This document shows positions 1 to 64,000 of a DNA stretch of 64,000 bases, one piece after another. Under the pieces are notes generated by a model that saw only the letters and a list, made by a program, of their open reading frames with translations, made no database searches and was not told where the DNA came from. Source of the stretch: Chloroflexota bacterium (GTDB lineage Bacteria; Chloroflexota; UBA11872; VXOZ01); the NCBI GenBank assembly GCA_022824225.1, contig JAJEAH010000048.1:1-64000 (forward strand). Reading direction: 5' to 3'. Both the position numbers and the translations under genes were made by a program. Positions within the stretch are counted from its first letter, which is position 1; every line of letters begins with the position of its first letter.

Positions 1-747
1 GCCGTCATCGTCGATTGCGCCCATGCTCACGGCACCGAGTGGGCCGGCAAGAAAGTGGGCGGCTGGGGCGATCTGAACTCCTACAGCTTCAACCAGGCCA
101 AGAACATGACCTGCGGCGAGGGCGGACTGGCGACGACTGACAACGAGGCTCTTTGGGAACGTTGCTTCTACACGCTGGCCTGCTTTGGGCGTAAAAACGG
201 CCGCCCCTGGTATGAGCACCACGAGCTTGGGCAGGCCTACCCCATGAACGAATTCCAAGCCGCCGTCTGCCTGCCGCAACTCGAGCGGCTGGACGAACAC
301 ACGAAGCGCCGCAACCGCAACGCGGCGCACCTATCCAACTTATTGGCTGACATACCTGGCATCACCGTGCAGGAGCTTGCGCCGGAGGTAACCCAGCACG
401 GGTATCACATCTATCCCATGCGCCTGGACGCCGCGGAGTTCGGCACGGACCGCGAGACGTTCTTGGAGGCCGTGCGGGCCGAGGGCGTGAGCATGTCCAG
501 CGGCTATCCCTGGCCGCTCTACGACAATCCCATGTTCGACAAGTCCGACGGTTCTGTGAAAGGCTCTATCGGCGGTTTTCGCGCCGAGCCGTGCCCGGTC
601 ACCGAACGGCTCTGCCAAGCAGAATCCGTTTGGGTCGGCCAAAATTCACTGCTGGGCGAGCAACGGCAGATGGACGACATCGCGGCAGCGATCGCGAAAG
701 TGCAGCGCAACGTGGACCAGTTGCAGGCGGTGTTGGCAGAACGGTAA
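1..747 (+). CDS. DegT/DnrJ/EryC1/StrS-family PLP aminotransferase, 5' truncated by window edge
   Basis: C-terminal 248 residues of a fold-type I aminotransferase. The frame is open from base 1, and the first ORF-track Met is an internal GTG. The stretch VIVDCAHAHG holds the Asp expected to contact the PLP ring nitrogen. SFNQAKNMTCGEGG, about 30 residues into the visible part, carries the Schiff-base lysine. GQAYPMNEFQAAVCLPQLERLD is the usual family core after it. Members of this family transaminate keto-sugar nucleotides or scyllo-inosose for surface sugars or aminocyclitols. The K-N-M-T-x-G-E-G-G form is typical of the StrS-like branch. About 150 N-terminal residues lie outside the window. 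The substrate cannot be told from this fragment. Confidence 0.9.
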   Translation, partial: AVIVDCAHAHGTEWAGKKVGGWGDLNSYSFNQAKNMTCGEGGLATTDNEALWERCFYTLACFGRKNGRPWYEHHELGQAYPMNEFQAAVCLPQLERLDEHTKRRNRNAAHLSNLLADIPGITVQELAPEVTQHGYHIYPMRLDAAEFGTDRETFLEAVRAEGVSMSSGYPWPLYDNPMFDKSDGSVKGSIGGFRAEPCPVTERLCQAESVWVGQNSLLGEQRQMDDIAAAIAKVQRNVDQLQAVLAER

Positions 748-1044
748 GGGAATGCGCTGCCTGCGGGCGCAATTCTGCTCAGCAGACTCGCCCAGGCCAG
801 CGGCGCTGGCAGGCTGCTCTGGACGCTGGGCGCCGCTTGTGGTGTAAAGCTCGGCCAGGCGCGCGCCATGAAACGACCCATGGCCGCCAGCAGGTCATGG
901 AAGACCCGCTACGACCGGGAGGGAAAGCCGTGAGGTTTCGGCCTATCGAAAAAGGTACACGAGCAAGCACTTAGGTGAATCACACAACGCTTTCCACCAA
1001 GAATCCGGAAGACTCTGGAATTCGCGCAGAAAACTAGAGAGGCT
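748..1044. other. intergenic gap without recognised gene
   Basis: About 300 bases between the aminotransferase and the beta-propeller gene. ORFs in the track here run into flanking genes in other frames. I see no RNA gene or clear terminator. Confidence 0.5.
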
Positions 1045-2109
1045 GTGAACGTGAGCATCGCCACACACCTACCCACCGAGAAACGCGTACTGCGCGACGA
1101 GCGCACCGGCGCGGTTATCTGGCAGTTGACGAACGCGTCCTGCGTGAATCACGCGCCGTATTTTCTCAACCCCGCCTGGGCAGGCGCCAATCACGACATG
1201 CTCATCATCACGTCGTACCGCGCGGGCGCGCCCAACCTTTACGGCATCCAGTTGCCGGACGGGGAATTGACCCAACTCACCACGAGCGGCGACGTGTCGC
1301 CCTGGTCGGCGTGCGTTGCGCCCGACGGCGGCCACGTGTACTACGCCGCCGCCACCCAGTTGCGCGCCGTAGACATTGCCACGCGGGAGGAAACGGTGCT
1401 CACGAACCTGCCGCCGTCGTCCTGGCTCGGCAACTGCTCCATCAGTCCCGACGGCTCGGAGATCCTGCTGGCGGCGCAAAAGGATGGCAAGAAAGTCATC
1501 CTGGCGGTGCGCACCGACGGCGGCGGCGAACGCGTGGTGTACGCCACCGATGACTTCGTGGCGCACGCGCAGTGGAGTCCCGACGGGCGCACGGTGCTCT
1601 TTTCGTCCGACCTGCCGCGCATGTGGCTGGTGGAGGCCGACGGCACGAATCCGCGTCCGCTGCGGGCGCAGACCCGGGAGGAGTGGATCACCCACGAGGC
1701 CTGGCTCTCCGACGACGAGATCATCTTCACCTACTGGCCCCACGCGCTGAAAGCCATCCGCCGCGACGGCAGCGGCGAACGCAACGTGGCGGAGTTCAAC
1801 TGCTGGCACCCCGCGCCCCGGCGCGACAGCGGGCAGATCGTGTGCGATACCACGCTGCCCGACGTGGGACTGCAACTCATCGATCCGGCGACCGGCGCAC
1901 GCGAGGCGCTCTGCTACCCGCAGGCGTCGTCGCAGGGCTTCCAGTGGGCGGAGCCGGAACCGTACATGGGTGAAACCGCGCCGGACGACGCCTACGGCCC
2001 CCAGTGGACGCACCCTCACCCGTCATACGCCCCCGACAGCCGCGCCGTGGTTTACACGTCCGACGTATCGGGACACCCGCAGGTGTATCTGGCGTTCGTC
2101 GATGCATAG
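1045..2109 (+). CDS. oligogalacturonate lyase-like seven-bladed beta-propeller protein
   Basis: A 354-residue protein resembling the PL22 oligogalacturonate lyase family (usually about 390 residues). These enzymes beta-eliminate short pectin oligomers in the cytoplasm using a metal held by one Gln and three His. Blade motifs such as ISPDGSEILLAAQ and WSPDGRTVLFSSD recur through the chain. The C-terminal QWTHPHPSYAPDS supplies Gln320, His323 and His325, and NCWHPAP gives His255, so the expected metal-site pattern appears intact. Many environmental relatives are annotated only as TolB-like or PD40-repeat proteins, so pectin activity is inferred. Translation may begin at GTG 1045 or GTG 1051; AGAGAGG just upstream fits the second slightly better. 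No signal peptide is visible. Confidence 0.75.
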   Translation: MNVSIATHLPTEKRVLRDERTGAVIWQLTNASCVNHAPYFLNPAWAGANHDMLIITSYRAGAPNLYGIQLPDGELTQLTTSGDVSPWSACVAPDGGHVYYAAATQLRAVDIATREETVLTNLPPSSWLGNCSISPDGSEILLAAQKDGKKVILAVRTDGGGERVVYATDDFVAHAQWSPDGRTVLFSSDLPRMWLVEADGTNPRPLRAQTREEWITHEAWLSDDEIIFTYWPHALKAIRRDGSGERNVAEFNCWHPAPRRDSGQIVCDTTLPDVGLQLIDPATGAREALCYPQASSQGFQWAEPEPYMGETAPDDAYGPQWTHPHPSYAPDSRAVVYTSDVSGHPQVYLAFVDA

Positions 2110-2257
2110 CGCCTGGGAATACCAAGGTGCGAATAGCTGTGTGACACGTGCGCAGGCGAAACCATAGAATTGACAGGGCTCTAGTGGGTCTTTAGCTGTC
2201 CACGCATAGACTCCGCGTGCTGGGAAATTGCCAGCGGCGCTTCAGGCGCTCACCCCA

Positions 2258-3421
2258 TCACTGCTCGGTAAGGCGAGGAGGCTCTTCCAGCACGTTCAGG
2301 ATTGCCTCAGCGCAGTAAACTCGATTACGCCGCCTCTGCCCTACCTGGGTGACGATGCCAACCGCCTCCAGCCGGGTGATGGCGCGCTGAGCCGTGGTAA
2401 AAGCTACGGCAAGTCGGCTGGCTACACCGCTCACAGTCCAGAATGGGTTTTCTGCAAAGAGGTCAAGCGTCTTTTCCGGCAAGTGGGACCGGCCGCGGGA
2501 AAGCGCTGGTCGCCACTGCGCGAAGAGGTCGTCGATACGCTGAATTCGCTCCACGGCGTCGAGAGACTGGAGAGCAACCCCTCGTAGGAAGTAGACCAGC
2601 CATTCTTCCCATTCGCCGCGCTCGGTCACGCCGAGGAGGCGCGCGTAATATTCCTCCCGCGTGGCCTCGAAGAAGGCGCTCAGATAGAGGAGCGGACTAG
2701 GCAGCACGCCCCATTGCACGAGCAGCAGCGTGATGAGCAAGCGCCCTACCCGTCCATTGCCATCGAGGAATGGGTGAATCGCCTCGAACTGGGCATGAAC
2801 CAGAGCCAAGTGCGCCAACGGCGGCAAGGCGTCGTCGTGCAGGAATCGTTCCCAGTCGCCGAGACACGCCAAAAGCTCAGTAGGCGGAGGCGGAACATAC
2901 GTTGCATCGTCTAGCGAGCAGCCCGGCGGACCGATCCAATTCTGGCTGCGGCGGAACTCTCCGGGCGTTGCCGCCTCCCCTCGGACTCCGCTCATGAGCG
3001 CTTCGTGTAGCTCGCGTACGAGACGCAGCGACAGCGGCAACGTGTCAAGTCTTCCCAGCCCATACTCCAGGGCAGCAACGTAATTGCTTACTTCATGCAA
3101 GTCGGTGGCATTCCGGGGCGCGGTCCCGCCGGCCTCGGCAGCCAACAGTTCGCCAAGTGTCGCTTGGGTTCCCTCGATGCGGCTGGAAAGAACGGCCTCC
3201 TTACGCACAAATGGCCGGATCAAGAGATGAGGGTTGGCTAACCGTCTGCCTTCGCCGGCAAGCTGACCGATGGCACGGTCGGCGGCGGACAGGCTGAGGC
3301 TAAGCCCCTGTTCCCAAACCAGAGGCGGCGGCAGCGCGGCCGGCACGTAGGCGCGGTAGCCTCCCGGACACCTGACTACGCGACCATGCGGTACGCGCGC
3401 GGGAAAGGCAGTGGGCGACAC
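2258..3421 (-). CDS. Fic-family protein (AMP-transferase type) with N-terminal inhibitory motif and C-terminal winged helix
   Basis: Fic proteins usually transfer AMP from ATP to a target hydroxyl. The catalytic motif HPFLDGNGRVGRLL is complete (His227 in the ORF-track numbering). SSRIEG at 90-95 fits the (S/T)xxxE(G/N) self-inhibitory helix, so this is a class II Fic with built-in repression. An N-terminal Fic_N-like segment precedes it. The last 60 residues form a winged-helix/HTH (TVSGVASRLAVAFTTAQRAI, then RRRNRVY). I start at GTG 3421 rather than the track's TTG 3454 because AAGGGA lies 4-5 bases upstream. The chain is then 387 residues. The upstream inverted repeat suggests binding to its own promoter. 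It converges on the propeller gene. Confidence 0.9.
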   Translation of the reverse strand: MSPTAFPARVPHGRVVRCPGGYRAYVPAALPPPLVWEQGLSLSLSAADRAIGQLAGEGRRLANPHLLIRPFVRKEAVLSSRIEGTQATLGELLAAEAGGTAPRNATDLHEVSNYVAALEYGLGRLDTLPLSLRLVRELHEALMSGVRGEAATPGEFRRSQNWIGPPGCSLDDATYVPPPPTELLACLGDWERFLHDDALPPLAHLALVHAQFEAIHPFLDGNGRVGRLLITLLLVQWGVLPSPLLYLSAFFEATREEYYARLLGVTERGEWEEWLVYFLRGVALQSLDAVERIQRIDDLFAQWRPALSRGRSHLPEKTLDLFAENPFWTVSGVASRLAVAFTTAQRAITRLEAVGIVTQVGQRRRNRVYCAEAILNVLEEPPRLTEQ

Positions 3422-3428
3422 AGCTTCC

Positions 3429-3493
3429 CTTATTTGCGGTTGCGAGAATACCAAACACTCTTATTATCACTCTAGAGGGTTTGCGCAAATAAG
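3429..3493. promoter_or_regulatory. inverted repeat over the fic promoter and ribosome-binding site (candidate operator)
   Basis: CTTATTTGCG at 3429-3438 is repeated in exact inverse as CGCAAATAAG at 3484-3493, 45 bases apart. The distal arm lies in TTTGCGCAAA, itself a perfect palindrome. The proximal arm overlaps the likely Shine-Dalgarno of the GTG 3421 start. A GATAAT-like -10 on the minus strand lies between the arms. The layout suits looping or autorepression by the Fic protein's winged helix, which is an inference. Confidence 0.5.
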
Positions 3494-3566
3494 ACAAGCT
3501 GGCTTTTCCGCTGGGGGTGCATAGCGGCCATGGCACTGGATCGATGACACGCAACCGTGTCTGCCT

Positions 3567-3938
3567 TCAAACGTGCTGGTCTACCAGGATGGGATTGCCG
3601 TCGGGATCCACCACCACGAAGCTCTCCGGCCCGGTGGTGTCCTCATCGGCCTCGTTCACGAGTTCCACGCCCTGCGCCTTGAGCTGCCGCTGCAACTCGC
3701 GCACGTCGGTGAAGCTCTCCACCGGCTGCGCCTGCCAATCCCACCCCGGATTAAAGGTGAGAATGTTCTGCTCGAACATCCCCTGAAAGAGTCCAATCGT
3801 GGTCGTGCCGTTCCGCAGAATCAACCAGTTCTGCGCCGCGTCACCCCCCACCACCTCAAACCCAAACTTCGCATAGAAGTCCCGCGAAGCCGCGATGTCC
3901 TTCACCGCCAAGCTAACCGAAAACGCCCCGAGTTCCAT
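3567..3938 (-). CDS. VOC-family (glyoxalase/bleomycin-resistance fold) protein
   Basis: A single-domain vicinal-oxygen-chelate protein of 123 residues. It begins [20 protein letters not shown] and contains the typical [27 protein letters not shown] and [13 protein letters not shown] segments. Met7 of the ORF-track protein is chosen because AGGAG lies six bases upstream of it. This subtype (first strand SLAVKDI, end DPDGNPI) is common in environmental bacteria as an uncharacterised dioxygenase- or lyase-like protein. The sequence does not reveal a substrate. It stands alone between the Fic gene and a repeat-filled gap. Confidence 0.85.
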
Positions 3939-4060
3939 GAAATGCTCCTGTCGCATGCTAGTCTATGTGCCTTGCATTGTACCCCACAGCGAGCAGCCAT
4001 TGACGGATAGGAGTCGCCCGCGGCGGCTACTCGTCACTGCTATGGATGTAGGCTAGCAAG

Positions 4061-4094
4061 CCGTTCGCCCTGAGCATCGTCGAAGGGTGAACGG
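4061..4094. repeat. F1 dispersed palindrome, compact form
   Basis: CCGTTCGCCCTGAGCATCGT followed by CGAAGGGTGAACGG. The ends are inversely complementary (CCGTTC with GAACGG). The same sequence recurs at 44891-44922, and diverged halves occur at 25.5, 33-34.5 and 45.15 kb. Confidence 0.85.
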
Positions 4095-4339
4095 CGGCGG
4101 AAGCGATTCGCGGCCTTAGACACGCTTCTCTCCGTTCACACTTCTACAGGCCTGCTATGCGCTTGTCGAAGTGCCCCGCACAAACAGAGAGATCGGCGTT
4201 CACTCTCAGTGCCTTGTGGGGCTTGACAGAGCCAGGGTGAATCCCATGAAAACCCTGTCCCTTCCTCGATGCTAAGGCGAACGGGCCCGTGAACCCCTCT
4301 GGCAAACCAAGTGAGGCCTAGCCTTCCGCGCTTTTGTTG

Positions 4340-4361
4340 GGGGCACGACATGTCGTGCCCC
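4340..4361. repeat. F4 perfect 22-bp palindrome
   Basis: GGGGCACGACA joined directly to its own reverse complement. It may be a dispersed palindromic repeat unit or the core of a short hairpin. Only one copy was seen in this window. Confidence 0.7.
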
Positions 4362-4388
4362 TACCATGAACTAGCGTCGGCAAGAACC

Positions 4389-4414
4389 GTCATGCCCGCG
4401 AACGCGGGAATCCA
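4389..4414. repeat. F2 dispersed palindrome (GTCATTCC...GGAATCC family)
   Basis: GTCATGCCCGCGAACGCGGG followed by AATCCA is a 26-base hairpin-forming unit. Related copies lie at 7931-8120 (six units), 10100-10126 and 11267-11292. This copy sits directly downstream of the RHH antitoxin gene, where a toxin gene would normally be. Confidence 0.85.
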
Positions 4415-4477
4415 TCTTCTCTTTGACCGGCCTTACACTATGAAAGGCAAACCAACGCATATGTGACTGATCACTCA

Positions 4478-4702
4478 CTACCGCTCGTTCATCTCATCCC
4501 GCGAAAACCGGCGCCCACCGGTGCCTATGGTCTCCCGCAACTCGCGTATCGCCGCCATCGCCTTATCAGCCTGCCGCCCGCGCTCCACGTAGTCCGTAAG
4601 CCACTGCCGAAAGAGCACCCCCAGAGTCGTCCCCTCCGCCGCAGCCCGCCGCCGCGCCGCTTCATTTAAGCCCTCGTCGGCGCTCAGGGTGATGTTCTTC
4701 AT
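4478..4702 (-). CDS. small ribbon-helix-helix antitoxin-like protein
   Basis: A 74-residue protein starting MKNITLSADEGLNEAARRRA, the usual beginning of CopG/RHH antitoxins of VapBC-type systems: one beta strand, then two helices. The C-terminal half is charged and ends RRFSRDEMNER. Such antitoxins bind their own promoter and neutralise a PIN-domain RNase encoded immediately downstream. Here no PIN gene follows. The downstream reading frame GTG AGT GAT runs only about 35 codons and ends in an F2 repeat, so the partner seems lost or truncated. Repeat-rich sequence lies on its 3' side. Confidence 0.7.
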   Translation of the reverse strand: MKNITLSADEGLNEAARRRAAAEGTTLGVLFRQWLTDYVERGRQADKAMAAIRELRETIGTGGRRFSRDEMNER

Positions 4703-4935
4703 GCCGTCAGCCTCATCAACATGCTTGTTGTGTGCATTATACTTCTGTGAAAACAGCCTTGCGGCTGTGCGCTACTCTCGGACACGCGCAGCATAGCTTG
4801 GGATCGGCGTGATTGAGCAGCAAACGTTGGGCGTATTAGAGAGCGCTGCATTGCTACAGTGGACAAGGTATATAATAGACCCTGTAGAGTAGGAATGGTT
4901 CGCTACGAGACTGGACGAGCGATCAGGGGTGCGCC

Positions 4936-5166
4936 ATGAAAACGCAAGAGAGACCTGCCGAGGAAATCAGCGCGCAAGACGAATCCGCTTTGCTGCGGCA
5001 CTTTGTCTTTGTCGCTATTTTTCGCAACTTTGTGAAGTCGTCGCACCGGTACCTCACCCAATCCTACGATGACTTTGGCAAGGGCTGGGAGGAGGATTTC
5101 TATGCCTGGCCAGGAAGCGCCTGGAAACGAAACGGATCGGCCATTGGCGGAATCTTCCGCAGATGA
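4936..5166 (+). CDS. small hypothetical protein, 76 aa
   Basis: I do not recognise a family. The ORF starts with ATG and encodes a soluble protein with an acidic N-terminus (MKTQERPAEEISAQDESALL) followed by an aromatic-rich stretch HFVFVAIFRNFVKSSHRY. A TATAAT-like box lies at 4871-4876, about 60 bases upstream. A second frame opens at ATG 5102 behind a good GGAGGA and encodes a 27-residue acidic tail (ending DEASDSS), stopping at 5185. The gene may therefore be a longer protein broken by a frameshift, or two overlapping small ORFs. G+C is lower than in the surrounding core genes, as in the next few genes. Confidence 0.4.
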   Translation: MKTQERPAEEISAQDESALLRHFVFVAIFRNFVKSSHRYLTQSYDDFGKGWEEDFYAWPGSAWKRNGSAIGGIFRR

Positions 5167-5254
5167 AGCCTCCGATTCCAGCTAGCAATCTATGCAACCC
5201 CTACACACATAAATCAACTGGGAGCCGCTGACAGGACTTAAAGAGGATTCCCCA

Positions 5255-5467
5255 ATGGAAAAGGACAGCACAGATCAAGAACCAAGGCAGATCAACTTGA
5301 CACGAATAATTGCGTATTCGGGAGAACCTCGTGAGCCAGGCTATACGAAAGCACTCCTTGCCAACATTCGAGAGATAAACCATTTTGGCTATCGTATAGC
5401 TGGGATTTATATGCTTCCAGGGAAAGCCCTGATTATCGGGGAACGCGTCCCGCTAGAAAGCGAATAA
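5255..5467 (+). CDS. small hypothetical protein, 70 aa
   Basis: Unrecognised. ATG start with AAAGAGGA eight bases upstream, so translation is plausible. The sequence is mixed and soluble, with a likely beta-alpha-beta pattern (RIIAYSGEPREPGYTKALLA, then HFGYRIAGIYMLPGKALIIG). It lies in the same A+T-richer islet as the Panacea pair and on the same strand, but 389 bases upstream of it. Nothing in the sequence gives a function. Confidence 0.45.
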   Translation: MEKDSTDQEPRQINLTRIIAYSGEPREPGYTKALLANIREINHFGYRIAGIYMLPGKALIIGERVPLESE

Positions 5468-5855
5468 GAGAGTCCTAGCCTTCTCTAGCCTCAGGATGGT
5501 ACCGCTATTCGCCCCTCGGCAACGTATTCCTGCAAAGACGCGAGGCTACTTTGCTTTTGCCTGCAACTCGTCGTGACGTGCAATCACCGCCGTAGCGCAT
5601 TCTCTAGGTTGCAGCTAATACTTCCACGTGCCTCCACAGAGGATGACAAGAGCCTAACTCTGTCTCTCGGTCTCCTCAGACTGCGCTGTTTGTTTTCCAA
5701 ATGGCACCTGCAAAGAACCTTTGCCTAGACATACGGTCGCGCCTCGAGTCTCAGAACGCGCGAATTCAGGCTTTCGGGTTGTCATTGTCAAGCAAAAGGA
5801 ATGATAGTAAAGTGGAGTTATGGTGAGATTCTTTAACTATTATGGAGGATCTGTC
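5468..5855 (+). promoter_or_regulatory. non-coding stretch ending in a candidate promoter for the Panacea operon
   Basis: No gene was found in the first 300 bases. At the end, TTGTCA (5785-5790) and TAAAGT (5808-5813) are separated by 17 bases. They lie about 43 bases before the chosen ATG at 5856, which is preceded by a strong GGAGGA. Confidence 0.45.
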
Positions 5856-6323
5856 ATGGAACACGACGCCAGAAGCGTCGCTAACGAGTTCATCCGACGT
5901 GGTAAAGACGTTGGCAAACCCCTCACGCCTTTGCAGGTTCAGAAGCTAGTGTATTTTGCTCATGCTTGGATGCTAGGTATCTACCGCCGTCCGTTGATCA
6001 ATGAGCCCTTTGAAGTTTGGAAGTACGGCCCGGTTGTGCCAGTAGTATATTACTGCCTTCGGCACTACGGCGGCGACCCAGTGACCGAAACCCTCCCAAA
6101 TCACCCCGAGGACTTTGAGGACGAGTATGATTCTGCCGAGAATGACATCATCGACCAAGTCTTTCAAATATACGGGGGCCTTAGTGGAGGGCAGCTAATC
6201 ACTCTAACCCACATGAAAGGCACGCCTTGGCATCAAGCAAAGAAGAAAGGGAATTGGTATATCCCTGACGACATGATTCGACGATTCTTCGCTGCTAAGG
6301 CGGAAGAGGCACGCCGTGAGTGA
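5856..6323 (+). CDS. Panacea-domain (DUF4065 / SocA-like) antitoxin-type protein
   Basis: A 155-residue protein carrying the Panacea domain almost from end to end. ANEFIRRGKDVGKPLTPLQV, KLVYFAHAWMLGIYRRPL and EVWKYGPVVPVVYYCLRHYGG are characteristic. This domain is found in phage GepA-like proteins, in SocA, and as the common antitoxin of PanAT toxin-antitoxin pairs whose toxins vary widely. I start at Met13 of the track ORF because GGAGGA is spaced seven bases before it. The next gene begins inside this one with an 8-base overlap (GTGAGTGA), a typical translational coupling for toxin-antitoxin pairs. Toxin-antitoxin function is inferred from domain and context. Confidence 0.85.
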   Translation: MEHDARSVANEFIRRGKDVGKPLTPLQVQKLVYFAHAWMLGIYRRPLINEPFEVWKYGPVVPVVYYCLRHYGGDPVTETLPNHPEDFEDEYDSAENDIIDQVFQIYGGLSGGQLITLTHMKGTPWHQAKKKGNWYIPDDMIRRFFAAKAEEARRE

Positions 6324-6726
6324 CCGCACGAAGAAGGTGCCGCCTGTTGACAGCAAAGTTGAACTTGATGACGTAAGTACGGAAGAGGCTTCCGAGTACA
6401 AGGAGCCAGCCTATGCGCAGCTTTCAAGAGAGAGCCAGTTTGAAAGAGACGAGGAGTGGCTTAATGAGTGGGCAAGGATTAAGAAGTGGTCTGTTCGCGC
6501 CGTGATTTGGGGTGGTGGTTCACTCCTCGCGATCCTGGTATTAGTTGTCTTCGCCACCGCTGTAGCTCACTTATTCATACCCCAGATCGGATGGCTTGAT
6601 GAGAAGCAGCAACTTAGGCTCGTTGCATGGTACTCATCCGTTGCGCAGGTGCTATTTCCTGTGCTCATTGTCACTAACCCTTGGTTGCTGCGTTTGCTAC
6701 CGCGCCGAAAAAAGAACGGAGATTAG
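6316..6726 (+). CDS. two-helix membrane protein coupled to the Panacea gene (candidate toxin)
   Basis: A 136-residue protein with no family I recognise. Residues 1-58 are soluble and acidic (VDSKVELDDVSTEEASEYKE). Residues 62-88 (VIWGGGSLLAILVLVVFATA) and about 102-127 (AWYSSVAQVLFPVLIVTNPW) are membrane segments. The C-terminus is basic (LLPRRKKNGD). Known PanT toxins include small membrane-active proteins, so topology and coupling make this the likely toxin. An alternative is a small membrane anchor for the Panacea protein. GTG start at 6316 overlaps the upstream gene by 8 bases. A strong hairpin follows the stop by about 70 bases, closing a two-gene operon. Confidence 0.6.
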   Translation: MSDRTKKVPPVDSKVELDDVSTEEASEYKEPAYAQLSRESQFERDEEWLNEWARIKKWSVRAVIWGGGSLLAILVLVVFATAVAHLFIPQIGWLDEKQQLRLVAWYSSVAQVLFPVLIVTNPWLLRLLPRRKKNGD

Positions 6727-6794
6727 CCCTCAGCTCCCGAAAGTCGCCGCAAGACATTCAAGACGGAGTTCCGTACCTTCTGGCGCTCTACACT

Positions 6795-6828
6795 AAGAAC
6801 GCCTCGTCAATATCGATAAGGCGTTCTT
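6795..6828 (+). terminator. hairpin terminator after the Panacea/membrane-protein pair
   Basis: AAGAACGCCT pairs perfectly with AGGCGTTCTT across a 14-base loop and is followed by a T-rich run (TGCTTTG). The position fits termination of the two-gene operon, and possibly also readthrough from the convergent methylase. Confidence 0.7.
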
Positions 6829-6895
6829 TGCTTTGTAGTGACGGTAAGGACTGGAAAGGTCACCTAAGCTCATGCCGGGTTCACGGTAGTCGCCG

Positions 6896-9800
6896 CTACA
6901 GCCGCCGGTTGGAGATGACGGGTTCGGAGGCGAGGAGGTGGCGGAGGGTGCTGAGGTTGGGGAGATCAAGGATGTGGGTGAGGCCGTCGTCGAGGGCTTG
7001 ACGGGCGGGGCAGTGGGCCATGCCGGGGAGCCGCTCGAATTCGGCGGTGGCGAGTGTGTCGAAGAGGCGGGAGAGGGATTGAAGCTGGGAGGCGGGGAGA
7101 CGGCGGGGGTCGAGGACGGGCAGGTTTGCGAGGTCAGCCTTTTTCAGTGCAACCCAGCCTCCTCTTGTGCTAGTCCGCTGGGCCAGTATTGTCAGCAAGC
7201 CCAAGCTGGAGTTCATCCAAGCAACCAGCGCCTTCTCCATGGCCTCGGCTTCAACGGTGACGGGCCACCACACGTTTGATAGAACTCGCACTTCCGACTG
7301 CATGGCAACAATCCTGGTCGTCTCTAGCCAAAGCCTCTCCGATATAAGGAGCCGACTAGATTGTTGCCAAAGGTGTTCACCATACCCTGGCCGCTGTCCG
7401 CCTCTTGGCTTTACTAGTGGCGAAAGATAGGCGTCAGGCGAACACGTCATGGTCTTTCTTTGCTCCGTGTCGTGACCTTCAACCATAGGATAGGCTGTAA
7501 CCGAACTCGTCCTATCGAACCCATCAACCAGTCTCCGTCTGTCAGGGCCGATTTCACCAAGTTCCCGCAGTTTGCACAGCGGAATGCTGGCGGTTGACGG
7601 CTCGCCGGGGACCCAGACTTCTCCATCATCCAACAGGCGCGCGGCGCTCCTTAACACGTCGGCGCGGGCGAATTGGACGCCGAACCACTGCTTGCCGGCC
7701 AGGTCTGGTTCCGGGATGGAGACCACTTCGCCTACGTCCTGGCCGTCCACTCTCAGTAGCGCTGTGCCGGATTCTTCCAGTTCTGCCGGGGGCGTTTCGC
7801 TGACGGCCTGCGCGGCGCGGTGGGCGTCCACGATGCCGTCCGGGTTGTGCCAGAGGTTGACGAAGGTGGTGCGGGGTGAAGATGGGTGCTCGCCCCGTAT
7901 CGCGTACGGGGCAGGCTTTTCGTGTGACTCGTCACTCCGGCGGAGGCCGGAGTCCAGGGCACGCGGAGAGGATGGATTCCCGCTTGCGCGGGAATGACGG
8001 TCACTTTCTGGTGCGCGGGAATGACGGTCTGCTCCTGGATTCCGGTTTTCACCGGAATGACGGACTGCCTCTGGATTCCGGCTTTCGCCGGAATGACGGA
8101 ACGAGGCGCCGGTATGACGGGTTGATGCGCTGGCGCGGCGCGTGGCGATGAGCAGGGCTTCCGAGAGGTCGGTGCTGTCCGAGAAGTTCCAGCGTTGGGG
8201 ATCGTGGGACGCAATCACCATATCGAGGGTGAAGTCCTGCTCGATCAAGGCACGGGTCTGCGCCCAGGAGGGGCCGGTGCAGACGGTGAGCGGCAGCACC
8301 AAAGCCAGCCGTCCCTCGCCGGGGAGCAGGTTAGGCGAAACGGCCGCCACGAACGCCGCGCCGAGACCGGCGGTGGCGGAGGCCTGCCGCGACTTCAGGC
8401 GGCGCGCCAGTTCGTCCTGGAGCTTGCGCCGTTCTCCCGCCGGCAGACTGCCGAACAACAGATTGCCGCCCACGGAGCGCGTAAACGGCGGATTCATGAT
8501 CGCCAGGTCGAGCTTGGGCAGCGTGGCTTTCGCGCCTTCCGCCGTGCCGCGCGCGCCGCTGCCCGCCACCTGCGCCACGTCGCCGCTGGTCACGCCGGTT
8601 TCCTGCGGGGAGAGCGCGTGCTGCACCGGCGCTTCAGTCGTTCCCAGGAAGTCCAGCGAGCCGAGCGACACGCGCTCACTCTCCACGCCCAGGGGCATGA
8701 CGTAGAGGTTCATGCGGTCGAACTGGATGTGCGGGTTGAGCATCGCGAGGCTGGTGGCGGCGAAGTGAATGGCGGAAAGCTGCACGTCGTAGCCGTGCAG
8801 GGCTTGTTCCACCATGGCCTTGTGCAGCGCGGCGGCGCGCTTGCCCCCAGCGGCTTTGTGGCGGCGTTCCGCTTCCGCAGCCACCGCCATGAGCAGCGTC
8901 CCGGTGCCGCAGGCCAAATCGGCTACGCTGAGGGAGCCAGGAAACGTGTGGTCGCGCCAGTCAACGCCCGCCGGCCAGTTGTGAAAGACCAGCCGTGTCA
9001 GCAACGTGGCCGCGGGCACTGAGGTGTAGTACGCGCCAGTAAACTTGGCGTCGGACAAGAGGGTGTGGAAGAGCCGCCCCGAGAGGTCGTGGCCTTCCAC
9101 GTTGCGCGTCTCCGCTACTGCCTTGACCAGGGGCAGGATGACGGGCGTGCGCACGTCGGCCGGCCCGTCCTCGAGCACCGCGAGAATCTCGGCCGCCAAG
9201 GCAAAGACCGGCACGTAGTCGATGGTGTCGCAGATGAAGCGCCAGGTTTGCCGCAGGCTGGGAATGCCCTGCCGTGAGGCTTCGCGCACCGTTTTCACGT
9301 CATCGTTGACGGCGGCCAGGCGGTCCTGGAACGCCAGCGCGTTGAAAAGCGCCAGGCAACCGATGCGCAGCGCGGCGGCGCGGTTCTTCTCCTGGTCGGT
9401 TTCGGCTATGAGGTCGGCAATGCGGCGGGTGATGCGCTCGTGTTTATCAAGCCGGTACACCGCTTGCTCCAGCGCGTAGCTGATGGATTGCGCGGCGGCT
9501 TCCACCTGGTCCGTGACCTGCAACTCCAGGGGCAAGGTGCGCAGGTGGTCGGCGAGATCGGCGACGGAACCGGTCCGTATCTGGCGCGGCGCTTGCGGCG
9601 AAGCCTTGGCCATCTCGAGCAGCGTCGGCAACGTCGCCAGCCACCACTGGAGGTCAGCGGCTTTCTCCAGTTCCGCTTGGGTATCCTCCGCATGACGCAG
9701 CCGTTCGGGGTAGAGCACGCCGAGCACGGCGAGCGCCTCGGGAAAAGCGGCGCGGCGTTCCTGGAGTTGGGCCTCCAGAGAACTCTCCGAACCCTCCCAC

Positions 9801-9973
9801 TTGCACTCCAAGAGGATCAGGCCGCTGCGCAAGTTTATGCGCACGTCGGGCGCGCCTCGCCGGCTGCGGCGCTCCGCCTTGGCCGGAACGCCGCGCTGCG
9901 AAAGCAGAAGGGCCAGGTGGACGTTTACTTCCTCTTCGCGCGTAGTCTCTGTTTCTTTTGCTCTGCTTGCCAT
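6896..9973 (-). CDS. large N6-adenine DNA methylase with N-terminal nuclease-like domain, carrying an in-frame repeat cluster
   Basis: A 1025-residue type IIG-like restriction-modification protein. Residues 40-60 (GAPDVRI, then LILLECKW) form a PD-(D/E)xK nuclease pattern with Asp43, Glu56 and Lys58. A helical region follows, then the gamma-class methylase core with motif I VADLACGTGTLLMA near residue 350 and catalytic motif IV LAIMNPPF near 495. The C-terminal 300 residues look like a target-recognition region. Between the strands ending LLIATRR and beginning TTFVNLW, residues about 617-681 are translated F2 palindromic repeats (HSGESRNP-type peptides). They keep the frame open. With that insert removed, the order is that of intact relatives. 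It lies beside the Panacea pair in a defence-type islet. Whether nuclease and methylase are both active is unknown. Confidence 0.85.
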   Translation of the reverse strand: MASRAKETETTREEEVNVHLALLLSQRGVPAKAERRSRRGAPDVRINLRSGLILLECKWEGSESSLEAQLQERRAAFPEALAVLGVLYPERLRHAEDTQAELEKAADLQWWLATLPTLLEMAKASPQAPRQIRTGSVADLADHLRTLPLELQVTDQVEAAAQSISYALEQAVYRLDKHERITRRIADLIAETDQEKNRAAALRIGCLALFNALAFQDRLAAVNDDVKTVREASRQGIPSLRQTWRFICDTIDYVPVFALAAEILAVLEDGPADVRTPVILPLVKAVAETRNVEGHDLSGRLFHTLLSDAKFTGAYYTSVPAATLLTRLVFHNWPAGVDWRDHTFPGSLSVADLACGTGTLLMAVAAEAERRHKAAGGKRAAALHKAMVEQALHGYDVQLSAIHFAATSLAMLNPHIQFDRMNLYVMPLGVESERVSLGSLDFLGTTEAPVQHALSPQETGVTSGDVAQVAGSGARGTAEGAKATLPKLDLAIMNPPFTRSVGGNLLFGSLPAGERRKLQDELARRLKSRQASATAGLGAAFVAAVSPNLLPGEGRLALVLPLTVCTGPSWAQTRALIEQDFTLDMVIASHDPQRWNFSDSTDLSEALLIATRRASASTRHTGASFRHSGESRNPEAVRHSGENRNPGADRHSRAPESDRHSRASGNPSSPRALDSGLRRSDESHEKPAPYAIRGEHPSSPRTTFVNLWHNPDGIVDAHRAAQAVSETPPAELEESGTALLRVDGQDVGEVVSIPEPDLAGKQWFGVQFARADVLRSAARLLDDGEVWVPGEPSTASIPLCKLRELGEIGPDRRRLVDGFDRTSSVTAYPMVEGHDTEQRKTMTCSPDAYLSPLVKPRGGQRPGYGEHLWQQSSRLLISERLWLETTRIVAMQSEVRVLSNVWWPVTVEAEAMEKALVAWMNSSLGLLTILAQRTSTRGGWVALKKADLANLPVLDPRRLPASQLQSLSRLFDTLATAEFERLPGMAHCPARQALDDGLTHILDLPNLSTLRHLLASEPVISNRRL
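7931..8120. repeat. cluster of six F2 palindromes inside the methylase coding sequence
   Basis: Units at 7931-7956, 7974-8000, 8013-8027 (half), 8037-8063, 8073-8099 and 8108-8120 (half). Full units have the form GGATTCCGGCTTTCGCCGGA followed by ATGACGG. The whole cluster stays in the methylase frame without a stop. Confidence 0.9.
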
Positions 9974-10099
9974 TGTTGGTGGTTTCCCTATTGCGCGGGG
10001 CTAAGGGTGCACGGCCTTGGTTTTTGGATTACGCAGATGTTTGCGCGTTGTGGCGCCAAGAGCGGGGGACAAGCCCCTGCGCTACTTCAAGGCACAGAT

Positions 10100-10126
10100 G
10101 GATTCCCGCGTGCGCGGGAAAGACGG
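10100..10126. repeat. F2 dispersed palindrome
   Basis: GGATTCCCGCGTGCGCGGGA followed by AAGACGG lies in the gap between the methylase and the amidohydrolase. An F6 unit (GGGGACAAGCCCCTGCGCTA) lies just upstream at about 10064-10084. A second F6 copy is at about 25615-25634. Confidence 0.85.
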
Positions 10127-10202
10127 ACAGGATTGGCGCCCCTGGGGGGTTTAGTAGACTTGCGATTGCGCTTGTCACAAGACCGCAATTCGCCCTCTCG
10201 CC

Positions 10203-11018
10203 CTAGCACTTCGTCTTGAACAACCGCGCCAGGTTCTCGCCGAGGATTAGTTTCTTTTCCGCTTCGGTGATTGGGGACAGGAGCACGCGGCCGAGTTGGT
10301 AGGTGGCGCAGGTCCAGGGCATATCGGAGCCGTAGAGGATCTTGTTCGCGCCGGCGAGGCGCACCATTTCGGTGAAGTCGCCGCGGTAGCCCACTGAAGC
10401 CGCGGTATCCAGGTAGACGTTCGGTTCTTCCGCCGCCACCTGCACCAGATCCAGGCTGCTCTTGGGACTGCCGCCGGCGGCGTGGGCCACGATGAAGTGG
10501 GCGCCGGGATATTCGCGGGCGATGCGGCGCAGCGTCGCGGGCGTGCCGGTGCCGTGGCTGATGAGGGGCAGGCGGTGGCGGTGGGCCAGCTCGAACGCGG
10601 GCACGTAGCCGGGGCCGTCGAAGGGATAATTGGCCGTGCCGGTATGCAGCTTGATGCCCACCGCGCCGGCATCCAAGCAGCGCTGCAACTCGTCCCGCAC
10701 CAGGTCCGCCTCGTGGGGATCGGGCACGGCGTAGGCCAGCAAGCGGCCGGGGAACTGCCGCGCCGCCGCCAGCGAGATGTCGTTGCCTTCCCGCATGTCC
10801 AGCAAGATTGCCATAGAAGAAAAGACACACGCCTGGTCCATGCCCACGCGGTCCATGGTGCGCACCATGCCCGCGGCGTCGTTGAAGGTCTGGTAGAAGA
10901 GCGCGGTGGGGCCCACGTGACAGTGGTTGTCGATGACCAGCGTGCCGTGGAGCGGCGTGCCGTCCAGGGCCTGTTCGCGAAGTGACGAGGTGGGTGCGGT
11001 GGGAGCGCCTGCTGCCAT
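10203..11018 (-). CDS. amidohydrolase family 2 protein (TIM-barrel metal-dependent hydrolase)
   Basis: A 271-residue protein of the ACMSD/amidohydrolase_2 type. The first strand IDNHCHVG gives the HxH metal ligands. GIKLHTG, LISHGTGTPATLRRI and FIVAHAAGG follow in order, and LYGSDMPW near the C-terminus supplies the last Asp. These enzymes hydrolyse or decarboxylate small cyclic or carboxylated compounds. The ORF track extends 75 residues further upstream into CRISPR-like repeats, so I start at ATG 11018 (MAAGAPTAPTSS). A second paralogous hydrolase lies at 16.9 kb. The substrate is unknown. Confidence 0.85.
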   Translation of the reverse strand: MAAGAPTAPTSSLREQALDGTPLHGTLVIDNHCHVGPTALFYQTFNDAAGMVRTMDRVGMDQACVFSSMAILLDMREGNDISLAAARQFPGRLLAYAVPDPHEADLVRDELQRCLDAGAVGIKLHTGTANYPFDGPGYVPAFELAHRHRLPLISHGTGTPATLRRIAREYPGAHFIVAHAAGGSPKSSLDLVQVAAEEPNVYLDTAASVGYRGDFTEMVRLAGANKILYGSDMPWTCATYQLGRVLLSPITEAEKKLILGENLARLFKTKC

Positions 11019-11110
11019 GGGTGCCTGCCTCACGTTCGTGGTGTGTGTTGGCTCGTCGCGGGGTTGCTGGCTATGATTATACCCCGCGGCGCGGCCAAAC
11101 CGTCTGGGGT

Positions 11111-11505
11111 GGCGGCCCCCTGCGCGGGGAACGGCCTGGCTGAAGTCAACGTCGGCATACGCGCCAAAGGTGGCGGCCCCCTGCGCGGGGAACGGACGTC
11201 CGCTGCCGCCTCTGCGCCCGCCGCGTCGGCGCGGCAGTCCCATTCGCGCCGGACGACGCCCATTCCGTCATTCCGGCGAAAGCCGGAATCCAGGGCAGCC
11301 CCATGCACGCGAGGCGGCGACAAGATCAAGGTGCTGCACGGCCTGCGCGCGCAAAGCAGCCCCATGCACGCGAGGCAGTGACGCACTGCCGCCAGTGGGT
11401 CTTTGCCCCACCCCTGGCAGCCCCATGCACGCGAGGCGGCGACCTTGCTGCTCGTGCTGCTGAGCAAACGCTCAACGGCGGCCCCATGCACGAGACGCGC
11501 CGCCA
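11111..11505 (-). CRISPR. degenerate type I-E-like CRISPR array, seven units in exact 61-bp register
   Basis: Repeat-like units begin at 11111, 11172, 11233, 11294, 11355, 11416 and 11477, each exactly 61 bases apart. That matches the 29-bp repeat plus 32-bp spacer of type I-E arrays. Units 1-2 share GGCGGCCCCCTGCGCGGGGA. Units 4-6 share GCAGCCCCATGCACGCGAGG. Units 3 and 7 are diverged. On the minus strand units 1-2 read CGTTCCCCGCGCAGGGGG, close to the classic GTTCCCCGCGC start, and units 4-6 can form a six-pair hairpin with G-U pairs. The intervening 32-base stretches are all different. No cas gene is present in the window, so the array is probably relic or orphan. The alternative is an unrelated tandem repeat. 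Confidence 0.6.
11267..11292. repeat. F2 dispersed palindrome occupying CRISPR spacer 3
   Basis: GTCATTCCGGCGAAAGCCGG followed by AATCCA fills nearly all of the 32-base interval between units 3 and 4 without disturbing the 61-bp register. Confidence 0.85.
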
Positions 11506-11762
11506 ATCCGGCTGCGCCGCCCTCTTCCCCAGCGGCACGGAGCGCACCGGCGGCGCGCGCCAAGCGGTTTGTCTGCCGCCCTCCCGCTGTGCGCCGCATT
11601 CCCGCACGGGCCAAACTATGCGTCCGGCCCGCTCCGCCATCCGGCAGTTTCCACAGCGCTGATTACCCTTCGTGGTACGATACACCGGTAAGTTCAATGC
11701 GCAGCGCATCCGCGAGTATAGCGCCAGTGGTCCCGCTGGCCGCCGCTCCCAAGAGGGATTCT

Positions 11763-12830
11763 ATGGAACGCACGAAAGACCCCTCGGAACACGCCAGAGA
11801 ACCGACGACGCCGACACCAACGCCGCCACCGACGCGCGCCGAGAACCTGCAGGAGCGCACGCTCGACGCCGGCGAGTACGTGGCATCCCTGCCGGAACGC
11901 CTGGTGCGCAGCGCTGCCGCCGGGGCCGGCGGCCTGGTGCACGAGACCTCCGAGGTCGTGCTGCCGCCGCCGATACGCCACTCGCAACTCTATCAGTCCA
12001 CCATCGGGCGCATGGTGCGCATAGTGGTGGAATTCGTAGGCGGCGTGTCAGGGCCGGAAGCGGCTGACGCGATGGCGATACAGGACCTCGCCGTGCGCAA
12101 GCTGGCCGGCAACGCGGTAGAGGTGGCGAGCGTGGTGGCCGTGGGGTGGTCGCCGCTCTGGATGCTGGCGGCGGCGGCTGACGTCACCGGCGGCACACGG
12201 GCGTATTTGGACGCTTTCGTGAAAGAACTCGAAGACTCTCACGTGCTGCCGCCGGACGCCAACGTTTCCTCCGTGGACGAACTGCTCGCCGCGCTGGGGA
12301 ACACCTCCGGCCAAATGGCCGATACAATTGACATCCCGCCGCTGGCGCTCAATGACATGCGCACGAGTTTGCAGGAATTTCGCAGCCACGCCGGGCAACT
12401 CCCCGACCCGCGCGACCTCACCCAGATATTCACGGAAATGAACCGCGCCGCGGCGGAACAGAACCGCTCGCTGTTCACGGTTTCGTCGCTCGTCGCCGCC
12501 GGAGCGGTGCAGGCGGGCATCCAGCTTGGCAACGTGCATGTCTTTTCGTTTTATCGGGGCTCGCTGAGCACAATTCGCGCGGAAGGCGTGCCGGCATATC
12601 TGCAACGCATCAGCCAACCGTACCTGGAAGCCGCCGCGCTGCACCTGCGCCCCAGCAGCAGCACCCACACCCAACGGCTCCTCCGGCGCTTTCTCACCCG
12701 GCGCTGGCGCAAACGCTCTGCCAACGAGGGCTCTCCCCCCGCAATAGAGGCGACAAAGACGGACAGGCCGGAGGAATCCCGCGCCGGCGACCCCGAGGAC
12801 GATACCACGCGCCAATCGCAAAGGCCATGA
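11763..12830 (+). CDS. hypothetical protein, 355 aa, proline-rich N-terminus and basic C-terminus
   Basis: I recognise no family. ATG 11763 is chosen because AAGAGGGA lies just before it; the track's longer ORF runs back into the CRISPR-like array. Residues 1-30 are charged and Pro/Thr-rich (TTPTPTPPPT). The centre is largely helical with moderately hydrophobic stretches (VEVASVVAVGWSPLWMLAAA and LFTVSSLVAAGAVQAGIQLG) that could be membrane-associated or buried. The C-terminus is rich in Arg/Lys and then in acidic residues. It is co-directional with coaX, which begins 248 bases downstream. It may be a lineage-specific envelope-associated protein, but the sequence does not prove that. Confidence 0.65.
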   Translation: MERTKDPSEHAREPTTPTPTPPPTRAENLQERTLDAGEYVASLPERLVRSAAAGAGGLVHETSEVVLPPPIRHSQLYQSTIGRMVRIVVEFVGGVSGPEAADAMAIQDLAVRKLAGNAVEVASVVAVGWSPLWMLAAAADVTGGTRAYLDAFVKELEDSHVLPPDANVSSVDELLAALGNTSGQMADTIDIPPLALNDMRTSLQEFRSHAGQLPDPRDLTQIFTEMNRAAAEQNRSLFTVSSLVAAGAVQAGIQLGNVHVFSFYRGSLSTIRAEGVPAYLQRISQPYLEAAALHLRPSSSTHTQRLLRRFLTRRWRKRSANEGSPPAIEATKTDRPEESRAGDPEDDTTRQSQRP

Positions 12831-13078
12831 GCGAAAATACCCCCACGCCCCGACCGCCGCCGGACACGATCGTGCCATACCGGCGGCGTATCTGAGACAG
12901 GCAGGCGATGTTTGGGCATAGAAAATCTACCCTTTACTGCCTCCCTTTTGCGATTCCGCCTTCTCTGCTGAGTGTTTCCCTGCGCGCAGGCAGCGGTAAA
13001 GGACATCCGGTCCGCCGCAGAGCGGGCGCGGCGGCAAGAACGAGCAAGCGGTCGCACCGATCGACAGGACACTAAGCA

Positions 13079-13849
13079 ATGCTTCTCGTACTGGACATCG
13101 GCAACACGAATATCGCCGTGGGCGCTTTCGAAGCGAGCGCGCTGAAGGGGTCCTGGCGGCTGAATACGGAAATCGGCAAGACGAGCGACGAATACGGCGT
13201 GCAAATCGTTGCGTTTATACGGCATGCCGGACTGGACGCACACCGCTGCGAAGCCGTCATCGTATCCAGCGTGGTGCCGCCGCTGGCGCGCGCCGTCAAC
13301 GATCTCTGCGTCAAGTATCTGGGGCATACGCCCGTGCTCATCGATCCCCGCGCCGTGCCCGGCGTGGCGGTGGAGATCGACCGGCCGGAGGAAGTCGGCG
13401 CCGACCGGGTGGTGAACGCGGCAGCGGCCTTCGAGCGCCACGGCGGCCCGTGCATCGTCATCGACTTCGGCACGGCTACCACCTTCGACGTAGTCTCGGC
13501 GGCGGGCAACTACACAGGCGGCGCCATCGCGCCGGGGCTGGGTCTGGCCACGGAAGCCCTGGTCGCCCATGCCTCCCGCCTCTACCGCGTTGAGTTCGTG
13601 CCGCCAAAAACGGTGGTGGGCAAGAGCACCATCCACGCCATGCAGTCCGGCATCATGCTCGGCTATCTTTCCTTGGTGGAAGGCATGATCCGCCGCTTTC
13701 ACGACGAGATTGGCGTCTGCACGGTGGTGGCAACCGGCGGTTTTGCCGGCCTCTTTGCTAAGCACACGTCGGTGATCGACGCGGTAGACGCGAACCTGAC
13801 GCTGGAAGGCCTGCGGATAGTGTACGACCGCCTGCAACGGGGCACGTAG
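13079..13849 (+). CDS. coaX: type III pantothenate kinase
   Basis: A 256-residue ASKHA-fold kinase catalysing the first step of CoA synthesis, pantothenate to 4'-phosphopantothenate. MLLVLDIGNTNIAVGAF at the N-terminus carries the phosphate-1 motif with catalytic Asp6. EEVGADRVVNAAAAF and CIVIDFGTATTFDVV are the pantothenate/phosphate-2 region. GGAIAPGLGL follows, and VVATGGFAGLF is the adenosine motif. Length is normal for CoaX. The coaBC gene for the next two steps lies 324 bases downstream on the same strand, so the two may form a functional cluster even if each has its own promoter. Confidence 0.97.
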   Translation: MLLVLDIGNTNIAVGAFEASALKGSWRLNTEIGKTSDEYGVQIVAFIRHAGLDAHRCEAVIVSSVVPPLARAVNDLCVKYLGHTPVLIDPRAVPGVAVEIDRPEEVGADRVVNAAAAFERHGGPCIVIDFGTATTFDVVSAAGNYTGGAIAPGLGLATEALVAHASRLYRVEFVPPKTVVGKSTIHAMQSGIMLGYLSLVEGMIRRFHDEIGVCTVVATGGFAGLFAKHTSVIDAVDANLTLEGLRIVYDRLQRGT

Positions 13850-14173
13850 GTCGGCTCGTTTCAGTCGCTCTTGGCCCAGTACCACCGTCGCGCGCGGGGC
13901 CTTTCGCCTGCGCCGTGCCAAGCTCTGCCTTGCCCGCGGTTGCCAACCTTTGCCACGCAGAGACGGAGGTTACCCGCCCTGCGCTCTTTCTCCGCAGATT
14001 CCGCCAAGCCGTGCCGCGCCGGGACGGAAGTCTACCTGAGTGAAAGCAACGCTGCGCGCATCGATTTGGTGGGGAGTCTTGGGCCCGGCGCTCAAGTCCG
14101 CGATGCTATTCCCCGCCCGTATACTGGTGTACAGTGAGACCGGTGCCCTGAGGGAGTTGAGGGGAGCGAGCGC
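13850..14173. other. gap between coaX and coaBC
   Basis: 324 bases without a supportable gene. GTATACT near 14118 could be a -10 for coaBC, but no matching -35 is convincing. Confidence 0.4.
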
Positions 14174-15382
14174 ATGAGCGTCTTGGGCGGAAAGAACATC
14201 CTGCTTGGCGTGTGCGGCAGCATTGCCGCCTTCAAGGCGGTGGCGTTGGCCAGCCAGCTCAACCAGGCCGGGGCGGCGGTCACTACTATTCTCACCAAAG
14301 ACGCCGCGCGCTTCGTTACGCCGCTTTCGTTCACGAGCGTCACGCAGCGTCCGGCCTACATCGACCTCTACACGCCCGATCCCGGCCGCATCTTGCACAT
14401 TGCCCTGGCCGAGGAGGCCGACCTGCTGGCCGTCGTGCCCGCCACCGCACACACCCTGGGCCGCATGGCGCAGGGACTGGCCGACGATCTCCTGACCTGC
14501 ACCGTTCTCAGCACACAAGCGCCGGTGCTCGTTGCTCCCGCCATGGACGGCGGCATGTTCACCAATCCCGCCACACAGCAGAATCTGGCGACTCTGCGGG
14601 AGCGGGGCGTGCACGTGGTGGAGCCGTTGGCCGGCAGGCTGGCGTCGGGTCTCGTGGCCCAGGGGCGGCTGCCGGAAGTGGATGCGCTCATCGCCGAAAT
14701 GCGCGCCGTGCTCGGCAGCGGCGGCCCACTGGCGGGCAAGACGGTGGTCGTTACCGCGGGCGGCACGCAGGAGCCGCTGGACCCCGTGCGCTACATCGGC
14801 AACCGCTCCAGCGGCAAGATGGGATTCGCCCTGGCGGAGGCGGCCAGAGACTACGGGGCGCGGGTGATACTCATCACAGGCGCCACCACCGCGCCGCCGC
14901 CCCACGGCATGGAAACAGTTTCCGCAACCACGGCCGCCGCCATGCAGGCCGCGGTCAACGAACACACCGCCCAGGCGGATGCGCTGATCATGGCCGCGGC
15001 AGTCGCCGACTACCGGCCCCAGACTGCCCAGGGCCAAAAGACGAAACGCACCGGCGATTCGCTTGCCCTTACCCTGGTTGAGAACGAGGACATTCTGGCC
15101 CAAGTCCCGCACACCCTCGTGAAAGTCGGCTTCGCCGCCGAGACCGAGCACATGATAGAGCATGCGGAGAGCAAACTCACGCGCAAGAGCGCGGACCTCA
15201 TCGTCGCCAATGATGTGTCTCGAGCCGACAGCGGCTTTGGCACGGACACGAACCAGGTGGTGATCCTGAGCAGAGATAGACCCCCGGAGTCGCTGCCGGT
15301 GCTCGCCAAGACCGAGGTCGCCGAGACCATCCTGCAACGTGTGGCAGCCCTCCTCCGGCACGGGGCCGGCCGTTCGTGCTGA
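14174..15382 (+). CDS. coaBC: bifunctional phosphopantothenoylcysteine decarboxylase / phosphopantothenate-cysteine ligase
   Basis: A 402-residue flavoprotein for the second and third dedicated steps of CoA synthesis. The CoaC half (1-185) has GVCGSIAAFKA for FMN binding and HIALAEEADLLAVVPATA with the active-site His. The CoaB half (about 190-402) begins VVVTAGGTQEPLDPVRYIGN and has NRSSGKMG, DALIMAAAVADYRP and VGFAAETE. Two CoaC residues differ from the E. coli enzyme. The PxMNxxM motif is PAMDGGM (Asn to Asp), and the substrate-clamp Cys position reads LASGLVAQGRLPE (Ser). I believe these variants occur in other Chloroflexota, so loss of function is not implied. A GGGGAG ribosome site precedes ATG 14174. 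Confidence 0.96.
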   Translation: MSVLGGKNILLGVCGSIAAFKAVALASQLNQAGAAVTTILTKDAARFVTPLSFTSVTQRPAYIDLYTPDPGRILHIALAEEADLLAVVPATAHTLGRMAQGLADDLLTCTVLSTQAPVLVAPAMDGGMFTNPATQQNLATLRERGVHVVEPLAGRLASGLVAQGRLPEVDALIAEMRAVLGSGGPLAGKTVVVTAGGTQEPLDPVRYIGNRSSGKMGFALAEAARDYGARVILITGATTAPPPHGMETVSATTAAAMQAAVNEHTAQADALIMAAAVADYRPQTAQGQKTKRTGDSLALTLVENEDILAQVPHTLVKVGFAAETEHMIEHAESKLTRKSADLIVANDVSRADSGFGTDTNQVVILSRDRPPESLPVLAKTEVAETILQRVAALLRHGAGRSC

Positions 15383-15471
15383 GCGTGTCGTAGCACGTCC
15401 GACGGCGAGTTGCTTCTGGGACTGTTCAAGGTTGGTTGCGGCGGTGGGGCAAACAAGACACGGCTCTCGGC

Positions 15472-16128
15472 TTACGCGAGTTCCCGATCGAAGTGCGGCG
15501 CGCACTGCTCATCGCGCTGCCGGGCAAACGCATCGGGCACGCGCAGGTCGGCGCCGCGTGACAGCGGCGGCAGCGCGTCTGCGGAAAAATAGCCCACGTC
15601 CAGCGCTTCGCTCGTCGGGTGCGGCGTGCCGGAGACGTGGGCGCACATGAAGCCGATGCTAAAGAGTTGATACGGCGCTCGGCCGCGATACGTCCGGTTG
15701 TCGTAGATGCCGATGAGGCGCTCGGCGCGCACGCGCACGCCGGTCTCCTCCCAGAACTCGCGCTCCGCCGCGTCCGCGGCCGTCTCGCCCACTTCCACCA
15801 TGCCGCCCGGCAGCGCCCACAGCCGGTTGTCGGACCGCTGCATGAGCAGCACCCGGCCTTGCGCGTCGAAGAGCGCGCCGTAGGCTGCCACTTTCGGTGT
15901 CTGCACGCCCACGTCGCCGCGATACACCGCCTCGATCTCCGCAGCCGAACGCGTATCCGTCAGCGCGAAGAGCCGCGCCGCCAACCCCAGCACCTGTTCG
16001 TAGCGCGCAACGTCATACTCGTTGTCGTCGCGCCGCGCATAGTGAAGCCCGTTCTGCCCCAGCGCCCGCAACTGGTCGGCAACGTCCAACAAGACGCTGC
16101 CAACGTCTTCTCTGGTCTCGTTCGCCAT
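15472..16128 (-). CDS. NUDIX hydrolase with Nudix_N domain
   Basis: A 218-residue NUDIX pyrophosphohydrolase. Residues 1-70 (DQLRALGQNGLHYARRDDN and following) resemble the small helical Nudix_N domain found in front of hydrolases acting on nucleoside diphosphate-X compounds. The NUDIX box is complete in GGMVEVGETAADAAEREFWE followed by ETGV. The C-terminal part includes DVGYFSADALPPLS, the segment that usually closes the substrate pocket. The gene follows the RraA-like gene by seven bases on the same strand, so they are probably co-transcribed. The exact nucleotide substrate is unknown. Confidence 0.92.
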   Translation of the reverse strand: MANETREDVGSVLLDVADQLRALGQNGLHYARRDDNEYDVARYEQVLGLAARLFALTDTRSAAEIEAVYRGDVGVQTPKVAAYGALFDAQGRVLLMQRSDNRLWALPGGMVEVGETAADAAEREFWEETGVRVRAERLIGIYDNRTYRGRAPYQLFSIGFMCAHVSGTPHPTSEALDVGYFSADALPPLSRGADLRVPDAFARQRDEQCAPHFDRELA

Positions 16129-16135
16129 GCTGCGC

Positions 16136-16822
16136 CTATCCCAGCATTACTTGCTTGAACTTCTCCAACGTAAACGCCGGATCGGCCAGAGCTTCCAGTA
16201 GCTTGCCCTCGTCCCGGCGGACCTCAGCGGCTTTGTCGGCAACCTGGGCGGCGATTTCGGCGGGAATCTGCACCACGCCGTTGCGGTCGGCATGCAGTAA
16301 GTCGCCAGGACTAACCGCAAGCCCCGCTACTGTCACCGGCGCGGCAAACGACTCGATGGTTATTTGACCGTGGGACACGATCACGCCGGAGGCGAAGTAC
16401 TGCAGGCCCAGGGCGCGAACCTCGTTGATGTCGCGCACGGCCCCGTCGGTGATTACGCCCACGAAATCCAGGCGCGCAAGCATAGTGCACATGATTTCGC
16501 CAAAGATGGCTGCCGGCACGTCCGGCGAGGCGTCGTGGGCCACCAGGATGCGGGGCGCCGGTAGCCCCGCCGCCTGCTCCAGCGCCTCGATCCACGCCTG
16601 GCGCATGGGCGGATCACCCGCTTCGCGGTCTTTGAACGTGACGGTGTAGGCGTAGCCGACGATTTCGCCAAGTTCGGGATAGAGACACCGGATCGAACCA
16701 TCCATGTACCCGGCGCGGCGGTCGCGCGCGTCGAATTCCTCGATGGCGTTGGCGATGGTGGGGCTGTCGATAGCGCGGAGCGCGGCAAGTTGCTCCGGCG
16801 TCAGTTCTGCTACTGATGACAC
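16136..16822 (-). CDS. RraA-family protein (4-hydroxy-4-methyl-2-oxoglutarate aldolase-like)
   Basis: A 228-residue member of the RraA/HMG-aldolase family, which cleaves pyruvate from 4-carboxy-4-hydroxy-2-oxo acids in aromatic catabolism or acts in other metal-dependent lyase reactions. GVITDGAVRDINEV carries the conserved Arg-Asp pair of the active site. VSPGDLLHADRNGVVQIP is the family's closing motif. I place the start at GTG 16822 (MSSVAELTPEQ). The track's start adds 20 residues without homology, and GAGAG lies eight bases before this GTG. It probably shares a transcript with the NUDIX gene. No aromatic pathway genes lie nearby. Confidence 0.87.
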   Translation of the reverse strand: MSSVAELTPEQLAALRAIDSPTIANAIEEFDARDRRAGYMDGSIRCLYPELGEIVGYAYTVTFKDREAGDPPMRQAWIEALEQAAGLPAPRILVAHDASPDVPAAIFGEIMCTMLARLDFVGVITDGAVRDINEVRALGLQYFASGVIVSHGQITIESFAAPVTVAGLAVSPGDLLHADRNGVVQIPAEIAAQVADKAAEVRRDEGKLLEALADPAFTLEKFKQVMLG

Positions 16823-16946
16823 GAAATGCACTCTCTTTCTGCGCAATATGCATGAGTTTTGCTGGCGCGGATTCCTGCCCAAGGCCCAGTAGCGGCAGGC
16901 TTCGCGGCGTGGCCGCCGCAGCGACGGAGCGAGCCGCGACGTCCCG

Positions 16947-17729
16947 TTAGACCAGGCAGCCGTCTAGCAAGCGCTGCAAGCTCCCGCCGGCGATGCCCGC
17001 CCGGGCTGCGGGGTCGAGTCCCCCGTAGGATAGCGTGGTGATGGGCAGGGCGGGCTCGAAGATGGGCAGTCCAGTGCCAAATATAAACCGCTCGGCTCCC
17101 CAGCGTCCCACGAGTTCCAGGAGCGCGCTGTGGCCGCCCAGATACGAGGTCTCTACATAAAGATTCGGCGCGCGGTCCAGCAGCGGGTAGAGCACGCGGA
17201 AGTCGGCGTGGGACTGGCGCAGAAGAACTACCGGCAGGTCGGGAAACGCCTCCAGAAGCCAGGCGATGAAGTCCCAGTGGCGGGGTTCGCTGTAGTGGGC
17301 GTTATCGAAGTCGAGCAGCATGGGCACGCGCTTGGCCGCCAGCGCCGCGGCCAATGGTTCGATCACCCACGGCTCCAACACCAGCGTATGCGCCTTGGGG
17401 CATAGCCGCGCGGCACGGGCGCCGGCGTCCAGCAGGCGCGCCACCTGTGCGGTTTCGGGCGGCGTTTCGCCCGTGGCGGCAGGCATCACCACCCAGCAGG
17501 CGTCAAGACGCGGCTCGCCGGCAATGGCCTGCAGCAAGCGTTCGTTGCCGCCGGTGGGATCGTGCCACTTGGCGACGGTGTGGGTCACCAGCGCCCGGCG
17601 AATGTCATACGCGTGCAGCAATGCGAGCAGGCTCGCGACGTCCTGGGGCGCCCCCGGCGGGCGATGGGGCAGTGGGCCCAGCAGCACGTTGACGTCGAAG
17701 AGGTCGGGCCGCCCGTTACCTTCGGCCAT
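16947..17729 (-). CDS. amidohydrolase-like TIM-barrel protein
   Basis: A 260-residue protein related to amidohydrolase family 2 but with weak metal motifs. The N-terminal strand reads LFDVNVLLGPLPHRPPGAP, lacking the usual HxH. The centre has ARLCPKAH, and VPMLLDFDNAHYSEPRHWDF replaces the usual His-containing strand. The end reads ERFIFGTGLPIFEPA, where active relatives have G-S-D. The metal site therefore looks largely eroded, and a non-catalytic or altered function is possible. I start at ATG 17729 because AGAGGAGA lies about nine bases upstream. It precedes the RraA and NUDIX genes on the same strand with a 124-base gap. Confidence 0.7.
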   Translation of the reverse strand: MAEGNGRPDLFDVNVLLGPLPHRPPGAPQDVASLLALLHAYDIRRALVTHTVAKWHDPTGGNERLLQAIAGEPRLDACWVVMPAATGETPPETAQVARLLDAGARAARLCPKAHTLVLEPWVIEPLAAALAAKRVPMLLDFDNAHYSEPRHWDFIAWLLEAFPDLPVVLLRQSHADFRVLYPLLDRAPNLYVETSYLGGHSALLELVGRWGAERFIFGTGLPIFEPALPITTLSYGGLDPAARAGIAGGSLQRLLDGCLV

Positions 17730-17950
17730 GAAGAGATTCTCCTCTGCTGCCGCGTACCGGCAGGCCGCCAGGGCGCGGACATGGTGTTGCGGCATTCTCG
17801 CGGGTTCACGCCCAACGGCACATTTGCCAATTGGCTACTGTTCTGGCGCGCGACCGTCCGGTGCGCGCCCGTGTGTTTGCGCCGTCCGGTTTGGCTAGGA
17901 GCCGCGCACGCGGCGGCAATTTCGCGTCGCCGCCAATGCGATAGAGCACG

Positions 17951-20530
17951 TTACATCTTACCGCTGTCGGGGGCGGTTTGCCTAGGGGAGCGCCTCCGGA
18001 TCGGCAATCGCCCCGCGTGCCAGAGCGTGCCGAGGAGCAGCGACAGAAGCCCCGCTGCGGTGAGCCGCAGGCCAAGAGCGAAGCCCGGGGGTGAGTACTG
18101 AAAGACTACGCGCTGCGTCTCCGCCGTGACCGGCACGGCCATGCCCAGGCCGTTGGCCGCAATGATCTCCTCCGGTTGGCCGTCCACCGTAGCCGTCCAC
18201 CCGCTGAGCGGCGTTTGCAGCCAGACCAGCAGGCCCGCGCCATCCGACCGGACGGCGAATTCCGCGCGGTGCGGGTCTTGGGCGGCAACGTCCACGCTGG
18301 AACCGGCTGCGCTCAGGCGCGGCCCCGCCGCCAGCACCGGTTCGCGCGCAAGCACGGGACGGTCCCGCGCCAGGAGCGCCAACGCGGTCTCTACGTCCGC
18401 GGCGAGCGCATATTCACCGGCGAGGAAGAACGCCGGCGCGGGGTCGGCCAGCGCATAGGTGTATACGGTGATCCGGCCGCCCGTGAGCGAAATGTGCTCC
18501 TGTGCGGCAAGGGTGAGCTGCGGGTCTGCCAACGGCTCCAGGGTCGTGACATGGCGGACGCCCAGAGCCGCGAGCGCCGGCAGGCGGCTCAGGAAGACTT
18601 CGCGCTTGGCGGCGGCATCCAACCCGGCGTCGCCGGCAAACCCGGGTGTGATGGCGCGTTCGCTGCCCACGTAACCCAGCACGGCGTCCTGCGCCGCCGT
18701 CATCAGGTTTTCATAGCCGTCCAGGCTGGGTATGCCGTGAACCACGCCGCGATTGGGCGCCAGCGCCGCGATGGGGATGCGGTACTCCAAGGCGACGCGG
18801 TCGGCGCTCGCGGGACGCCGGTCCTGCGTCTGCGCGAATTCATGGCGCAATCCGCCCAAGCGCCAGCCAAAGCTGCGCCCGGGCGTGTCGTCTGCCTGCG
18901 CGGCGGTCACCGCCGCGGGCCGGGTGGCGACCACGCTTGCGGGCGCGCTCGGCGTCAGGCCGCGATTGCCCACCAGCAGCGTGCCGGCCACGACGGCGAG
19001 GAGGAAGAGCAAGGAGAGGCTGCCGCGCTCGCCGCGGCGCAGCCAGAGCAGCGCCAGGCCCGCTCCGAGGAGCGAAAGCGCGTAGAACGGTACCAGAGGT
19101 TCATCTATGCGCAGGGAGCGGCCCGCCGCCGCGATCTCGTCCGCCATGGCATTGTAGTAGAACGCCGGGGTCTGGAGCTTGGTAGGGTCGGTCAGGATGA
19201 AGCGGTCGACATAGGCCCGGCCCGTGTCGGCAATGCGGTCAGTCAGCAATCTGAAGGCGAGCGCCGCCAGTGTGCCCCCGGCTGCCAGCAGCGCGGCGAG
19301 CGCGATGAGGGCTCTTTGCGCGTACCGCATGCCGCGCTCCACTGCCGCGCTCCCGCCCGCAAGCACGGCGTGCAAGCCGTAGGCCGCGAGGAGCGCGATG
19401 CAGGCGTTTACGGCCACAGCCGCCCGGTGGGGGTCACGGAAGAACGCGAAGCCCGGTATGAGTTGCAGCAGGCCGTAGACCGGCGTATAGCGCCCCAGCG
19501 CAAAGACTGCGGCCGCGGCAAGGGCTATGGCGAACGCGCGCACGGCGACGCCGGTCCGCCAACGGGTAAGCCCGACCACGGCCAGAACCACCGGCAGCGC
19601 GCCGACGAACAGCAGACCTTGCGCGCTGAGCACGCGGGGAATGTGAAAGTCCAGAAAGACAAATCCAAGCAGGAACGACCACGGCGGGACGGAGACGCCG
19701 CCCGCCTGAACGCCGCCCCGGGCCGACTCCGCCACCAGCGCGAGGGTGGTCAGCCAGCGCATGAGACTGATCGCCGCGCCGGTTGCCGCCGCCGTGCCCA
19801 GCGCAAGGGCGAGCGCGAGGCCGCGATAGAGGTCTTGGCGCATAACCGCCACGACGTGGGCGAGGGCGTAGACCGCCGGCAGGAGGAAGAGATAGCCAAA
19901 CACCTGGGGATGGGCTGCCAATAGGGCGAGGGCAACAATCGCGCTCATCAGCGGCCACGCCCACCAGCGCCGTTGGGTGAGCCCGTGTACGCCGAGCAGT
20001 GCGTACGGCGTGCACGCAAACAGCGGGGAGAAATTGTTGAAGTGCAGCGTACCGAGCATGAACGTGTTGAGGGCATAGACGCTTCCCGCCAGCAGAGCCG
20101 CTGCGGGGCGCAAGCCCAGGACGCGCACGAAGGCGTAGAGACCCACGGCGGCGGCGCAGAGGTGGACCGCCATGGCGGCGGCGTAGCCCATGGGCGGCGG
20201 CAGCGCGAGCAGGAACGGCCAGTGCAGCGGATAGAACCACGGATACTCGCTGAACGCGATGGGAAAGCCGCCGAGAATCTCCGAGGTCCAGAGCGGGAAG
20301 ACGCCGCCGCGCAGTTGCGCCGCCTGCCACTCGGCCCATACCTGGTTGGCCAGGATCAGGTCGCCGTTTAGCCAGTGCTCCCCCAGCACCAACAAGCGCC
20401 GGAACGGCCACAGACACAGGAGCGCCAGCACGGCTACCGCGTAGCGGTCCGACTTGCCCCGGTCGGCAAGCCGCTGCAGGAGCGCGTCCCAGTGGCGCAG
20501 GCTGCGGGTAAGTGTAGCCGGCTGTCGCAT
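17951..20530 (-). CDS. YfhO-family multi-pass membrane protein (putative glycosyl transfer)
   Basis: An 859-residue integral membrane protein with about a dozen hydrophobic helices in the N-terminal 520 residues, for example VAVLALLCLWPFRRLLVLGE and HLCAAAVGLYAFVRVLGL. A large extracytoplasmic region follows, then a last helix. The C-terminal text LQTPLSGWTATVDGQPEEI with VVFQYSPPGFALGLRLTAAG is the signature of YfhO/PF09586 proteins, which are GT-C-like and linked to lipid-carrier sugar transfer or teichoic acid modification in Firmicutes. Nearby GT39, GT4 and GT2 genes support a role in surface glycans. Substrate not predictable. Confidence 0.85.
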   Translation of the reverse strand: MRQPATLTRSLRHWDALLQRLADRGKSDRYAVAVLALLCLWPFRRLLVLGEHWLNGDLILANQVWAEWQAAQLRGGVFPLWTSEILGGFPIAFSEYPWFYPLHWPFLLALPPPMGYAAAMAVHLCAAAVGLYAFVRVLGLRPAAALLAGSVYALNTFMLGTLHFNNFSPLFACTPYALLGVHGLTQRRWWAWPLMSAIVALALLAAHPQVFGYLFLLPAVYALAHVVAVMRQDLYRGLALALALGTAAATGAAISLMRWLTTLALVAESARGGVQAGGVSVPPWSFLLGFVFLDFHIPRVLSAQGLLFVGALPVVLAVVGLTRWRTGVAVRAFAIALAAAAVFALGRYTPVYGLLQLIPGFAFFRDPHRAAVAVNACIALLAAYGLHAVLAGGSAAVERGMRYAQRALIALAALLAAGGTLAALAFRLLTDRIADTGRAYVDRFILTDPTKLQTPAFYYNAMADEIAAAGRSLRIDEPLVPFYALSLLGAGLALLWLRRGERGSLSLLFLLAVVAGTLLVGNRGLTPSAPASVVATRPAAVTAAQADDTPGRSFGWRLGGLRHEFAQTQDRRPASADRVALEYRIPIAALAPNRGVVHGIPSLDGYENLMTAAQDAVLGYVGSERAITPGFAGDAGLDAAAKREVFLSRLPALAALGVRHVTTLEPLADPQLTLAAQEHISLTGGRITVYTYALADPAPAFFLAGEYALAADVETALALLARDRPVLAREPVLAAGPRLSAAGSSVDVAAQDPHRAEFAVRSDGAGLLVWLQTPLSGWTATVDGQPEEIIAANGLGMAVPVTAETQRVVFQYSPPGFALGLRLTAAGLLSLLLGTLWHAGRLPIRRRSPRQTAPDSGKM

Positions 20531-20838
20531 ACCAGTAATTATGACACGCTGGATGCGCGGAGACCGCGTGGGAGCCCGCGCGGGTATCCCAGGTGGCGCC
20601 GCCCAGTCCGACGGACCGCGTGAGGCTCCCGCGCATCTGTGCGGGTTGCCGGACCGGCTGGGCGGGATCTCCCGCCGAAGTCCTGCCGGCTGCGCGGCCG
20701 GAGGGCCGGCGAATACGGTCAGACCGCTGTCAAGCCCGCCGCGCCGGAGCGGCTTGGCACGTTGAGGAGCGGGACGATAATGGCTTATAGTAGGATTCGG
20801 TTCCGCAAACCAGCACAGTGAATCGAGGACCCATCGCG
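20531..20838 (+). promoter_or_regulatory. divergent intergenic region with candidate promoter for the MoaD-like gene
   Basis: 308 bases between divergent genes. TTGAGG (20762-20767) and TATAGT (20786-20791) with an 18-base spacer lie about 47 bases before ATG 20839. Otherwise G+C-rich sequence with no gene. Confidence 0.4.
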
Positions 20839-21114
20839 ATGGGAGTGAAAGTTTACATTCCGACGCCGTATCGGCGCTTTACCGGCAATCAATCGAGGGT
20901 CGAAGTGGAAGCGGCAACGGTCGGCCAGCTTCTGCAGGAACTCGAAAGGCAATTCCCCGGCATCGGCGCGCAGATCGCCGATGAGTCTGGCGACATTCCC
21001 GGCTATCTGAACGTCTACGTGAACTCAGAGGAAGTCCGCACCCTCCAGGGCAAAGACACGGCGCTCGCCGACGGCGATGAAATCTCGGTGATTCCCGCCA
21101 TGGCCGGCGGCTGA
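20839..21114 (+). CDS. MoaD/ThiS-type ubiquitin-like sulfur carrier protein
   Basis: A 91-residue beta-grasp protein ending in AMAGG. The terminal Gly-Gly is adenylated and thiocarboxylated by an E1-like enzyme in molybdopterin, thiamine or cysteine synthesis. MGVKVYIPTPYRRFTG, VGQLLQELERQFPGIGAQI and LADGDEISVIP match the MoaD/CysO pattern. The CysO-like subgroup usually has this length and a YIPTPLR-like first strand. ATG 20839 is chosen over GTG 20818 because GAGGA lies nine bases before it and homology starts there. No E1 (MoeB/ThiF), MoaE or CysM gene is in the window, so the pathway is undecided. Confidence 0.87.
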   Translation: MGVKVYIPTPYRRFTGNQSRVEVEAATVGQLLQELERQFPGIGAQIADESGDIPGYLNVYVNSEEVRTLQGKDTALADGDEISVIPAMAGG

Positions 21115-21446
21115 GCAGAGGCCTGTAGCTTGGGATGCGCAAGACCTGAAGCACAGCGGCTTTTTCTTCATATTCTTGTTAGCCGGCTACAGTTACCCAA
21201 AGCCGCGTGGGTTTGCCGTACGTATCCGCGCGGCATATACCAAAACGCGCAAACCGGCGGACTATTCTGACGTTCCGTCTCTTGCCAGTTTCGGCGCAGT
21301 TCTCTCGCATTGTCTCAGTCTTGGGCAGACCACTCCCACGTTGAGTTGGCGCTTCGCGCCACTTAATCTTGTCCTCGAGGTCGCCCTCGCGTGTCAGGGT
21401 CTTGGGTTCCGAGAGTAGTCGAGTGGGTTTGGGAGGTCATGGGCAC
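21115..21446. other. gap before the GT39 gene
   Basis: 332 bases without a supportable gene. An 80-aa ORF at 21176-21418 has no family features or ribosome site. GGGAGG just before 21447 is the ribosome site of the next gene. Confidence 0.45.
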
Positions 21447-23729
21447 ATGATTGCACGGAGGGAGGGACTTGCCACTGTCCGGCTTGCCCTGCAGAAGCTG
21501 TCGCTGCGCTGGTATGCCGGAATCCGGCCCAAGCTACATGATGAAAGCCTGAGATGGGCCTTCGCCGTTGGTTGCGGGGCATTCCTGCTTGCGGCAGGTT
21601 TTGTCTTGCTCGTCGCGCAGCCAACCGTCAACTCTGTTGACGGCCCAATGTATCACAGAATTGGCTATGGCTTAGCGCAAGATTTCCGCTACAACGGGGG
21701 CGCTTATCCCTATCCGCTCTATCCCGTCTTCTTGGCGGTTGTCTATGTGCTTGGTGGAGCATACGGAGCAGTATTCCTCGCCCACGGGGTGCTGTTCGCG
21801 ATTACGGTCGGCTTAGGCTACTGGCTCGCGCGCCGGTTGGCAGGACACGCAACGGGCCTATTCGCGGCACTGCTCATTGCCCTCGATGCGACGCTGTTGG
21901 GGAATGTTGGCCTGGTCGCAACCGAGAATCTCCAGACTCCGCTGTTGTTGCTGGCGGTAGTCGTCTCGCTCTATGCGTTGCGACGCCGGGAATACCGATA
22001 CCACGTTGGCATGGGTGTGCTGTGGGGGCTTCTCACCCTGGTAAAGCCCGCGACGATACTTTGGCCGCCGTTTCTCCTGCCCGTTTACTTGCTTGGCAGC
22101 GGCCGTCTGGGCGGACGGCTTTGGCTCGCGATGGCGCTTGCCTTCGTCTTGACACTCTCGCCATGGGTTGTACGAAACCAGCTAGACACACAGGCAGCGG
22201 CTACGGGGCAATTCGAACTGCCCTTTGCGCAGGGCTATCCAACACTCCTCATCCATGTAGTGGATGAAGGGGAAACGCGCCACAACATGGCCCATCTGGA
22301 GCCGAAGCTCCTGGCGGCCGCTTCTGCTGCTGCCGCAGAGGGGATCGAGCGAGAATCCATACAGTTCGAGTTCTATACGTTGCGCTTGCTGTGGGAACGA
22401 ATAGAGCGTTCACCCATCGCGTACTTCGGTCATATTTGGGGCAACTTCACGTACTTTTGGCTTGAGCCGCCGGTGGTTTGGACTGATTCAGCCTACAATC
22501 ACGTGTCCAACTTTCCCGGCGGATACCGGGATGCGCCCGGCTTCACCTACCATGCCCGGCTGCATGCCGCTTTGGCGGTCTTGGCGTTCCTCTCCCTGAT
22601 CTTGCTCTGCCGGCAGTCACTGCTCATCGCATCGTTCGTCGCACTCCTGATGTTCTACTATGCGGCTTTCCATACCATGTATGTTGTGCTCCCTCGTTTT
22701 AGCGTGCCGGTCATGCCGTTAGTCCTCATCGGGGCAGCGGCGTTTCCCATGCTTGCCACATCCGCAATTAGGGAGATAATCCTCAAGCGAAGAGTCATCG
22801 GCAATGCGCTCCTGACGATTCCTGTGGCCGCACTCTTGGCCGCGGTTGCGGTCAATTCCTTACCCCCGCAGGCTAACGGCATCCAACAGGGCTCATTCGA
22901 GTCTGCAGACCAGGTGGACACGGTATGGTACTACGAAGATGCGGCGGATCAGAGGGATGTGCCTCCCGTAATCGCCCCATATCGGGCACGCGATGGATTC
23001 CGCTCAGCCGTTCTCAGGATTGCCGCGGATGAGCAAGGCGTTGAGAAGCGGCTGATCCAGATCGTCCCCGTGTGGTTTGACGCAACGTATCGGCTGAAAT
23101 TCGTATACCGCTTTGCCGAAGAGGCGGTGAGAAGCGCCCCCTTCTACGTTGAAGTGAGTGAGTGGGATGAGTCCAATGAAGTGTGGGAAACGAGGGTAAA
23201 AGACCTTCTGCCGGTTGTAGGTAGCAGGTGGGAAGAACAAGAGTACGAGTTCAGCGTGAGCGCAAGTGCTCACACAGTCTTGGTTGCTTTCGGGACTAGA
23301 ATCGAGCCGAGCGAAGTGTTGCTCGATAACGTACGGCTAGAATTGGCAGTATCCCCGTTGGCGCTCATTCAGAGGCCATACTTGCTAGATGATCCAGCGG
23401 AAGTCAATACAAGCAACTACTTGCCGCTGGAGAAATGGGTGGAAACACAGCCTCAAGAAAACCGATCATTCCTGCTGACGAATCCGGGAGTGGCACGGGC
23501 AAATGGCTGGCGAGGTGACGAGGGCACGTTGCAATCAACCGCATACGGGATTGGCCTCGGAATGGTTGCCCTTTGGGTTTTGATCGGCGTCCTGTTCATT
23601 CGGCTGAGGTTGCTCGAGCGGATGGCGAGGGCGAGACTGTTGGAGGTCGGGTCAGGGGCCGCCATGTTGTTTTTGGCAGTGGGCCAGGCAGCGACCTGCT
23701 ATCTACTGCTGTTTAGCAATCCAATCTAG
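21447..23729 (+). CDS. GT39/ArnT-like membrane glycosyltransferase with C-terminal jelly-roll domain
   Basis: A 760-residue GT-C glycosyltransferase of the dolichyl-phosphate-mannosyltransferase (PMT_2) type, which uses lipid-linked sugars on the outer face of the membrane. TM1 (WAFAVGCGAFLLAAGFVLLV) is followed by SVDGPMYHRIG, whose Asp is in the place of the catalytic acid of this family. Around ten helices follow up to about residue 475. Residues about 480-680 form a soluble beta-rich region (GSFESADQVDTVWYYED, then YEFSVSASAHTVLVAFG and VLLDNVRLEL) that resembles a carbohydrate-binding jelly roll. Two more helices close the protein. Start at ATG 21447, with GGGAGG about ten bases upstream. 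G+C is somewhat lower than in neighbours. Confidence 0.85.
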   Translation: MIARREGLATVRLALQKLSLRWYAGIRPKLHDESLRWAFAVGCGAFLLAAGFVLLVAQPTVNSVDGPMYHRIGYGLAQDFRYNGGAYPYPLYPVFLAVVYVLGGAYGAVFLAHGVLFAITVGLGYWLARRLAGHATGLFAALLIALDATLLGNVGLVATENLQTPLLLLAVVVSLYALRRREYRYHVGMGVLWGLLTLVKPATILWPPFLLPVYLLGSGRLGGRLWLAMALAFVLTLSPWVVRNQLDTQAAATGQFELPFAQGYPTLLIHVVDEGETRHNMAHLEPKLLAAASAAAAEGIERESIQFEFYTLRLLWERIERSPIAYFGHIWGNFTYFWLEPPVVWTDSAYNHVSNFPGGYRDAPGFTYHARLHAALAVLAFLSLILLCRQSLLIASFVALLMFYYAAFHTMYVVLPRFSVPVMPLVLIGAAAFPMLATSAIREIILKRRVIGNALLTIPVAALLAAVAVNSLPPQANGIQQGSFESADQVDTVWYYEDAADQRDVPPVIAPYRARDGFRSAVLRIAADEQGVEKRLIQIVPVWFDATYRLKFVYRFAEEAVRSAPFYVEVSEWDESNEVWETRVKDLLPVVGSRWEEQEYEFSVSASAHTVLVAFGTRIEPSEVLLDNVRLELAVSPLALIQRPYLLDDPAEVNTSNYLPLEKWVETQPQENRSFLLTNPGVARANGWRGDEGTLQSTAYGIGLGMVALWVLIGVLFIRLRLLERMARARLLEVGSGAAMLFLAVGQAATCYLLLFSNPI

Positions 23730-23958
23730 ACGCCTGGTCTGTCAGGCACATCGCTTTCACCGGTGTATTCCCTGGCATACTGATTCTGGGCTGCCCCTTC
23801 CCATTTCCCACGGCCTACGTGTATTGATTGGATGCGTCCCGCTGGTAACGCCGAGAAATCCCGTTGGACAGTCTCTGGGCCTTCTCCTAGAATTGCTAGT
23901 GGTAGTGTAGTCTCCTCGTTGCTCGCCATTGAAATTGCCGGAATTGAATAGCATCCTG

Positions 23959-25260
23959 ATGATTCCCCGCTACACACGTCCCGTCATGGGCAAGATCTGG
24001 TCGGAAGAGCACAAATTCGCCACCTGGCTGCAGGTGGAGATCGCGGTGTGCGAGGCTTGGACGGAGCAGGGAAAGGTTCCCGCGGCCGACATGGCGAAAT
24101 TGCGGCAGGCGCCGCAGCCCTCACTCGCGCGCATAGCCGCCATCGAAAAGGAGATCGACCACGACCTGAACGCGTTTCTCATGGCCGTGGCGGAACAACT
24201 GGGCCCGGAGAGCCGCTTTCTGCACCTGGGGCTGACCTCATATGACGTGGAAGACACCGCCACCGGCTTGCGGCTGCGGGATGCCGCCGATGTGCTGCTA
24301 GCGGAAATCGACGCCTTGAGCGAGGTGCTGGAAGAGGCCGCGGTAACATACAAAGACGTGCCGCAGATTGGGCGCACCCACGGCGTGCAGGCCGAACCGA
24401 TTTCATTCGGCTACAAGCTGCTGGTGTGGGTGGATGAGATGCGCCGGAACCGAGCGCGCCTGGAGGCGGCGCGGGCCCAGGTAGCGGTCGGCAAAGTGTC
24501 CGGCGCGGTGGGCACCCACGCCAACGTGCCGCCCGTTATCGAGGACCGCGTCTGCGCCATGCTCGGCCTCGCCGTCGCGCCCACGTCCACCCAAATCGTC
24601 CAGCGGGACCGCCACGCCGATTTCGTCACCACGCTCGCGGTGATTGGCGCCTCGCTTGAGAAATTCTCGACGGAAATCCGCAATCTCCAGCGCACGGAAG
24701 TCCTGGAGGTGGAAGAGCCGTTCGAGCCCGGGCGGGTGGGCTCGTCCGCCATGCCGCACAAGCGCAACCCCGCGCGCTGTGAGCGCATCTCCGGTCTGGC
24801 GCGCTTGCTGCGGTCCTATGCGCTGACGGCGCTGGAAAACGTGGCGCTCTGGCACGAGCGGGACATCACGAATTCCGCCCCCGAACGCGTTATTTTTCCC
24901 GACTCCTGCATTGTTCTGGATTACATGCTCAGTCTCTTTACCCGCGTGATGGCCGATCTGCGCGTGTATCCGGATAACATGGCGCGCAACCTCGGCCAAA
25001 CGGGCGGGCTCGTCTTCAGCGAGGCAGTGCTCTTGGCTCTGATCGACTGCGGTCTGACGCGCCAGCACGCCTACGCCATCGTGCAGGAACACGCTACGGC
25101 GGCATGGGAGACCGGCGGCGACTTTGGCGCGCTGCTCAAGGGCGACCCGCGAGTGCGCGAGCACCTGGACGAGGCCGCAATCGACGCCCTCTTCGACGTG
25201 CGCCACCACCTGCGCCACGTCGACGCGTCCTACAGGCGCATGGGTCTGGCCGAGAAGTAG
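23959..25260 (+). CDS. purB: adenylosuccinate lyase
   Basis: A 433-residue fumarase/aspartase-superfamily enzyme that releases fumarate from SAICAR and from adenylosuccinate in purine synthesis. MIPRYTRPVMGKIWSEEHKF is the standard N-terminus, so ATG 23959 is preferred over the TTG start ten codons earlier. GLTSYDVEDTA and IGRTHGVQAEPISFG (catalytic His) are present. The signature loop GSSAMPHKRNPARCE holds the catalytic Ser. Length is typical of the short bacterial form. purC lies 1.3 kb downstream on the same strand but is separated by a VOC gene on the other strand, so purine genes here are close without forming an operon. Confidence 0.97.
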   Translation: MIPRYTRPVMGKIWSEEHKFATWLQVEIAVCEAWTEQGKVPAADMAKLRQAPQPSLARIAAIEKEIDHDLNAFLMAVAEQLGPESRFLHLGLTSYDVEDTATGLRLRDAADVLLAEIDALSEVLEEAAVTYKDVPQIGRTHGVQAEPISFGYKLLVWVDEMRRNRARLEAARAQVAVGKVSGAVGTHANVPPVIEDRVCAMLGLAVAPTSTQIVQRDRHADFVTTLAVIGASLEKFSTEIRNLQRTEVLEVEEPFEPGRVGSSAMPHKRNPARCERISGLARLLRSYALTALENVALWHERDITNSAPERVIFPDSCIVLDYMLSLFTRVMADLRVYPDNMARNLGQTGGLVFSEAVLLALIDCGLTRQHAYAIVQEHATAAWETGGDFGALLKGDPRVREHLDEAAIDALFDVRHHLRHVDASYRRMGLAEK

Positions 25261-25668
25261 CCGTCCTGCCAAAGCCGCAGTTCTCCAGTAGCGCAGATTT
25301 GCAACCTGCGTTTTCGGCAGCAATTGGGTTTGGGCGGTCACGCGCTAACGCCAAACCGCCGGGTACCCACCCGCGCTGCCCTCCGCGCCAAGAGGCGAGG
25401 GACAAGCCCTAATGCTGTCGCATTAAAGAGTCACGTACGTTTGTTGGTCTCCCAAATCCTCACAAATGGATAAAAGTACACACAGCCGTTCGCCTTGAAC
25501 CTGTCGAAAGGTGAACGGCGGGGTAGTTGTGGCGCACTGTACTACCCGTCCATACTTCGACAGGCTCAGCACGAACGGGTAGTACAGCGATCATCAGTTT
25601 TAAGCGACAGCATTGGGGACAAGCCCCCGCGCTACATCTATAGGGACGGCACGAAGACAGCGCCGCGC
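25261..25668. repeat. intergenic gap of dispersed repeats (F1, F5, F6)
   Basis: 408 bases with no gene. F5 (AGTAGCGCAGATTTGCAACC, near 25287) also occurs near 52508. F6 (GGGGACAAGCCCCCGCGCTA) lies at 25615 with a degraded copy near 25400. A pair of oppositely oriented F1 arms (GTTCGCCTTGAACCTGTCGA near 25489 and CTTCGACAGGCTCAGCACGA near 25556) forms an F1-type element of about 90 bp. Confidence 0.75.
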
Positions 25669-26463
25669 CTATGCGTCGTGGGTCGCCATCTCAATGAGCG
25701 TGCAGAAGGCGCCCTGCGGATCGCACACGAACGCAAATCTGCCCACGCCCTCCACCGCCATGACGGGTGAAATTTGCTGTCCGCCCAGGCTCTGCAATTG
25801 CGCCAGCGAGTCGTCCAGGTTGGCGACGGCGAGGTAGATCGACCAATGCGGCGGCATCGGTTCCCATTCCGGCCTGATCGCCATCATGCCGGCTGCCGGT
25901 CTTTCATCGAGGCTGAACAGGTTATACTCGCCGCCGTCGCCGCTGGGCGTCATCTCCGCCGACCAGCCGAAGAGGCCCACGTAGAATTCCTGGGCCGCGG
26001 CGGTATCGTGGGTGTAGAGTTCGCACCATGCCAGTGCGCCCGGTTCGCCAAAGACCTCGGCCCCGATTTCCGTGCCCGGCTGCCACACCGAAAACGCCGC
26101 GCCGGTGGGGTCTTGCGCCACCGCCATGCGGCCGGCGTCCATGACTGCCAGCGGCTCCTGCGCCAGCGTGCCGCCCAGCTCCGTGACGCGCGCCGCCGTG
26201 GCGTCGATGTCGGCTACCGTGAAGTAGCTCTGCCACACCGGCCGGCCGCCCGTCAACTGCTTGAGCTCCTCAGGCATGTCGTACATGGCAAACACGTTGC
26301 GCTCCCGCTTTTGCAGCAGGGCATAGGTCGAGCCTTCGGGTGAGGGCGCGTCCAAGGCCTTCAGTCCGAGGAGCGTGGTGTAGAACTGCTTGGAACCGTC
26401 CAGGTCCGGCGTGCCCAGATCGGCCCAACTGAACATGCCCGGTTGATGTTGCGTTACGTCCAT
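25669..26463 (-). CDS. two-domain VOC-family protein (CFP-30B / 27-kDa antigen type)
   Basis: A 264-residue protein made of two vicinal-oxygen-chelate halves, as in the mycobacterial CFP-30B family. The N-terminal half begins GMFSWADLGTPDLDGSKQFY and ends VAQDPTGAAFSVWQP. The C-terminal half begins LAWCELYTHDTAAAQEFYVG and ends FVCDPQGAFCTLIEM. The pairing of xFYxxLxGW segments with D-P-x-G-A ends is characteristic. No catalytic role is established for this family; relatives often occur next to oxidoreductases. Here it is flanked by purine genes and repeats. Start ATG 26463 has AGAGGA upstream. Confidence 0.88.
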   Translation of the reverse strand: MDVTQHQPGMFSWADLGTPDLDGSKQFYTTLLGLKALDAPSPEGSTYALLQKRERNVFAMYDMPEELKQLTGGRPVWQSYFTVADIDATAARVTELGGTLAQEPLAVMDAGRMAVAQDPTGAAFSVWQPGTEIGAEVFGEPGALAWCELYTHDTAAAQEFYVGLFGWSAEMTPSGDGGEYNLFSLDERPAAGMMAIRPEWEPMPPHWSIYLAVANLDDSLAQLQSLGGQQISPVMAVEGVGRFAFVCDPQGAFCTLIEMATHDA

Positions 26464-26579
26464 GGTTTCCTCTGGTGCGTGCTTACGCGTTACGTCGTGT
26501 CAGCTATAGCGGCCCACACCGTCTATAGTAGAACGTGTAGGCGGAGACAGGCAATGAGACCGGAGAAGGGGGCGCAACG

Positions 26580-27470
26580 ATGGACGACGTAATCCTGGAG
26601 ACGGCGCTGCCCCTGCCCCGCTATGCCCGGGGCAAGGTGCGCGACATGTACGACGTGGGCGAGCAGTTGCTCATCGTCACCACTGATCGCATTTCGGCCT
26701 TCGACGTGGTGCTGCCCATGGGCATACCCGGCAAGGGCCGGGTGCTCAATACGCTGTCGGCGTTTTGGTTCCGGCGGTCGCGCCGCCTGATGCCCAATCA
26801 CCTCATCACCACCGACGTTGCGGACTACCCGGCGGCGCTCCAGCCCCACGGCGAGATGCTGGCGGGCCGCAGCATGCTGGTGCGGAAGGCGGAACGGATC
26901 GACGCTGAGTGCGTGGTGCGGGGCTATCTGGCCGGTTCCGGCTGGCGCGACTATGTGCGCACCGGTGCGGTTTGCGGGCACGCGCTGCCGCCGGGCCTGC
27001 TGGAAAGCCAGGAGTTGCCCGAACCCATCTTCACGCCCGCCACCAAGGCCGATTCCGGCCACGATGAGAACATCTCGCGGGAGGAGTTGGCGTCGCGCAT
27101 CGGCCCGGAGCTCGCGTCCCGCCTGGAAGCGGCCTCCCTCGCCATCTACGCGTTTGGACGCGCGGAAGCCCAGCAGGCCGGCTTGATCGTGGCCGATACG
27201 AAGTTCGAATTCGGGCTCTACCAAGGTGAACTCATCCTCATCGATGAAGCGTTCACGCCGGACTCCTCGCGCTATTGGGACATAGACATCTACGAGCCCG
27301 GCCACCCCCAGCCGAGCTACGATAAGGAATTCGTGCGCGAATGGCTGCGCGAAAGCGGCTGGGACATGGAGCCGCCGGCGCCCATGCTGCCGGACGACAT
27401 CGTCCGGAAGACCGCCGCAAAATATACGGAAGCCCTGCGCCGCATCACGGCTTTACCGCGGTCGCAGTGA
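26580..27470 (+). CDS. purC: phosphoribosylaminoimidazole-succinocarboxamide (SAICAR) synthase
   Basis: A 296-residue ATP-dependent ligase joining aspartate to CAIR in purine synthesis. LPRYARGKVRDMYDVGEQLL is the ATP-binding start. TTDRISAFDVVLPMGIPGKG is the highly conserved second motif. RAERIDAECVVRGYLAGSGW binds the substrate, and IVADTKFEFG with LILIDEAFTPDSSRYW closes the active site. Length matches the longer, yeast-like form found in several bacterial phyla. A TATAGT box lies at 26524-26529, about 50 bases upstream. The gene converges on the GT4 gene, with only 34 bases between stops. Confidence 0.97.
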   Translation: MDDVILETALPLPRYARGKVRDMYDVGEQLLIVTTDRISAFDVVLPMGIPGKGRVLNTLSAFWFRRSRRLMPNHLITTDVADYPAALQPHGEMLAGRSMLVRKAERIDAECVVRGYLAGSGWRDYVRTGAVCGHALPPGLLESQELPEPIFTPATKADSGHDENISREELASRIGPELASRLEAASLAIYAFGRAEAQQAGLIVADTKFEFGLYQGELILIDEAFTPDSSRYWDIDIYEPGHPQPSYDKEFVREWLRESGWDMEPPAPMLPDDIVRKTAAKYTEALRRITALPRSQ

Positions 27471-27504
27471 CAGTTGGCCTAGAGATGCAGGAACGGCTGC
27501 GCGG

Positions 27505-28692
27505 CTACGACGCGGGGGCGGGACGCTCAGTGCGCCGGCAGGCCGCCGTATACACCGCCAGGTTGTGTTCGGCGATGCGCGGCCACGAAAAGCCCAGGGC
27601 AAAGCGCCGGGCGGCGTTGCCGAGACTCGCGCCCAGGGCGCGGTCGTCGTAGAGGCGGCGGAGCGCCTGGCTCAGCGCGGCGGCGTCTTCGGGCGGCGTC
27701 AGCAGCAGCGCATCGCTCTCCTGCAATTCCGGCGCGGGCTGCTTGGGATACGTGCTCACCAGCGGCAGGCTGTGGGCCATGGTTGTCAGTAAGCTCGTCC
27801 GGCGCAGCGACGCCCCGTCGGCAAACGGCAGGGCCATGGCGTCGCACGTCTGGATGGCGCGCGAGGCGTCGGTCGTTTCCAGGTAGCCGGTGCTCAGCAG
27901 GATGTCCTCAGTATCCAGCCGCAGCCGGTAGATGAGGCGCTCCAGGTGCTCCTTGTAGACCGCGTTGTACGGATCGCTCTCGCCCAAGCTGCCGCCAATG
28001 ATGAGCACCTGTACGGGGATGTCCTGGTCGCGCAGGATGCGCACCGCTTCGAAGAGGGTGTCCACGCCCTTGGTGAGATTGATGAAGCCGAAGAAGCCTA
28101 CCAGGAATGCGTTTTCCGCCACGCCGCATTCGGCCCGGAGCGCCCGCCGCCGCTCTGCGGAAATAGGCGCCACGGGCACCGCCGGGCCGACGCCGATCCG
28201 GTGTGTGGGCACGTCCGCATCCACCGTTGCCTCCCACTGCGCGCGGTCTTCGCGAGTGGTGAAGATGCACGCGTCGCTGTAGCGGCCCAGCATGTGGGTC
28301 ACCCAACGGCGCACGGGACCGGCCTTGGGAAAGAGATAGGGCGTGCGCAGGTCGTGGAACGTGGTGACGAGCGCCGGGCGGGGCGTATGGCGGCGGAGGT
28401 ACCAGGGTAGGAGGTTGACGGCGGGTTTGAGATCGAAGGCGGCGGTCTGGAATTGGATGTGGACCACGTCGATTTCCCGTTCGGCAATGATCTGCCGCGC
28501 GACTGACCAGAAGGGAAAGCCCCACGTGCCGACGACGGGATGCACGGTGGGCTCCACGCTGGCGCAATTCGAGCCGGTCAGCACTTCGCTGGCCACGTCC
28601 AGCGCGCGGAGTTCGGAGCGCAACGCCGCAGTGTAGTCGGCGATCCCGCCCTGGTTGGGCGGGTATTCCCCGGTGACGAAGAGTACGCGCAT
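27505..28692 (-). CDS. GT4-family glycosyltransferase
   Basis: A 395-residue GT-B glycosyltransferase of the group 1 (GT4) family, which transfers a sugar from a nucleotide donor to a lipid- or glycan-linked acceptor at the cytoplasmic membrane face. MRVLFVTGEYPPNQGGIADY is the classic N-terminus with the glycine loop. FLVGFFGFINLTKGVDTLFE begins the second Rossmann domain, and the donor-binding part contains CDAMALPFADGASLRRTSLL in place of the usual E-x7-E. Start ATG 28692 replaces the track's earlier in-frame start, which lacks homology. It lies downstream of two GT2 genes on the same strand, suggesting a surface-glycan operon. Confidence 0.9.
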   Translation of the reverse strand: MRVLFVTGEYPPNQGGIADYTAALRSELRALDVASEVLTGSNCASVEPTVHPVVGTWGFPFWSVARQIIAEREIDVVHIQFQTAAFDLKPAVNLLPWYLRRHTPRPALVTTFHDLRTPYLFPKAGPVRRWVTHMLGRYSDACIFTTREDRAQWEATVDADVPTHRIGVGPAVPVAPISAERRRALRAECGVAENAFLVGFFGFINLTKGVDTLFEAVRILRDQDIPVQVLIIGGSLGESDPYNAVYKEHLERLIYRLRLDTEDILLSTGYLETTDASRAIQTCDAMALPFADGASLRRTSLLTTMAHSLPLVSTYPKQPAPELQESDALLLTPPEDAAALSQALRRLYDDRALGASLGNAARRFALGFSWPRIAEHNLAVYTAACRRTERPAPAS

Positions 28693-28821
28693 GTCTAGAT
28701 TTGGGAAGTCCTTCCCACTGCGCGCCGCCGGGCAGCCTGGCGGATCGCGGCGCATGGAGATTGAGCGTTTCGCGGCGCGGGCATGCCGCCGCAATGGCTG
28801 ACGTTAGCGCGCACACGTAGA

Positions 28822-30663
28822 TTATACGAGACGACGGCCCCTGCCCGGAAAGCCGGTGAGGTACCACGCGGTCACGTGAGCGAAGATATTGGCTTTCTGG
28901 CGCGTGTGTTGGTCGCCTCGCTGCACGAGGGCGCGCACGCCCTGCTGCGCCGTGTAGGCGGCGAACAACAAGCCGATGACGATCCGCAGGAGCAGCGCCG
29001 GCCAGCGGCCGCGCTCCTTGGCCAGGAACTTGTGACGGCTGTGGTGAAAGTTGAGTGCGCGGCCTATCAGGTCCTGGTCGGCGCTCCGGCTGCGCTGGTG
29101 CCGAATTCGCGCCGTCGGCACGTATGCGACCTCCCAGCCGGCTTCCCTAATCCGGCGGCACCAGTCGGTTTCTTCGAAATACATGAAGAACCGGGGATCG
29201 AAGCCGCCCACCGCCCGCAGCGCGGTTCGCCGCGCAACAAGGCAGGCGCCCACCACCCAGTCAACACGCGCGGGTTGCGTTTCGTCAAGGTCGCGGCAAT
29301 AGAATCGCCGCAGGTCGGCGGTCTCGCCCAACCACCACTGCAGCGGCGTGCTCTCCAGCAGCGTGGTGGCAAACGTGTATGCGCGGCGACAGGTGGACTG
29401 TGTGCCCCAGCCGCCGTCCGGACCGTCCGGCGCGGCGACGTGGGGCCCCAGCAGCCCGACGTGGGGTTCTTGGTCGAGGCAGTCCCGAACGGCGGCAAAG
29501 AACCCGGCCTCCACAGTCGCATCGGGATTCAAGACCACCACCGTCTCCCCGCGCGCCGCCGCCATGCCTTGGTTGGCCGCGTTCCCAAAGCCTGCGTTGG
29601 CGGCGTTGGCAATGAGGCGCACGCGGGGAAAACGCGCTCGCACCAGCGCTGCGCTGTCGTCTGCAGAAGCATTGTCCACGACGATTACTTCACCGTCGAT
29701 CCCGGCGTCTTCCAGGTCTGCGAGCACCGATGCGATGGCGTCTGCGAGCAGCCCGGCCACGTTGTAGGCAACGATGACGACTGAGACGGCGCACGCCGCG
29801 GGCGGTAGTTGGCGAAATTCCCGCCAGACCCGGGTGGTGGGGTCTTTGGTCAGCGCGGCGAGATGCCGATGCATGCGCCAATCGAAATAAGCCATGGCAG
29901 CGCTGATGGCAAGGCCTGCCCCGCCTCCGGCATAGCCCTGCCACGTGAAGAAATGTCGGTTGAAGGCCCGCAGCGGCTGCAGCACGTAATTGTGGGGCCG
30001 CACCCGGCGCCCCAGCAGCCACTGGCGGCGGGCCTCCAATTCGGCATAGCGCTCGTGCTTGGCCAGAAACTGCCGCACCGAGGCGTAGCTATAGTGAGTC
30101 AGGGTCTCCGTGAGCCGCCGGTCGGGGCCGTCCAGGGTCACGAGTTCGTGCACGAGGCGGGTGGGGTCATAGCGGCCCTTCGCGGCCTGGAACAAGCGGA
30201 GTTGGTAGTCCGGACTCCAGCCCGCGTAACGCAGCCAGCGATCTTTCAAAAGGTTCTTGCGGGGTATCCAGTAGCCCGCGACGGATTCATCGCGGGCGGC
30301 GGTCCGAATCTCCTGGGCCAGCGCGGGCGTGACGATCTCATCGGCGTCGATGAAGAGCACCCAGGGCGTCCGCACGTGGCCGAGGGCGAAGTTGCGCTGG
30401 GCGGCGAAACTCTCGAGCTTGCGTTCCAATACGCGAGCGCCGTGCCGCCGGCAGCGCTCGCGGGTCGCGTCCGTGCTGAAGTCATCCACCACCAGAATAG
30501 CGTCGGCCCAGGCGAGGGGCGTGAGGCAGGCAGCGATGGTGTCCGCCACGTTGCGAGTGAGCACGACCGCCGTAATGCCGGTAGCGGGCGCCACAGCGGC
30601 AGGAGACGCGCAACCCGCGTTGGGCGAAGTGTGGGCGGGAGAACCAGGACGTGGCGCACTCAT
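28822..30663 (-). CDS. fused double GT2 glycosyltransferase
   Basis: A 613-residue protein with two GT-A domains in tandem. Domain 1 (about 30-270) resembles WaaE/KdtX-type glycosyltransferases: TAVVLTRNVADTIAACLTPL, LVVDDFSTDATRE and VLFIDADEIVTPAL (DxD) are visible. Domain 2 (about 295-560) is rhamnosyltransferase-like: SVVIVAYNVAGLLADAIAS, VIVVDNASADDSAALVRARF, VVLNPDATVEAGFF and EETDWCRRIREAGW. A weak hydrophobic segment (LLLRIVIGLLFAAYTAQQGV) follows. Domain 2 is close to the next gene upstream, pointing to a local duplication followed by fusion. Such fusions can add two successive sugars. It is 19 bases from the upstream GT2 gene. Confidence 0.9.
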   Translation of the reverse strand: MSAPRPGSPAHTSPNAGCASPAAVAPATGITAVVLTRNVADTIAACLTPLAWADAILVVDDFSTDATRERCRRHGARVLERKLESFAAQRNFALGHVRTPWVLFIDADEIVTPALAQEIRTAARDESVAGYWIPRKNLLKDRWLRYAGWSPDYQLRLFQAAKGRYDPTRLVHELVTLDGPDRRLTETLTHYSYASVRQFLAKHERYAELEARRQWLLGRRVRPHNYVLQPLRAFNRHFFTWQGYAGGGAGLAISAAMAYFDWRMHRHLAALTKDPTTRVWREFRQLPPAACAVSVVIVAYNVAGLLADAIASVLADLEDAGIDGEVIVVDNASADDSAALVRARFPRVRLIANAANAGFGNAANQGMAAARGETVVVLNPDATVEAGFFAAVRDCLDQEPHVGLLGPHVAAPDGPDGGWGTQSTCRRAYTFATTLLESTPLQWWLGETADLRRFYCRDLDETQPARVDWVVGACLVARRTALRAVGGFDPRFFMYFEETDWCRRIREAGWEVAYVPTARIRHQRSRSADQDLIGRALNFHHSRHKFLAKERGRWPALLLRIVIGLLFAAYTAQQGVRALVQRGDQHTRQKANIFAHVTAWYLTGFPGRGRRLV

Positions 30664-30682
30664 GGGCGTCTCTGCGGCCAGC

Positions 30683-31666
30683 TCACGAGCGCTGCTCGCC
30701 CCGGAGCGCCAGCGCGATCACGCGCTTCCGGCTCTGCCAGCGGTCGCGGAGCAGGGCGTGAGGGTCCGGCCCCTCGGCGGCAGCAGGAGACTCGGGGGGC
30801 CGGAAGCCCGCGCGCATCCGTCTGGGGAGCATGGTAAGCAACTGCCACAGCGCGCCGAAAGCCACGATGCCGCGGGCCGCCCACTGGTAGCCGGGGCTGC
30901 AGTGCTTGGCAAACAACCGGAAGCGGCTGCGGTGCAACTCCACGAACATGCGGCCGGCCGCTTGGCCGGTGCTTTGGCCTTCATGGTGCACCACGCGGGC
31001 GTCGGGCACGTGCATGATCTGCCAGCCCGCCTGCCGCATGCGGCGGCACCAGTCCACCTCCTCGCAGTACATGAAGAACCGTTCATCCAGCAGCCCCACC
31101 CCGTCGCAGGCGGCGCGCCGTACCATCATGCACGCGCCCAGGGGGTAGTCCATGGCAAACGGCTTTTCATGCAGGCGGAACGGGTAGCGGCCGTAGAGCC
31201 GCGAATTCAGCAGGCGGTGGTTCAGGGGAAAGAAGTCGATGAGAGCCATGGCGAGGGTGGGAAAGCGAAACGCCGCGTGTTGATACCGGCCGTCGGGGTA
31301 GAGCAGCGTGGGGCCCGCCACGCCCACCTCGGGATGCGCTTCGAGGAAGACCGCCAGCGCATCGAGAGCGCCGGGAAAGATCTCCGTATCCGGGTTGAGC
31401 AGGCAGAGCAACTCGCCGGTGGCGGCCCGCAGCCCCTGGTTGGTGGCCGCGGCAAAGCCGCGGTTTTCCGTGTTGGCAATCACCTGGGCTCGAGGAAATT
31501 GCCCGCGCACGAGCGCCGCGCTGTCGTCGGCGGAGGCGTTGTCCACGACGATCACTTCCTCCGGCGGGCGCGGCTCCGCGTAGACGGATGCCAGGCAGCG
31601 CGCCAGGAGCGGCCGCACGTTGTACGAAACGATGATGACCGAAAGGCTGCTGCGGCGTGCTTGCAT
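30683..31666 (-). CDS. GT2-family rhamnosyltransferase-like protein
   Basis: A 327-residue GT-A glycosyltransferase. SVIIVSYNVRPLLARCLASV binds the donor. VIVVDNASADDSAALVRGQF is nearly identical to the same segment in the downstream fused GT2. LLCLLNPDTEIFPGAL holds the metal-binding Asp, and MYCEEVDWCRRMRQAGWQI is the acceptor/catalytic ED motif. A C-terminal amphipathic/hydrophobic stretch (WAARGIVAFGALWQLLTMLP) may hold it at the membrane. It is the first gene of a minus-strand group of three glycosyltransferases. The acceptor is unknown. Confidence 0.92.
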   Translation of the reverse strand: MQARRSSLSVIIVSYNVRPLLARCLASVYAEPRPPEEVIVVDNASADDSAALVRGQFPRAQVIANTENRGFAAATNQGLRAATGELLCLLNPDTEIFPGALDALAVFLEAHPEVGVAGPTLLYPDGRYQHAAFRFPTLAMALIDFFPLNHRLLNSRLYGRYPFRLHEKPFAMDYPLGACMMVRRAACDGVGLLDERFFMYCEEVDWCRRMRQAGWQIMHVPDARVVHHEGQSTGQAAGRMFVELHRSRFRLFAKHCSPGYQWAARGIVAFGALWQLLTMLPRRMRAGFRPPESPAAAEGPDPHALLRDRWQSRKRVIALALRGEQRS

Positions 31667-31952
31667 ACCGCCTGTCGCTTCTCCTAATCGGGCCGTGGGG
31701 GCGCGCGGGCCGGAAGGGCGGATGTCGCGGTGCGCGTGGGCCGCGCCGCGGAGGGAGATTCCGGTTTGCGGGACGCTCGTTCCTGCCCGGGTTGCCGCCC
31801 CAGTTCCGTCTCTCGCCCAGGCGCGCGTCCTGTCCGGCTGCGTGGGACCTGCTGATTCAATAAAACCGTCTCAGGCCCCAATCGTCAACACCGTTCCACA
31901 TAGATTACGCTCGCCGGGGAGAGCCGTGGCCATAGCCGCGCGGCCCTCTCGC

Positions 31953-33002
31953 TCAGGCGGGAGCCGCCGCCGGACTCGCCGCCGGCGTGAACGTGTATTC
32001 CTTGAATTCGTTCTCGCAAGGCTGGCCGTACGCGATGAGCATGCGGCGTTCAGCGGGGATCATGATGTAGCCGATGACGCTGTGCATGGTGGGACCGTGC
32101 TGGCAGATGGAAATGGGATCGGCGTGGGCCCGGGCGATCGCCATCGCTTGTTCCAACGAGTGAGGGCGGACCGCCGTGAGTTCCTGCAGCAGGTCGTAAC
32201 GGCCGCGGCTATTGGCCATGAACGCCTCGTTATCCGTGCGCAGGTAGGGCCGCACCCGGTCCACCAGGCAGTGGTTGCTGGCCCACAGGGCGTGGTCGTC
32301 AAGAGAGCGCACCCCGGCGACGGTGGCTGTGCGTTCCATCACCGCCGCGTTGCCGGCGGCGTCGGTGAAAACCAGGTTGTGGCCGTGGCACATGATGGGC
32401 GTGCGCTCGGCCAGCGCCAAAGCGCCCGCCACGTCGTCGGGATACTGCAGGAAGTAGCGCAGAGCGATGTTGGCGGGTATGCCGCGCTCCCAGTCATCGT
32501 CACTGTTGGGCAGGCTGCCGCCGCCGTACGTGAGGCCGGCAGCGTTGACGCCCGCGTTCATCCAGACCGTACCGGCCCACGTGACGCCGATGAAGTCATG
32601 GCCGGAGTCGGGACGGCCTTCCAGATAGACGTGAAACCGGAGGGCATCGGGGTTCACGTCGTTGGACTTGTAGTGCACTACGCCGTGGTCAGGGGTGACC
32701 AGAACGAAATTCGTGCAGTTGGGCGGTGTGCGCCCGAGTTCTTGGCAGGAGTTGTAGGCGAGCACGTCGGCGAACGGGACGCCGGCGCCGTCGGCGATGC
32801 CGTGCAGTTCCGCCAGCGCCTCCGGAAACACCGCGTCCAGATTGCGTTCCACCTGTGTTAGCACGCGCGTGCGGTGCGGCTCCGGATATCGTTCCGTTGG
32901 CACAACCATTTGCACGGCCGCCGCGACCAGGTCGGCAAAGGCCTCGCCTTGCTGCCGGCCCATCGCGTACGGCGTTCCACTAAGCGCCACCTTGCGCATC
33001 AT
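31953..33002 (-). CDS. C45-family autoproteolytic acyltransferase/hydrolase
   Basis: A 349-residue Ntn-hydrolase of the isopenicillin-N acyltransferase type. These enzymes self-cleave before a Cys, which becomes the nucleophile for amide hydrolysis or acyl transfer. The likely nucleophile is in PPNCTNFVLVTPDHG at about residue 107, preceded by the family segment LAYNSCQELG. HGHNLVFTDAAGNAAVMERT and ALWASNHCLVD also match. A start at ATG 33002 gives the standard length; MMRKVALSGTPYAMGRQQGE is the usual N-terminus. It probably acts on an unknown N-acyl amine or amide in the cytoplasm. The gene stands alone next to the repeat nursery. Confidence 0.87.
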   Translation of the reverse strand: MMRKVALSGTPYAMGRQQGEAFADLVAAAVQMVVPTERYPEPHRTRVLTQVERNLDAVFPEALAELHGIADGAGVPFADVLAYNSCQELGRTPPNCTNFVLVTPDHGVVHYKSNDVNPDALRFHVYLEGRPDSGHDFIGVTWAGTVWMNAGVNAAGLTYGGGSLPNSDDDWERGIPANIALRYFLQYPDDVAGALALAERTPIMCHGHNLVFTDAAGNAAVMERTATVAGVRSLDDHALWASNHCLVDRVRPYLRTDNEAFMANSRGRYDLLQELTAVRPHSLEQAMAIARAHADPISICQHGPTMHSVIGYIMIPAERRMLIAYGQPCENEFKEYTFTPAASPAAAPA

Positions 33003-33183
33003 GCCATCTCCTCTACGGCTACAGCCCTACTACCCCGGACCCAGGCTAGCTTACCGGACACTTGTAGTGTACCCGATAGCACGGCAGGCCGGGGATTGAC
33101 TTTGCGGAGGGACCGTTCCCGCTGAATTCGAACATGCCTACAACGCTAACCGTTCGCGCTGAGCTTGCCGAATAGCAGAACAA

Positions 33184-33330
33184 CCGTTCGCGCTGAGCTT
33201 GTCGAAGCGCCTGACCGCGCTGGAAGCAAATGGAGTCCGGTATTTCGCCTAGCCCGCAGCCGTGGCGCCTGGTTGGTGGCTGGCCTGCCGCCTGCTGCCG
33301 TTCATACTTCGACGCGCTCAGCACGAACGG
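33184..33330. mobile_element. MITE-like element, copy A (about 147 bp, 24-bp inverted ends)
   Basis: The left end CCGTTCGCGCTGAGCTTGTC followed by GAAG is matched in inverse by CTTCGACGCGCTCAGCACGA followed by ACGG at the right end (21 of 24 paired). The right part also forms a hairpin, GCCTGCTGCCGTTC with GAACGGCAGCAGGC. No coding capacity. Confidence 0.7.
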
Positions 33331-33690
33331 CAGCAGGCTGCGCACGCGGAGGCTAGGGCTCCGGGGGTGTCAGGGGCAATCCCAGCAAGCGGCCTGGCAC
33401 GAAGTACTCGGTTGTAAGGCTCTGGAGGCGTTAGGGGCAATCATCTCATTCCCAGCAGGCTGCGTATGGGGTGGCTATGGAATGCGCCTGCCACGGGTCG
33501 TGTGTTCACTGATGTAACGTCTGCGGTAGGGCGAAAGCGGAGATGGTGTGGGTCGTTGCGCGTTGGCGGTGGGAGCGCCAAGAAGGCGTTCGCACTGAAC
33601 TCGGACACGCAGGTACCGCAGACCGTTCGCGCTGAGCTTGTCGAATAGCAGAACAAGCGTTCGCGCTGAGCTTGTCGAATAGCAAAACAA

Positions 33691-33836
33691 CCGTTCGCGC
33701 TGAGCTTGTCGAAGCGCCTGACCGCGCTGGAAGCAAATGGAGTCCGGTATTTTGCCTAGCCCGCAGCCGTGGCGCCTGGTTGGTGGCTGGCCTCTGCCTG
33801 CTGCCGTTCATACTTCGACGCGCTCAGCACGAACGG
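33691..33836. mobile_element. MITE-like element, copy B
   Basis: 146 bp, nearly identical to copy A through the interior (GGAGTCCGGTATTTTGCCTA, CGTGGCGCCTGGTTGGTGGC) with the same inverted ends. Confidence 0.7.
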
Positions 33837-33847
33837 AAGCAGGCTGC

Positions 33848-33918
33848 GCGTGCGGAGTCCAAGGAATGCGCGAGCGGAGCCCAAGGAATGCGCATACGGA
33901 GACATAGGAATGCGCTTG
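33848..33918. repeat. 22-bp tandem repeats beside copy B
   Basis: Three 22-base units of the type GCGGAGTCCAAGGAATGCGC follow copy B directly. Related units recur after copy C (about 34436-34600), where they are interspersed and less regular. Confidence 0.75.
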
Positions 33919-34052
33919 CCGAGATTGGCGTGTTTTCTCTGGGGTAGCCGCCTGTGGTAAGGGAAAAGCGGACGGTGCGCGCATGGTCACGCGTTAGTGG
34001 TGGAAGCGCCAAAAGGCCGTTCGCGCTCAGCTCGAACACGCGGGCGCCACTC

Positions 34053-34277
34053 ACCGTTCGCGCTGAGCAACAAAACGCAGACACCGCTCAACCGTTCGCG
34101 TTGAACAACGAAATGCAAACACCACTCACCGTTCGCGTTGAGCAACAAAATGCGAACACCGCTCAACCGTTCGCGCTGAGCAACAAAATGCAGACACCGC
34201 TCAACCGTTCGCGCTGAGCAACAAAATGCGAACACCGCTGACCGTTCGCGCTGAGCAACGAAATGCAAACACCGCTT
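34053..34277. repeat. 37/38-bp minisatellite, six units
   Basis: Unit lengths 38, 37, 38, 38, 37 and 37. Each begins ACCGTTCGCGCTGAGCAACA and continues AAATGCRAACACCGCT. The first half is the F1 arm. The array runs directly into copy C of the 146-bp element. Confidence 0.9.
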
Positions 34278-34278
34278 A

Positions 34279-34424
34279 CCGTTCGCGCTGAGCTTGTCGA
34301 AGCGCCTGGCCGCGCGGGAGGGAGGCGGATCCCGGTGTGTTGCCTAGCCCGCAGCCGTGGCGCCTGGTTGGTGGCTGGGCTCCGCCTGCTTCCGTTCATA
34401 CTTCGACAAGCTCAGCACGAACGG
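34279..34424. mobile_element. MITE-like element, copy C
   Basis: 146 bp with the same inverted ends (right end CTTCGACAAGCTCAGCACGA followed by ACGG). The left interior is diverged from copies A and B, while the right half is conserved. Confidence 0.7.
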
Positions 34425-34905
34425 AAGCAGGCTGCGCGTGCGGAGTCCAAGGAATGCGCATACGGAGACATGGGGCTGCGCGTACGGAGAAATGGGGCAG
34501 ATTCTTGACGAAGCCAACGAGCGCGCCTCCATGGGGCTGCGCGTACGGAGACATGGGTCTTAGCGTACGGAGCCCAAGGAATGCGCGTGCCGCGATTTGC
34601 GTGTACTAGGATGGCGCGCCTGACCTTTCTGAAGAGTTGGTCGCTGGCGCTGGCACGGCAGGATGCGGGCAATGCCCCGTCGTCGGGGAGGGTTCGCGCG
34701 CCCTCGGCGGCTCAACCATTTTGAGGTGATGAGAATAGATAGAAGCCATGAGCAGAGACAACGGTAGCGTAGGTTCGCATCGGGCGTGCGCGCAACCTGC
34801 GCCGTTTTCCCCCACCGCCGGTTACGCTTACCCATCGCTGCAACATTGTTGGACTACTAGGCCCAAGGATTCGCCCAGAATAGCAAGACCGGCGCTGCCG
34901 GCAGC

Positions 34906-35595
34906 TTAGCTCAGCGCTTCGGGTGTGCGGTGGGTGCGGATGTACTCCAGGCTGCGGCGGTATTGGTCTTCCGTGATGAATTGCTTGGACATATAGAGAT
35001 TGAGCATCACTTCCAGGCGGAGGATGGGATAGAGGTTGTAGCCGTGGCTCTTCAAGCGCGCCTCACCGCCCTGGTCGCGGTCCACGAGCACGATGGCGTC
35101 ACGCACCACCAAGCCGGCTTCCTGCAGGATCGCTGCCGTTTCCAGGATGCTGCCGCCGGTGGTCATCAAGTCGTCTATGACCAGCACGGTCTCGCCCGGC
35201 TTGTAGCGTCCCTCGATGCGGTGCTCGCCGCCCTGGCTGCGGGCGTAGATCATGGGGACGTTGGTTGCCAGCGAAAATGCCGTGGCGAGGTGGAGACCCC
35301 CAAAGGGCACACCCGCGACCAACGTGAAGGGGTGAATCTTGGGATGCCGCATCGCTTGACCCGAGCTCGTCTCCTGGGCGATGAGTTGCGCGGCGGCGCG
35401 CAGCGAATGGGGGTTGCTGACCAGCACGCGCGGGTCGATGTAGATGGGGGAATGCACCGTGGTGCGGCCCAAGGTATAGTCGCCGAAACGTACGCCGCCC
35501 AGTTTGAAGATGTCCTCCGCCAGCCAGAGATTCGAGACAGGCTGCTCCACGTCATGCCCTTTCCACGCGGACCGGATCGTTTCCAGACACACCAT
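34906..35595 (-). CDS. pyrE: orotate phosphoribosyltransferase
   Basis: A 229-residue type I phosphoribosyltransferase converting orotate and PRPP to OMP in pyrimidine synthesis. The PRPP-binding loop VLVIDDLMTTGGSI is intact. VAGVPFGGLHLATAFSLATN and IYARSQGGEHRIEG precede it. A C-terminal helical extension (KQFITEDQYRRSLEYIRTHR) is longer than in E. coli PyrE and resembles forms seen in Chloroflexota. The ATG overlaps the stop of the upstream methyltransferase gene (TAATG), so translation is probably coupled. The rest of the pyrimidine pathway is not in the window. Confidence 0.93.
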   Translation of the reverse strand: MVCLETIRSAWKGHDVEQPVSNLWLAEDIFKLGGVRFGDYTLGRTTVHSPIYIDPRVLVSNPHSLRAAAQLIAQETSSGQAMRHPKIHPFTLVAGVPFGGLHLATAFSLATNVPMIYARSQGGEHRIEGRYKPGETVLVIDDLMTTGGSILETAAILQEAGLVVRDAIVLVDRDQGGEARLKSHGYNLYPILRLEVMLNLYMSKQFITEDQYRRSLEYIRTHRTPEALS

Positions 35596-36401
35596 TATCC
35601 TTTACGGGCGTGGCGAGTGTCAATTGTCCCGCTGCCGTTCACCGGCAGGGGCGTACCGGGGGCTTCGGCGATGGCGAGATAGGAGAGGCCGCAGGGCAGA
35701 TTGCGGCGTGCCAGCCACCAGGCCTCGGCGCGGTGCACGGCCACGGCCAGCGCATTGACAGCGCCTGGCGCCGGCGGAAAGTCGCTGCGGGCGTCGCTCG
35801 ATGCGGGGCGCGGCGACAGGAGCTTGCGCAGGCCCCGCGCGACGAGGGCGGGCAGGAGAATGGACGCATAGGTCGGCGAAATGCGCACCACCCGCATGCC
35901 GGCGCCCTCGATCGTCTGCCGCAAGGCGCGTCGGGAGTAGCGCCGGTAGTGGTGGAGGGCCACGTCGTGTTCGCCAAAGAGCGCCGGATGGGCGGGCACC
36001 GTACACAGCAAGATGCCTCCGGGCCGCAGCACGCGGGCACACTGCCGGACTGCCGGCGCGTCCTCACGCAAGTGCTCGAGCATGTCGGCAACGACGATGA
36101 CGTCGAAGGAGCCATCGGCATAGGGGAGCGCCGTCGCGCTGGCCTGCGCCAAGTTGCCCAGCCGGCGTTCCGCGCAGAACGAAAGCGCTTCACGTTCCAC
36201 GTCCACACCGTGGACCTCACCCAGGGGCGCGAGCATTTCCATGACCGCGCCGGTGCCGCAGCCCACGTCCAGGACGCGCGGCGCGGCAGGCAAACGGTCG
36301 CGCATGGTCCGCACCGCCGCCTGCAGGAACAACCGCTTGGACCGGAACCACCAGTAGCGGTCTTCCATGGCGAACATCTTGGCGTATTCGTCGCGGTTCA
36401 C
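35595..36401 (-). CDS. class I SAM-dependent methyltransferase
   Basis: A 268-residue methyltransferase. VNRDEYAKMFAMEDRYWWFR is the characteristic N-terminus of a group of glycan- or lipid-linked methyltransferases, so GTG 36401 (GAGGT about ten bases upstream) is preferred over the track's start at 36533. Motif I is VLDVGCGTGAVMEML. GVDVEREALSF is the SAM-ribose acidic residue region, and FDVIVVADMLEHL is motif II. HHYRRYSRRALRQTIEGAGM follows. The C-terminal half has a hydrophobic stretch typical of membrane-associated members. It is coupled to pyrE by TAATG overlap. Substrate unknown; surface glycan genes lie nearby. Confidence 0.85.
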   Translation of the reverse strand: MNRDEYAKMFAMEDRYWWFRSKRLFLQAAVRTMRDRLPAAPRVLDVGCGTGAVMEMLAPLGEVHGVDVEREALSFCAERRLGNLAQASATALPYADGSFDVIVVADMLEHLREDAPAVRQCARVLRPGGILLCTVPAHPALFGEHDVALHHYRRYSRRALRQTIEGAGMRVVRISPTYASILLPALVARGLRKLLSPRPASSDARSDFPPAPGAVNALAVAVHRAEAWWLARRNLPCGLSYLAIAEAPGTPLPVNGSGTIDTRHARKG

Positions 36402-36706
36402 GTTTGGGTCTACCTCAGCGCGGAAGCGGGCGGCGGCCTGGAGCACATGGGAAAAGGGCCGGACAATACCACCTCGCCCTATGGTGTGGTACGGCGGCCC
36501 GGCGTGCACGGGAAGAGGGCCACTGCTAGACATTGTACGGCAATGTACTCGTCCGGCGCGCCGGGGCCCCTCTTGCGCGTGATTGGGACAGTCACGCTAA
36601 GATAGATACGAACGCACAACCGGCATCCCATCGGCATCCCATCCACCGCGCCCCGCGCTAACCCGCCGGCGTCCGGCGCAACGACATCGAACTGAAGCGA
36701 CGACAC
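36402..36706. other. divergent intergenic region
   Basis: About 305 bases between the methyltransferase and the Lnt-like gene if the shorter methyltransferase start is right. No gene or clear promoter pair is seen. Confidence 0.4.
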
Positions 36707-38263
36707 ATGAAGCACCCTTCGACACCCGTCGGTCTCTTGGGCATCGGGGCGAGCGCCGCGTCCTCCGCGGTCTTGCTGACGCTGGCCTTTCCGCCCTTCG
36801 ATCTGTGGTATCTCGCGTGGATTGCGCTGGCGCCGATGTTCGTGCCCATGGCGCTGCCCACACTGCGGCCCCGGGCGGCGCGGGCGGCGGCGTCCCTGAC
36901 CTACGTGCTCTTCATGGGCGCGTTGCTCTGGCAAGCCTTTCCGCCGGGACTCACCAGCCGCGCCTGGCGGGGCAGCGACTTTCCGCCCATTCTCTTCCTG
37001 GATTCACCGGCGTTGTTCGTCAGCGTCATCCTGCTGCCGGCGCTCTTCGTCGTCTTCTACTTCGCGCGAATCCCGGCGGGCGCGCCGCAGGCGCTGGGGC
37101 AGGCGCGTCCGTACCTCTGGCTGCTGCCGCCGGCCGTCTGGACGCTGACCGAGTACGTGCGGTACCGGCTGCAACTCGGCCACATATGGGGCAACCTCTT
37201 CACGACCCAGCATACGTTCCCGTCCGCCTTGGCCGTTACGCGCCTGGGTGGGCCGTGGTTGCTCACCTTCTGTATCGTGCTGGTCAACGTGCTCATCGCG
37301 GTAGGACTCGCCCGCGTGCTCGCCCGGCGGCCCCTGCAAGCGGCGGGCGTTGGCGCGCTGGCGTTGCCGGTGCTGGCTTGCGGTCTGCTGCTCGTCACCG
37401 CTGCGCGGACGGAGGCCGCGGCCCGGCTGCAAGCCGGCCCCGCTACCATAGAGGTCGCGTTGGTACAGACGGGACTCGACATGTCCGACTATTTTGACAC
37501 CGCTCTGTCGCAGGGCGTGCGCGATTACTACGGCCTGGCCTGGAGCGACGTGGAAACCCTCACTCGCGAGCAAGCCCAAGGCGCCGATCTGATCGTCTGG
37601 CCGGAGGCGACGGTCTGGCGCGACGTACAGGCCGACGAGGCAGCGCGGGAGCGGCTGGCGGCGTTCGCCCGCGAGATGGACGCCTATCTCTTCGCCCCGT
37701 ATTTTGTGGACACCGACCCGCGCGGGTTCCGCAATGAAGCGGTGTTGATTTCGCCGCAGGGCGACTTCCTTGGCATGTACGCCAAGAACTATCCCATCAT
37801 CTACGTCGGCGAACAGAGCGTCACCGGCGGGGAGCATCCCGTCTTTGACACGCCGCTCGGCACGTTTGCCACCATGATGGCATATGACTCCGATTTTCCC
37901 GATGTGGCGCGGACGCTGACGGCCAATGGCGCGCAACTCATCGCCGTGACCAGCCACGACTGGGTGGAAATGAGCCCGTTCCAGGTGGCGGCAAGCGTGC
38001 AGCGCGCCGCCGAGAACAACGTGACCGTGGTCAAAGCGGACTGGCGCTACGGCAGCGCGGTGATTACGCCCGGCGGCGAAGTCATTGCCAGCACCTCGGC
38101 GTTGGCACCGGCCCGCACAGTGCTGCGCGCCGCGGTACCAGTCCCGGAGAGCGCCGGCACGCCGTACACGCGCACTGGCGATTGGGCGCCGGCGCTGTGC
38201 GGCATTTTCGTCGTCGGCGCGCTGGCCGTGTCGCTGTGGCAGCCGCGGGCACGCGCAAGCTAG
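36707..38263 (+). CDS. apolipoprotein N-acyltransferase-like (Lnt/nitrilase) membrane protein lacking the catalytic Cys
   Basis: A 518-residue protein with six or so N-terminal helices (for example VLLTLAFPPFDLWYLAWIAL), then a nitrilase domain at about 245-480, and a final helix. It has the overall plan of Lnt, which N-acylates lipoproteins on the outer face of the membrane. LIVWPEATVW keeps the catalytic Glu, and GMYAKNYPIIYVGE the catalytic Lys and the following Glu. The position of the nucleophile, normally I-C-Y-E/D, reads TMMAYDSDFPDVAR, so Cys is replaced by Ala (codon GCA). It may be a pseudoenzyme or use a different mechanism. It forms a pair with the ankyrin gene 13 bases downstream. 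Confidence 0.85.
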   Translation: MKHPSTPVGLLGIGASAASSAVLLTLAFPPFDLWYLAWIALAPMFVPMALPTLRPRAARAAASLTYVLFMGALLWQAFPPGLTSRAWRGSDFPPILFLDSPALFVSVILLPALFVVFYFARIPAGAPQALGQARPYLWLLPPAVWTLTEYVRYRLQLGHIWGNLFTTQHTFPSALAVTRLGGPWLLTFCIVLVNVLIAVGLARVLARRPLQAAGVGALALPVLACGLLLVTAARTEAAARLQAGPATIEVALVQTGLDMSDYFDTALSQGVRDYYGLAWSDVETLTREQAQGADLIVWPEATVWRDVQADEAARERLAAFAREMDAYLFAPYFVDTDPRGFRNEAVLISPQGDFLGMYAKNYPIIYVGEQSVTGGEHPVFDTPLGTFATMMAYDSDFPDVARTLTANGAQLIAVTSHDWVEMSPFQVAASVQRAAENNVTVVKADWRYGSAVITPGGEVIASTSALAPARTVLRAAVPVPESAGTPYTRTGDWAPALCGIFVVGALAVSLWQPRARAS

Positions 38264-38276
38264 ACGGGAGACCGGC

Positions 38277-39413
38277 ATGGGCAACACCGCGCTCACCGGC
38301 AAGCAGAGCGACTTTCTCAAGATCGTAGCGGCGGCCGCGGGACGAGGCGACCTGGCCGCCGTGCGGCAATTCGTGGCCGACGACTCCCGTTGGGTGCGTA
38401 CTGTCGGCTCCCACGGCCGCACCATGCTGTGGGAAGCCGCGTATTGGGGCAAGCTGGAGGTGGCGGAGTTTCTCGTGGCCGCGGGCGCTGACGTGCACGC
38501 GGCGGCTTGCCACTATAGCGAGCACTATGTGGAGATTACCTGCTACTGCGTGGCCCGCGCCAAGGGACGCCACGCCGTGGCCGAATTCCTGCTGGCCCAG
38601 GAGGCGCGGGTGGACGTGCACACGGCGGCGTATTTGGGCGAGACCGGTACCGTCCGGGCGTTGCTCGCCGCCGAGCCAACGCTATTGGAAAGCACGCTGG
38701 CACAGCACGATTCTCAGCGTTCGGCGGGCCGGCGGCTCATCTTCGACCACCGGCCCAACACCTGGGCCACGCCATTGGCCTATGGGGTCAGCGGCGGCTG
38801 CGCGGAAACGGTGGCGTTCCTGTTGGCGCGGGGCGCGGCAGTGGCTCCGCTGAGCGAGCGTCTGTTGGGCATCGCGGTGGGGCGGGGCCGCCTGGACCTG
38901 GTGGAGATGCTCCTGGCCAACGGCGCCGACGCGAAGAAGCTGCCCCTGGCAGACCCCTCGCAGAATCGAGAACTAGCGGAACTGGCCGTGGCCCACGGCT
39001 ACGATGTCAATACGGGCCGTCCCGGCTGGCCGCCGCTCATCGTCGCCAGCCGGGGCGACAAAGGCGAGCATCCGGAGAAGATCCAAGCCCTGCTCGATCT
39101 TGGCGCGAACGTGAACGTGCGCGATTACAAGGGCAAGACCGCGCTCCACCGGGCCGCTACTGCCGGTTTCTTGGAAAGCATGGCGGTCTTGCTGGAGAGT
39201 GGCGCCGAAGTCGACGCGTCCGACGCAAAAGGCGAAACGCCGCTCTTCGACGCGGTCCGCGCCGGCCGTGTCGCGGCGGTGGCGCTGCTGTTGGAACGCG
39301 GCGCGGATTCGACGATGGAGAACGAAAAGGGCGACTCTGCCGCCTCACTTGCGCGGAGACTGCGCAAGCAAGAGGCACTTGAACTGGTTAGCTTGCTGGA
39401 CAATTCTGTCTAG
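38277..39413 (+). CDS. ankyrin-repeat protein
   Basis: A 378-residue soluble protein made of about nine ankyrin repeats. Clear units include TMLWEAAYWGKLEVAEFLVA, then AGADVHAA, and KTALHRAATAGFLESMAVLL. ETPLFDAVRAGRVAAVALLL and the final ERGADSTMENEKGDSAASLA complete the stack. Central repeats are diverged. Ankyrin stacks bind partner proteins, and the partner is unknown. ATG 38277 has GGGAG six bases upstream; the track's earlier start overlaps the Lnt-like gene. The short 13-base gap to that gene indicates co-transcription. It converges on the Ntn-hydrolase gene. Confidence 0.93.
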   Translation: MGNTALTGKQSDFLKIVAAAAGRGDLAAVRQFVADDSRWVRTVGSHGRTMLWEAAYWGKLEVAEFLVAAGADVHAAACHYSEHYVEITCYCVARAKGRHAVAEFLLAQEARVDVHTAAYLGETGTVRALLAAEPTLLESTLAQHDSQRSAGRRLIFDHRPNTWATPLAYGVSGGCAETVAFLLARGAAVAPLSERLLGIAVGRGRLDLVEMLLANGADAKKLPLADPSQNRELAELAVAHGYDVNTGRPGWPPLIVASRGDKGEHPEKIQALLDLGANVNVRDYKGKTALHRAATAGFLESMAVLLESGAEVDASDAKGETPLFDAVRAGRVAAVALLLERGADSTMENEKGDSAASLARRLRKQEALELVSLLDNSV

Positions 39414-39580
39414 CCATAGGGATGCCCTATATGGCAAGAATGTCTGGAGGTCTCTATGAGTCGTCTTCCTGATTGCTTTGCAGGCTCTTCCAGAAGACGT
39501 CTACAACACGATTCGCAATAGACTCTGCATCACTCTCTTGTTCATCGGACGGTCTATTGTGGCTGGGCTGTTCCCTAGGT

Positions 39581-40543
39581 TTATTCCGCTCTTCGGCGTG
39601 AGGATCTTCCACCTTGACCTCCTTTGAATCGCTGAAAGAACTGCGGGTTAATCTCAGGATCGAAGTAGTGCTTGCGTTTGATCCAGATGAAACCGTCCCC
39701 TTTTGAAATCAGAGCAACATCAATCGGCCCGCCCACCGTTTCATGTTCCTCAGACACTTTCCTCTTCAGCGACTGTAAACCAACCATTGCCTCCGCTACA
39801 GCGGGCAATTCACTTTTTGGCATCTCAGCAATAGTGCGAAGTACGGGTTGCGCATATTCTTCCCACTCAATTCGGTCCAGTTCCCTATATAGACTGCCCA
39901 TAGCATCTCTTAGAGCCCGGGACACATCTTCGTCCGACTCCTTAAGAGTACCAGTCAAGAGCCTAGTAAGGATATGCTCAACTATTCTCAGCAGCTTTCT
40001 ACTGTACGAAGGCTCTGCCCCATTCATGAATCCCTGGACAACTTCCTTTTGAGCGTATGGGAGGATTAAAGCCTCAATTCCTTGAATTGCTATACTCGGT
40101 TTTTCTAAACGATACATGAGTTGCCCGCGAAAGCCCAGAACTTCCAAGGATACAATTGCAGGATAGATCTCTCTTTTCCCAAATCCGGCAACGACAATGC
40201 CAGAACGCGGCCACTTTACCTCCTCTTGGTCTATCCGAAGCTTGCTGGCCTGGACATTAATGAAGCGAATGAAATCCGATGTGTAGTCTTCGATAGTTCC
40301 CTTTTCCTCTATCCCCAGATGGTCTCTATACAACTTGATCACAGTTTCCCAGGGCACTTCTCCAAGGCGAGCGTTACCGTAAATCATTATGCCCACCGGT
40401 TGATGCTGGGAGAGTGCGAATAGCTTGTTTGCTGACGTAAAGATCTTCGCAACTTCCCCATATTCGCTATCGGCAAGAGTAACAGCGCTATCAGCAGCAA
40501 GAGCTACTGCTTGCTGGTTCATCACTGCAATCTCAGCGGTCAC
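39581..40543 (-). CDS. orphan proteasome/HslV-like Ntn hydrolase
   Basis: A 320-residue protein of a family I cannot name. GTG 40543 is strongly supported by AAGGAG six bases upstream and gives Met-Thr-Ala-Glu. Met removal would expose Thr. Counting that Thr as 1, AVALAADSAVTL puts Asp at 17 and Thr-Leu at 21-22, exactly as in HslV and proteasome beta subunits, with Lys32 (AKIF) close to catalytic Lys33. VGIMIYGNARLGEVPW fits the following beta strand and glycine. The remaining 250 residues are mostly helical, longer than any proteasome subunit, and end in a basic tail. G+C is about 47%, far below the surroundings. No ATPase partner lies nearby. Ntn activity is inferred from register and pattern. 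Confidence 0.6.
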   Translation of the reverse strand: MTAEIAVMNQQAVALAADSAVTLADSEYGEVAKIFTSANKLFALSQHQPVGIMIYGNARLGEVPWETVIKLYRDHLGIEEKGTIEDYTSDFIRFINVQASKLRIDQEEVKWPRSGIVVAGFGKREIYPAIVSLEVLGFRGQLMYRLEKPSIAIQGIEALILPYAQKEVVQGFMNGAEPSYSRKLLRIVEHILTRLLTGTLKESDEDVSRALRDAMGSLYRELDRIEWEEYAQPVLRTIAEMPKSELPAVAEAMVGLQSLKRKVSEEHETVGGPIDVALISKGDGFIWIKRKHYFDPEINPQFFQRFKGGQGGRSSRRRAE

Positions 40544-40728
40544 CAAACTCTCCTTCAAGTGCAACTTTCGTACAACCTCGTTGCCTGGTATTGGCGCCCT
40601 TCCTCATTTGCGAACCATGGCCTAGGTTTCGTAGTACACCCAGCGGATGCCTCTCAAAGTGCGGTAGGAAATCAGGGATCGAGCGAATGTCCAGCTTTCC
40701 TTGTCATTCAGATTGAGCACATTGAAGT

Positions 40729-41490
40729 TTAGCCTAGATTCGCATCATACCGCTCCAACGCCGCCAGAATGCCGTTGTCAGCGACATCCGGCGCGATCCA
40801 GTCGGCGATCGCCTTGAGATCGGGATGGGCGTTGCCCATGGCGATGCGCAGGCCGCATTCTTGCAGGAATTCCACGTCGTTCGGGCCGTCGCCGATGCCG
40901 ATGATCTCAGCGGGGCTGATGCCGAGCAGGCGGGCGTAGCGGTGGACGGCGCTGGCCTTGGTTCCGGTCCTATGCGTGATGTCCACGCCCCATGTCTTGC
41001 CGGGCTCATACGGAAACTGCGTCACGTGCACGGGCCGGTCCGGCGCGAACAGCGCGTGAAAGCGCGGCAAATCGGCGGTCCGCACCGGCAGGACCGTTAT
41101 GCGCGTGACGCTCCAGTGGCGAATGTCGGCGGCAGAATCGATGACGGTCGTGTCGTCCACGGCGGAAAAGCCATACTCGCTACCGGCAATGGCATCTACC
41201 ACCGTGCGGGCGTCCGTAGGCTCCAAATAGACACAGTCGAGGGTCTCCAGAGTATCGGGACGGAAGATGCGGGCGCCGCCTTCGGCAACTTGCGGTTCTT
41301 TCAGGTCGAAACGAGCCGCCATATCAGCGACGTAGCGGTAGTTGCGGCTGGAGATCAGGCCCACGGGGACGCGCCGGGCCAGCGCGGCCAGACCGGACAC
41401 CACGGCGTCCGGCGGCGCCACGCCATACGGCGCAACCGTGCCATCGATGTCGCTCAGCAGGGCGCGATAGCGTGTGTCTCCGGCCTGCAT
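40729..41490 (-). CDS. HAD-superfamily hydrolase (Cof / sugar-phosphatase type)
   Basis: A 253-residue type IIB HAD phosphatase. YRALLSDIDGTVAPYG is motif I with nucleophile and acid Asp residues. VGLISSRNYRYV is motif II (Ser), RTGTKASAVHRY gives the Lys of motif III, and IIGIGDGPNDVEFL is motif IV. The cap region resembles mannosyl-3-phosphoglycerate or sucrose-phosphate phosphatases, but the substrate cannot be decided. ATG 41490 is used because GGAAGGA is seven bases upstream and homology starts there. It follows the GSA-aminotransferase gene on the same strand after 87 bases. Confidence 0.9.
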   Translation of the reverse strand: MQAGDTRYRALLSDIDGTVAPYGVAPPDAVVSGLAALARRVPVGLISSRNYRYVADMAARFDLKEPQVAEGGARIFRPDTLETLDCVYLEPTDARTVVDAIAGSEYGFSAVDDTTVIDSAADIRHWSVTRITVLPVRTADLPRFHALFAPDRPVHVTQFPYEPGKTWGVDITHRTGTKASAVHRYARLLGISPAEIIGIGDGPNDVEFLQECGLRIAMGNAHPDLKAIADWIAPDVADNGILAALERYDANLG

Positions 41491-41577
41491 TAAAAGTCCT
41501 TCCGGTAGCTGCGCCGCAAATGCTGGAGTCCCGTTGCCCACTGCCCACCGCACAACGGCCCTGTCGGTCGCAATCCG

Positions 41578-42963
41578 TCAGGAGCGGGATACCGTCTGCG
41601 CCGCCTGCGCCGCCGCCTTCGCCGCCTGCGCCGCCGCGGCCACGAACCGATCGATCTCCCTCTGGCCCATGGGCGTGGAGAGCGCGCCCAGCCCCTCTTT
41701 GGAGACGATGACACCGGCGTCCATCAGGCCGCGATGCAGTCCCCGCATGCGCGCCGCTGCCGCCGGATCTTTAGGAATGCTACGGTAATTGACGATGGGC
41801 ACATCCGTCGGCGCCACCAGGATCAACGAACCCGCGCCGCTGATTTGCGCGGCCACACCTGCGTCGGCAAACGCGGCGTTGGCCCGGGCGCGCAGGTCGT
41901 CGCCCAGCGCTTCCAAGCGGTCGAATTCCTCCGGCGGCAATTGGGTCAGGGCGGCGCAGCCCGCGGTTGCCGAGAGCGGATTGCCGCTGTACGTCCCTCC
42001 TGAGGCCAGCGCCGGGGGGCCTTCCGTCGGGTCCAGCAGCGCCATGATTGCGGCGCTGCCGCCCACCGCGCCGATGGGCAGTCCGCCGCCGATGATCTTG
42101 CCGAATACGGTCAGATCGGGATCGCCGCCGTAGCGGGCCGCGCCGCCGTGATAGCTTACGCGAAAGCTGATCACCTCGTCGGAAATGAGGACGATGCCAT
42201 AGTCGCGGGTGATTTCGCGCAGGAACGCAAGAAAGTCATCCTGCGGCAGTGGAAAGCCCGAGCGGTTGCAGAGCGGATCGTAGAGCAGCGCCGCTAACTC
42301 GTGCCCGTGCCGCTCCAGCAGGCGGGTTACAGCTTCGCGGTCGTTGTACGGCAGCGTCAGCACGTCCGACTCCACCGAGTCCGCCAGCCCGCCGCTACTG
42401 GCTACGCTGTGGGGCGCGTGCGCCGGTCCCCAGGCATCCGGCTGCGACGCATAGCTCACCTGCACGTAGTCGTAGTAGCCGTGGTAGAAGCCCTCGAACT
42501 TGGCGATGCGGCTGCGGCCCGTGTACGCCCGCGCCAGCTTCACCGCCAGCATGACCGCCTCAGTCCCGGAGTTGGCAAAGCGGATTTTCTCCAGAGACGG
42601 TACCCGCTCCACCAGCAGGCGCGCGAGTTTGAGCTCAGGCTCCGCGGGCTCCGAAAAGGCCGTGCCGCGCTGCAATTGGTCTACAATCGCCTCGTTGATG
42701 AGCGGGTTGGCGTGGCCGTGAATGAGCGCAGTCATGTTGTTGAGATAGTCGATGCGCTCGACGCCTTCCACGTCGGTCAGGTAGCAGCCGCGCCCGGACT
42801 GGGCGTAGATGGGATACGGTTGATAGTAGTAGTGCAGCCGCGACGTGCCGCCCGGCATGTACTTGGCGGATTCCGCAAAGAGCTTGGCGGTCTCACTGGC
42901 AGGGGGGTGCGCCTCCTGGTCGGGCGCAACCGCAACTGTTTCGAGACTCTGCCGTTGTGCCAT
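41578..42963 (-). CDS. class III aminotransferase, glutamate-1-semialdehyde aminomutase-like (copy 1)
   Basis: A 461-residue PLP enzyme related to HemL. RFANSGTEAVMLAVKLARAY binds the PLP phosphate. ISDEVISFRVSYHGG carries the ring-nitrogen Asp, and TVFGKIIGGGLPIGAVGG holds the Schiff-base Lys289. GTYSGNPLSATAG matches the family. It differs enough from true HemL, and is one of two such genes in the window, so a catabolic aminotransferase or aminomutase is more likely than heme synthesis. ATG 42963 has GGAGG five bases upstream. It is divergent from a GMC oxidoreductase, a common pairing in amine or sugar-alcohol catabolism. Confidence 0.9.
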   Translation of the reverse strand: MAQRQSLETVAVAPDQEAHPPASETAKLFAESAKYMPGGTSRLHYYYQPYPIYAQSGRGCYLTDVEGVERIDYLNNMTALIHGHANPLINEAIVDQLQRGTAFSEPAEPELKLARLLVERVPSLEKIRFANSGTEAVMLAVKLARAYTGRSRIAKFEGFYHGYYDYVQVSYASQPDAWGPAHAPHSVASSGGLADSVESDVLTLPYNDREAVTRLLERHGHELAALLYDPLCNRSGFPLPQDDFLAFLREITRDYGIVLISDEVISFRVSYHGGAARYGGDPDLTVFGKIIGGGLPIGAVGGSAAIMALLDPTEGPPALASGGTYSGNPLSATAGCAALTQLPPEEFDRLEALGDDLRARANAAFADAGVAAQISGAGSLILVAPTDVPIVNYRSIPKDPAAAARMRGLHRGLMDAGVIVSKEGLGALSTPMGQREIDRFVAAAAQAAKAAAQAAQTVSRS

Positions 42964-42998
42964 AGCTACCTCCTCGCACATACGCGGCTACATGGCGA

Positions 42999-43009
42999 TA
43001 GTATACTGG
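42999..43009. promoter_or_regulatory. palindromic AGTATACT in the divergent GSA/GMC gap
   Basis: AGTATACT supplies a TATACT -10-like box on both strands between two divergent genes. Matching -35 boxes are not convincing, so only a bidirectional promoter is suggested. Confidence 0.3.
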
Positions 43010-43141
43010 ATGGGCCGGACTCACACCGGCGGCGCAGCGGCGTCTGGCCGCGATTGGGCGACTGAAACTGACCATCGCAGACCATGCGCAAGACCTGCAA
43101 GAGCTAGCCGCGACTAGCCGAGCCAAGGATTGAACAAGTCA

Positions 43142-44659
43142 ATGCGCACCTCTCCTGAGAATATCCCAACGTATGCAGATGCCGTTGTCATTGGCGGCGG
43201 CACGGGCGGCGCGGCGGTGGCGGGTCTGCTGGCGGAGCGCGGCGACCGGTCGGTGCTGCTGCTGGAGGCAGGGCCCGATTACGGCCCGCGCGCCGGAAAC
43301 CGCTGGCCGCCGGAGTTGCTCCAGGGGCGGGTGGTTGCCCGCACCCACGATTGGTCGTATACCAGCGCCGCGGCCAACGGCCAACCGGATCATGTGCTCC
43401 AGCGGGCCAAGGTGGTGGGCGGCTGCTCGGCGCACAACGGCTGCATCGCGATCTGGGGCAGCCGCGCGGACTACGACGGCTGGGCGGCGGCGGGCAACAC
43501 GGGTTGGTCTGCCGCCGATGTGCTGCCGGCATTTCGGCGCGCTATGTCGCGCCTGCGCGTGCGTGAGTTCACGGCGGAGGAGACGACTCCCTTCCATGGC
43601 GCGTGCCTGGCGGCCATGATTGCATGCGGTATTCCGCTTACGGCGGACCTGAACGACCTGGAGGAAGACACGGGCGCGGCGCTGGCGCCGGTCAACATTC
43701 AGGACGACATTCGCTGGAGCACCGCCTTTGCCTACCTGGACCCGGTGCGGGAGCGAGGCGCGCTGACCGTACTGGGCGAAGCCCTCGTCGACAAGATCAT
43801 CCTACGCGGCGGGCGGGCAGTCGCTGTGGACGTGATCCACCGGGGCGCACGGCGAACCATAGAGGCGGGACAAATCGTGCTCTGCGCCGGCGCGTACGGC
43901 TCGCCCGCCGTGCTGCTGCGCTCCGGCATCGGCCCGGCGGCGGAGCTTGCCCGGCTCAACATATCCGTGGCTTTGGACCTGCCGGGCGTTGGCCGCAACC
44001 TGCACGACCACTCCGGCGTGACCATGCTGCACCACGGCACGCCGCTGTTCGACGCTCAGATGGCCGACTTCATGGCCGCGGGCAAGACCGTCTTCACCGA
44101 ACAAAGCCTCGCCAAGGCGCGCAGCCGCCACTGCCGGGAGGCGTTCGACCTGCACGTCGCGCCGGTTACTGCCGCCGCGCCGGACGCGGACGGCCGCTGG
44201 GAGATTTCGATGTATGCGGCGCACATGGCGCCGCAGTCCCGGGGCCGCCTGACGCTGCGGGACGCCAATCCCCACAGCAGTCCCGTCATCGATACCGGCT
44301 ACTTCACCGATCCCGGCGGCAATGATCTGGCGTCGCTGCTGGACGGAGTCGCGCTAACCAGGGAAATTGCCCGGACGCAGCCGCTCGCCGCGTTGATCGG
44401 TGAAGAGCGTGCGGCAACCGCCGGCATGGTGTCCGTCGAGGATCTGCGCCGCCACAGCCTCCACTACTTCCATCCGGTCGGCACGTGCAAGATGGGCCCC
44501 GCCTCAGATCCCACGGCGGTGGTGGACGCCGCTGGGAAAGTCCACGGCTTGGAGGCGCTCCACGTGATAGACGCCGCCGTCATGCCCACCGTGCCCCGCG
44601 CCAACACCAACCTGCCGACGCTGATGCTCGCGGAGCGCATCGTCGCGGGACTCAGCTAG
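43142..44659 (+). CDS. GMC-family FAD oxidoreductase
   Basis: A 505-residue flavoprotein of the glucose-methanol-choline family, which oxidises alcohol groups of small substrates. DAVVIGGGTGGAAVAGLLAE binds the ADP part of FAD. VVGGCSAHNGCIAIWGSRAD is the second GMC motif with the flavin contact. LCAGAYGSPAVLLRSGIGPA is signature 2. LHYFHPVGTCKMGP holds the catalytic His, and PTVPRANTNLPTLMLAERI the second His/Asn position (here Asn). ATG 43142 and TTG 43130 are both possible starts. No signal peptide, so probably cytoplasmic. The substrate may be linked to the divergent aminotransferase. Confidence 0.93.
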   Translation: MRTSPENIPTYADAVVIGGGTGGAAVAGLLAERGDRSVLLLEAGPDYGPRAGNRWPPELLQGRVVARTHDWSYTSAAANGQPDHVLQRAKVVGGCSAHNGCIAIWGSRADYDGWAAAGNTGWSAADVLPAFRRAMSRLRVREFTAEETTPFHGACLAAMIACGIPLTADLNDLEEDTGAALAPVNIQDDIRWSTAFAYLDPVRERGALTVLGEALVDKIILRGGRAVAVDVIHRGARRTIEAGQIVLCAGAYGSPAVLLRSGIGPAAELARLNISVALDLPGVGRNLHDHSGVTMLHHGTPLFDAQMADFMAAGKTVFTEQSLAKARSRHCREAFDLHVAPVTAAAPDADGRWEISMYAAHMAPQSRGRLTLRDANPHSSPVIDTGYFTDPGGNDLASLLDGVALTREIARTQPLAALIGEERAATAGMVSVEDLRRHSLHYFHPVGTCKMGPASDPTAVVDAAGKVHGLEALHVIDAAVMPTVPRANTNLPTLMLAERIVAGLS

Positions 44660-44830
44660 GAACACGCAGGTTGGGAATGGCGCCGTTTGGCGTTCCCGTC
44701 CACTTGCCGGCTGGACTTTGCGCACGGCGTGCCCGGAGACGGTCCAGTGCCGCGCTAGCGGCCTTGGGGGCGAAGCCAAGCGCGCGGTTTCCCCGTGCGG
44801 CACTGCTATGACGCGGCATTGCTACGGCGC

Positions 44831-44878
44831 AGTACTGCCATGGCGAAGTACTGCCATGGCGAAGTACTTCCATGGAAG
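44831..44878. repeat. 16-bp tandem repeat, three units
   Basis: AGTACTGCCATGGCGA occurs twice perfectly, then a diverged AGTACTTCCATGGAAG. Each unit contains the palindrome CCATGG. Confidence 0.85.
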
Positions 44879-44890
44879 TAGGCGCTCATA

Positions 44891-44922
44891 CGTTCGCCCT
44901 GAGCATCGTCGAAGGGTGAACG
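44891..44922. repeat. F1 dispersed palindrome, compact form
   Basis: Identical over 32 bases to the copy at 4062-4093 (CGTTCGCCCTGAGCATCGTC followed by GAAGGGTGAACG). Confidence 0.9.
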
Positions 44923-44975
44923 CCAGCGGCATTGGGAAACGCTCGTATCCGCCGCCTGCACGCGCCGACATCCGC

Positions 44976-45047
44976 GTGAACGCCGCCTTGGCCGTGAACG
45001 CTGCCTTGGCAGTGACCGCTGCCTTGGCAGTGAGCGCCGCCGCGGCA
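44976..45047. repeat. 18-bp tandem repeat, four units
   Basis: Units of the form GTGAACGCTGCCTTGGCA. The length is a multiple of three, giving a VNAALA peptide repeat in one frame, but no start or ribosome site supports translation. Confidence 0.85.
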
Positions 45048-45533
45048 ATGGGAACTACCCAAAGCAGCAGCGCTAGCGCCCGCACCAGAGGTGAACGCCC
45101 GATATTGCGGGCTATACAGCTATCAGCACACGTCTCTCCGTATACTGTTTCGACAAGGGCTGCGCGAATTCCGCTCAGCGCGAACGGAGAGATGAAAGTC
45201 ACTTTCATGCCCTAGTGCGGACCTGGCAAGGCCGTGGTGAGTCCCGTGGTGTGCTGCCCCGCGCCGGGCTGACCTAGTCTCACTGTGCGGAACCACGTTC
45301 TACCCAGATTTTTCTGCATGCCATACCTCCACACCGCCACGGCCGCAAGCTGAGACCGTCTATTGGATGTCGCCAACTTGCGCCACTAGATCTTTCTTTC
45401 TCCGCCGCCAAGAAAATCTGAGAAAAGTACTGACAAATCTCCTTAGCTTGTTGTAGTGTGAAGCTAGGAGGACGGTCACTATTGCAGTATTTTCGGGCCA
45501 TTGCAAGCTTCCGATTGCACAGCGGTATTCCCC

Positions 45534-46352
45534 ATGTTCGTCCAACGGCAGACCACGAGTGAAACGACGCTACCCGGGCCTTTGATGGCCGGCTTGGGCG
45601 AGGTCCGGATACTCCATCCCCCTGGAACTTTCGCCCTGTCGCCGGCAAGCCTCATCTCTATCGAGGCGATCGTGAGGAACCAAGACCTGCTCAAGGGCAT
45701 CGGGCTGGACTGGGGCACCGGCACCGGGTGTCTAGCGATCGCAGCCGCAAGAGTCGCCAGCGTTCATCACGTAACCGGCCTGGACATCAGCGAGGCGAGC
45801 GTGGCGATCGCGCGCGAGAACGCGTCGCTGAACGCGGTTGCCGACAAGACGTCGTTCTTCGTCTCTGACTCATACGCGCCTGTGGACCGGCGCGAGCGGC
45901 AAACGCTCGCATCTCTGACCGGGTGCGTGAACTTCGTAGTCTCGAATCCCCCTGCCAGCGAACACGACGACGGCTTCGGCTTCCGACGAGAAGTGCTCAG
46001 AGGCGCGCGAACGTATCTGGCGGACGGTGGCGTTGTATTTCTCGGCGGATCGTCTCGCTACGGCCAGAGAGCGAAGCGCATATGCGACGAGATGCCTGAG
46101 TATAGCTACGGCGGAATCCTCTCCAGCACCGGTTGGATCCCCTTCGACCTTACCCGGCCCGACTACCTGCGCTATATGCGCCAGTACGCTGCCGAGGAGG
46201 ATCGCGGCGGTCTGACCTACCGCTTCCAATGCAACGCCGTACATGCGGGAGAGCCTATCGACGCGCGGCGCGCCCTTTCGCTCTTCTTTGCGGCCGGGCT
46301 CATGCCGTACATGGACTGGGAAATGCACCTGTTCACGTACGGCGGAAAGTAG
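45534..46352 (+). CDS. class I SAM-dependent methyltransferase (HemK/PrmC-like motif)
   Basis: A 272-residue methyltransferase. GIGLDWGTGTGCLAIAAARV is motif I and VTGLDISEASVAIARENAS binds the SAM ribose. VNFVVSNPPASEHDDGFGF is the N-P-P-x active-site motif seen in enzymes methylating amide or planar amine groups; the last residue is Ala rather than the usual Tyr. The N-terminal 50 residues (GEVRILHPPGTFALSPASLI) resemble the substrate region of small-molecule or peptide N-methyltransferases. The start is taken at ATG 45534 without a strong ribosome site; TTG 45501 is also open. The target is unknown. Confidence 0.8.
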   Translation: MFVQRQTTSETTLPGPLMAGLGEVRILHPPGTFALSPASLISIEAIVRNQDLLKGIGLDWGTGTGCLAIAAARVASVHHVTGLDISEASVAIARENASLNAVADKTSFFVSDSYAPVDRRERQTLASLTGCVNFVVSNPPASEHDDGFGFRREVLRGARTYLADGGVVFLGGSSRYGQRAKRICDEMPEYSYGGILSSTGWIPFDLTRPDYLRYMRQYAAEEDRGGLTYRFQCNAVHAGEPIDARRALSLFFAAGLMPYMDWEMHLFTYGGK

Positions 46353-46594
46353 GCGGGCCCGCATTCCGGCAGCGCGGTTTCCGGTTACGGCGGGTTGGGC
46401 CCGGCTAAGCAGCCCGCGCTTGATCCCCTGGATAGGGTCTTAAGGAAGCCTGTGGCCGCCAAGCGGTTGCACGCCCCGTAACGGCCGGACGACAGCGTTT
46501 GCTTTAGAGCAGGCCATGGGTTAGATTAGCCACGACGTGCGAGGGTCTTCTGCGGGTTTGGGGTGGATGTGGCTATGCCCTTGAGGAGAGCACC

Positions 46595-47403
46595 GTGAGA
46601 GTAGACCGCGGCCAGTTCATGGATCAGGGGTTTCTGGTCTTACGCAATCTCATTCCGCCGGACAGACTCGCTGCCATGCGCGCCAGTTGCGAGACCATGC
46701 TGGAGCGGCAGAAGCTGAATTGGGCGCGGGAGCGCGGGCCGGACGACCCGCCGGGCGGCGAGTACGAGACGTCTCGCCAACCCCGCGTCACGTTGGCGCG
46801 TCCGGGCCTCATCGACGCCAAGACCGCCAATGTCGTGGAGGGGTTCTGGGTCGCCGACGAGACCCTGGAGATCGCCAGCCAACTCCTCTGCGAACCGGAG
46901 CCGTGCATTAGCGAAATGATGATGATGTGCAATCCCGTCCGCGACCGGCCCGGCGGCACAGGCTGGCACCGGGACGTTCATCCGGCGGACATGGCCCCGC
47001 TGGACGCGCTCACGGCGGAGGCCATGAAAAACGGCCCGCGCTACACGCAGTGGAACGTGCCGCTCTACGACGATAGCGTGCTGTGGGTCCTACCCGGCAG
47101 CCACCGCCGCAGCACCGACTAGGAACGCGCCGAATTGTTGCAAGACCGCGCCGGGGCCGTCACCGGCGGCATTGAACGCCGGTGATGGCGTGATATAACA
47201 ACTACCTGAACCACACCGGCAGCAACTATACCGCCAAGACGCGGCGCGCCCTGCTCGGCGGCCATGCCATTTACGGCGCCTACCCGGAGCTTGGCTTTGC
47301 CGAACATTTGGCGCCGTGGGCGCGTGCGGCGCGCGGCTTCATAGAGCAATGGCAGCGCTCCAGTAATCGCGAGCCGGCTGCCCGTTCGCCGCCGGTTGCT
47401 TGA
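46595..47403 (+). pseudogene. broken phytanoyl-CoA dioxygenase (PhyH) family gene
   Basis: A Fe(II)/2-oxoglutarate oxygenase gene split by several lesions. The first 175 codons read as a normal PhyH N-terminus, with GTGWHRDVHP providing the metal-binding His and Asp, and stop at TAG after SHRRSTD. The frame past the stop continues recognisably (ERAELLQDRAGAVTGGIE). It then lacks a few codons and shifts frame, and the last part reads NNYLNHTGSNYTAKTRRALL and on to a TGA at 47401-47403. That part carries the distal metal-binding His (NHTG). At least one nonsense mutation, one small deletion and one frameshift are needed. Similar oxygenases are very numerous in related genomes, so loss of one copy may be tolerated. 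Confidence 0.85.
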
Positions 47404-47531
47404 ACAATCGGAAACCTTGCCCTGTATCTCCTTCTTGTATTACCCTCTTGTGGCATTCGCAAGCAGATTCGCAACAGACAGCGAAACCGAGGCCGATTTC
47501 GGTGGGTGGGTAGGTTATACGGGTGGGCAGG

Positions 47532-47537
47532 TATAAT
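47532..47537 (+). promoter_or_regulatory. TATAAT -10 box before the Cache lipoprotein gene
   Basis: A perfect TATAAT about 70 bases before GTG 47608. No good -35 is seen. A G-rich stretch (GGTGGGTGGGTAGG, then GGGTGGG) lies immediately upstream. Confidence 0.4.
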
Positions 47538-47607
47538 TGAAGCAGTAAGTCGGATGAAGAAACGAGAACAAAGTGATGAATGCAGCATCTCAATGAGGAG
47601 GTCTTCT

Positions 47608-49251
47608 GTGATTGGCCGGATACGACGTAGTATTACGGTAGCCTTAGCCCTTGCGGCGCTCATGGTCGCCGTTTCCTGTAGTGTGCGCGTGATCGAGCCG
47701 CCGCCGGATCCGGCGGAGGATTCCGCCGCATTTACGCAGTATTTCGTGGAACAGGCGATTGCGTTCTACGAGGCGAACGGACTGCAAGCGACCATCGACT
47801 TCTACAACACGATGGAGAGCGTGAATGGCGCGTGGTACGTTTTCATCTCGGACGAGAACGACATCATGCGCGCCCATGCCGCCGTGCCGGCCAACGTGGG
47901 GTTGCATGCCGATCAGATTTTGGGGCCGGGCGGATACCCCGCGGGAACACAGGTAGCCGCGGCGGCCACTGCAGAGGGCGCCTGGACTACCTACACCTAT
48001 ATAAATCCGGCAACGGAGGCATTTCAGACGAAGCACTCGTGGGTGGTGCGGCATGACGGTCTGGTCTTTGGCTCCGGTTGGTATGAGGATGGACCGTCGA
48101 AAGATGACCCGGCGGCCTATACACAGGAGTTCGTGGCCCAGGCGGTCCGGCTGTATGAGGCTGTTGGGTTAGCAGACACGGTAGCGTACTACAACACGCC
48201 GGACAGCATTGACGGTCAATGGTACGTCTTCGTCTTCGATGAAAACGACACCATGCTCGCCCATGCCGCCGTGCCGGCGAACGTGGGACTCCACGCCGAC
48301 CAGATTTTGGGGCCGGGCGGCTATCCCGCGGGCGCGCAGGTAGTGGCGGCGGCGGCTGACGAAGGCGCGTGGACGGACTACGCGTACGTCAACCCATCAA
48401 CCGGCGCATTCGAATCTAAGCACTCGTGGGTGGTGCGGCACGAAGGGCTCGTCTTCGGCTCGGGCTGGTATGAAGACGGCGCGTCGAAGTCCGATCCGGC
48501 GGCGTACACCCAGGCATTCGTGGCGCAGGCTATGCGGCTCTACGACGCCGTTGGGCGCGAAGACGCATTTGCCTATTACAACTCGCCGGAAAGCGTAGAC
48601 GAGGACTGGTACGTCTTCATCGTGGATGAAGACGAAAACACCATCGTGCACCCCACCCGTCCTGAATTGAGAGGCACTTCCCCGAAGACACGCGTTGACG
48701 TGCGCGGCAAGGCGTATGGCGAGGAGCTCGTTCTCGCGACGGCGGACGGCATCTGGGTAGACTACTATTTCCTCAATCCCGCAACCGGCTATGAGGAGCA
48801 GAAACACGCTTGGGCGGTCAAGCACGATGGCCTGATCTTCGTCTCCGGTTGGTACGTGCGTGCCGAGGCGGAGGACGATGCAACGTATACCCAGTCCTTC
48901 GTGCACCGCGCCATCCAGCGGTACGACGCGCAAGGTCGCGAAGCCGCCCTCGAGTTCTTTAGCTCAGAGCAGAGCGTGCAGGGCCAGTGGTACGTGTTCG
49001 TGCTCGACGAGAACCAAGTCACTATCGCCCACCCCAATCCGGAGCACATCGGCCGCACCCGTGAGCAACGCATCGACACGCGCGGCTACGACTACGGCGC
49101 GGAGTTCCTGACCGCGACCGCGGAAGGCAAGTGGGTTGACTACGAGTTCCAGGACCCGGAGGCCGACCAAGAACGCCTGAAGCACACGTGGATCATCCAG
49201 CACGACGGGCTTTACTTTGGCTCGGGCTGGTATGAAGACGTAGGCGAATAA
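47608..49251 (+). CDS. lipoprotein with four tandem single-Cache-like sensor domains
   Basis: A 547-residue exported protein. GTG 47608 is chosen because AGGAGGT stands six bases before it and it begins a clean signal peptide (RRSITVALALAALMVAVSCS) with a lipobox-like AVSC. Four repeats of about 130 residues follow. Each starts T-x-x-F-V-x-x-A-x-x-x-Y and has W-Y-V-F-x-x-D-E-N, then H-x-W-x-V-x-H-D-G-L-x-F-x-S-G-W-Y. This matches single-Cache ligand-sensing domains normally found singly in receptors. Repeats 1 and 2 share an identical 20-residue-plus stretch (AHAAVPANVGLHADQILGPG), showing recent duplication; 3 and 4 are diverged. No kinase or chemotaxis module is attached. A ligand-capturing surface lipoprotein is likely. 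Confidence 0.8.
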   Translation: MIGRIRRSITVALALAALMVAVSCSVRVIEPPPDPAEDSAAFTQYFVEQAIAFYEANGLQATIDFYNTMESVNGAWYVFISDENDIMRAHAAVPANVGLHADQILGPGGYPAGTQVAAAATAEGAWTTYTYINPATEAFQTKHSWVVRHDGLVFGSGWYEDGPSKDDPAAYTQEFVAQAVRLYEAVGLADTVAYYNTPDSIDGQWYVFVFDENDTMLAHAAVPANVGLHADQILGPGGYPAGAQVVAAAADEGAWTDYAYVNPSTGAFESKHSWVVRHEGLVFGSGWYEDGASKSDPAAYTQAFVAQAMRLYDAVGREDAFAYYNSPESVDEDWYVFIVDEDENTIVHPTRPELRGTSPKTRVDVRGKAYGEELVLATADGIWVDYYFLNPATGYEEQKHAWAVKHDGLIFVSGWYVRAEAEDDATYTQSFVHRAIQRYDAQGREAALEFFSSEQSVQGQWYVFVLDENQVTIAHPNPEHIGRTREQRIDTRGYDYGAEFLTATAEGKWVDYEFQDPEADQERLKHTWIIQHDGLYFGSGWYEDVGE

Positions 49252-49303
49252 GGGGGGAGACGCGGCGCAAGGAACCGCCTGTGTACAAAAAGGGCCACGT
49301 GAA

Positions 49304-49338
49304 ACGCGCGGCGGGCGCAGCAAGCGCCTGCCGCGCGT
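49304..49338 (+). terminator. very stable hairpin after the Cache lipoprotein gene
   Basis: ACGCGCGGCGGGCGC pairs with GCGCCTGCCGCGCGT at 14 of 15 positions around a 5-base loop, 50 bases after the stop. It is followed by CCTCTTGCT rather than a long T-run, so termination is probable but not certain. Confidence 0.6.
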
Positions 49339-49699
49339 CCTCTTGCTGCCGCCTCAACGGACGCGAGTGGCGGCTATGCGCTTGCTGTTGTTTCCATCGG
49401 ACGGTGCGAAATTCTATTCTTGGCGCATATCTGGGAAAAGTCTGGGGGCGCTGCAGGAGCGGAGTCCTGAGGGAGCGGCGCGACCTTGCAGCGCCGGGCT
49501 GCGCGGCAGTCCGCGCCGGCCGCGGCCGCCACCCGCCAAACTCTCGTGTGCAGCGTAGAGGGGGATTAGTAGATTTGGGCTCAGGCTATAGAGATGCGAG
49601 TGTCAACATGTAAAGCCACTTCCCGACATGTCATTTTTGTGTTGTAGAAGGCGGTGAGACGGGGAGGGGGTGAAGAGGTAGCGCGAAGGGTGTATCGAA

Positions 49700-49803
49700 T
49701 GTCATTCCGAACGGAGCACAGCGCAGTGAGGAGTCTAAGGAGCCGCGCCAAGCGGGCGGCACGTTGCGGGGGCGCTAGATTCCTCGCAGGGCTCGGAATG
49801 ACA
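49700..49803. mobile_element. F3 MITE-like element, copy 1 (104 bp)
   Basis: Ends TGTCATTCCGA and TCGGAATGACA are perfect inverted repeats of 11 bases. The interior contains GAGGAGTCTAAGG and TAGATTCCTCGCAGGGCTCG, typical of the GTCATTCTGAG dispersed family. Confidence 0.75.
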
Positions 49804-49878
49804 AAAGACAGGGAACGCACAGCCATGCCACGCCGAACGCAGCACGCGCCCACGCCAAACCGAACGCTGCACCCCCAA

Positions 49879-49970
49879 TGTCATTCTGAGGAGCGTAGCG
49901 ACGAAGAATCTCGTGTGCAGGGGATTCTCAGATTCCGCGAACCCTGTTCGACGCTGCACTCGGCATGACA
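49879..49970. mobile_element. F3 MITE-like element, copy 2 (92 bp)
   Basis: Ends TGTCATTCTGAG and CTCGGCATGACA are inverted with two mismatches. The interior reads GCGACGAAGAATCTCGTGTG. Same family as copy 1 but diverged. Confidence 0.75.
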
Positions 49971-50179
49971 AAGAACGTGGCCCCGTGACGATGTCAAGTC
50001 TATATCTACTGATTCCCGCGTAGAGAATGAGCGCGCAGTCCGGTTGCCTTCGCTATAATGGGCCGTAACCCACGCGCAAACGGCGCGTAACGGATTCGGC
50101 TTGGCACAGTTGTCGCAGCCAAGAGCACGACCCTTGGCTCGCGGGCAGCGGCAGAGATCGCGGAGAAAGGGGAGCGGAA

Positions 50180-51454
50180 ATGGCTGAAGGGCTACGGGCC
50201 GGAGTTGGGCGCGCGACCATAACGCCGCCGATGGGGACGTGGCTGTGCGGTTTCGGCGGGCGCGAACACGGGTGCGACGCTATCCTCGACGACCTCTACG
50301 TCACGAGTCTCGTGCTGGCCAATGACGACACCACGCTCGCCGTCGTGACCTGCGACGTCTGCGGCCTGCCGTCCCAGCAGGTAGCCGCGCTGCGCAAGCT
50401 CGTTGCCGAGCAGACCGGCATTCCTGCCGCTCATGTGCTTGTCAATACCTCACACACGCATTCCGGCCCGTTCACGAGCATTCACGACGACATGTCGAGC
50501 CACGAGCGGGCGTATTCCACCAACCTTGTGCACACGCTGGCCGGTACCGTGAATGTGGCGCACAGCAATCTGGAGGCGTGCCGCATTACCCATGGCGCGG
50601 GCAGCGTTGCCGTGAACGTCAATCGCCGCGAGATGCAGGCGGCCGGCGGCATGATACTCGGCGAAAACGCGCGCGGGGCGCTGGATACTACCGTGCAGAT
50701 GCTGCGCGTGGATACGGACGAAGGCGAACCCCTGGCGGCGCTCATTCACTATGCGTGCCATCCCGTGGTGCTCACGCCGCCCAGCCATGCCGTGTCCGCT
50801 GACTTCGTGGGCGTGGCGCGGGGATTGTTCGAAGCGGCCAGCGGCGCGACCATGCTCTTCCTGCAGGGCGCGTGCGGCAACATCAACCCCATCGGCCAAC
50901 GCGCGGGCATCGACATGCAGGAGCGCCAGTGGGGTGTGGGCAGCGCCCTGGGCGCAGAGGCGCTCAAAGTCTATTCACTGAGCGGCCTGCGCACGGCTTT
51001 CGGGGACAACGAACCCCTGGCGCCGGTGCTGGGCGCCGCGCAGGAAACACTGGAACTGGACTTGCACACGCCCAATGAACGACCCTCAGGCGTCAGCCGC
51101 CGCACGGCCGCTCTCCGCTACTGGACGCCGCCCCTCGTCGGCAGCGACCGGGTGGAGTTTGAAGTGCAGGCGCTCCGCGTCGGCGACGTGGCGCTGGTCG
51201 GCGGCGCCGGTGAGGTCTTCATCGAAATTGCGCAAGGGGTGCAGGAACGCTCGCCCTTTGCCCACACCATGTACCTGGGCTACACGAACGGCGACATCGG
51301 CTACGTGCCCACCGCCGCCGCCTATCCCGAAGGCGGCTACGAGGTGGAAACCGCCCACTTCCACTACGGCCTCCCCGCCGCCGTGGCGCCGGAAAGCGCC
51401 GGCCGCGTGGTGGACGCGAGCGTGGCGGCATTGGAATCACTGAGTGCAAGCTAG
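50180..51454 (+). CDS. neutral/alkaline ceramidase-like N-terminal domain protein
   Basis: A 424-residue protein matching the catalytic domain of neutral/alkaline non-lysosomal ceramidases, but without their C-terminal domain (family about 700 residues). GVGRATITPPMGTWLCGFGG is the usual start. VLVNTSHTHSGP holds zinc-binding His residues, LIHYACHPVVLTPPSHAVSA a further His, and FLQGACGNINP the catalytic loop. Such short forms are abundant in bacteria living on organic matter and their true substrates are unknown. It precedes a TIM-barrel isomerase gene by 52 bases on the same strand, suggesting a small catabolic operon. No signal peptide is present. Confidence 0.87.
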   Translation: MAEGLRAGVGRATITPPMGTWLCGFGGREHGCDAILDDLYVTSLVLANDDTTLAVVTCDVCGLPSQQVAALRKLVAEQTGIPAAHVLVNTSHTHSGPFTSIHDDMSSHERAYSTNLVHTLAGTVNVAHSNLEACRITHGAGSVAVNVNRREMQAAGGMILGENARGALDTTVQMLRVDTDEGEPLAALIHYACHPVVLTPPSHAVSADFVGVARGLFEAASGATMLFLQGACGNINPIGQRAGIDMQERQWGVGSALGAEALKVYSLSGLRTAFGDNEPLAPVLGAAQETLELDLHTPNERPSGVSRRTAALRYWTPPLVGSDRVEFEVQALRVGDVALVGGAGEVFIEIAQGVQERSPFAHTMYLGYTNGDIGYVPTAAAYPEGGYEVETAHFHYGLPAAVAPESAGRVVDASVAALESLSAS

Positions 51455-51506
51455 GTGACACAGCGCGGATCGTTGCGGCAGCAATAGCAGTCATCTGAGG
51501 TAGGCA

Positions 51507-52343
51507 ATGTTCACTCTTGGCGTCATGACCGATGAAATCTCACAAGACTTTGCCCATGCGCTCGACGTGATCGAGGAGTTTGGCGTGCGCACGGTCGAAC
51601 TCCACGCTATGTGGGATAAGAACATCTGCGACCTGGACAGCCATGAGCTGACCCGGGTGCTGCGCATGGTGCGCGCACGCGACCTCACCGTGTGCGACAT
51701 CGCCTCGCTCTTCCTGCGGTGTCCCATCGACGATTTGGACGCCTACAACGAGCACGTCAAGATACTGGAACGGTCCATTCAGATTGCGCCGTTGTTCGAT
51801 TGCCAACTTGTGCGCTGCTTCTCGTTCTGGCGGGAAGACGACCTGGACACGCACTGGGATACGATACTCGAACGGCTGGAACTGCCGGTGCGCATGGCGG
51901 AGTCTGCCGGTGTGACGCTGGCGTTCGAGAACGTGCGCTCGTGCAATATCGGCACCGGCGCGGAAACCGCGCGTCTGATGGAGACCATTGATTCACCAAA
52001 CCTGCGCGTGATCTGGGACCCCGGCAACGCCTACGTGTCCGGCGAGGCGCGGCCCTATCCCGACGGCTACGAAGCCGTAAAGCCGTGGATCGTGCACGTA
52101 CACGTCAAGGACGCTGTGCTGAGCCCGGAGGGGGAATCGGTTTGGCAGCCCATTGGCGCGGGCAAGGTGGACTACGCCGGTCAGATGAAGGCGCTGGCGG
52201 AGGACGGCTACGACGGGGTGGTCTCATTGGAGACCCATTATTACCCCGAGGGCGGCACCCGCGAGCAGGGCAGCCGCGAGTCGTTTGCCGGCCTGCAGGC
52301 CATCCTGGCGGAACAGGGCATCGTGCCGAGAGAGATGGTCTAG
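51507..52343 (+). CDS. sugar phosphate isomerase/epimerase-like TIM-barrel protein
   Basis: A 278-residue xylose-isomerase-like TIM barrel (AP_endonuc_2 family), including sugar and inosose isomerases and epimerases. MFTLGVMTDEISQDFAHALD is the first strand. TLAFENVRSCNIGTGAETAR holds a metal-binding Glu, IWDPGNAYVSGE an Asp, IVHVHVKDAVL the His, and GVVSLETHYYPEGG the final Glu. All four expected metal ligands are visible. The GAGGTAGGCA sequence before ATG 51507 is a fair ribosome site. It follows the ceramidase-like gene closely. The substrate is unknown. Confidence 0.9.
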   Translation: MFTLGVMTDEISQDFAHALDVIEEFGVRTVELHAMWDKNICDLDSHELTRVLRMVRARDLTVCDIASLFLRCPIDDLDAYNEHVKILERSIQIAPLFDCQLVRCFSFWREDDLDTHWDTILERLELPVRMAESAGVTLAFENVRSCNIGTGAETARLMETIDSPNLRVIWDPGNAYVSGEARPYPDGYEAVKPWIVHVHVKDAVLSPEGESVWQPIGAGKVDYAGQMKALAEDGYDGVVSLETHYYPEGGTREQGSRESFAGLQAILAEQGIVPREMV

Positions 52344-52845
52344 CGCTCGTTTGCGCAGCGTTCACGACCGCTCCAGCCTTCTCCCTCCGCAGAGGGAGTT
52401 TCACCTGTGCTGCCATGCGCGACACACTGTCAAACGGGATTGCGGTTAAGAAGATACCGGCTTGCTCAGAAGACTATCCCGCCTCTTGGTGGGCTGGCCA
52501 TGTATCTCCGGTAGCGCAGGTCTGTAACCTGCGTCTGTCTTCGGTCGCTCATATGCCTGTATAGCTTGCTTGCCGCTGGGAGGCATGTCCCTAGCCGCTT
52601 TACCACGCCGCAACGACCCGGGGGCGATGAAACATGCCCGTCCCATCTCACCGACACGTCGCAACCGGGGACGTGCCCGCCGGATGCGATTCGCAGATGC
52701 GCCGAACTGCGGCACTTCCCAACGCTTCTCCACGTGAGGTCCGGCCACCATCCCGGACACTGCCCGCCGGCCGTCAAGCACGCGCGAGAGGCGCGTTTTC
52801 GCTACAATAGAGGCGAATAGCATCTGCAATCCAGGGGAGCGCGCG
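52344..52845. other. gap with an F5 repeat and candidate promoter
   Basis: 502 bases with no gene. F5 (GGTAGCGCAGGTCTGTAACC, near 52508) repeats the element near 25287. TACAAT at about 52803 in TTCGCTACAATAG is a likely -10 for the GSA gene starting at 52846. Confidence 0.55.
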
Positions 52846-54240
52846 ATGGGCACAACGGTCGGGACTGCCAACCTAACGCTAGACGAGCAATTCACGCGGC
52901 AATTCGCCGGTTCGGCCGCGCGCTTCCAGGACGCCGTAGACATCTTTCCCAACGGCGCTACCCACGACGGCCGTGCCCAGAAGCCGTTTCCCCTCTATAT
53001 CGAGCGCGCGCAGGGCGCGCACAAATGGGACGTGGACGGCAATCGCTTCATCGACTTTCTCGTGGGCCACGGCGCGCTCCTGCTGGGCCACGGCCATCCC
53101 GCCATCGTCGAGGCTGTGAACGCGCAGATGCAGCGCGGCACGCACTACGGCGCGGCCCATGAACGCGAAGTAGAGTGGGGCCGCTGGGTGCAGCGGCTGA
53201 TTCCGGCTGCTGAGCGCGTGCGCTTCACCAGTTCCGGCACCGAGGCCACGCTGATGGCCCTGCGGCTGGCGCGGGTGTTCACGGGCAAGAACAAGGTCGT
53301 CAAGTTCGAGCACCACTTCCACGGCTGGCATGACTACGTCGTGGTGGAAGGGCCGCCGGAGCCGCCGCCCGCCGGGGTGCCGGCCGGCACTGCCGACACC
53401 ATGGTCGTGCTGCCGGTGCACGATCTCGAGCGCCTGGAAGCCGTGCTGCGGGACGATTCCGATGTTGCCGCCGTCATCATGGAACCCACCGGCGCCGGCT
53501 ACGCCACCTATCCCCTGGACCCCGATTTTCTCGCGGGGGTGCGCAAGCTCACGCTCGATTACGGTGTGGTGCTCGTCATGGATGAAGTCATCACCGGCTT
53601 TCGCTGCTCGCCGGGGGGCGCGCAGGCGGCCACCGGCGTCATTCCCGACCTTACCAGCCTGGCGAAGATCCTGGCCGGCGGGCTGCCCGGCGGTGCCGTG
53701 GCGGGACGCGCCGACATCATGGCTCACCTCGCCTACAGCGACGAGCCGGGGTGGAACGCCCGCAAGAAAGTCCGCCACCAGGGCACGTTCAATGCCAATC
53801 CCCTTTCGGCAACCGCGGGGTCAACCGCCTTGGCCATCGTGGCCGAGGGCTGGCCGGCGCGCCACGTGAACGACCTCGCCGCTCTGCTGCGCGCCGAGCT
53901 CAATCAGGTCATGGACGCCCACGGCTTGAGCGGCTGCGTCTACGGCACGTACTCCATGTTCCACATTCTGCTCAGCAACCCCCACAACCCGCGCGAGAAA
54001 ATCTCGCCGGCGGACATTGGCGCCGCGGGCCAGCCGCCTTTCATCGCCATGCGCGACGCCGACGCCGCGCTGTTCGGCAAGTTCAAGCGCGGCCTGCAGG
54101 TGCACGGCGTTGACCTCATGGGCGACGGCGGCATGCTCTCCACGGCGCACACTGAAGAAGATGTGCGCGAGGCCGCGGCGGCGTTCGACCGCACCATCGA
54201 CCTGCTGAAGCAGGAGGGTACGATCCCTGGTGTGCGGTAG
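52846..54240 (+). CDS. class III aminotransferase, glutamate-1-semialdehyde aminomutase-like (copy 2)
   Basis: A 464-residue PLP enzyme of the HemL-like class III group. RFTSSGTEATLMALRLARVF binds the PLP phosphate, LVMDEVITGFRCSPGGAQ holds the ring-contact Asp, and LTSLAKILAGGLPGGAVAG the Schiff-base Lys274. GTFNANPLSATAG is the usual follow-up. The C-terminus has an unusual inserted segment (PREKISPADIGAAGQPPFIA). It is only distantly similar to the copy at 41.6-43.0 kb, so the two are old paralogues rather than a recent duplication. A catabolic aminotransferase/aminomutase acting on amino acids or amines is the likely role. Confidence 0.9.
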   Translation: MGTTVGTANLTLDEQFTRQFAGSAARFQDAVDIFPNGATHDGRAQKPFPLYIERAQGAHKWDVDGNRFIDFLVGHGALLLGHGHPAIVEAVNAQMQRGTHYGAAHEREVEWGRWVQRLIPAAERVRFTSSGTEATLMALRLARVFTGKNKVVKFEHHFHGWHDYVVVEGPPEPPPAGVPAGTADTMVVLPVHDLERLEAVLRDDSDVAAVIMEPTGAGYATYPLDPDFLAGVRKLTLDYGVVLVMDEVITGFRCSPGGAQAATGVIPDLTSLAKILAGGLPGGAVAGRADIMAHLAYSDEPGWNARKKVRHQGTFNANPLSATAGSTALAIVAEGWPARHVNDLAALLRAELNQVMDAHGLSGCVYGTYSMFHILLSNPHNPREKISPADIGAAGQPPFIAMRDADAALFGKFKRGLQVHGVDLMGDGGMLSTAHTEEDVREAAAAFDRTIDLLKQEGTIPGVR

Positions 54241-54341
54241 CTTTAGGGAGCTACACCATGTGCGCAACTGCAGTTGACGCGGGAGGAGGCAAGTGCCTCT
54301 GATGAGAGCTGGGGTAAGCAACCCGGGGAAGGGAGCAAGTC

Positions 54342-54579
54342 ATGGCAGTCTTTGACACCCATAAGGCGTTTGAGACCTTGACGAGCGGAGGCTTCAGCGA
54401 TCGATGCCCAAGCGCGGGCGCTGCTTAGCGCTATGGGCGAATCCCGTGAGTCCTTAGCTACTAAGGCAGACCTACGAGAACTGGAGTTGCGGGTACGGCC
54501 GCATTTGGGAGCCTATGTGTTCGCTGCGGCCGGCTTGGTGATAGCCGTGCTCATCGCCTATATGGAGCTACGTGGATAG
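54342..54579 (+). pseudogene. frameshifted small coiled-coil membrane protein (CCDC90/DUF1640-like)
   Basis: Too short and broken for the ORF track. ATG 54342 (GGGAG upstream) encodes MAVFDTHKAFETLTSGGFSD and then meets a stop. In the +1 frame the match resumes as AIDAQARALLSAMGESRESL, then ATKADLRELE, and ends with one membrane helix (AYVFAAAGLVIAVLIAYMEL) at TAG 54577-54579. FDTHKAF and L-A-T-K-A-D-L-x-E-L are typical of small CCDC90/DUF1640 proteins, whose role is poorly known. A single frameshift separates the halves. A sequencing error is the main alternative. Confidence 0.7.
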
Positions 54580-54664
54580 CGAATGACGATTATCTTGACT
54601 AAGCCCTGAGCGTCCATCTTGGTGCGCTTTCAATGCCGGTGTGCAGTATTGGGGAGAACAGTAA

Positions 54665-55654
54665 GTGAACCCTACCGCCAACGAACCGTCCTACGGTGGA
54701 CCCGACCAGGAGATCTTCAAGCACGCGTTCACCGATCCGCTGAGCCCGTGCGAGCAGGTCTATCCGCCGCTGGCTACGCTTGACGACATTCATGCGATGA
54801 ACTCGTCGGTGGCGATGCCGGTGGACCGCTTCTTCACCGCCTACGCGGACTTGCAGATCGTGGGGGCGGACTCGCTGGCGCTCGACGGCGGCGATACCCA
54901 CTTGCTGCGCCTCACTTACACCCTGGGCGGAGACACGTTCCACGCCCATGCCTATGCGCCCGCCCACCCGCAGACCGCGCGTCCCGCCGCGCTGGTCACG
55001 CCGGGAAGCGGCCTCAATTGCTCGGAGGGCATCTACCGCAACGACCCGGAGAGCTACCACTACGGCATCGTGGAGGCGCTGGGCGACGCCTGCAACACCT
55101 ACGTCTTTATCAAGCCCAATGAGGACTGCCTGGCGTTCCACAATGGATCAGGCAAACTCAACATAAACTTCTTCGTCAACTGGCTGCTGAACCGGGCCCA
55201 GTCATTTTCCGCCGCGTACATCGTGGGCGCTATGGCCGTCACGAAATACTTGCAGGGGCGGCACGACGCCGTGGTGCTCGCCGGGCTTTCTCAGGGCGGC
55301 GGCGCGACCTTGCTCACCGCCTTACAGTCGCAGCCCACGGCCGCCGTGATCGCCTCCGGCTTCTCGGTAATCATGGACCGCATCCAGTGGTCGGGGCACA
55401 ACCAGATCATCATTCCCGGCATCGGCCAGGCCTATAGCAACGAGAACGTGCGGGAAAAGATCAAGGCGTCGCCGACGCAGTTCCTCTTTACCTACGGTAA
55501 ACAGGAAAGCGTCATCTACCGCCTCGAGGCGGAAGAGCACTATAGCTGCGACTTCCTCGCGGAATGCCCCAACGTGCGCTGCGAGTCCCACCACGAGGGC
55601 CACATCTTCCACGTGGGGATCACGAGCGACTTCCTGCGGGGGTTTGGGTTATAG
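54665..55654 (+). CDS. alpha/beta-hydrolase-fold esterase-like protein
   Basis: A 329-residue hydrolase. The nucleophile elbow is VVLAGLSQGGGATLL (GxSxG, with Ser near residue 206). AAIVTPGSGLNCSEGI-type sequence near residue 120 forms the oxyanion region. The C-terminal SHHEGHIFHV supplies a plausible catalytic His. The N-terminal 75 residues form a beta-rich lid-like segment. No signal peptide; GTG 54665 has GGGGAG upstream. It resembles uncharacterised acetyl-xylan- or dienelactone-hydrolase-like enzymes more than lipases. It lies between the second GSA gene and DUF3604 on the same strand, in a likely catabolic cluster. Confidence 0.78.
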   Translation: MNPTANEPSYGGPDQEIFKHAFTDPLSPCEQVYPPLATLDDIHAMNSSVAMPVDRFFTAYADLQIVGADSLALDGGDTHLLRLTYTLGGDTFHAHAYAPAHPQTARPAALVTPGSGLNCSEGIYRNDPESYHYGIVEALGDACNTYVFIKPNEDCLAFHNGSGKLNINFFVNWLLNRAQSFSAAYIVGAMAVTKYLQGRHDAVVLAGLSQGGGATLLTALQSQPTAAVIASGFSVIMDRIQWSGHNQIIIPGIGQAYSNENVREKIKASPTQFLFTYGKQESVIYRLEAEEHYSCDFLAECPNVRCESHHEGHIFHVGITSDFLRGFGL

Positions 55655-55773
55655 AGGGTGCGTTCGGCCTCCGGCAGTTGAGGTTGCGGCCTACCTCTAG
55701 CATGTCTCGTAGAATCACGTTGCTATGGCGTCTCCGGTTAGATGGGTGGAAATCTCTGTGCGAATGAACGGCC

Positions 55774-57726
55774 ATGGGTAACGGAGAGCACTACACCGAC
55801 GAGTGGACGCCGCTCAATCCCGTCATCTTGGAGGCGTACCGCCCGCCGTCGGACGTAGTGGTCGCGGCGGCCTGCGCGCCCCGGCAGGCCATGGTGGGCA
55901 CGTGGCAGCGCGTCGCGCTGCGGCTGACCCTGGGGCGGGACGGGTTGCGCCGGGGCGATTCGTTGGCGGTGCAGTCCGCGACGCGGGGTTTGCAGTCGTG
56001 GCCGTCCCTGCAGGTCCTGATGCCTGCCGAGGCGGGGTATACAAGCGCCGCGGCGGCCTCCGGCCGGCGCGTAACCTGCACGCTCAGCGGGCAGCACGTG
56101 CGCGTGACCGCCCTGGATGCGCTCCCCGCCGGTGATACGATTGTGCTCACCTACGGCGACCGGCGCGCCGGCGGACCCGGCATCCGCATGACCCTCGCAG
56201 CCCTCCGCCAGTGGTTCCGCGTGCTCTACGAGCCGGGTGACGGGTCCGGCGCCCGCGAGGTGTCAGCCGACCCGCCCTATCTCGACCTCCTACCGGCTGC
56301 GCCGCACCGTCTGGACGTCTTAGCGCCCAGCCGGGCGCGCCGCGGTGAGCCCTTTGATCTCGTGGTCAAGGCCGTCGATGAACACGGCAACACCGCCGCT
56401 CCGTTGGCGCAGCCCGCGGTCATTTCTCCGGTCAACGGAACCGACTGTCCCCCCGAAATTGCATTGTCCACCGGCGGGCGCGCCGCCGGGCGCGCCGCCA
56501 TCGTGCTGAAGGAAGACATGCCCCCTGTTGGGAGGGTGCGTCTCGTGGTGCGGCATCCCGCCGTGCCTGCAGCGGGGCGCGGCACGCCGCTGGAAGCGCT
56601 GCCCGCCCACGACGATTCCGATCTCGTCTTCTGGGGCGACTTACATGCCCACACGTCCCACGGCCATGCCTACGGTGAGATCGAAGACCTGTACCACTAC
56701 GCCAGTGATGAAGCGCGCCTGGACTTTGTGGCGCACGTGGAGCACTACACCCGCGCCGGTGAGTGGCTGCACCCGTGGTGGCGGCGGCGCTATCCCGATT
56801 GTCAAACGGTCGTGGACTTCGTCGAGCGCTCCTGGCAGGAGCGGCTGGCACTGGCGCGGCAGTTTGACGATCCGGGCCGGTTCGCACCGCTACTGGGCTT
56901 CGAATGGGCCCACGACACGGGGCATCTCAACGGCTTCTTTCCCGGTCTGGACGCGCCGCCGGTCTACCCAACGAGCTTTCGCGATCCGGCTATGACGCCC
57001 GCCCATCTCAATGAGTTGCTCGCCGGTCACGAGTGGTTCGGCGTGCCCCACCACACCGCGTTTCCGCTGGGCCGGGGCACGTTGGGCGGCTTCAGGTGGG
57101 AGCTTTTCGACCCGGAGACCATGCCGTGCGTGGAGATCGCCTCCAAGCAGGGCAATGGCGAGTATTTCGGCGCGCCGAACGCCGCCCTGCCCATGGGCGT
57201 GGGCGGCACGGTGCGCGAGGGTCTGGCGCGCGGCCTGCGCTTCGGCTTTGTGGGCGCGACCGACACGAATATCGCCCGCCCGGGCTCGTTCACCGCTCAG
57301 GAGAAACGCCAGCGGCTACCGGGGTTGACGGCTGTATTCGCGCCTGCGCTGGAGCGCAGAGCAATCTACGATGCCATCCGCCAACGCCGCTGCTATGCCA
57401 CCCTGGGCGGCAGACCCATCCTGCGCTTCGGCATCAACGGCGCGTTCATGGGCGAGTCCCTGCGCTTGCCCCAGGCCGACACCGTGAAGCACATTGTATG
57501 TGATGTTGCCGGTTCGGCGGAACTCGCCCGCGTGGAGGTCATCAAGAACGGCGCGCCGTTCTTTCAATTCGTCACCACCGATACCGGCGCCCACAACCGC
57601 ACCCACGACTACCGCGAAGAGTTCCCCGACACCACCCCCAGCCAACCCGGCGACTACTACTACCTGCGCGTCCAGCAACACGACGGCGCCCTCGCCTGGT
57701 CCAGCCCGATCTGGATCGACCTCTAA
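55774..57726 (+). CDS. DUF3604 / PHP-like metal-dependent hydrolase
   Basis: A 650-residue protein. The second half carries DUF3604, a PHP-related domain. VFWGDLHAHTSHGHAYGEIE holds the HxH ligands, FVAHVEHYTRAGEWLHPWW and PLLGFEWAHDTGHLNGFFPG further metal-binding residues. EWFGVPHHTAFPLGRG and FVGATDTNIARPGS complete the site. The N-terminal 270 residues are beta-rich (KAVDEHGNTAAPLAQPAVIS) and Ig-like, probably for substrate binding. Family members are widespread in marine bacteria and uncharacterised. No signal peptide was seen. It ends about 100 bases before the restriction endonuclease gene. Confidence 0.88.
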   Translation: MGNGEHYTDEWTPLNPVILEAYRPPSDVVVAAACAPRQAMVGTWQRVALRLTLGRDGLRRGDSLAVQSATRGLQSWPSLQVLMPAEAGYTSAAAASGRRVTCTLSGQHVRVTALDALPAGDTIVLTYGDRRAGGPGIRMTLAALRQWFRVLYEPGDGSGAREVSADPPYLDLLPAAPHRLDVLAPSRARRGEPFDLVVKAVDEHGNTAAPLAQPAVISPVNGTDCPPEIALSTGGRAAGRAAIVLKEDMPPVGRVRLVVRHPAVPAAGRGTPLEALPAHDDSDLVFWGDLHAHTSHGHAYGEIEDLYHYASDEARLDFVAHVEHYTRAGEWLHPWWRRRYPDCQTVVDFVERSWQERLALARQFDDPGRFAPLLGFEWAHDTGHLNGFFPGLDAPPVYPTSFRDPAMTPAHLNELLAGHEWFGVPHHTAFPLGRGTLGGFRWELFDPETMPCVEIASKQGNGEYFGAPNAALPMGVGGTVREGLARGLRFGFVGATDTNIARPGSFTAQEKRQRLPGLTAVFAPALERRAIYDAIRQRRCYATLGGRPILRFGINGAFMGESLRLPQADTVKHIVCDVAGSAELARVEVIKNGAPFFQFVTTDTGAHNRTHDYREEFPDTTPSQPGDYYYLRVQQHDGALAWSSPIWIDL

Positions 57727-57829
57727 TGTGGACTATTCTCAAGGCCGGCTGTAAAGTAGCTTGAAAAGCCCACACGAACTGTCCGGAAAATCGCCAATTT
57801 TGCCGGCAGCTAGATACATACATTCTCTG

Positions 57830-58435
57830 ATGGCGATAGCGCAAAATACAGTTGACGTCACCAATTTCAATCGACAAGCGCGCCTACCGTATGATTTGCG
57901 GCTTCAGGACTTTCAGATGGCCATGCAGGATGTCTATGACTTCTTGTATGACGTGAATTCGCATCTTAGCGGAAGAGGACTGCAGCGGCTCGACGACATG
58001 CTGCGCCCCGCGATACTGTCTGGGGCCCTATCTGACATGCTGACGGCCAGTCTCGCAAAGCACTCCCGTGTACTTACGGAAAACCAATACCACAACGGAC
58101 ACCCAGACCTCGTCGTGCAAGGAGTCTACCCCCATAATGCGGTTAAGGCCGGAGCAGAAGGCGTGGAAGTCAAGACGACGCGGAAGGCTGGAGGAGCCGT
58201 GGATACGCACGGGGCGCGCGAACAGTGGATGTGCGTCTTCGTCTACCGCGTGGATACGGAGTCCGAGCCCGCGATTGAACGCGAGCCTCTGACCTTCGCC
58301 GAGGTCTATCTGGGACACGTCAAAATCGAGGACTTCCGCCGGAATCCCCGTAGCGAGCTTGGCACTCGTACCGCGACACTCCACAAGAACGGCATTCAGA
58401 AACTCCGCCAGTGTTGGGTCTATCGTCTGGACTGA
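57830..58435 (+). CDS. type II restriction endonuclease (PD-(D/E)xK)
   Basis: A roughly 201-residue nuclease. The start is uncertain: ATG 57830 lacks a good ribosome site and TTG 57761 is also open. The catalytic pattern is GHPDLVVQGVYPHNAV followed by EGVEVKTTRKAGGA: Asp, then Glu-x-Lys. The helical N-terminus (FQMAMQDVYDFLYDVNSHL) is consistent with a dimerisation region. It lies tail-to-tail with a DNA methyltransferase and overlaps its 3' end by 16 bases, the standard layout of a convergent R-M pair. The recognition sequence is unknown. G+C is lower than in adjacent genes, consistent with horizontal acquisition. Confidence 0.82.
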   Translation: MAIAQNTVDVTNFNRQARLPYDLRLQDFQMAMQDVYDFLYDVNSHLSGRGLQRLDDMLRPAILSGALSDMLTASLAKHSRVLTENQYHNGHPDLVVQGVYPHNAVKAGAEGVEVKTTRKAGGAVDTHGAREQWMCVFVYRVDTESEPAIEREPLTFAEVYLGHVKIEDFRRNPRSELGTRTATLHKNGIQKLRQCWVYRLD

Positions 58436-59577
58436 TCTCCTTTTGGAGTGAACCGGATCAGCTTTGGAATCGCGGAACTCGCCATCTCGAAATAGCGGTC
58501 ATCTTTCTCTACGCCAATGCTTGCATAGCCTACGGCCTCCGCGGCGGCCAGGGTTGATCCTGAGCCAGCAAACGGATCGAGAATGACTCCCTCGCCGAGG
58601 GGAAGTGCCGAACGCACCAGTTGGCGCAAGAAGGATTGTGGTTTCAGGCTGGGGTGCGGCGCCAACTCCCGCTCGGCCTTCCTTGTGGGCGAAGAAGGAA
58701 TCACGTCTCCAAACGGCTTTTCTTGAGACTGTCGGCGGAAGCCACCGGTCCGCCACTGCCGCAGGTTGTCTTGGACTCTTCCCTCGATCGGCTTACGGTA
58801 CACGAGCCACGGCTCCCACATCGAACGCGGCATCACGCTCACTTCGGAGAACTCATCGTGAGCCGCTTTCGGCCGGTCGCCGCCCCGCATCGTCATGGTG
58901 AGCCGCACTATCTCCCCCCTCCGCTCCAGCCCCGCCTCCGCCAGCGCCCCTGACACCAGATACGACACAAGGGGATTGGACGCCACGATGACGTGGGCTC
59001 CCGGAACGAGCCTGGGCAGCAGTAGGCGGGCCCACACGTAGAAGAAGGTCCTGATGTCCTTGAGTTGCTCGTCGTTGAGCGTCGTAAACCGAGGCACTGG
59101 GGAGCGCACGTGACCGTCAAAAGACGGCGGAATCCGCCAGACGCCACCCCTGCCTCTACGCAGCTTGGCTTGTTGCTCGTCTGTATACTCGTGGAGACCG
59201 TATGGCGGGTCCGTAATGACTGCATGAATGCTGTTTGCGGGTTGCTGCTCCAGCCAGTCGAAGCAATCGGCGTGATGGAGCGTTGCGCGGCCAAAGGTGA
59301 GCGGAGCTTGGGGCGTTGCCATCGGCGGCATCGGACGCTGTAGCGCTGGCGCCGAATCTTGACGTAGGGTGTACACCCCCCGCTCTTCCCGCGTAAACAA
59401 CTGCGGCGTATTCAGGCGAAGGTAGGAGCGAACGGAGGATTCCTTAACCGGCCCAACGACCTGAGAGACTCGGTCCCCAATCTCCTTGGCCGTTAGTCCC
59501 TTAGACGTAAGGGACATGACCTGAATGATGCCGTCCCTGACTTGCCCGGGCGCGCGTCTGTTCTCATTCTCTGCCAT
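58420..59577 (-). CDS. type II DNA methyltransferase (beta-type motif order) with N-terminal HTH
   Basis: A 385-residue DNA methyltransferase. The catalytic motif IV comes first (HAVITDPPYGLHEY, near residue 120) and the SAM-binding motif later (ILDPFAGSGSTLAAAEAVGY, near 340), the order of beta-class amino-methyltransferases. Residues about 10-70 (TAKEIGDRVSQVVGPVKESS, then VRSYLRLNTPQLF) form a helix-turn-helix module that may regulate its own gene. ATG 59577 is preferred because a strong TTGACA-17-CATACT promoter ends nine bases before it, implying a leaderless mRNA. The partner nuclease gene is convergent. The methylated base (m6A or m4C) is not decided. Confidence 0.9.
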   Translation of the reverse strand: MAENENRRAPGQVRDGIIQVMSLTSKGLTAKEIGDRVSQVVGPVKESSVRSYLRLNTPQLFTREERGVYTLRQDSAPALQRPMPPMATPQAPLTFGRATLHHADCFDWLEQQPANSIHAVITDPPYGLHEYTDEQQAKLRRGRGGVWRIPPSFDGHVRSPVPRFTTLNDEQLKDIRTFFYVWARLLLPRLVPGAHVIVASNPLVSYLVSGALAEAGLERRGEIVRLTMTMRGGDRPKAAHDEFSEVSVMPRSMWEPWLVYRKPIEGRVQDNLRQWRTGGFRRQSQEKPFGDVIPSSPTRKAERELAPHPSLKPQSFLRQLVRSALPLGEGVILDPFAGSGSTLAAAEAVGYASIGVEKDDRYFEMASSAIPKLIRFTPKGDQSRR

Positions 59578-59586
59578 CGTGTCTTG

Positions 59587-59615
59587 AGTATGGACGTCTG
59601 GACGTCTTTTGTCAA
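59587..59615 (-). promoter_or_regulatory. methyltransferase promoter with two GACGTC sites in the spacer
   Basis: On the minus strand TTGACA (59610-59615) and CATACT (59587-59592) are exactly 17 bases apart. The spacer is almost entirely two palindromes, GACGTC-CA-GACGTC (59593-59606). The arrangement invites autoregulation by binding or by methylation. Confidence 0.65.
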
Positions 59616-59667
59616 GTGAGGCCATTAGGTCGAGTGCGGGAGTTGCGCCGCCAGAATTGCATAGGAG

Positions 59668-60558
59668 TTAGAGGATATCGACAAGCGTCTCCAGGGCCAC
59701 GAAAACGAAGAACACCGCCGAAAGGGAGCTATTCACATGGAAGAAGGCGGTGTTGACGCGGGAGAGGTCGCGGGGATTGACGAGCAGGTGTTCCCAGATG
59801 AGCAGCCCAGCCACGGCCGCGATGCCGAGCCAGTAGAAGAGCCCCAGACCAAGGAGCGCGCCCACCGCTGCCAGGCAGAGCACGGTGGCGGTGTGGGAGA
59901 GGGCGGAGAAGACTAGCGCACGCGGGATGCCGAAACGCGCGGGCACGGAGTAGAGGCCCTCTTTCAGGTCGATTTCGTAGTCTTGGCAGGCGTAGATCAT
60001 GTCGAAACCCGCCATCCAGGTTACTACCGCCGCGCCCAGGAGCACTGTGCTCCACGCGAATTCGCCCGTAACCGCAATCCAGCCACCCATGGGCGCCATG
60101 GAGCCGGAGACGCCGAGCGCAAAGTGGCTGAGCCACGTGAACCGCTTGGTGTAGGAGTAGAAGACCAGCCAGAATATCGCCACCGGCGAGAGCAGCACGC
60201 AGAGCCAATTGAGCATGGCCGCCGCAAACACCATGAGCGCCAGGTTAGCGATGCTCGCGCCCCACATGAACTGCGGGGAGAGGATGCCCTGCGGCAAGGC
60301 GCGAATCGCCGTGCGGGGATTGCGGCTGTCCAGGTGGCGGTCGATGATGCGGTTGAGCGACATGGCAGCGGTTCGACCGGTTGTCATGGCCACCGTTACC
60401 CAGATGAATTGCCACAGCGTCGGCAAGCCTCCCGCCGCCAGCAGCATGGCCAGGTAGGCGAACGGCAAGGTGAAAGCCGCGTGCTCGATCTTGATGGCTT
60501 CCAAGAAGACCGGCACCTTGCGGATTACCGCTCCCACAGACGAAGGCGTGGCGCTCAT
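59668..60558 (-). CDS. UbiA-family prenyltransferase (MqnP / 4-hydroxybenzoate polyprenyltransferase-like)
   Basis: A 296-residue integral membrane enzyme attaching a polyprenyl chain to an aromatic acid in quinone synthesis. MSLNRIIDRHLDSRNPRTAI is the first Asp-rich motif (N-x-x-x-D-x-x-x-D) binding the Mg-diphosphate. FDMIYACQDYEIDLKEGLYS is the second. About eight helices are visible, for example HTATVLCLAAVGALLGLGLF. This subtype (RTAIRALPQG) is annotated as MqnP/UbiA in futalosine-pathway menaquinone makers. The gene follows TlpA by 33 bases on the same strand, fitting a respiratory-chain module with the upstream genes. Confidence 0.92.
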   Translation of the reverse strand: MSATPSSVGAVIRKVPVFLEAIKIEHAAFTLPFAYLAMLLAAGGLPTLWQFIWVTVAMTTGRTAAMSLNRIIDRHLDSRNPRTAIRALPQGILSPQFMWGASIANLALMVFAAAMLNWLCVLLSPVAIFWLVFYSYTKRFTWLSHFALGVSGSMAPMGGWIAVTGEFAWSTVLLGAAVVTWMAGFDMIYACQDYEIDLKEGLYSVPARFGIPRALVFSALSHTATVLCLAAVGALLGLGLFYWLGIAAVAGLLIWEHLLVNPRDLSRVNTAFFHVNSSLSAVFFVFVALETLVDIL

Positions 60559-60591
60559 GTGATTTCTCTGCTCTTGGCAGCCTGACTGCGG

Positions 60592-61179
60592 CTATTCGCG
60601 GGGCAGCATTTCCGCGAGCAGTGTCTCCATGGTGGCGATGGGCAGGGGGCCAATGAATTTGGCGGCTATGGTACCGTCGGGCGCGATGAAATAGGTTTCC
60701 GGGATGCCGGAGACACCGTACTCGATGGCGATCTTGCCGTTGGGGTCGGGTCCGCTGGGGTAGGTCTGCCCGTAGGCCTTGCGGAACTGCGCCGCCGACT
60801 CTTCGCTATCCCACAGGTTGATGCCCAGCACCACCACGCCCCGGTCCTGGTGGCGGACGTGGGTCTCTTCCAGCGCGGGGGCTTCCGCCCGGCACGGGGC
60901 GCACCACGAGGCCCAGAAGTTGATGACCACGGCTTGCCCGCGCAGGTCGCTGAGCCGCACCACGCGGCCGTCGCTCAACGTCAAGGTAAAGTCCGGCGCG
61001 GGACGGTTGTCCTGGCGGATGAGGGTGGGTTCCAGGTTTACGCCCGGCTCGAAGCCCGCCAGTTGCCCGCTCTGGGAGAGCACATAGTAGAACAGCGCCA
61101 GCAGACCGGCCATCATCGCCACCAGGAGCGGTATGAGCACGTACCGCAGGGGTATGGTGCGCGGGGCCGCACTGCTCAC
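60592..61179 (-). CDS. TlpA/ResA-like membrane-anchored thioredoxin
   Basis: A 195-residue extracytoplasmic thiol-disulfide protein. An N-terminal anchor (VLIPLLVAMMAGLLALFYYV) is followed by a TlpA/AhpC-TSA domain starting at PAPDFTLTLSDGRVV. The active site is VVINFWASWCAPCRAEAP (CxxC), and the cis-proline region reads YGVSGIPETYFI. Such proteins reduce apocytochrome c or other exported thiols. The GTG start overlaps the stop of the M55-like gene by four bases (GTGA), so translation is coupled. UbiA lies next downstream, consistent with a small respiratory operon. No ccdA or cytochrome genes are in the window. Confidence 0.93.
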   Translation of the reverse strand: MSSAAPRTIPLRYVLIPLLVAMMAGLLALFYYVLSQSGQLAGFEPGVNLEPTLIRQDNRPAPDFTLTLSDGRVVRLSDLRGQAVVINFWASWCAPCRAEAPALEETHVRHQDRGVVVLGINLWDSEESAAQFRKAYGQTYPSGPDPNGKIAIEYGVSGIPETYFIAPDGTIAAKFIGPLPIATMETLLAEMLPRE

Positions 61180-61979
61180 TGCACCATGCTCCAGACATGC
61201 TCGATCAGGTACGTAAGATCATCGCCGCGAAAGCGCACGGTGCGCCCGTCCAGCCGCTCCTGCGACGCGGAATCGAAGACGCTGCGGTCCCACACGTGGG
61301 TATCCGTCACGGTAACGTCGATTTCGTGGGGCGGTCGCACGGGCCAGGGCACGGGCAGCGGGGAGCTTGACAACGCGTCTCGCACCCCGGCGCTCACGTC
61401 CTCACGCACCGTGGCGGGAATGCGCAGCTTGGCGGCCTGAAAGCCGAATCCCCACTTGGCTATGCACGTGCGCACGTCTGGCAGCAGCGCTTCCGCTTCG
61501 GCGCAGGCGTGGTTGTCACCGCTCACGAACGCCACAGGCACGTTGTGCGCGCCGCAGAGGGCGGCGTGGATGCCGATAGTGCCCAGGTCGCGGCCGTCCA
61601 CGCGGATACGCTGCACACCCGGCGCGAGCGTTTGGCACAGCACCCCGCCCCACGTCCCGGCCCGGGCGGGATGGCCCAGGAGGATTGCCGCGTCGGCGCC
61701 GGCCAGTTCGGCAAAGCGCGCCTGCTGCTGTTCACCAAACACGTAGATTGCGCCGGGGTGCAGCCGGTCTTCGTGAAACGGCGTCAGGCCGGTAGCGTCG
61801 TGCACGACGACTTCCCGTGCGCCGGCCTGTTGCGCGCCGGTTACGGCGGCCTCGATCTCGCGCGCCATGAGCGTGCGCGCCTCCTCGAACAGAAAGGGCG
61901 CTTCGCCCTGGGGGTCAACCTGGTTGCGGTGCACCACCCCGGCAGTACCGGCCAAGAGGCCAATGATGACGACTTTCAT
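61176..61979 (-). CDS. M55 D-aminopeptidase (DppA)-fold protein lacking the metal ligands
   Basis: A 267-residue protein clearly homologous to DppA along its length (MKVVIIGLLAGTAGVVHRNQ; VPVAFVSGDNHACAEAEALL; FQAAKLRIPATV). The zinc ligands are replaced. The D-x-E of strand 1 is L-L-A. The D-S/A-H-G His is Thr (HDATG), the G-Y-H His is Pro (LLGHPARAGT), the catalytic S-H-S/T His is Gln (LCQTL), and the G-E Glu is Thr (GRDLGTIG). It is thus unlikely to be a working D-aminopeptidase and may bind peptide or act as a regulator. ATG 61979 is the conserved start. It is translationally coupled to TlpA. Confidence 0.85.
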   Translation of the reverse strand: MKVVIIGLLAGTAGVVHRNQVDPQGEAPFLFEEARTLMAREIEAAVTGAQQAGAREVVVHDATGLTPFHEDRLHPGAIYVFGEQQQARFAELAGADAAILLGHPARAGTWGGVLCQTLAPGVQRIRVDGRDLGTIGIHAALCGAHNVPVAFVSGDNHACAEAEALLPDVRTCIAKWGFGFQAAKLRIPATVREDVSAGVRDALSSSPLPVPWPVRPPHEIDVTVTDTHVWDRSVFDSASQERLDGRTVRFRGDDLTYLIEHVWSMVQ

Positions 61980-62163
61980 CGCGACGATCCCTGGTGGCTG
62001 CCGAGCGCCGGCCCAATTCGGCCCAAGGGCGCGGGTGCAGTCGCAATGGTACGCACAGGCGCAAGAGCGCAAGCGGAATAGAGAGCGCAGCCGCCGCAGT
62101 TGCGCTGGCGGCAAACACTGGGGAGCAGGTGGACCGGACTACGCATGCGATCAGCCTGCGCCG

Positions 62164-63333
62164 CTACATCGTCGGCCCGATGCGGTGCGGGGCGAACTCG
62201 CGGTGGCCCAGAATCTCGGTGGCCGTTAGCAGGCCGTTTACCGTAGCCAGGGAGAGATCGAAGAGCTCCTCGCCCAGGTCGCGGATACTGGCGGCGCCTT
62301 CCAGCACCGGCACGCCGGAAAAGTCGATATTGTCCTGCATTTTTGCCACAGTTTGCGGATTGGCACAGACTTTGATGACAGGCGCCACCGGATTGCCCAG
62401 GGGCGAGCCGCGGCCGGTGGTGAAAATGCAGAGCTGCGCGCCGCCGGCCACCATGCCGGTCACCGATTCCGAGTCGTAGCCCGGCGTATCCATCACCACC
62501 AGGCCCTTCTTGGTGGGGTATTCGGCATAGCCGACCACCTCTTCCAGCACGCTGGTGCCGCCCTTGTAGATGCAGCCCAGTGACTTCTCCTCGATGGTGG
62601 TCAGGCCGCCTTGGATATTCCCCGGCGCCGGATTCGCGCCTCGAATATCGACCCCCATGTTGAGGGCGTCCTCTTCGGCCTTGCGCACCACGCCGAGCAG
62701 TTGCTCGCCGATGGCCGGTTCGCGGGCGCGCTGGGCAAAGATGTGCTCGGCGCCGATGAATTCCGCCGCCTCGCTAATCATCACCGTGCCGCCGGCCTCC
62801 ACGACCATGTCGGAGACCACGCCGACGATGGGATTGCTTGCCAGGCCGCTGGTAGTGTCGGAGCCGCCGCACTCCGTAGCGAGTACCAGTTCGGAGAGGG
62901 GAAACTCCTCGCGCTGCATGGTGGAAAGCTTGGCTTGCAGCTTCTGCGCCATTTGCGCGCCTTCCTGGATGGTCCGGATCGAGCCGCCGGCCTCTTGGAT
63001 CACGATGAGTTCCACCGGCTTGCCCGTTTTGGCAATGCCCTCGGCGATGAGGGGCGCTTCGGCAGTCTCGCAGCCCAGGCCCACGACGATAGCCGCGCCC
63101 ACGTTCGGATTGCTGCCGGTGCCGACCATGGTGCGCACGAAGAGGTCCGCATCCGGGCCGAGTTGGCCGCAGCCGTATTGGTGGATCGCGGTCACGGCAC
63201 CGGGCACGAGTTCGGTTATGCGTTGGCCTACGGTAGACGAACAGATTACCGAAGGCAGGATTGCCAGGTGGTTTCGCACTCCCACGCGGCAATCGGGCCG
63301 GCGGTAGCCTTGAAATGTCTCTGCGCGTGCCAC
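62164..63333 (-). CDS. UxaA-family dehydratase (altronate/galactarate dehydratase C-terminal type)
   Basis: A 389-residue protein matching the C-terminal catalytic part of altronate (UxaA) and galactarate (GarD) dehydratases, without the small SAF domain at its N-terminus. TFQGYRRPDCRVGVRNHLAI is the classic start; SAF domains are often encoded separately, but none is adjacent. IHQYGCGQLGPDA, VVGLGCETAE, VLATECGGSDTTSGLASNP and GVDIRGANPAPGNIQGGLTT are family motifs, with Cys residues that probably ligate iron. GTG 63333 is chosen for the GGAGGGG eight bases upstream. The usual substrate is an aldarate or similar acid sugar. Confidence 0.9.
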   Translation of the reverse strand: MARAETFQGYRRPDCRVGVRNHLAILPSVICSSTVGQRITELVPGAVTAIHQYGCGQLGPDADLFVRTMVGTGSNPNVGAAIVVGLGCETAEAPLIAEGIAKTGKPVELIVIQEAGGSIRTIQEGAQMAQKLQAKLSTMQREEFPLSELVLATECGGSDTTSGLASNPIVGVVSDMVVEAGGTVMISEAAEFIGAEHIFAQRAREPAIGEQLLGVVRKAEEDALNMGVDIRGANPAPGNIQGGLTTIEEKSLGCIYKGGTSVLEEVVGYAEYPTKKGLVVMDTPGYDSESVTGMVAGGAQLCIFTTGRGSPLGNPVAPVIKVCANPQTVAKMQDNIDFSGVPVLEGAASIRDLGEELFDLSLATVNGLLTATEILGHREFAPHRIGPTM

Positions 63334-63429
63334 AGTATTCACCCCTCCTCCGGTCGCGTACGGTGACAAAATCGGCCTGCGCGGCGTTTGTTTCATTCGT
63401 ATTGTACTCTTCTCGTCGATTCAGTGTTT

Positions 63430-63455
63430 CCGCCTGACGGCGCGCCGTCAGGCGG
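63430..63455. promoter_or_regulatory. perfect 26-bp palindrome upstream of the UxaA gene
   Basis: CCGCCTGACGGCG is followed directly by its exact reverse complement. It lies about 100 bases before GTG 63333 on the minus strand and 357 bases before groEL. A regulator operator is likely; a hairpin is also possible. Confidence 0.55.
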
Positions 63456-63643
63456 TGCCCGCAGCCGCGGTGCGCCGCGCCGGTACAGGGCATCGCCGCG
63501 CCGGACCGCGACGCAGGTGTGCCAGCGGCGGGAACGGCGCCGGGCGCGCCGGGTTGGCGGCGGTTGCGCGACGGTAGAGTCCTGCACGGCGGAGCGGCAA
63601 TTAAGCAAAAAAGCCCTTGCTTCTTGCACGAAATGAGGGTAAG

Positions 63644-63686
63644 TTGACATTGATGAGCGTGTAGCGTACCGTGATTCACGGTGCGC
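63644..63686 (+). promoter_or_regulatory. groEL promoter with overlapping inverted repeat
   Basis: TTGACA (63644-63649) and TACCGT (63667-63672) are 17 bases apart. GCGTACCGTG-ATT-CACGGTGCGC (63664-63686), paired at 9 of 10 positions, covers the -10. It may be a non-CIRCE heat-shock operator. Confidence 0.5.
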
Positions 63687-63811
63687 TTGCACATTTTTGC
63701 TGAACATTGTGAAAGACATAATTGGCGACCCGGCACGCGTAGCGGCAAGGCAATGGCAGACGCCGCCGGGCGCTTCACACCTTAGTTGACGGTAAAGAGG
63801 AGCTGTTTTAG

Positions 63812-64000
63812 ATGCCCAAACACGTAATCTTCAGTGAAGATGCGCGGGAGGCCCTGATGTCGGGGATAGCCATGGTGGCGGCTACGGTGTCAGCCACTCT
63901 GGGTCCAAAGGGCCGCAACGTGGCGTTGAGTGAACGGGAGAAGTTGCCCATCGTCACCCACGACGGCGTGACGGTCGCCAAAGAGATCGAGCTTGAGGAC
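63812..64000 (+). CDS. groL: 60-kDa chaperonin GroEL, 3' truncated by window edge
   Basis: The first 63 codons of a group I chaperonin. [20 protein letters not shown] is the usual beginning, [12 protein letters not shown] contains the ATP-phosphate contact, and [15 protein letters not shown] the apical entry to the nucleotide site. AAAGAGGAGCT is a strong ribosome site. No groES lies upstream; the preceding gene is the divergent UxaA, so this is either a second, free-standing groEL or one whose groES is elsewhere. The frame stays open to the last base of the window. It is not in the ORF track because it has no stop. Confidence 0.95.

Follow-up and report, generated by a model that had tools for sequence, protein, structure and literature searches.

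Does the proteasome-like reading frame on this Chloroflexota contig encode an Ntn hydrolase, and does the gene stand alone? We investigated this question in a stretch of 64,000 nucleotides (hereafter the window), in which a gene at 39581..40543 on the (-) strand had been described, in an earlier note made from the letters alone, as an undescribed single-gene branch of the proteasome-type Ntn hydrolases. We found that the enzyme is a real, well-supported member of a known but uncharacterised group and that a tiny gene overlaps its end. The tiny partner gene is the new part, and the shortened form of the enzyme encoded here is of secondary interest.

Start, size and composition of the enzyme gene

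The gene starts with GTG at 40543, preceded six bases away by an AAGGAG ribosome-binding site at 40550..40555 (-). This start, proposed in the earlier note, was borne out by the sequence and by homology: an M/V/L-T start was present in 12/12 proteins of the first alignment, 11 of them annotated by others. An upstream TTG at 40564 was considered as an alternative start and rejected, because the relatives begin at the same Met-Thr-Ala-Glu. Translation of the reading frame gave the expected length of 320 residues. The gene pair has a G+C content of 0.484 against ~0.65 around it, which confirms the A+T-richness noted before, and the suggested horizontal acquisition is supported by this low G+C content, by the sporadic spread of the family and by its mobile-element-borne relatives. 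The gene list agrees with the remark that no known partner ATPase lies nearby, and the published picture is the same for all these homologues.

Proteasome-type fold and active site

Pfam and NCBIfam searches with the window protein gave nothing useful; Pfam Proteasome (PF00227) left it unmatched and matched 2/88 relatives at E about 1e-3. The single window sequence had no phmmer match in the PDB, and the family profile returned coiled-coil noise and only a short, weak match to a proteasome beta chain. Since the sequence searches of the PDB were uninformative, fold comparison was needed. The AlphaFold2 model, built with an alignment of 88 relatives, reached a pLDDT of 86.9 and a pTM of 0.85. 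Foldseek comparison of the model with the PDB yielded 368 chains at E<=1e-3, and all 50 listed were proteasome or Anbu chains, with E 4e-8 supporting a proteasome beta fold. By VIA-align, the model matched yeast beta5 at Z 16.2 (183 residues, 3.1 A), the alignment opening with model residue 2 at residue 1 of the beta5 chain, and Anbu at Z 15.8 (198 residues); the long homologue L097 had a structural Z of 18.1. A wrong fold had been named beforehand as the refuting finding; it was looked for by structure prediction and the proteasome fold was obtained, so that model and structure comparison upheld the claimed proteasome-type Ntn fold. In the model, helices 65-76 and 84-98 (H1/H2) come after the first sheet, and helices 166-174, 178-199, 205-240 and 243-263 precede the last two strands, where the canonical fold has two helices.

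To compare the active site with that of HslV, the window family was aligned by hhalign with a profile of 29 HslV proteins from Chloroflexota genomes. Thr2, Asp18, Thr22 and Lys40 paired with Thr1, Asp17, Thr21 and Lys33 of HslV, respectively (single-comparison E 5e-4). Among 88 diverse relatives, D18 and K40 were present in 88/88, T22 in 84 with S in the other 4, and residue 2 was T in 87 and S in 1; start choice at self-translated loci favoured Thr/Ser/Cys at position 2, which slightly biases that column and leaves D18 and K40 unbiased. Because the ETVGGP and G..W..RK residues served to find the relatives, part of their invariance follows from that selection, which did not draw on Asp18 or Lys40. 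The register of Thr1, Asp17 and Thr21 with HslV, claimed from the single sequence, was therefore recovered both in the profile pairing and in the conservation. Structural alignment, the HslV profile and conservation all identify codon 2 (40538..40540, (-)) as that of the Thr1 nucleophile once Met is removed, and the profile and the 88 relatives identify the codon of Asp18 (40490..40492, (-)) as that of the catalytic Asp17.

The proposed catalytic Lys did not hold up. Lys32 of the processed chain (Lys33 with Met counted; codon 40445..40447, (-)), which had been placed one residue from catalytic Lys33, is conserved in 84 of the 88 relatives, and HslV Lys33 pairs instead with Lys39, the invariant K40 (codon 40424..40426, (-)). 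Judged from these alignments, the predicted catalytic Lys is Lys39 and not Lys32, which lies in a small loop insertion relative to HslV. A proteasome-type fold and an intact active site can thus be regarded as almost certain. Methionine aminopeptidase removes Met before Thr, which leaves a free Thr1 nucleophile without a propeptide, and Met removal would expose Thr1 of the window protein in the same way.

The enzyme belongs to a known family

The branch is not undescribed, as had been supposed. The window protein matches phrog_5990, a family of unknown function, at E 1e-93 over both profile halves; the profile has 427 positions, whereas the protein has 320 residues and skips the middle. It also fits the PMI group of Fuchs, Alva and Lupas 2021, who described 22 new proteasome homologues (PMC8665760). 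In PMI-4, one insertion follows H1/H2 and another separates H3 from H4, and the group is spread over phages, Euryarchaeota and most bacterial phyla (PMC8665760). By architecture and distribution, the family is probably this PMI group, with PMI-4 as the best fit. The window protein shares with PMI-4 the proteasome-like core with Thr1/Asp17/Lys and the extra helices between H3 and H4, and the family shares its occurrence in bacterial phyla, archaea and phages. The long insertion after H1/H2 is a feature of the long relatives only (helices 101-215 in L097, which also has four helices before the last strands); unlike PMI-4, the window protein lacks this H1/H2 (pore-loop) insertion, as do its congeners L093 and L183.

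Relatives span archaea and many bacterial phyla: at least 467 confirmed stretches encoding them were found in species-level genomes and 154 in viral contigs, and relatives occur in 13 phage and 10 plasmid records. A search of open-licence PMC papers for a partner gene or a role in defence turned up the 2021 survey alone, which reported no informative gene context for the homologues (PMC8665760) and could propose no function for lack of it.

A tiny partner gene overlaps the end of the enzyme gene

A gene encoding 52 aa lies at 39454..39612 (-), directly downstream of the enzyme gene, whose end it overlaps by 32 bases. It starts with GTG, and an AAGGAGG ribosome-binding site lies 5 bases before this start, at 39618..39624 (-). 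The earlier reading of a single-gene system must be given up: a small ORF is conserved downstream in 100/104 relatives. When only position and length were required, an ORF of 42-80 aa occupied the partner position in these 100/104 relatives versus 154/693 control ORFs (22%; Fisher 3e-51), and with a Shine-Dalgarno rule the partner ORF was present in 57/71 genomic loci versus 42/615 control ORFs. At HslV control loci, a comparable downstream small ORF was present in 8/24.

An HMM seeded with 37 partners (consensus roughly xSxxEfEkxyFPks...Dpxx.Gxx.LAxesLxki) gave 51 matches (E<0.01) among the 38,907 ORFs from six-frame translation of all loci. All 51 lay directly downstream of the enzyme, and 14 of the 51 matched loci were outside the seed. 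Distances among the enzymes track those among the partners (rho 0.55, n=46), as shared inheritance alone would also produce. The window partner had no match to this HMM at E<0.01 and showed a weak C-terminal resemblance to the family (single-comparison E 0.044); it is tied to the family because of its position, overlap and length and the two congeneric copies. It is conserved in two congeners with dN below dS (dN 0.27, dS 2.9 for the window versus L093; dS is near saturation, which makes dN/dS rough), the pattern of a gene under coding-type selection. A Rosetta-stone search found no enzyme-partner fusion, and no neighbour other than the partner was widely common among the relatives' loci.

These results indicate that enzyme and partner very probably form a functional two-gene module. 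Whether the partner is a substrate or regulator of the enzyme is evenly balanced on this evidence. Lying directly downstream in about 96% of sampled loci, the partner is the first concrete candidate for such a role, which makes function testable; the published account of the PMI proteins has no gene context with which to compare it.

Small ORFs overlapping the 3' end were also seen at distant proteasome-like genes of Chloroflexota: a 61-aa ORF at 2048-2233 beside 1033-2055 (+) in L186, a 65-aa ORF at 1722-1919 beside 889-1734 (+) in L180, and a 90-aa ORF at 1682-1954 beside 883-1707 in L187 (reverse-complement coordinates). The layout of an enzyme and a small overlapping ORF may be wider than the phrog_5990-type family.

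Proposed function of the module

The explanation that we favour, and consider rather probable, is a two-gene module of a proteasome-like Thr-Ntn hydrolase and a tiny co-translated partner. The extra helices would disfavour an HslV-like double ring and suggest a monomer or small oligomer; that H3/H4 insertions are expected to hinder double rings was argued by Fuchs et al. (PMC8665760). Because of the H3/H4 insertions and the absence of an accompanying ATPase, the enzyme likely acts on a specific target as an ATPase-independent Thr protease or transpeptidase and not as a degradation barrel. The partner would serve this enzyme specifically, as a substrate, an inhibitor or a targeting subunit.

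With HslV (ClpQ), the window protein shares the equivalents of Thr1, Asp17, Thr21 and Lys33 by profile alignment, but it escapes PF00227, carries extra helices, and has a small partner gene and no HslU seen in its neighbourhood. Anbu gives a similar structural score and likewise has no known ATPase, whereas its C-terminal H5 coiled coil contrasts with extra helices that, in the window protein, precede the last strands. Connectase, too, is a proteasome-type Ntn enzyme that works alone, carries helical insertions and has a specific protein substrate; however, it lacks the H1/H2 that the window protein has, and only some methanogens are known to encode it. The pairing of a tiny gene with a proteasome-type gene recalls the Pup-proteasome operon, an analogy of layout only: the partner here is downstream and not upstream, no Mpa/PafA-like genes were seen, and the partner C-termini vary, with none ending in GGE/GGQ and that of the window partner ending in EDDS.

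We examined the genomic setting of the relatives, which often travel in plasmids, prophages or satellite phages. Streptococcal satellite phages and one prophage carry them at their ends; in phages of Providencia and Stenotrophomonas they adjoin lysis genes, and in a Porphyromonas phage the gene sits within the structural region. In E. coli, a relative was found in 9/5426 genomes; in the one of the nine whose context was examined, it lies in a prophage and runs antisense to the genes on either side. Since the module is often mobile cargo in relatives, its benefit is probably conditional, and competition between phages or other elements plausibly provides the condition. A role in such competition is plausible, although we rate it as the less likely outcome; if true, it would make a proteasome-type protease a form of mobile cargo. 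A broader and speculative version, by analogy to connectase or to a Pup-like tagging pair, would be a mobile two-component system across bacteria, archaea and viruses in which a proteasome-fold Thr enzyme cuts or ligates the small protein encoded with it, for use in conflicts between mobile elements, and which is present in stripped-down form in the window's genus; we consider this version unlikely.

In the Mesorhizobium and Rhizobium plasmids, a pair of genes encoding a multiubiquitin-domain protein and a ThiF (E1-like) protein lies within a few kb of the enzyme (L010, 2733-4799; L012, 7944-10450), two cases that are perhaps due to chance. An Rfam search at the window locus returned nothing.

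The mobile setting also bears on a second possibility, that the genes form a toxin-antitoxin-like or abortive-infection pair, in which the small protein restrains a harmful protease and phage infection lifts the restraint by altering or removing this inhibitor. The overlapping two-gene layout and the cargo position in satellites and prophages agree with such a pair. Both neighbours are antisense at 21/87 loci versus 73/525 in the control (p 0.02), and restriction-modification, Avs1 and Lamassu components occur near only some genomic loci, raw co-occurrences that are no more than suggestive. However, the Pfam families of 140 neighbours were mixed and mostly those of ordinary genes, and PADLOC models gave only weak, scattered matches to the window protein and 88 members, with no convincing defence family. 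A PADLOC LeoBC match in 4/88 members (E 7e-5) was judged to be coiled-coil noise. We regard a pair of this type as possible but doubtful.

Less probable still is a housekeeping role, in which the enzyme, as a general protease independent of ATPases, would take over from HslV the removal of damaged or unfolded proteins and the tiny gene would encode an assembly factor. No PF00227 protein, and therefore no detectable HslV, was found in the window's own genome (95% completeness) or in the congeners G001-G003, congeners retain the gene in the same syntenic position, and uncapped-proteasome-like roles have been suggested for some homologues by Fuchs et al. (PMC8665760). Against such a role stand the very patchy spread (5/6 genomes of the genus, and no listed genome elsewhere in the class), the frequent carriage by phages, satellites and plasmids, and the conservation of the partner far beyond HslV-less hosts. 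The two-gene module with a specific target remains the preferred reading.

A short paralogue in the window's genus

The window protein lacks a helical insertion of ~110 aa that its relatives possess. The 320-aa short form was found in three congeneric genomes, that of the window, G002 and G004 (L093 matches G004 in sequence), and these three species of one Chloroflexota genus are the only ones found so far to carry it. In all three it occupies the same locus, flanked by an ankyrin-repeat gene on one side and a HAD-type gene on the other; the window locus shows no mobile element and is syntenic in congeners, and the gene is thus settled there. The long form is located elsewhere in G001, G002 and G003, and G002 carries both forms. 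In a tree built without the insertion columns, the short forms made a 100% clade whose stem measured 0.91; the genus's own long forms were its sister group (99%), and it lay inside the long family. As a paralogue that kept the active site and a partner gene but not the helical insertion, the window copy offers a natural deletion of the insertion for structure-function work.

One could read this copy as a decaying, inactive paralogue in which the loss of the insertion marks relaxed constraint. The long stem, the lost insertion and a partner diverged beyond HMM detection are in its favour, but all catalytic and nearly all family-invariant residues are kept, three species retain the short form with its partner gene, and the enzyme is under strong coding-type constraint between two congeners (dN 0.106, dS 1.78 for the window versus L093; dN/dS about 0.06), which makes decay improbable. 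Most improbable of all is that the tiny ORF is there by chance and has no link with the enzyme: small downstream ORFs are common under loose rules, as the controls demonstrate, but the frequency in relatives is far above 22%, the HMM matches this position only, dN is below dS, and the window has a strong Shine-Dalgarno site.

The long-form paralogues of the congeners (L173, L174 and L175) each have their own overlapping partner of 65-67 aa. A gene beginning MPNAATALIAAAFRARG lies near them, and their genomic place differs from that of the short form. In L176 and L182 (G045:C1:601711-604071), the long-form gene is split by about 1 kb with a transposase-like ORF. A spirochaete protein (L095, 3378-4193, 271 aa) was considered as a second short form and rejected; its internal deletion removes a core strand, and it is probably degenerate or an assembly error.

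Elsewhere in the window, tandem repeats at 34047-34293 and 33622-33713 are built on ACCGTTCGCGCTGAGC, and several other short tandem repeats occur in the same stretch. A direct repeat of 387 bases, in 2.1 copies with 76% matches, spans 47833-48635.
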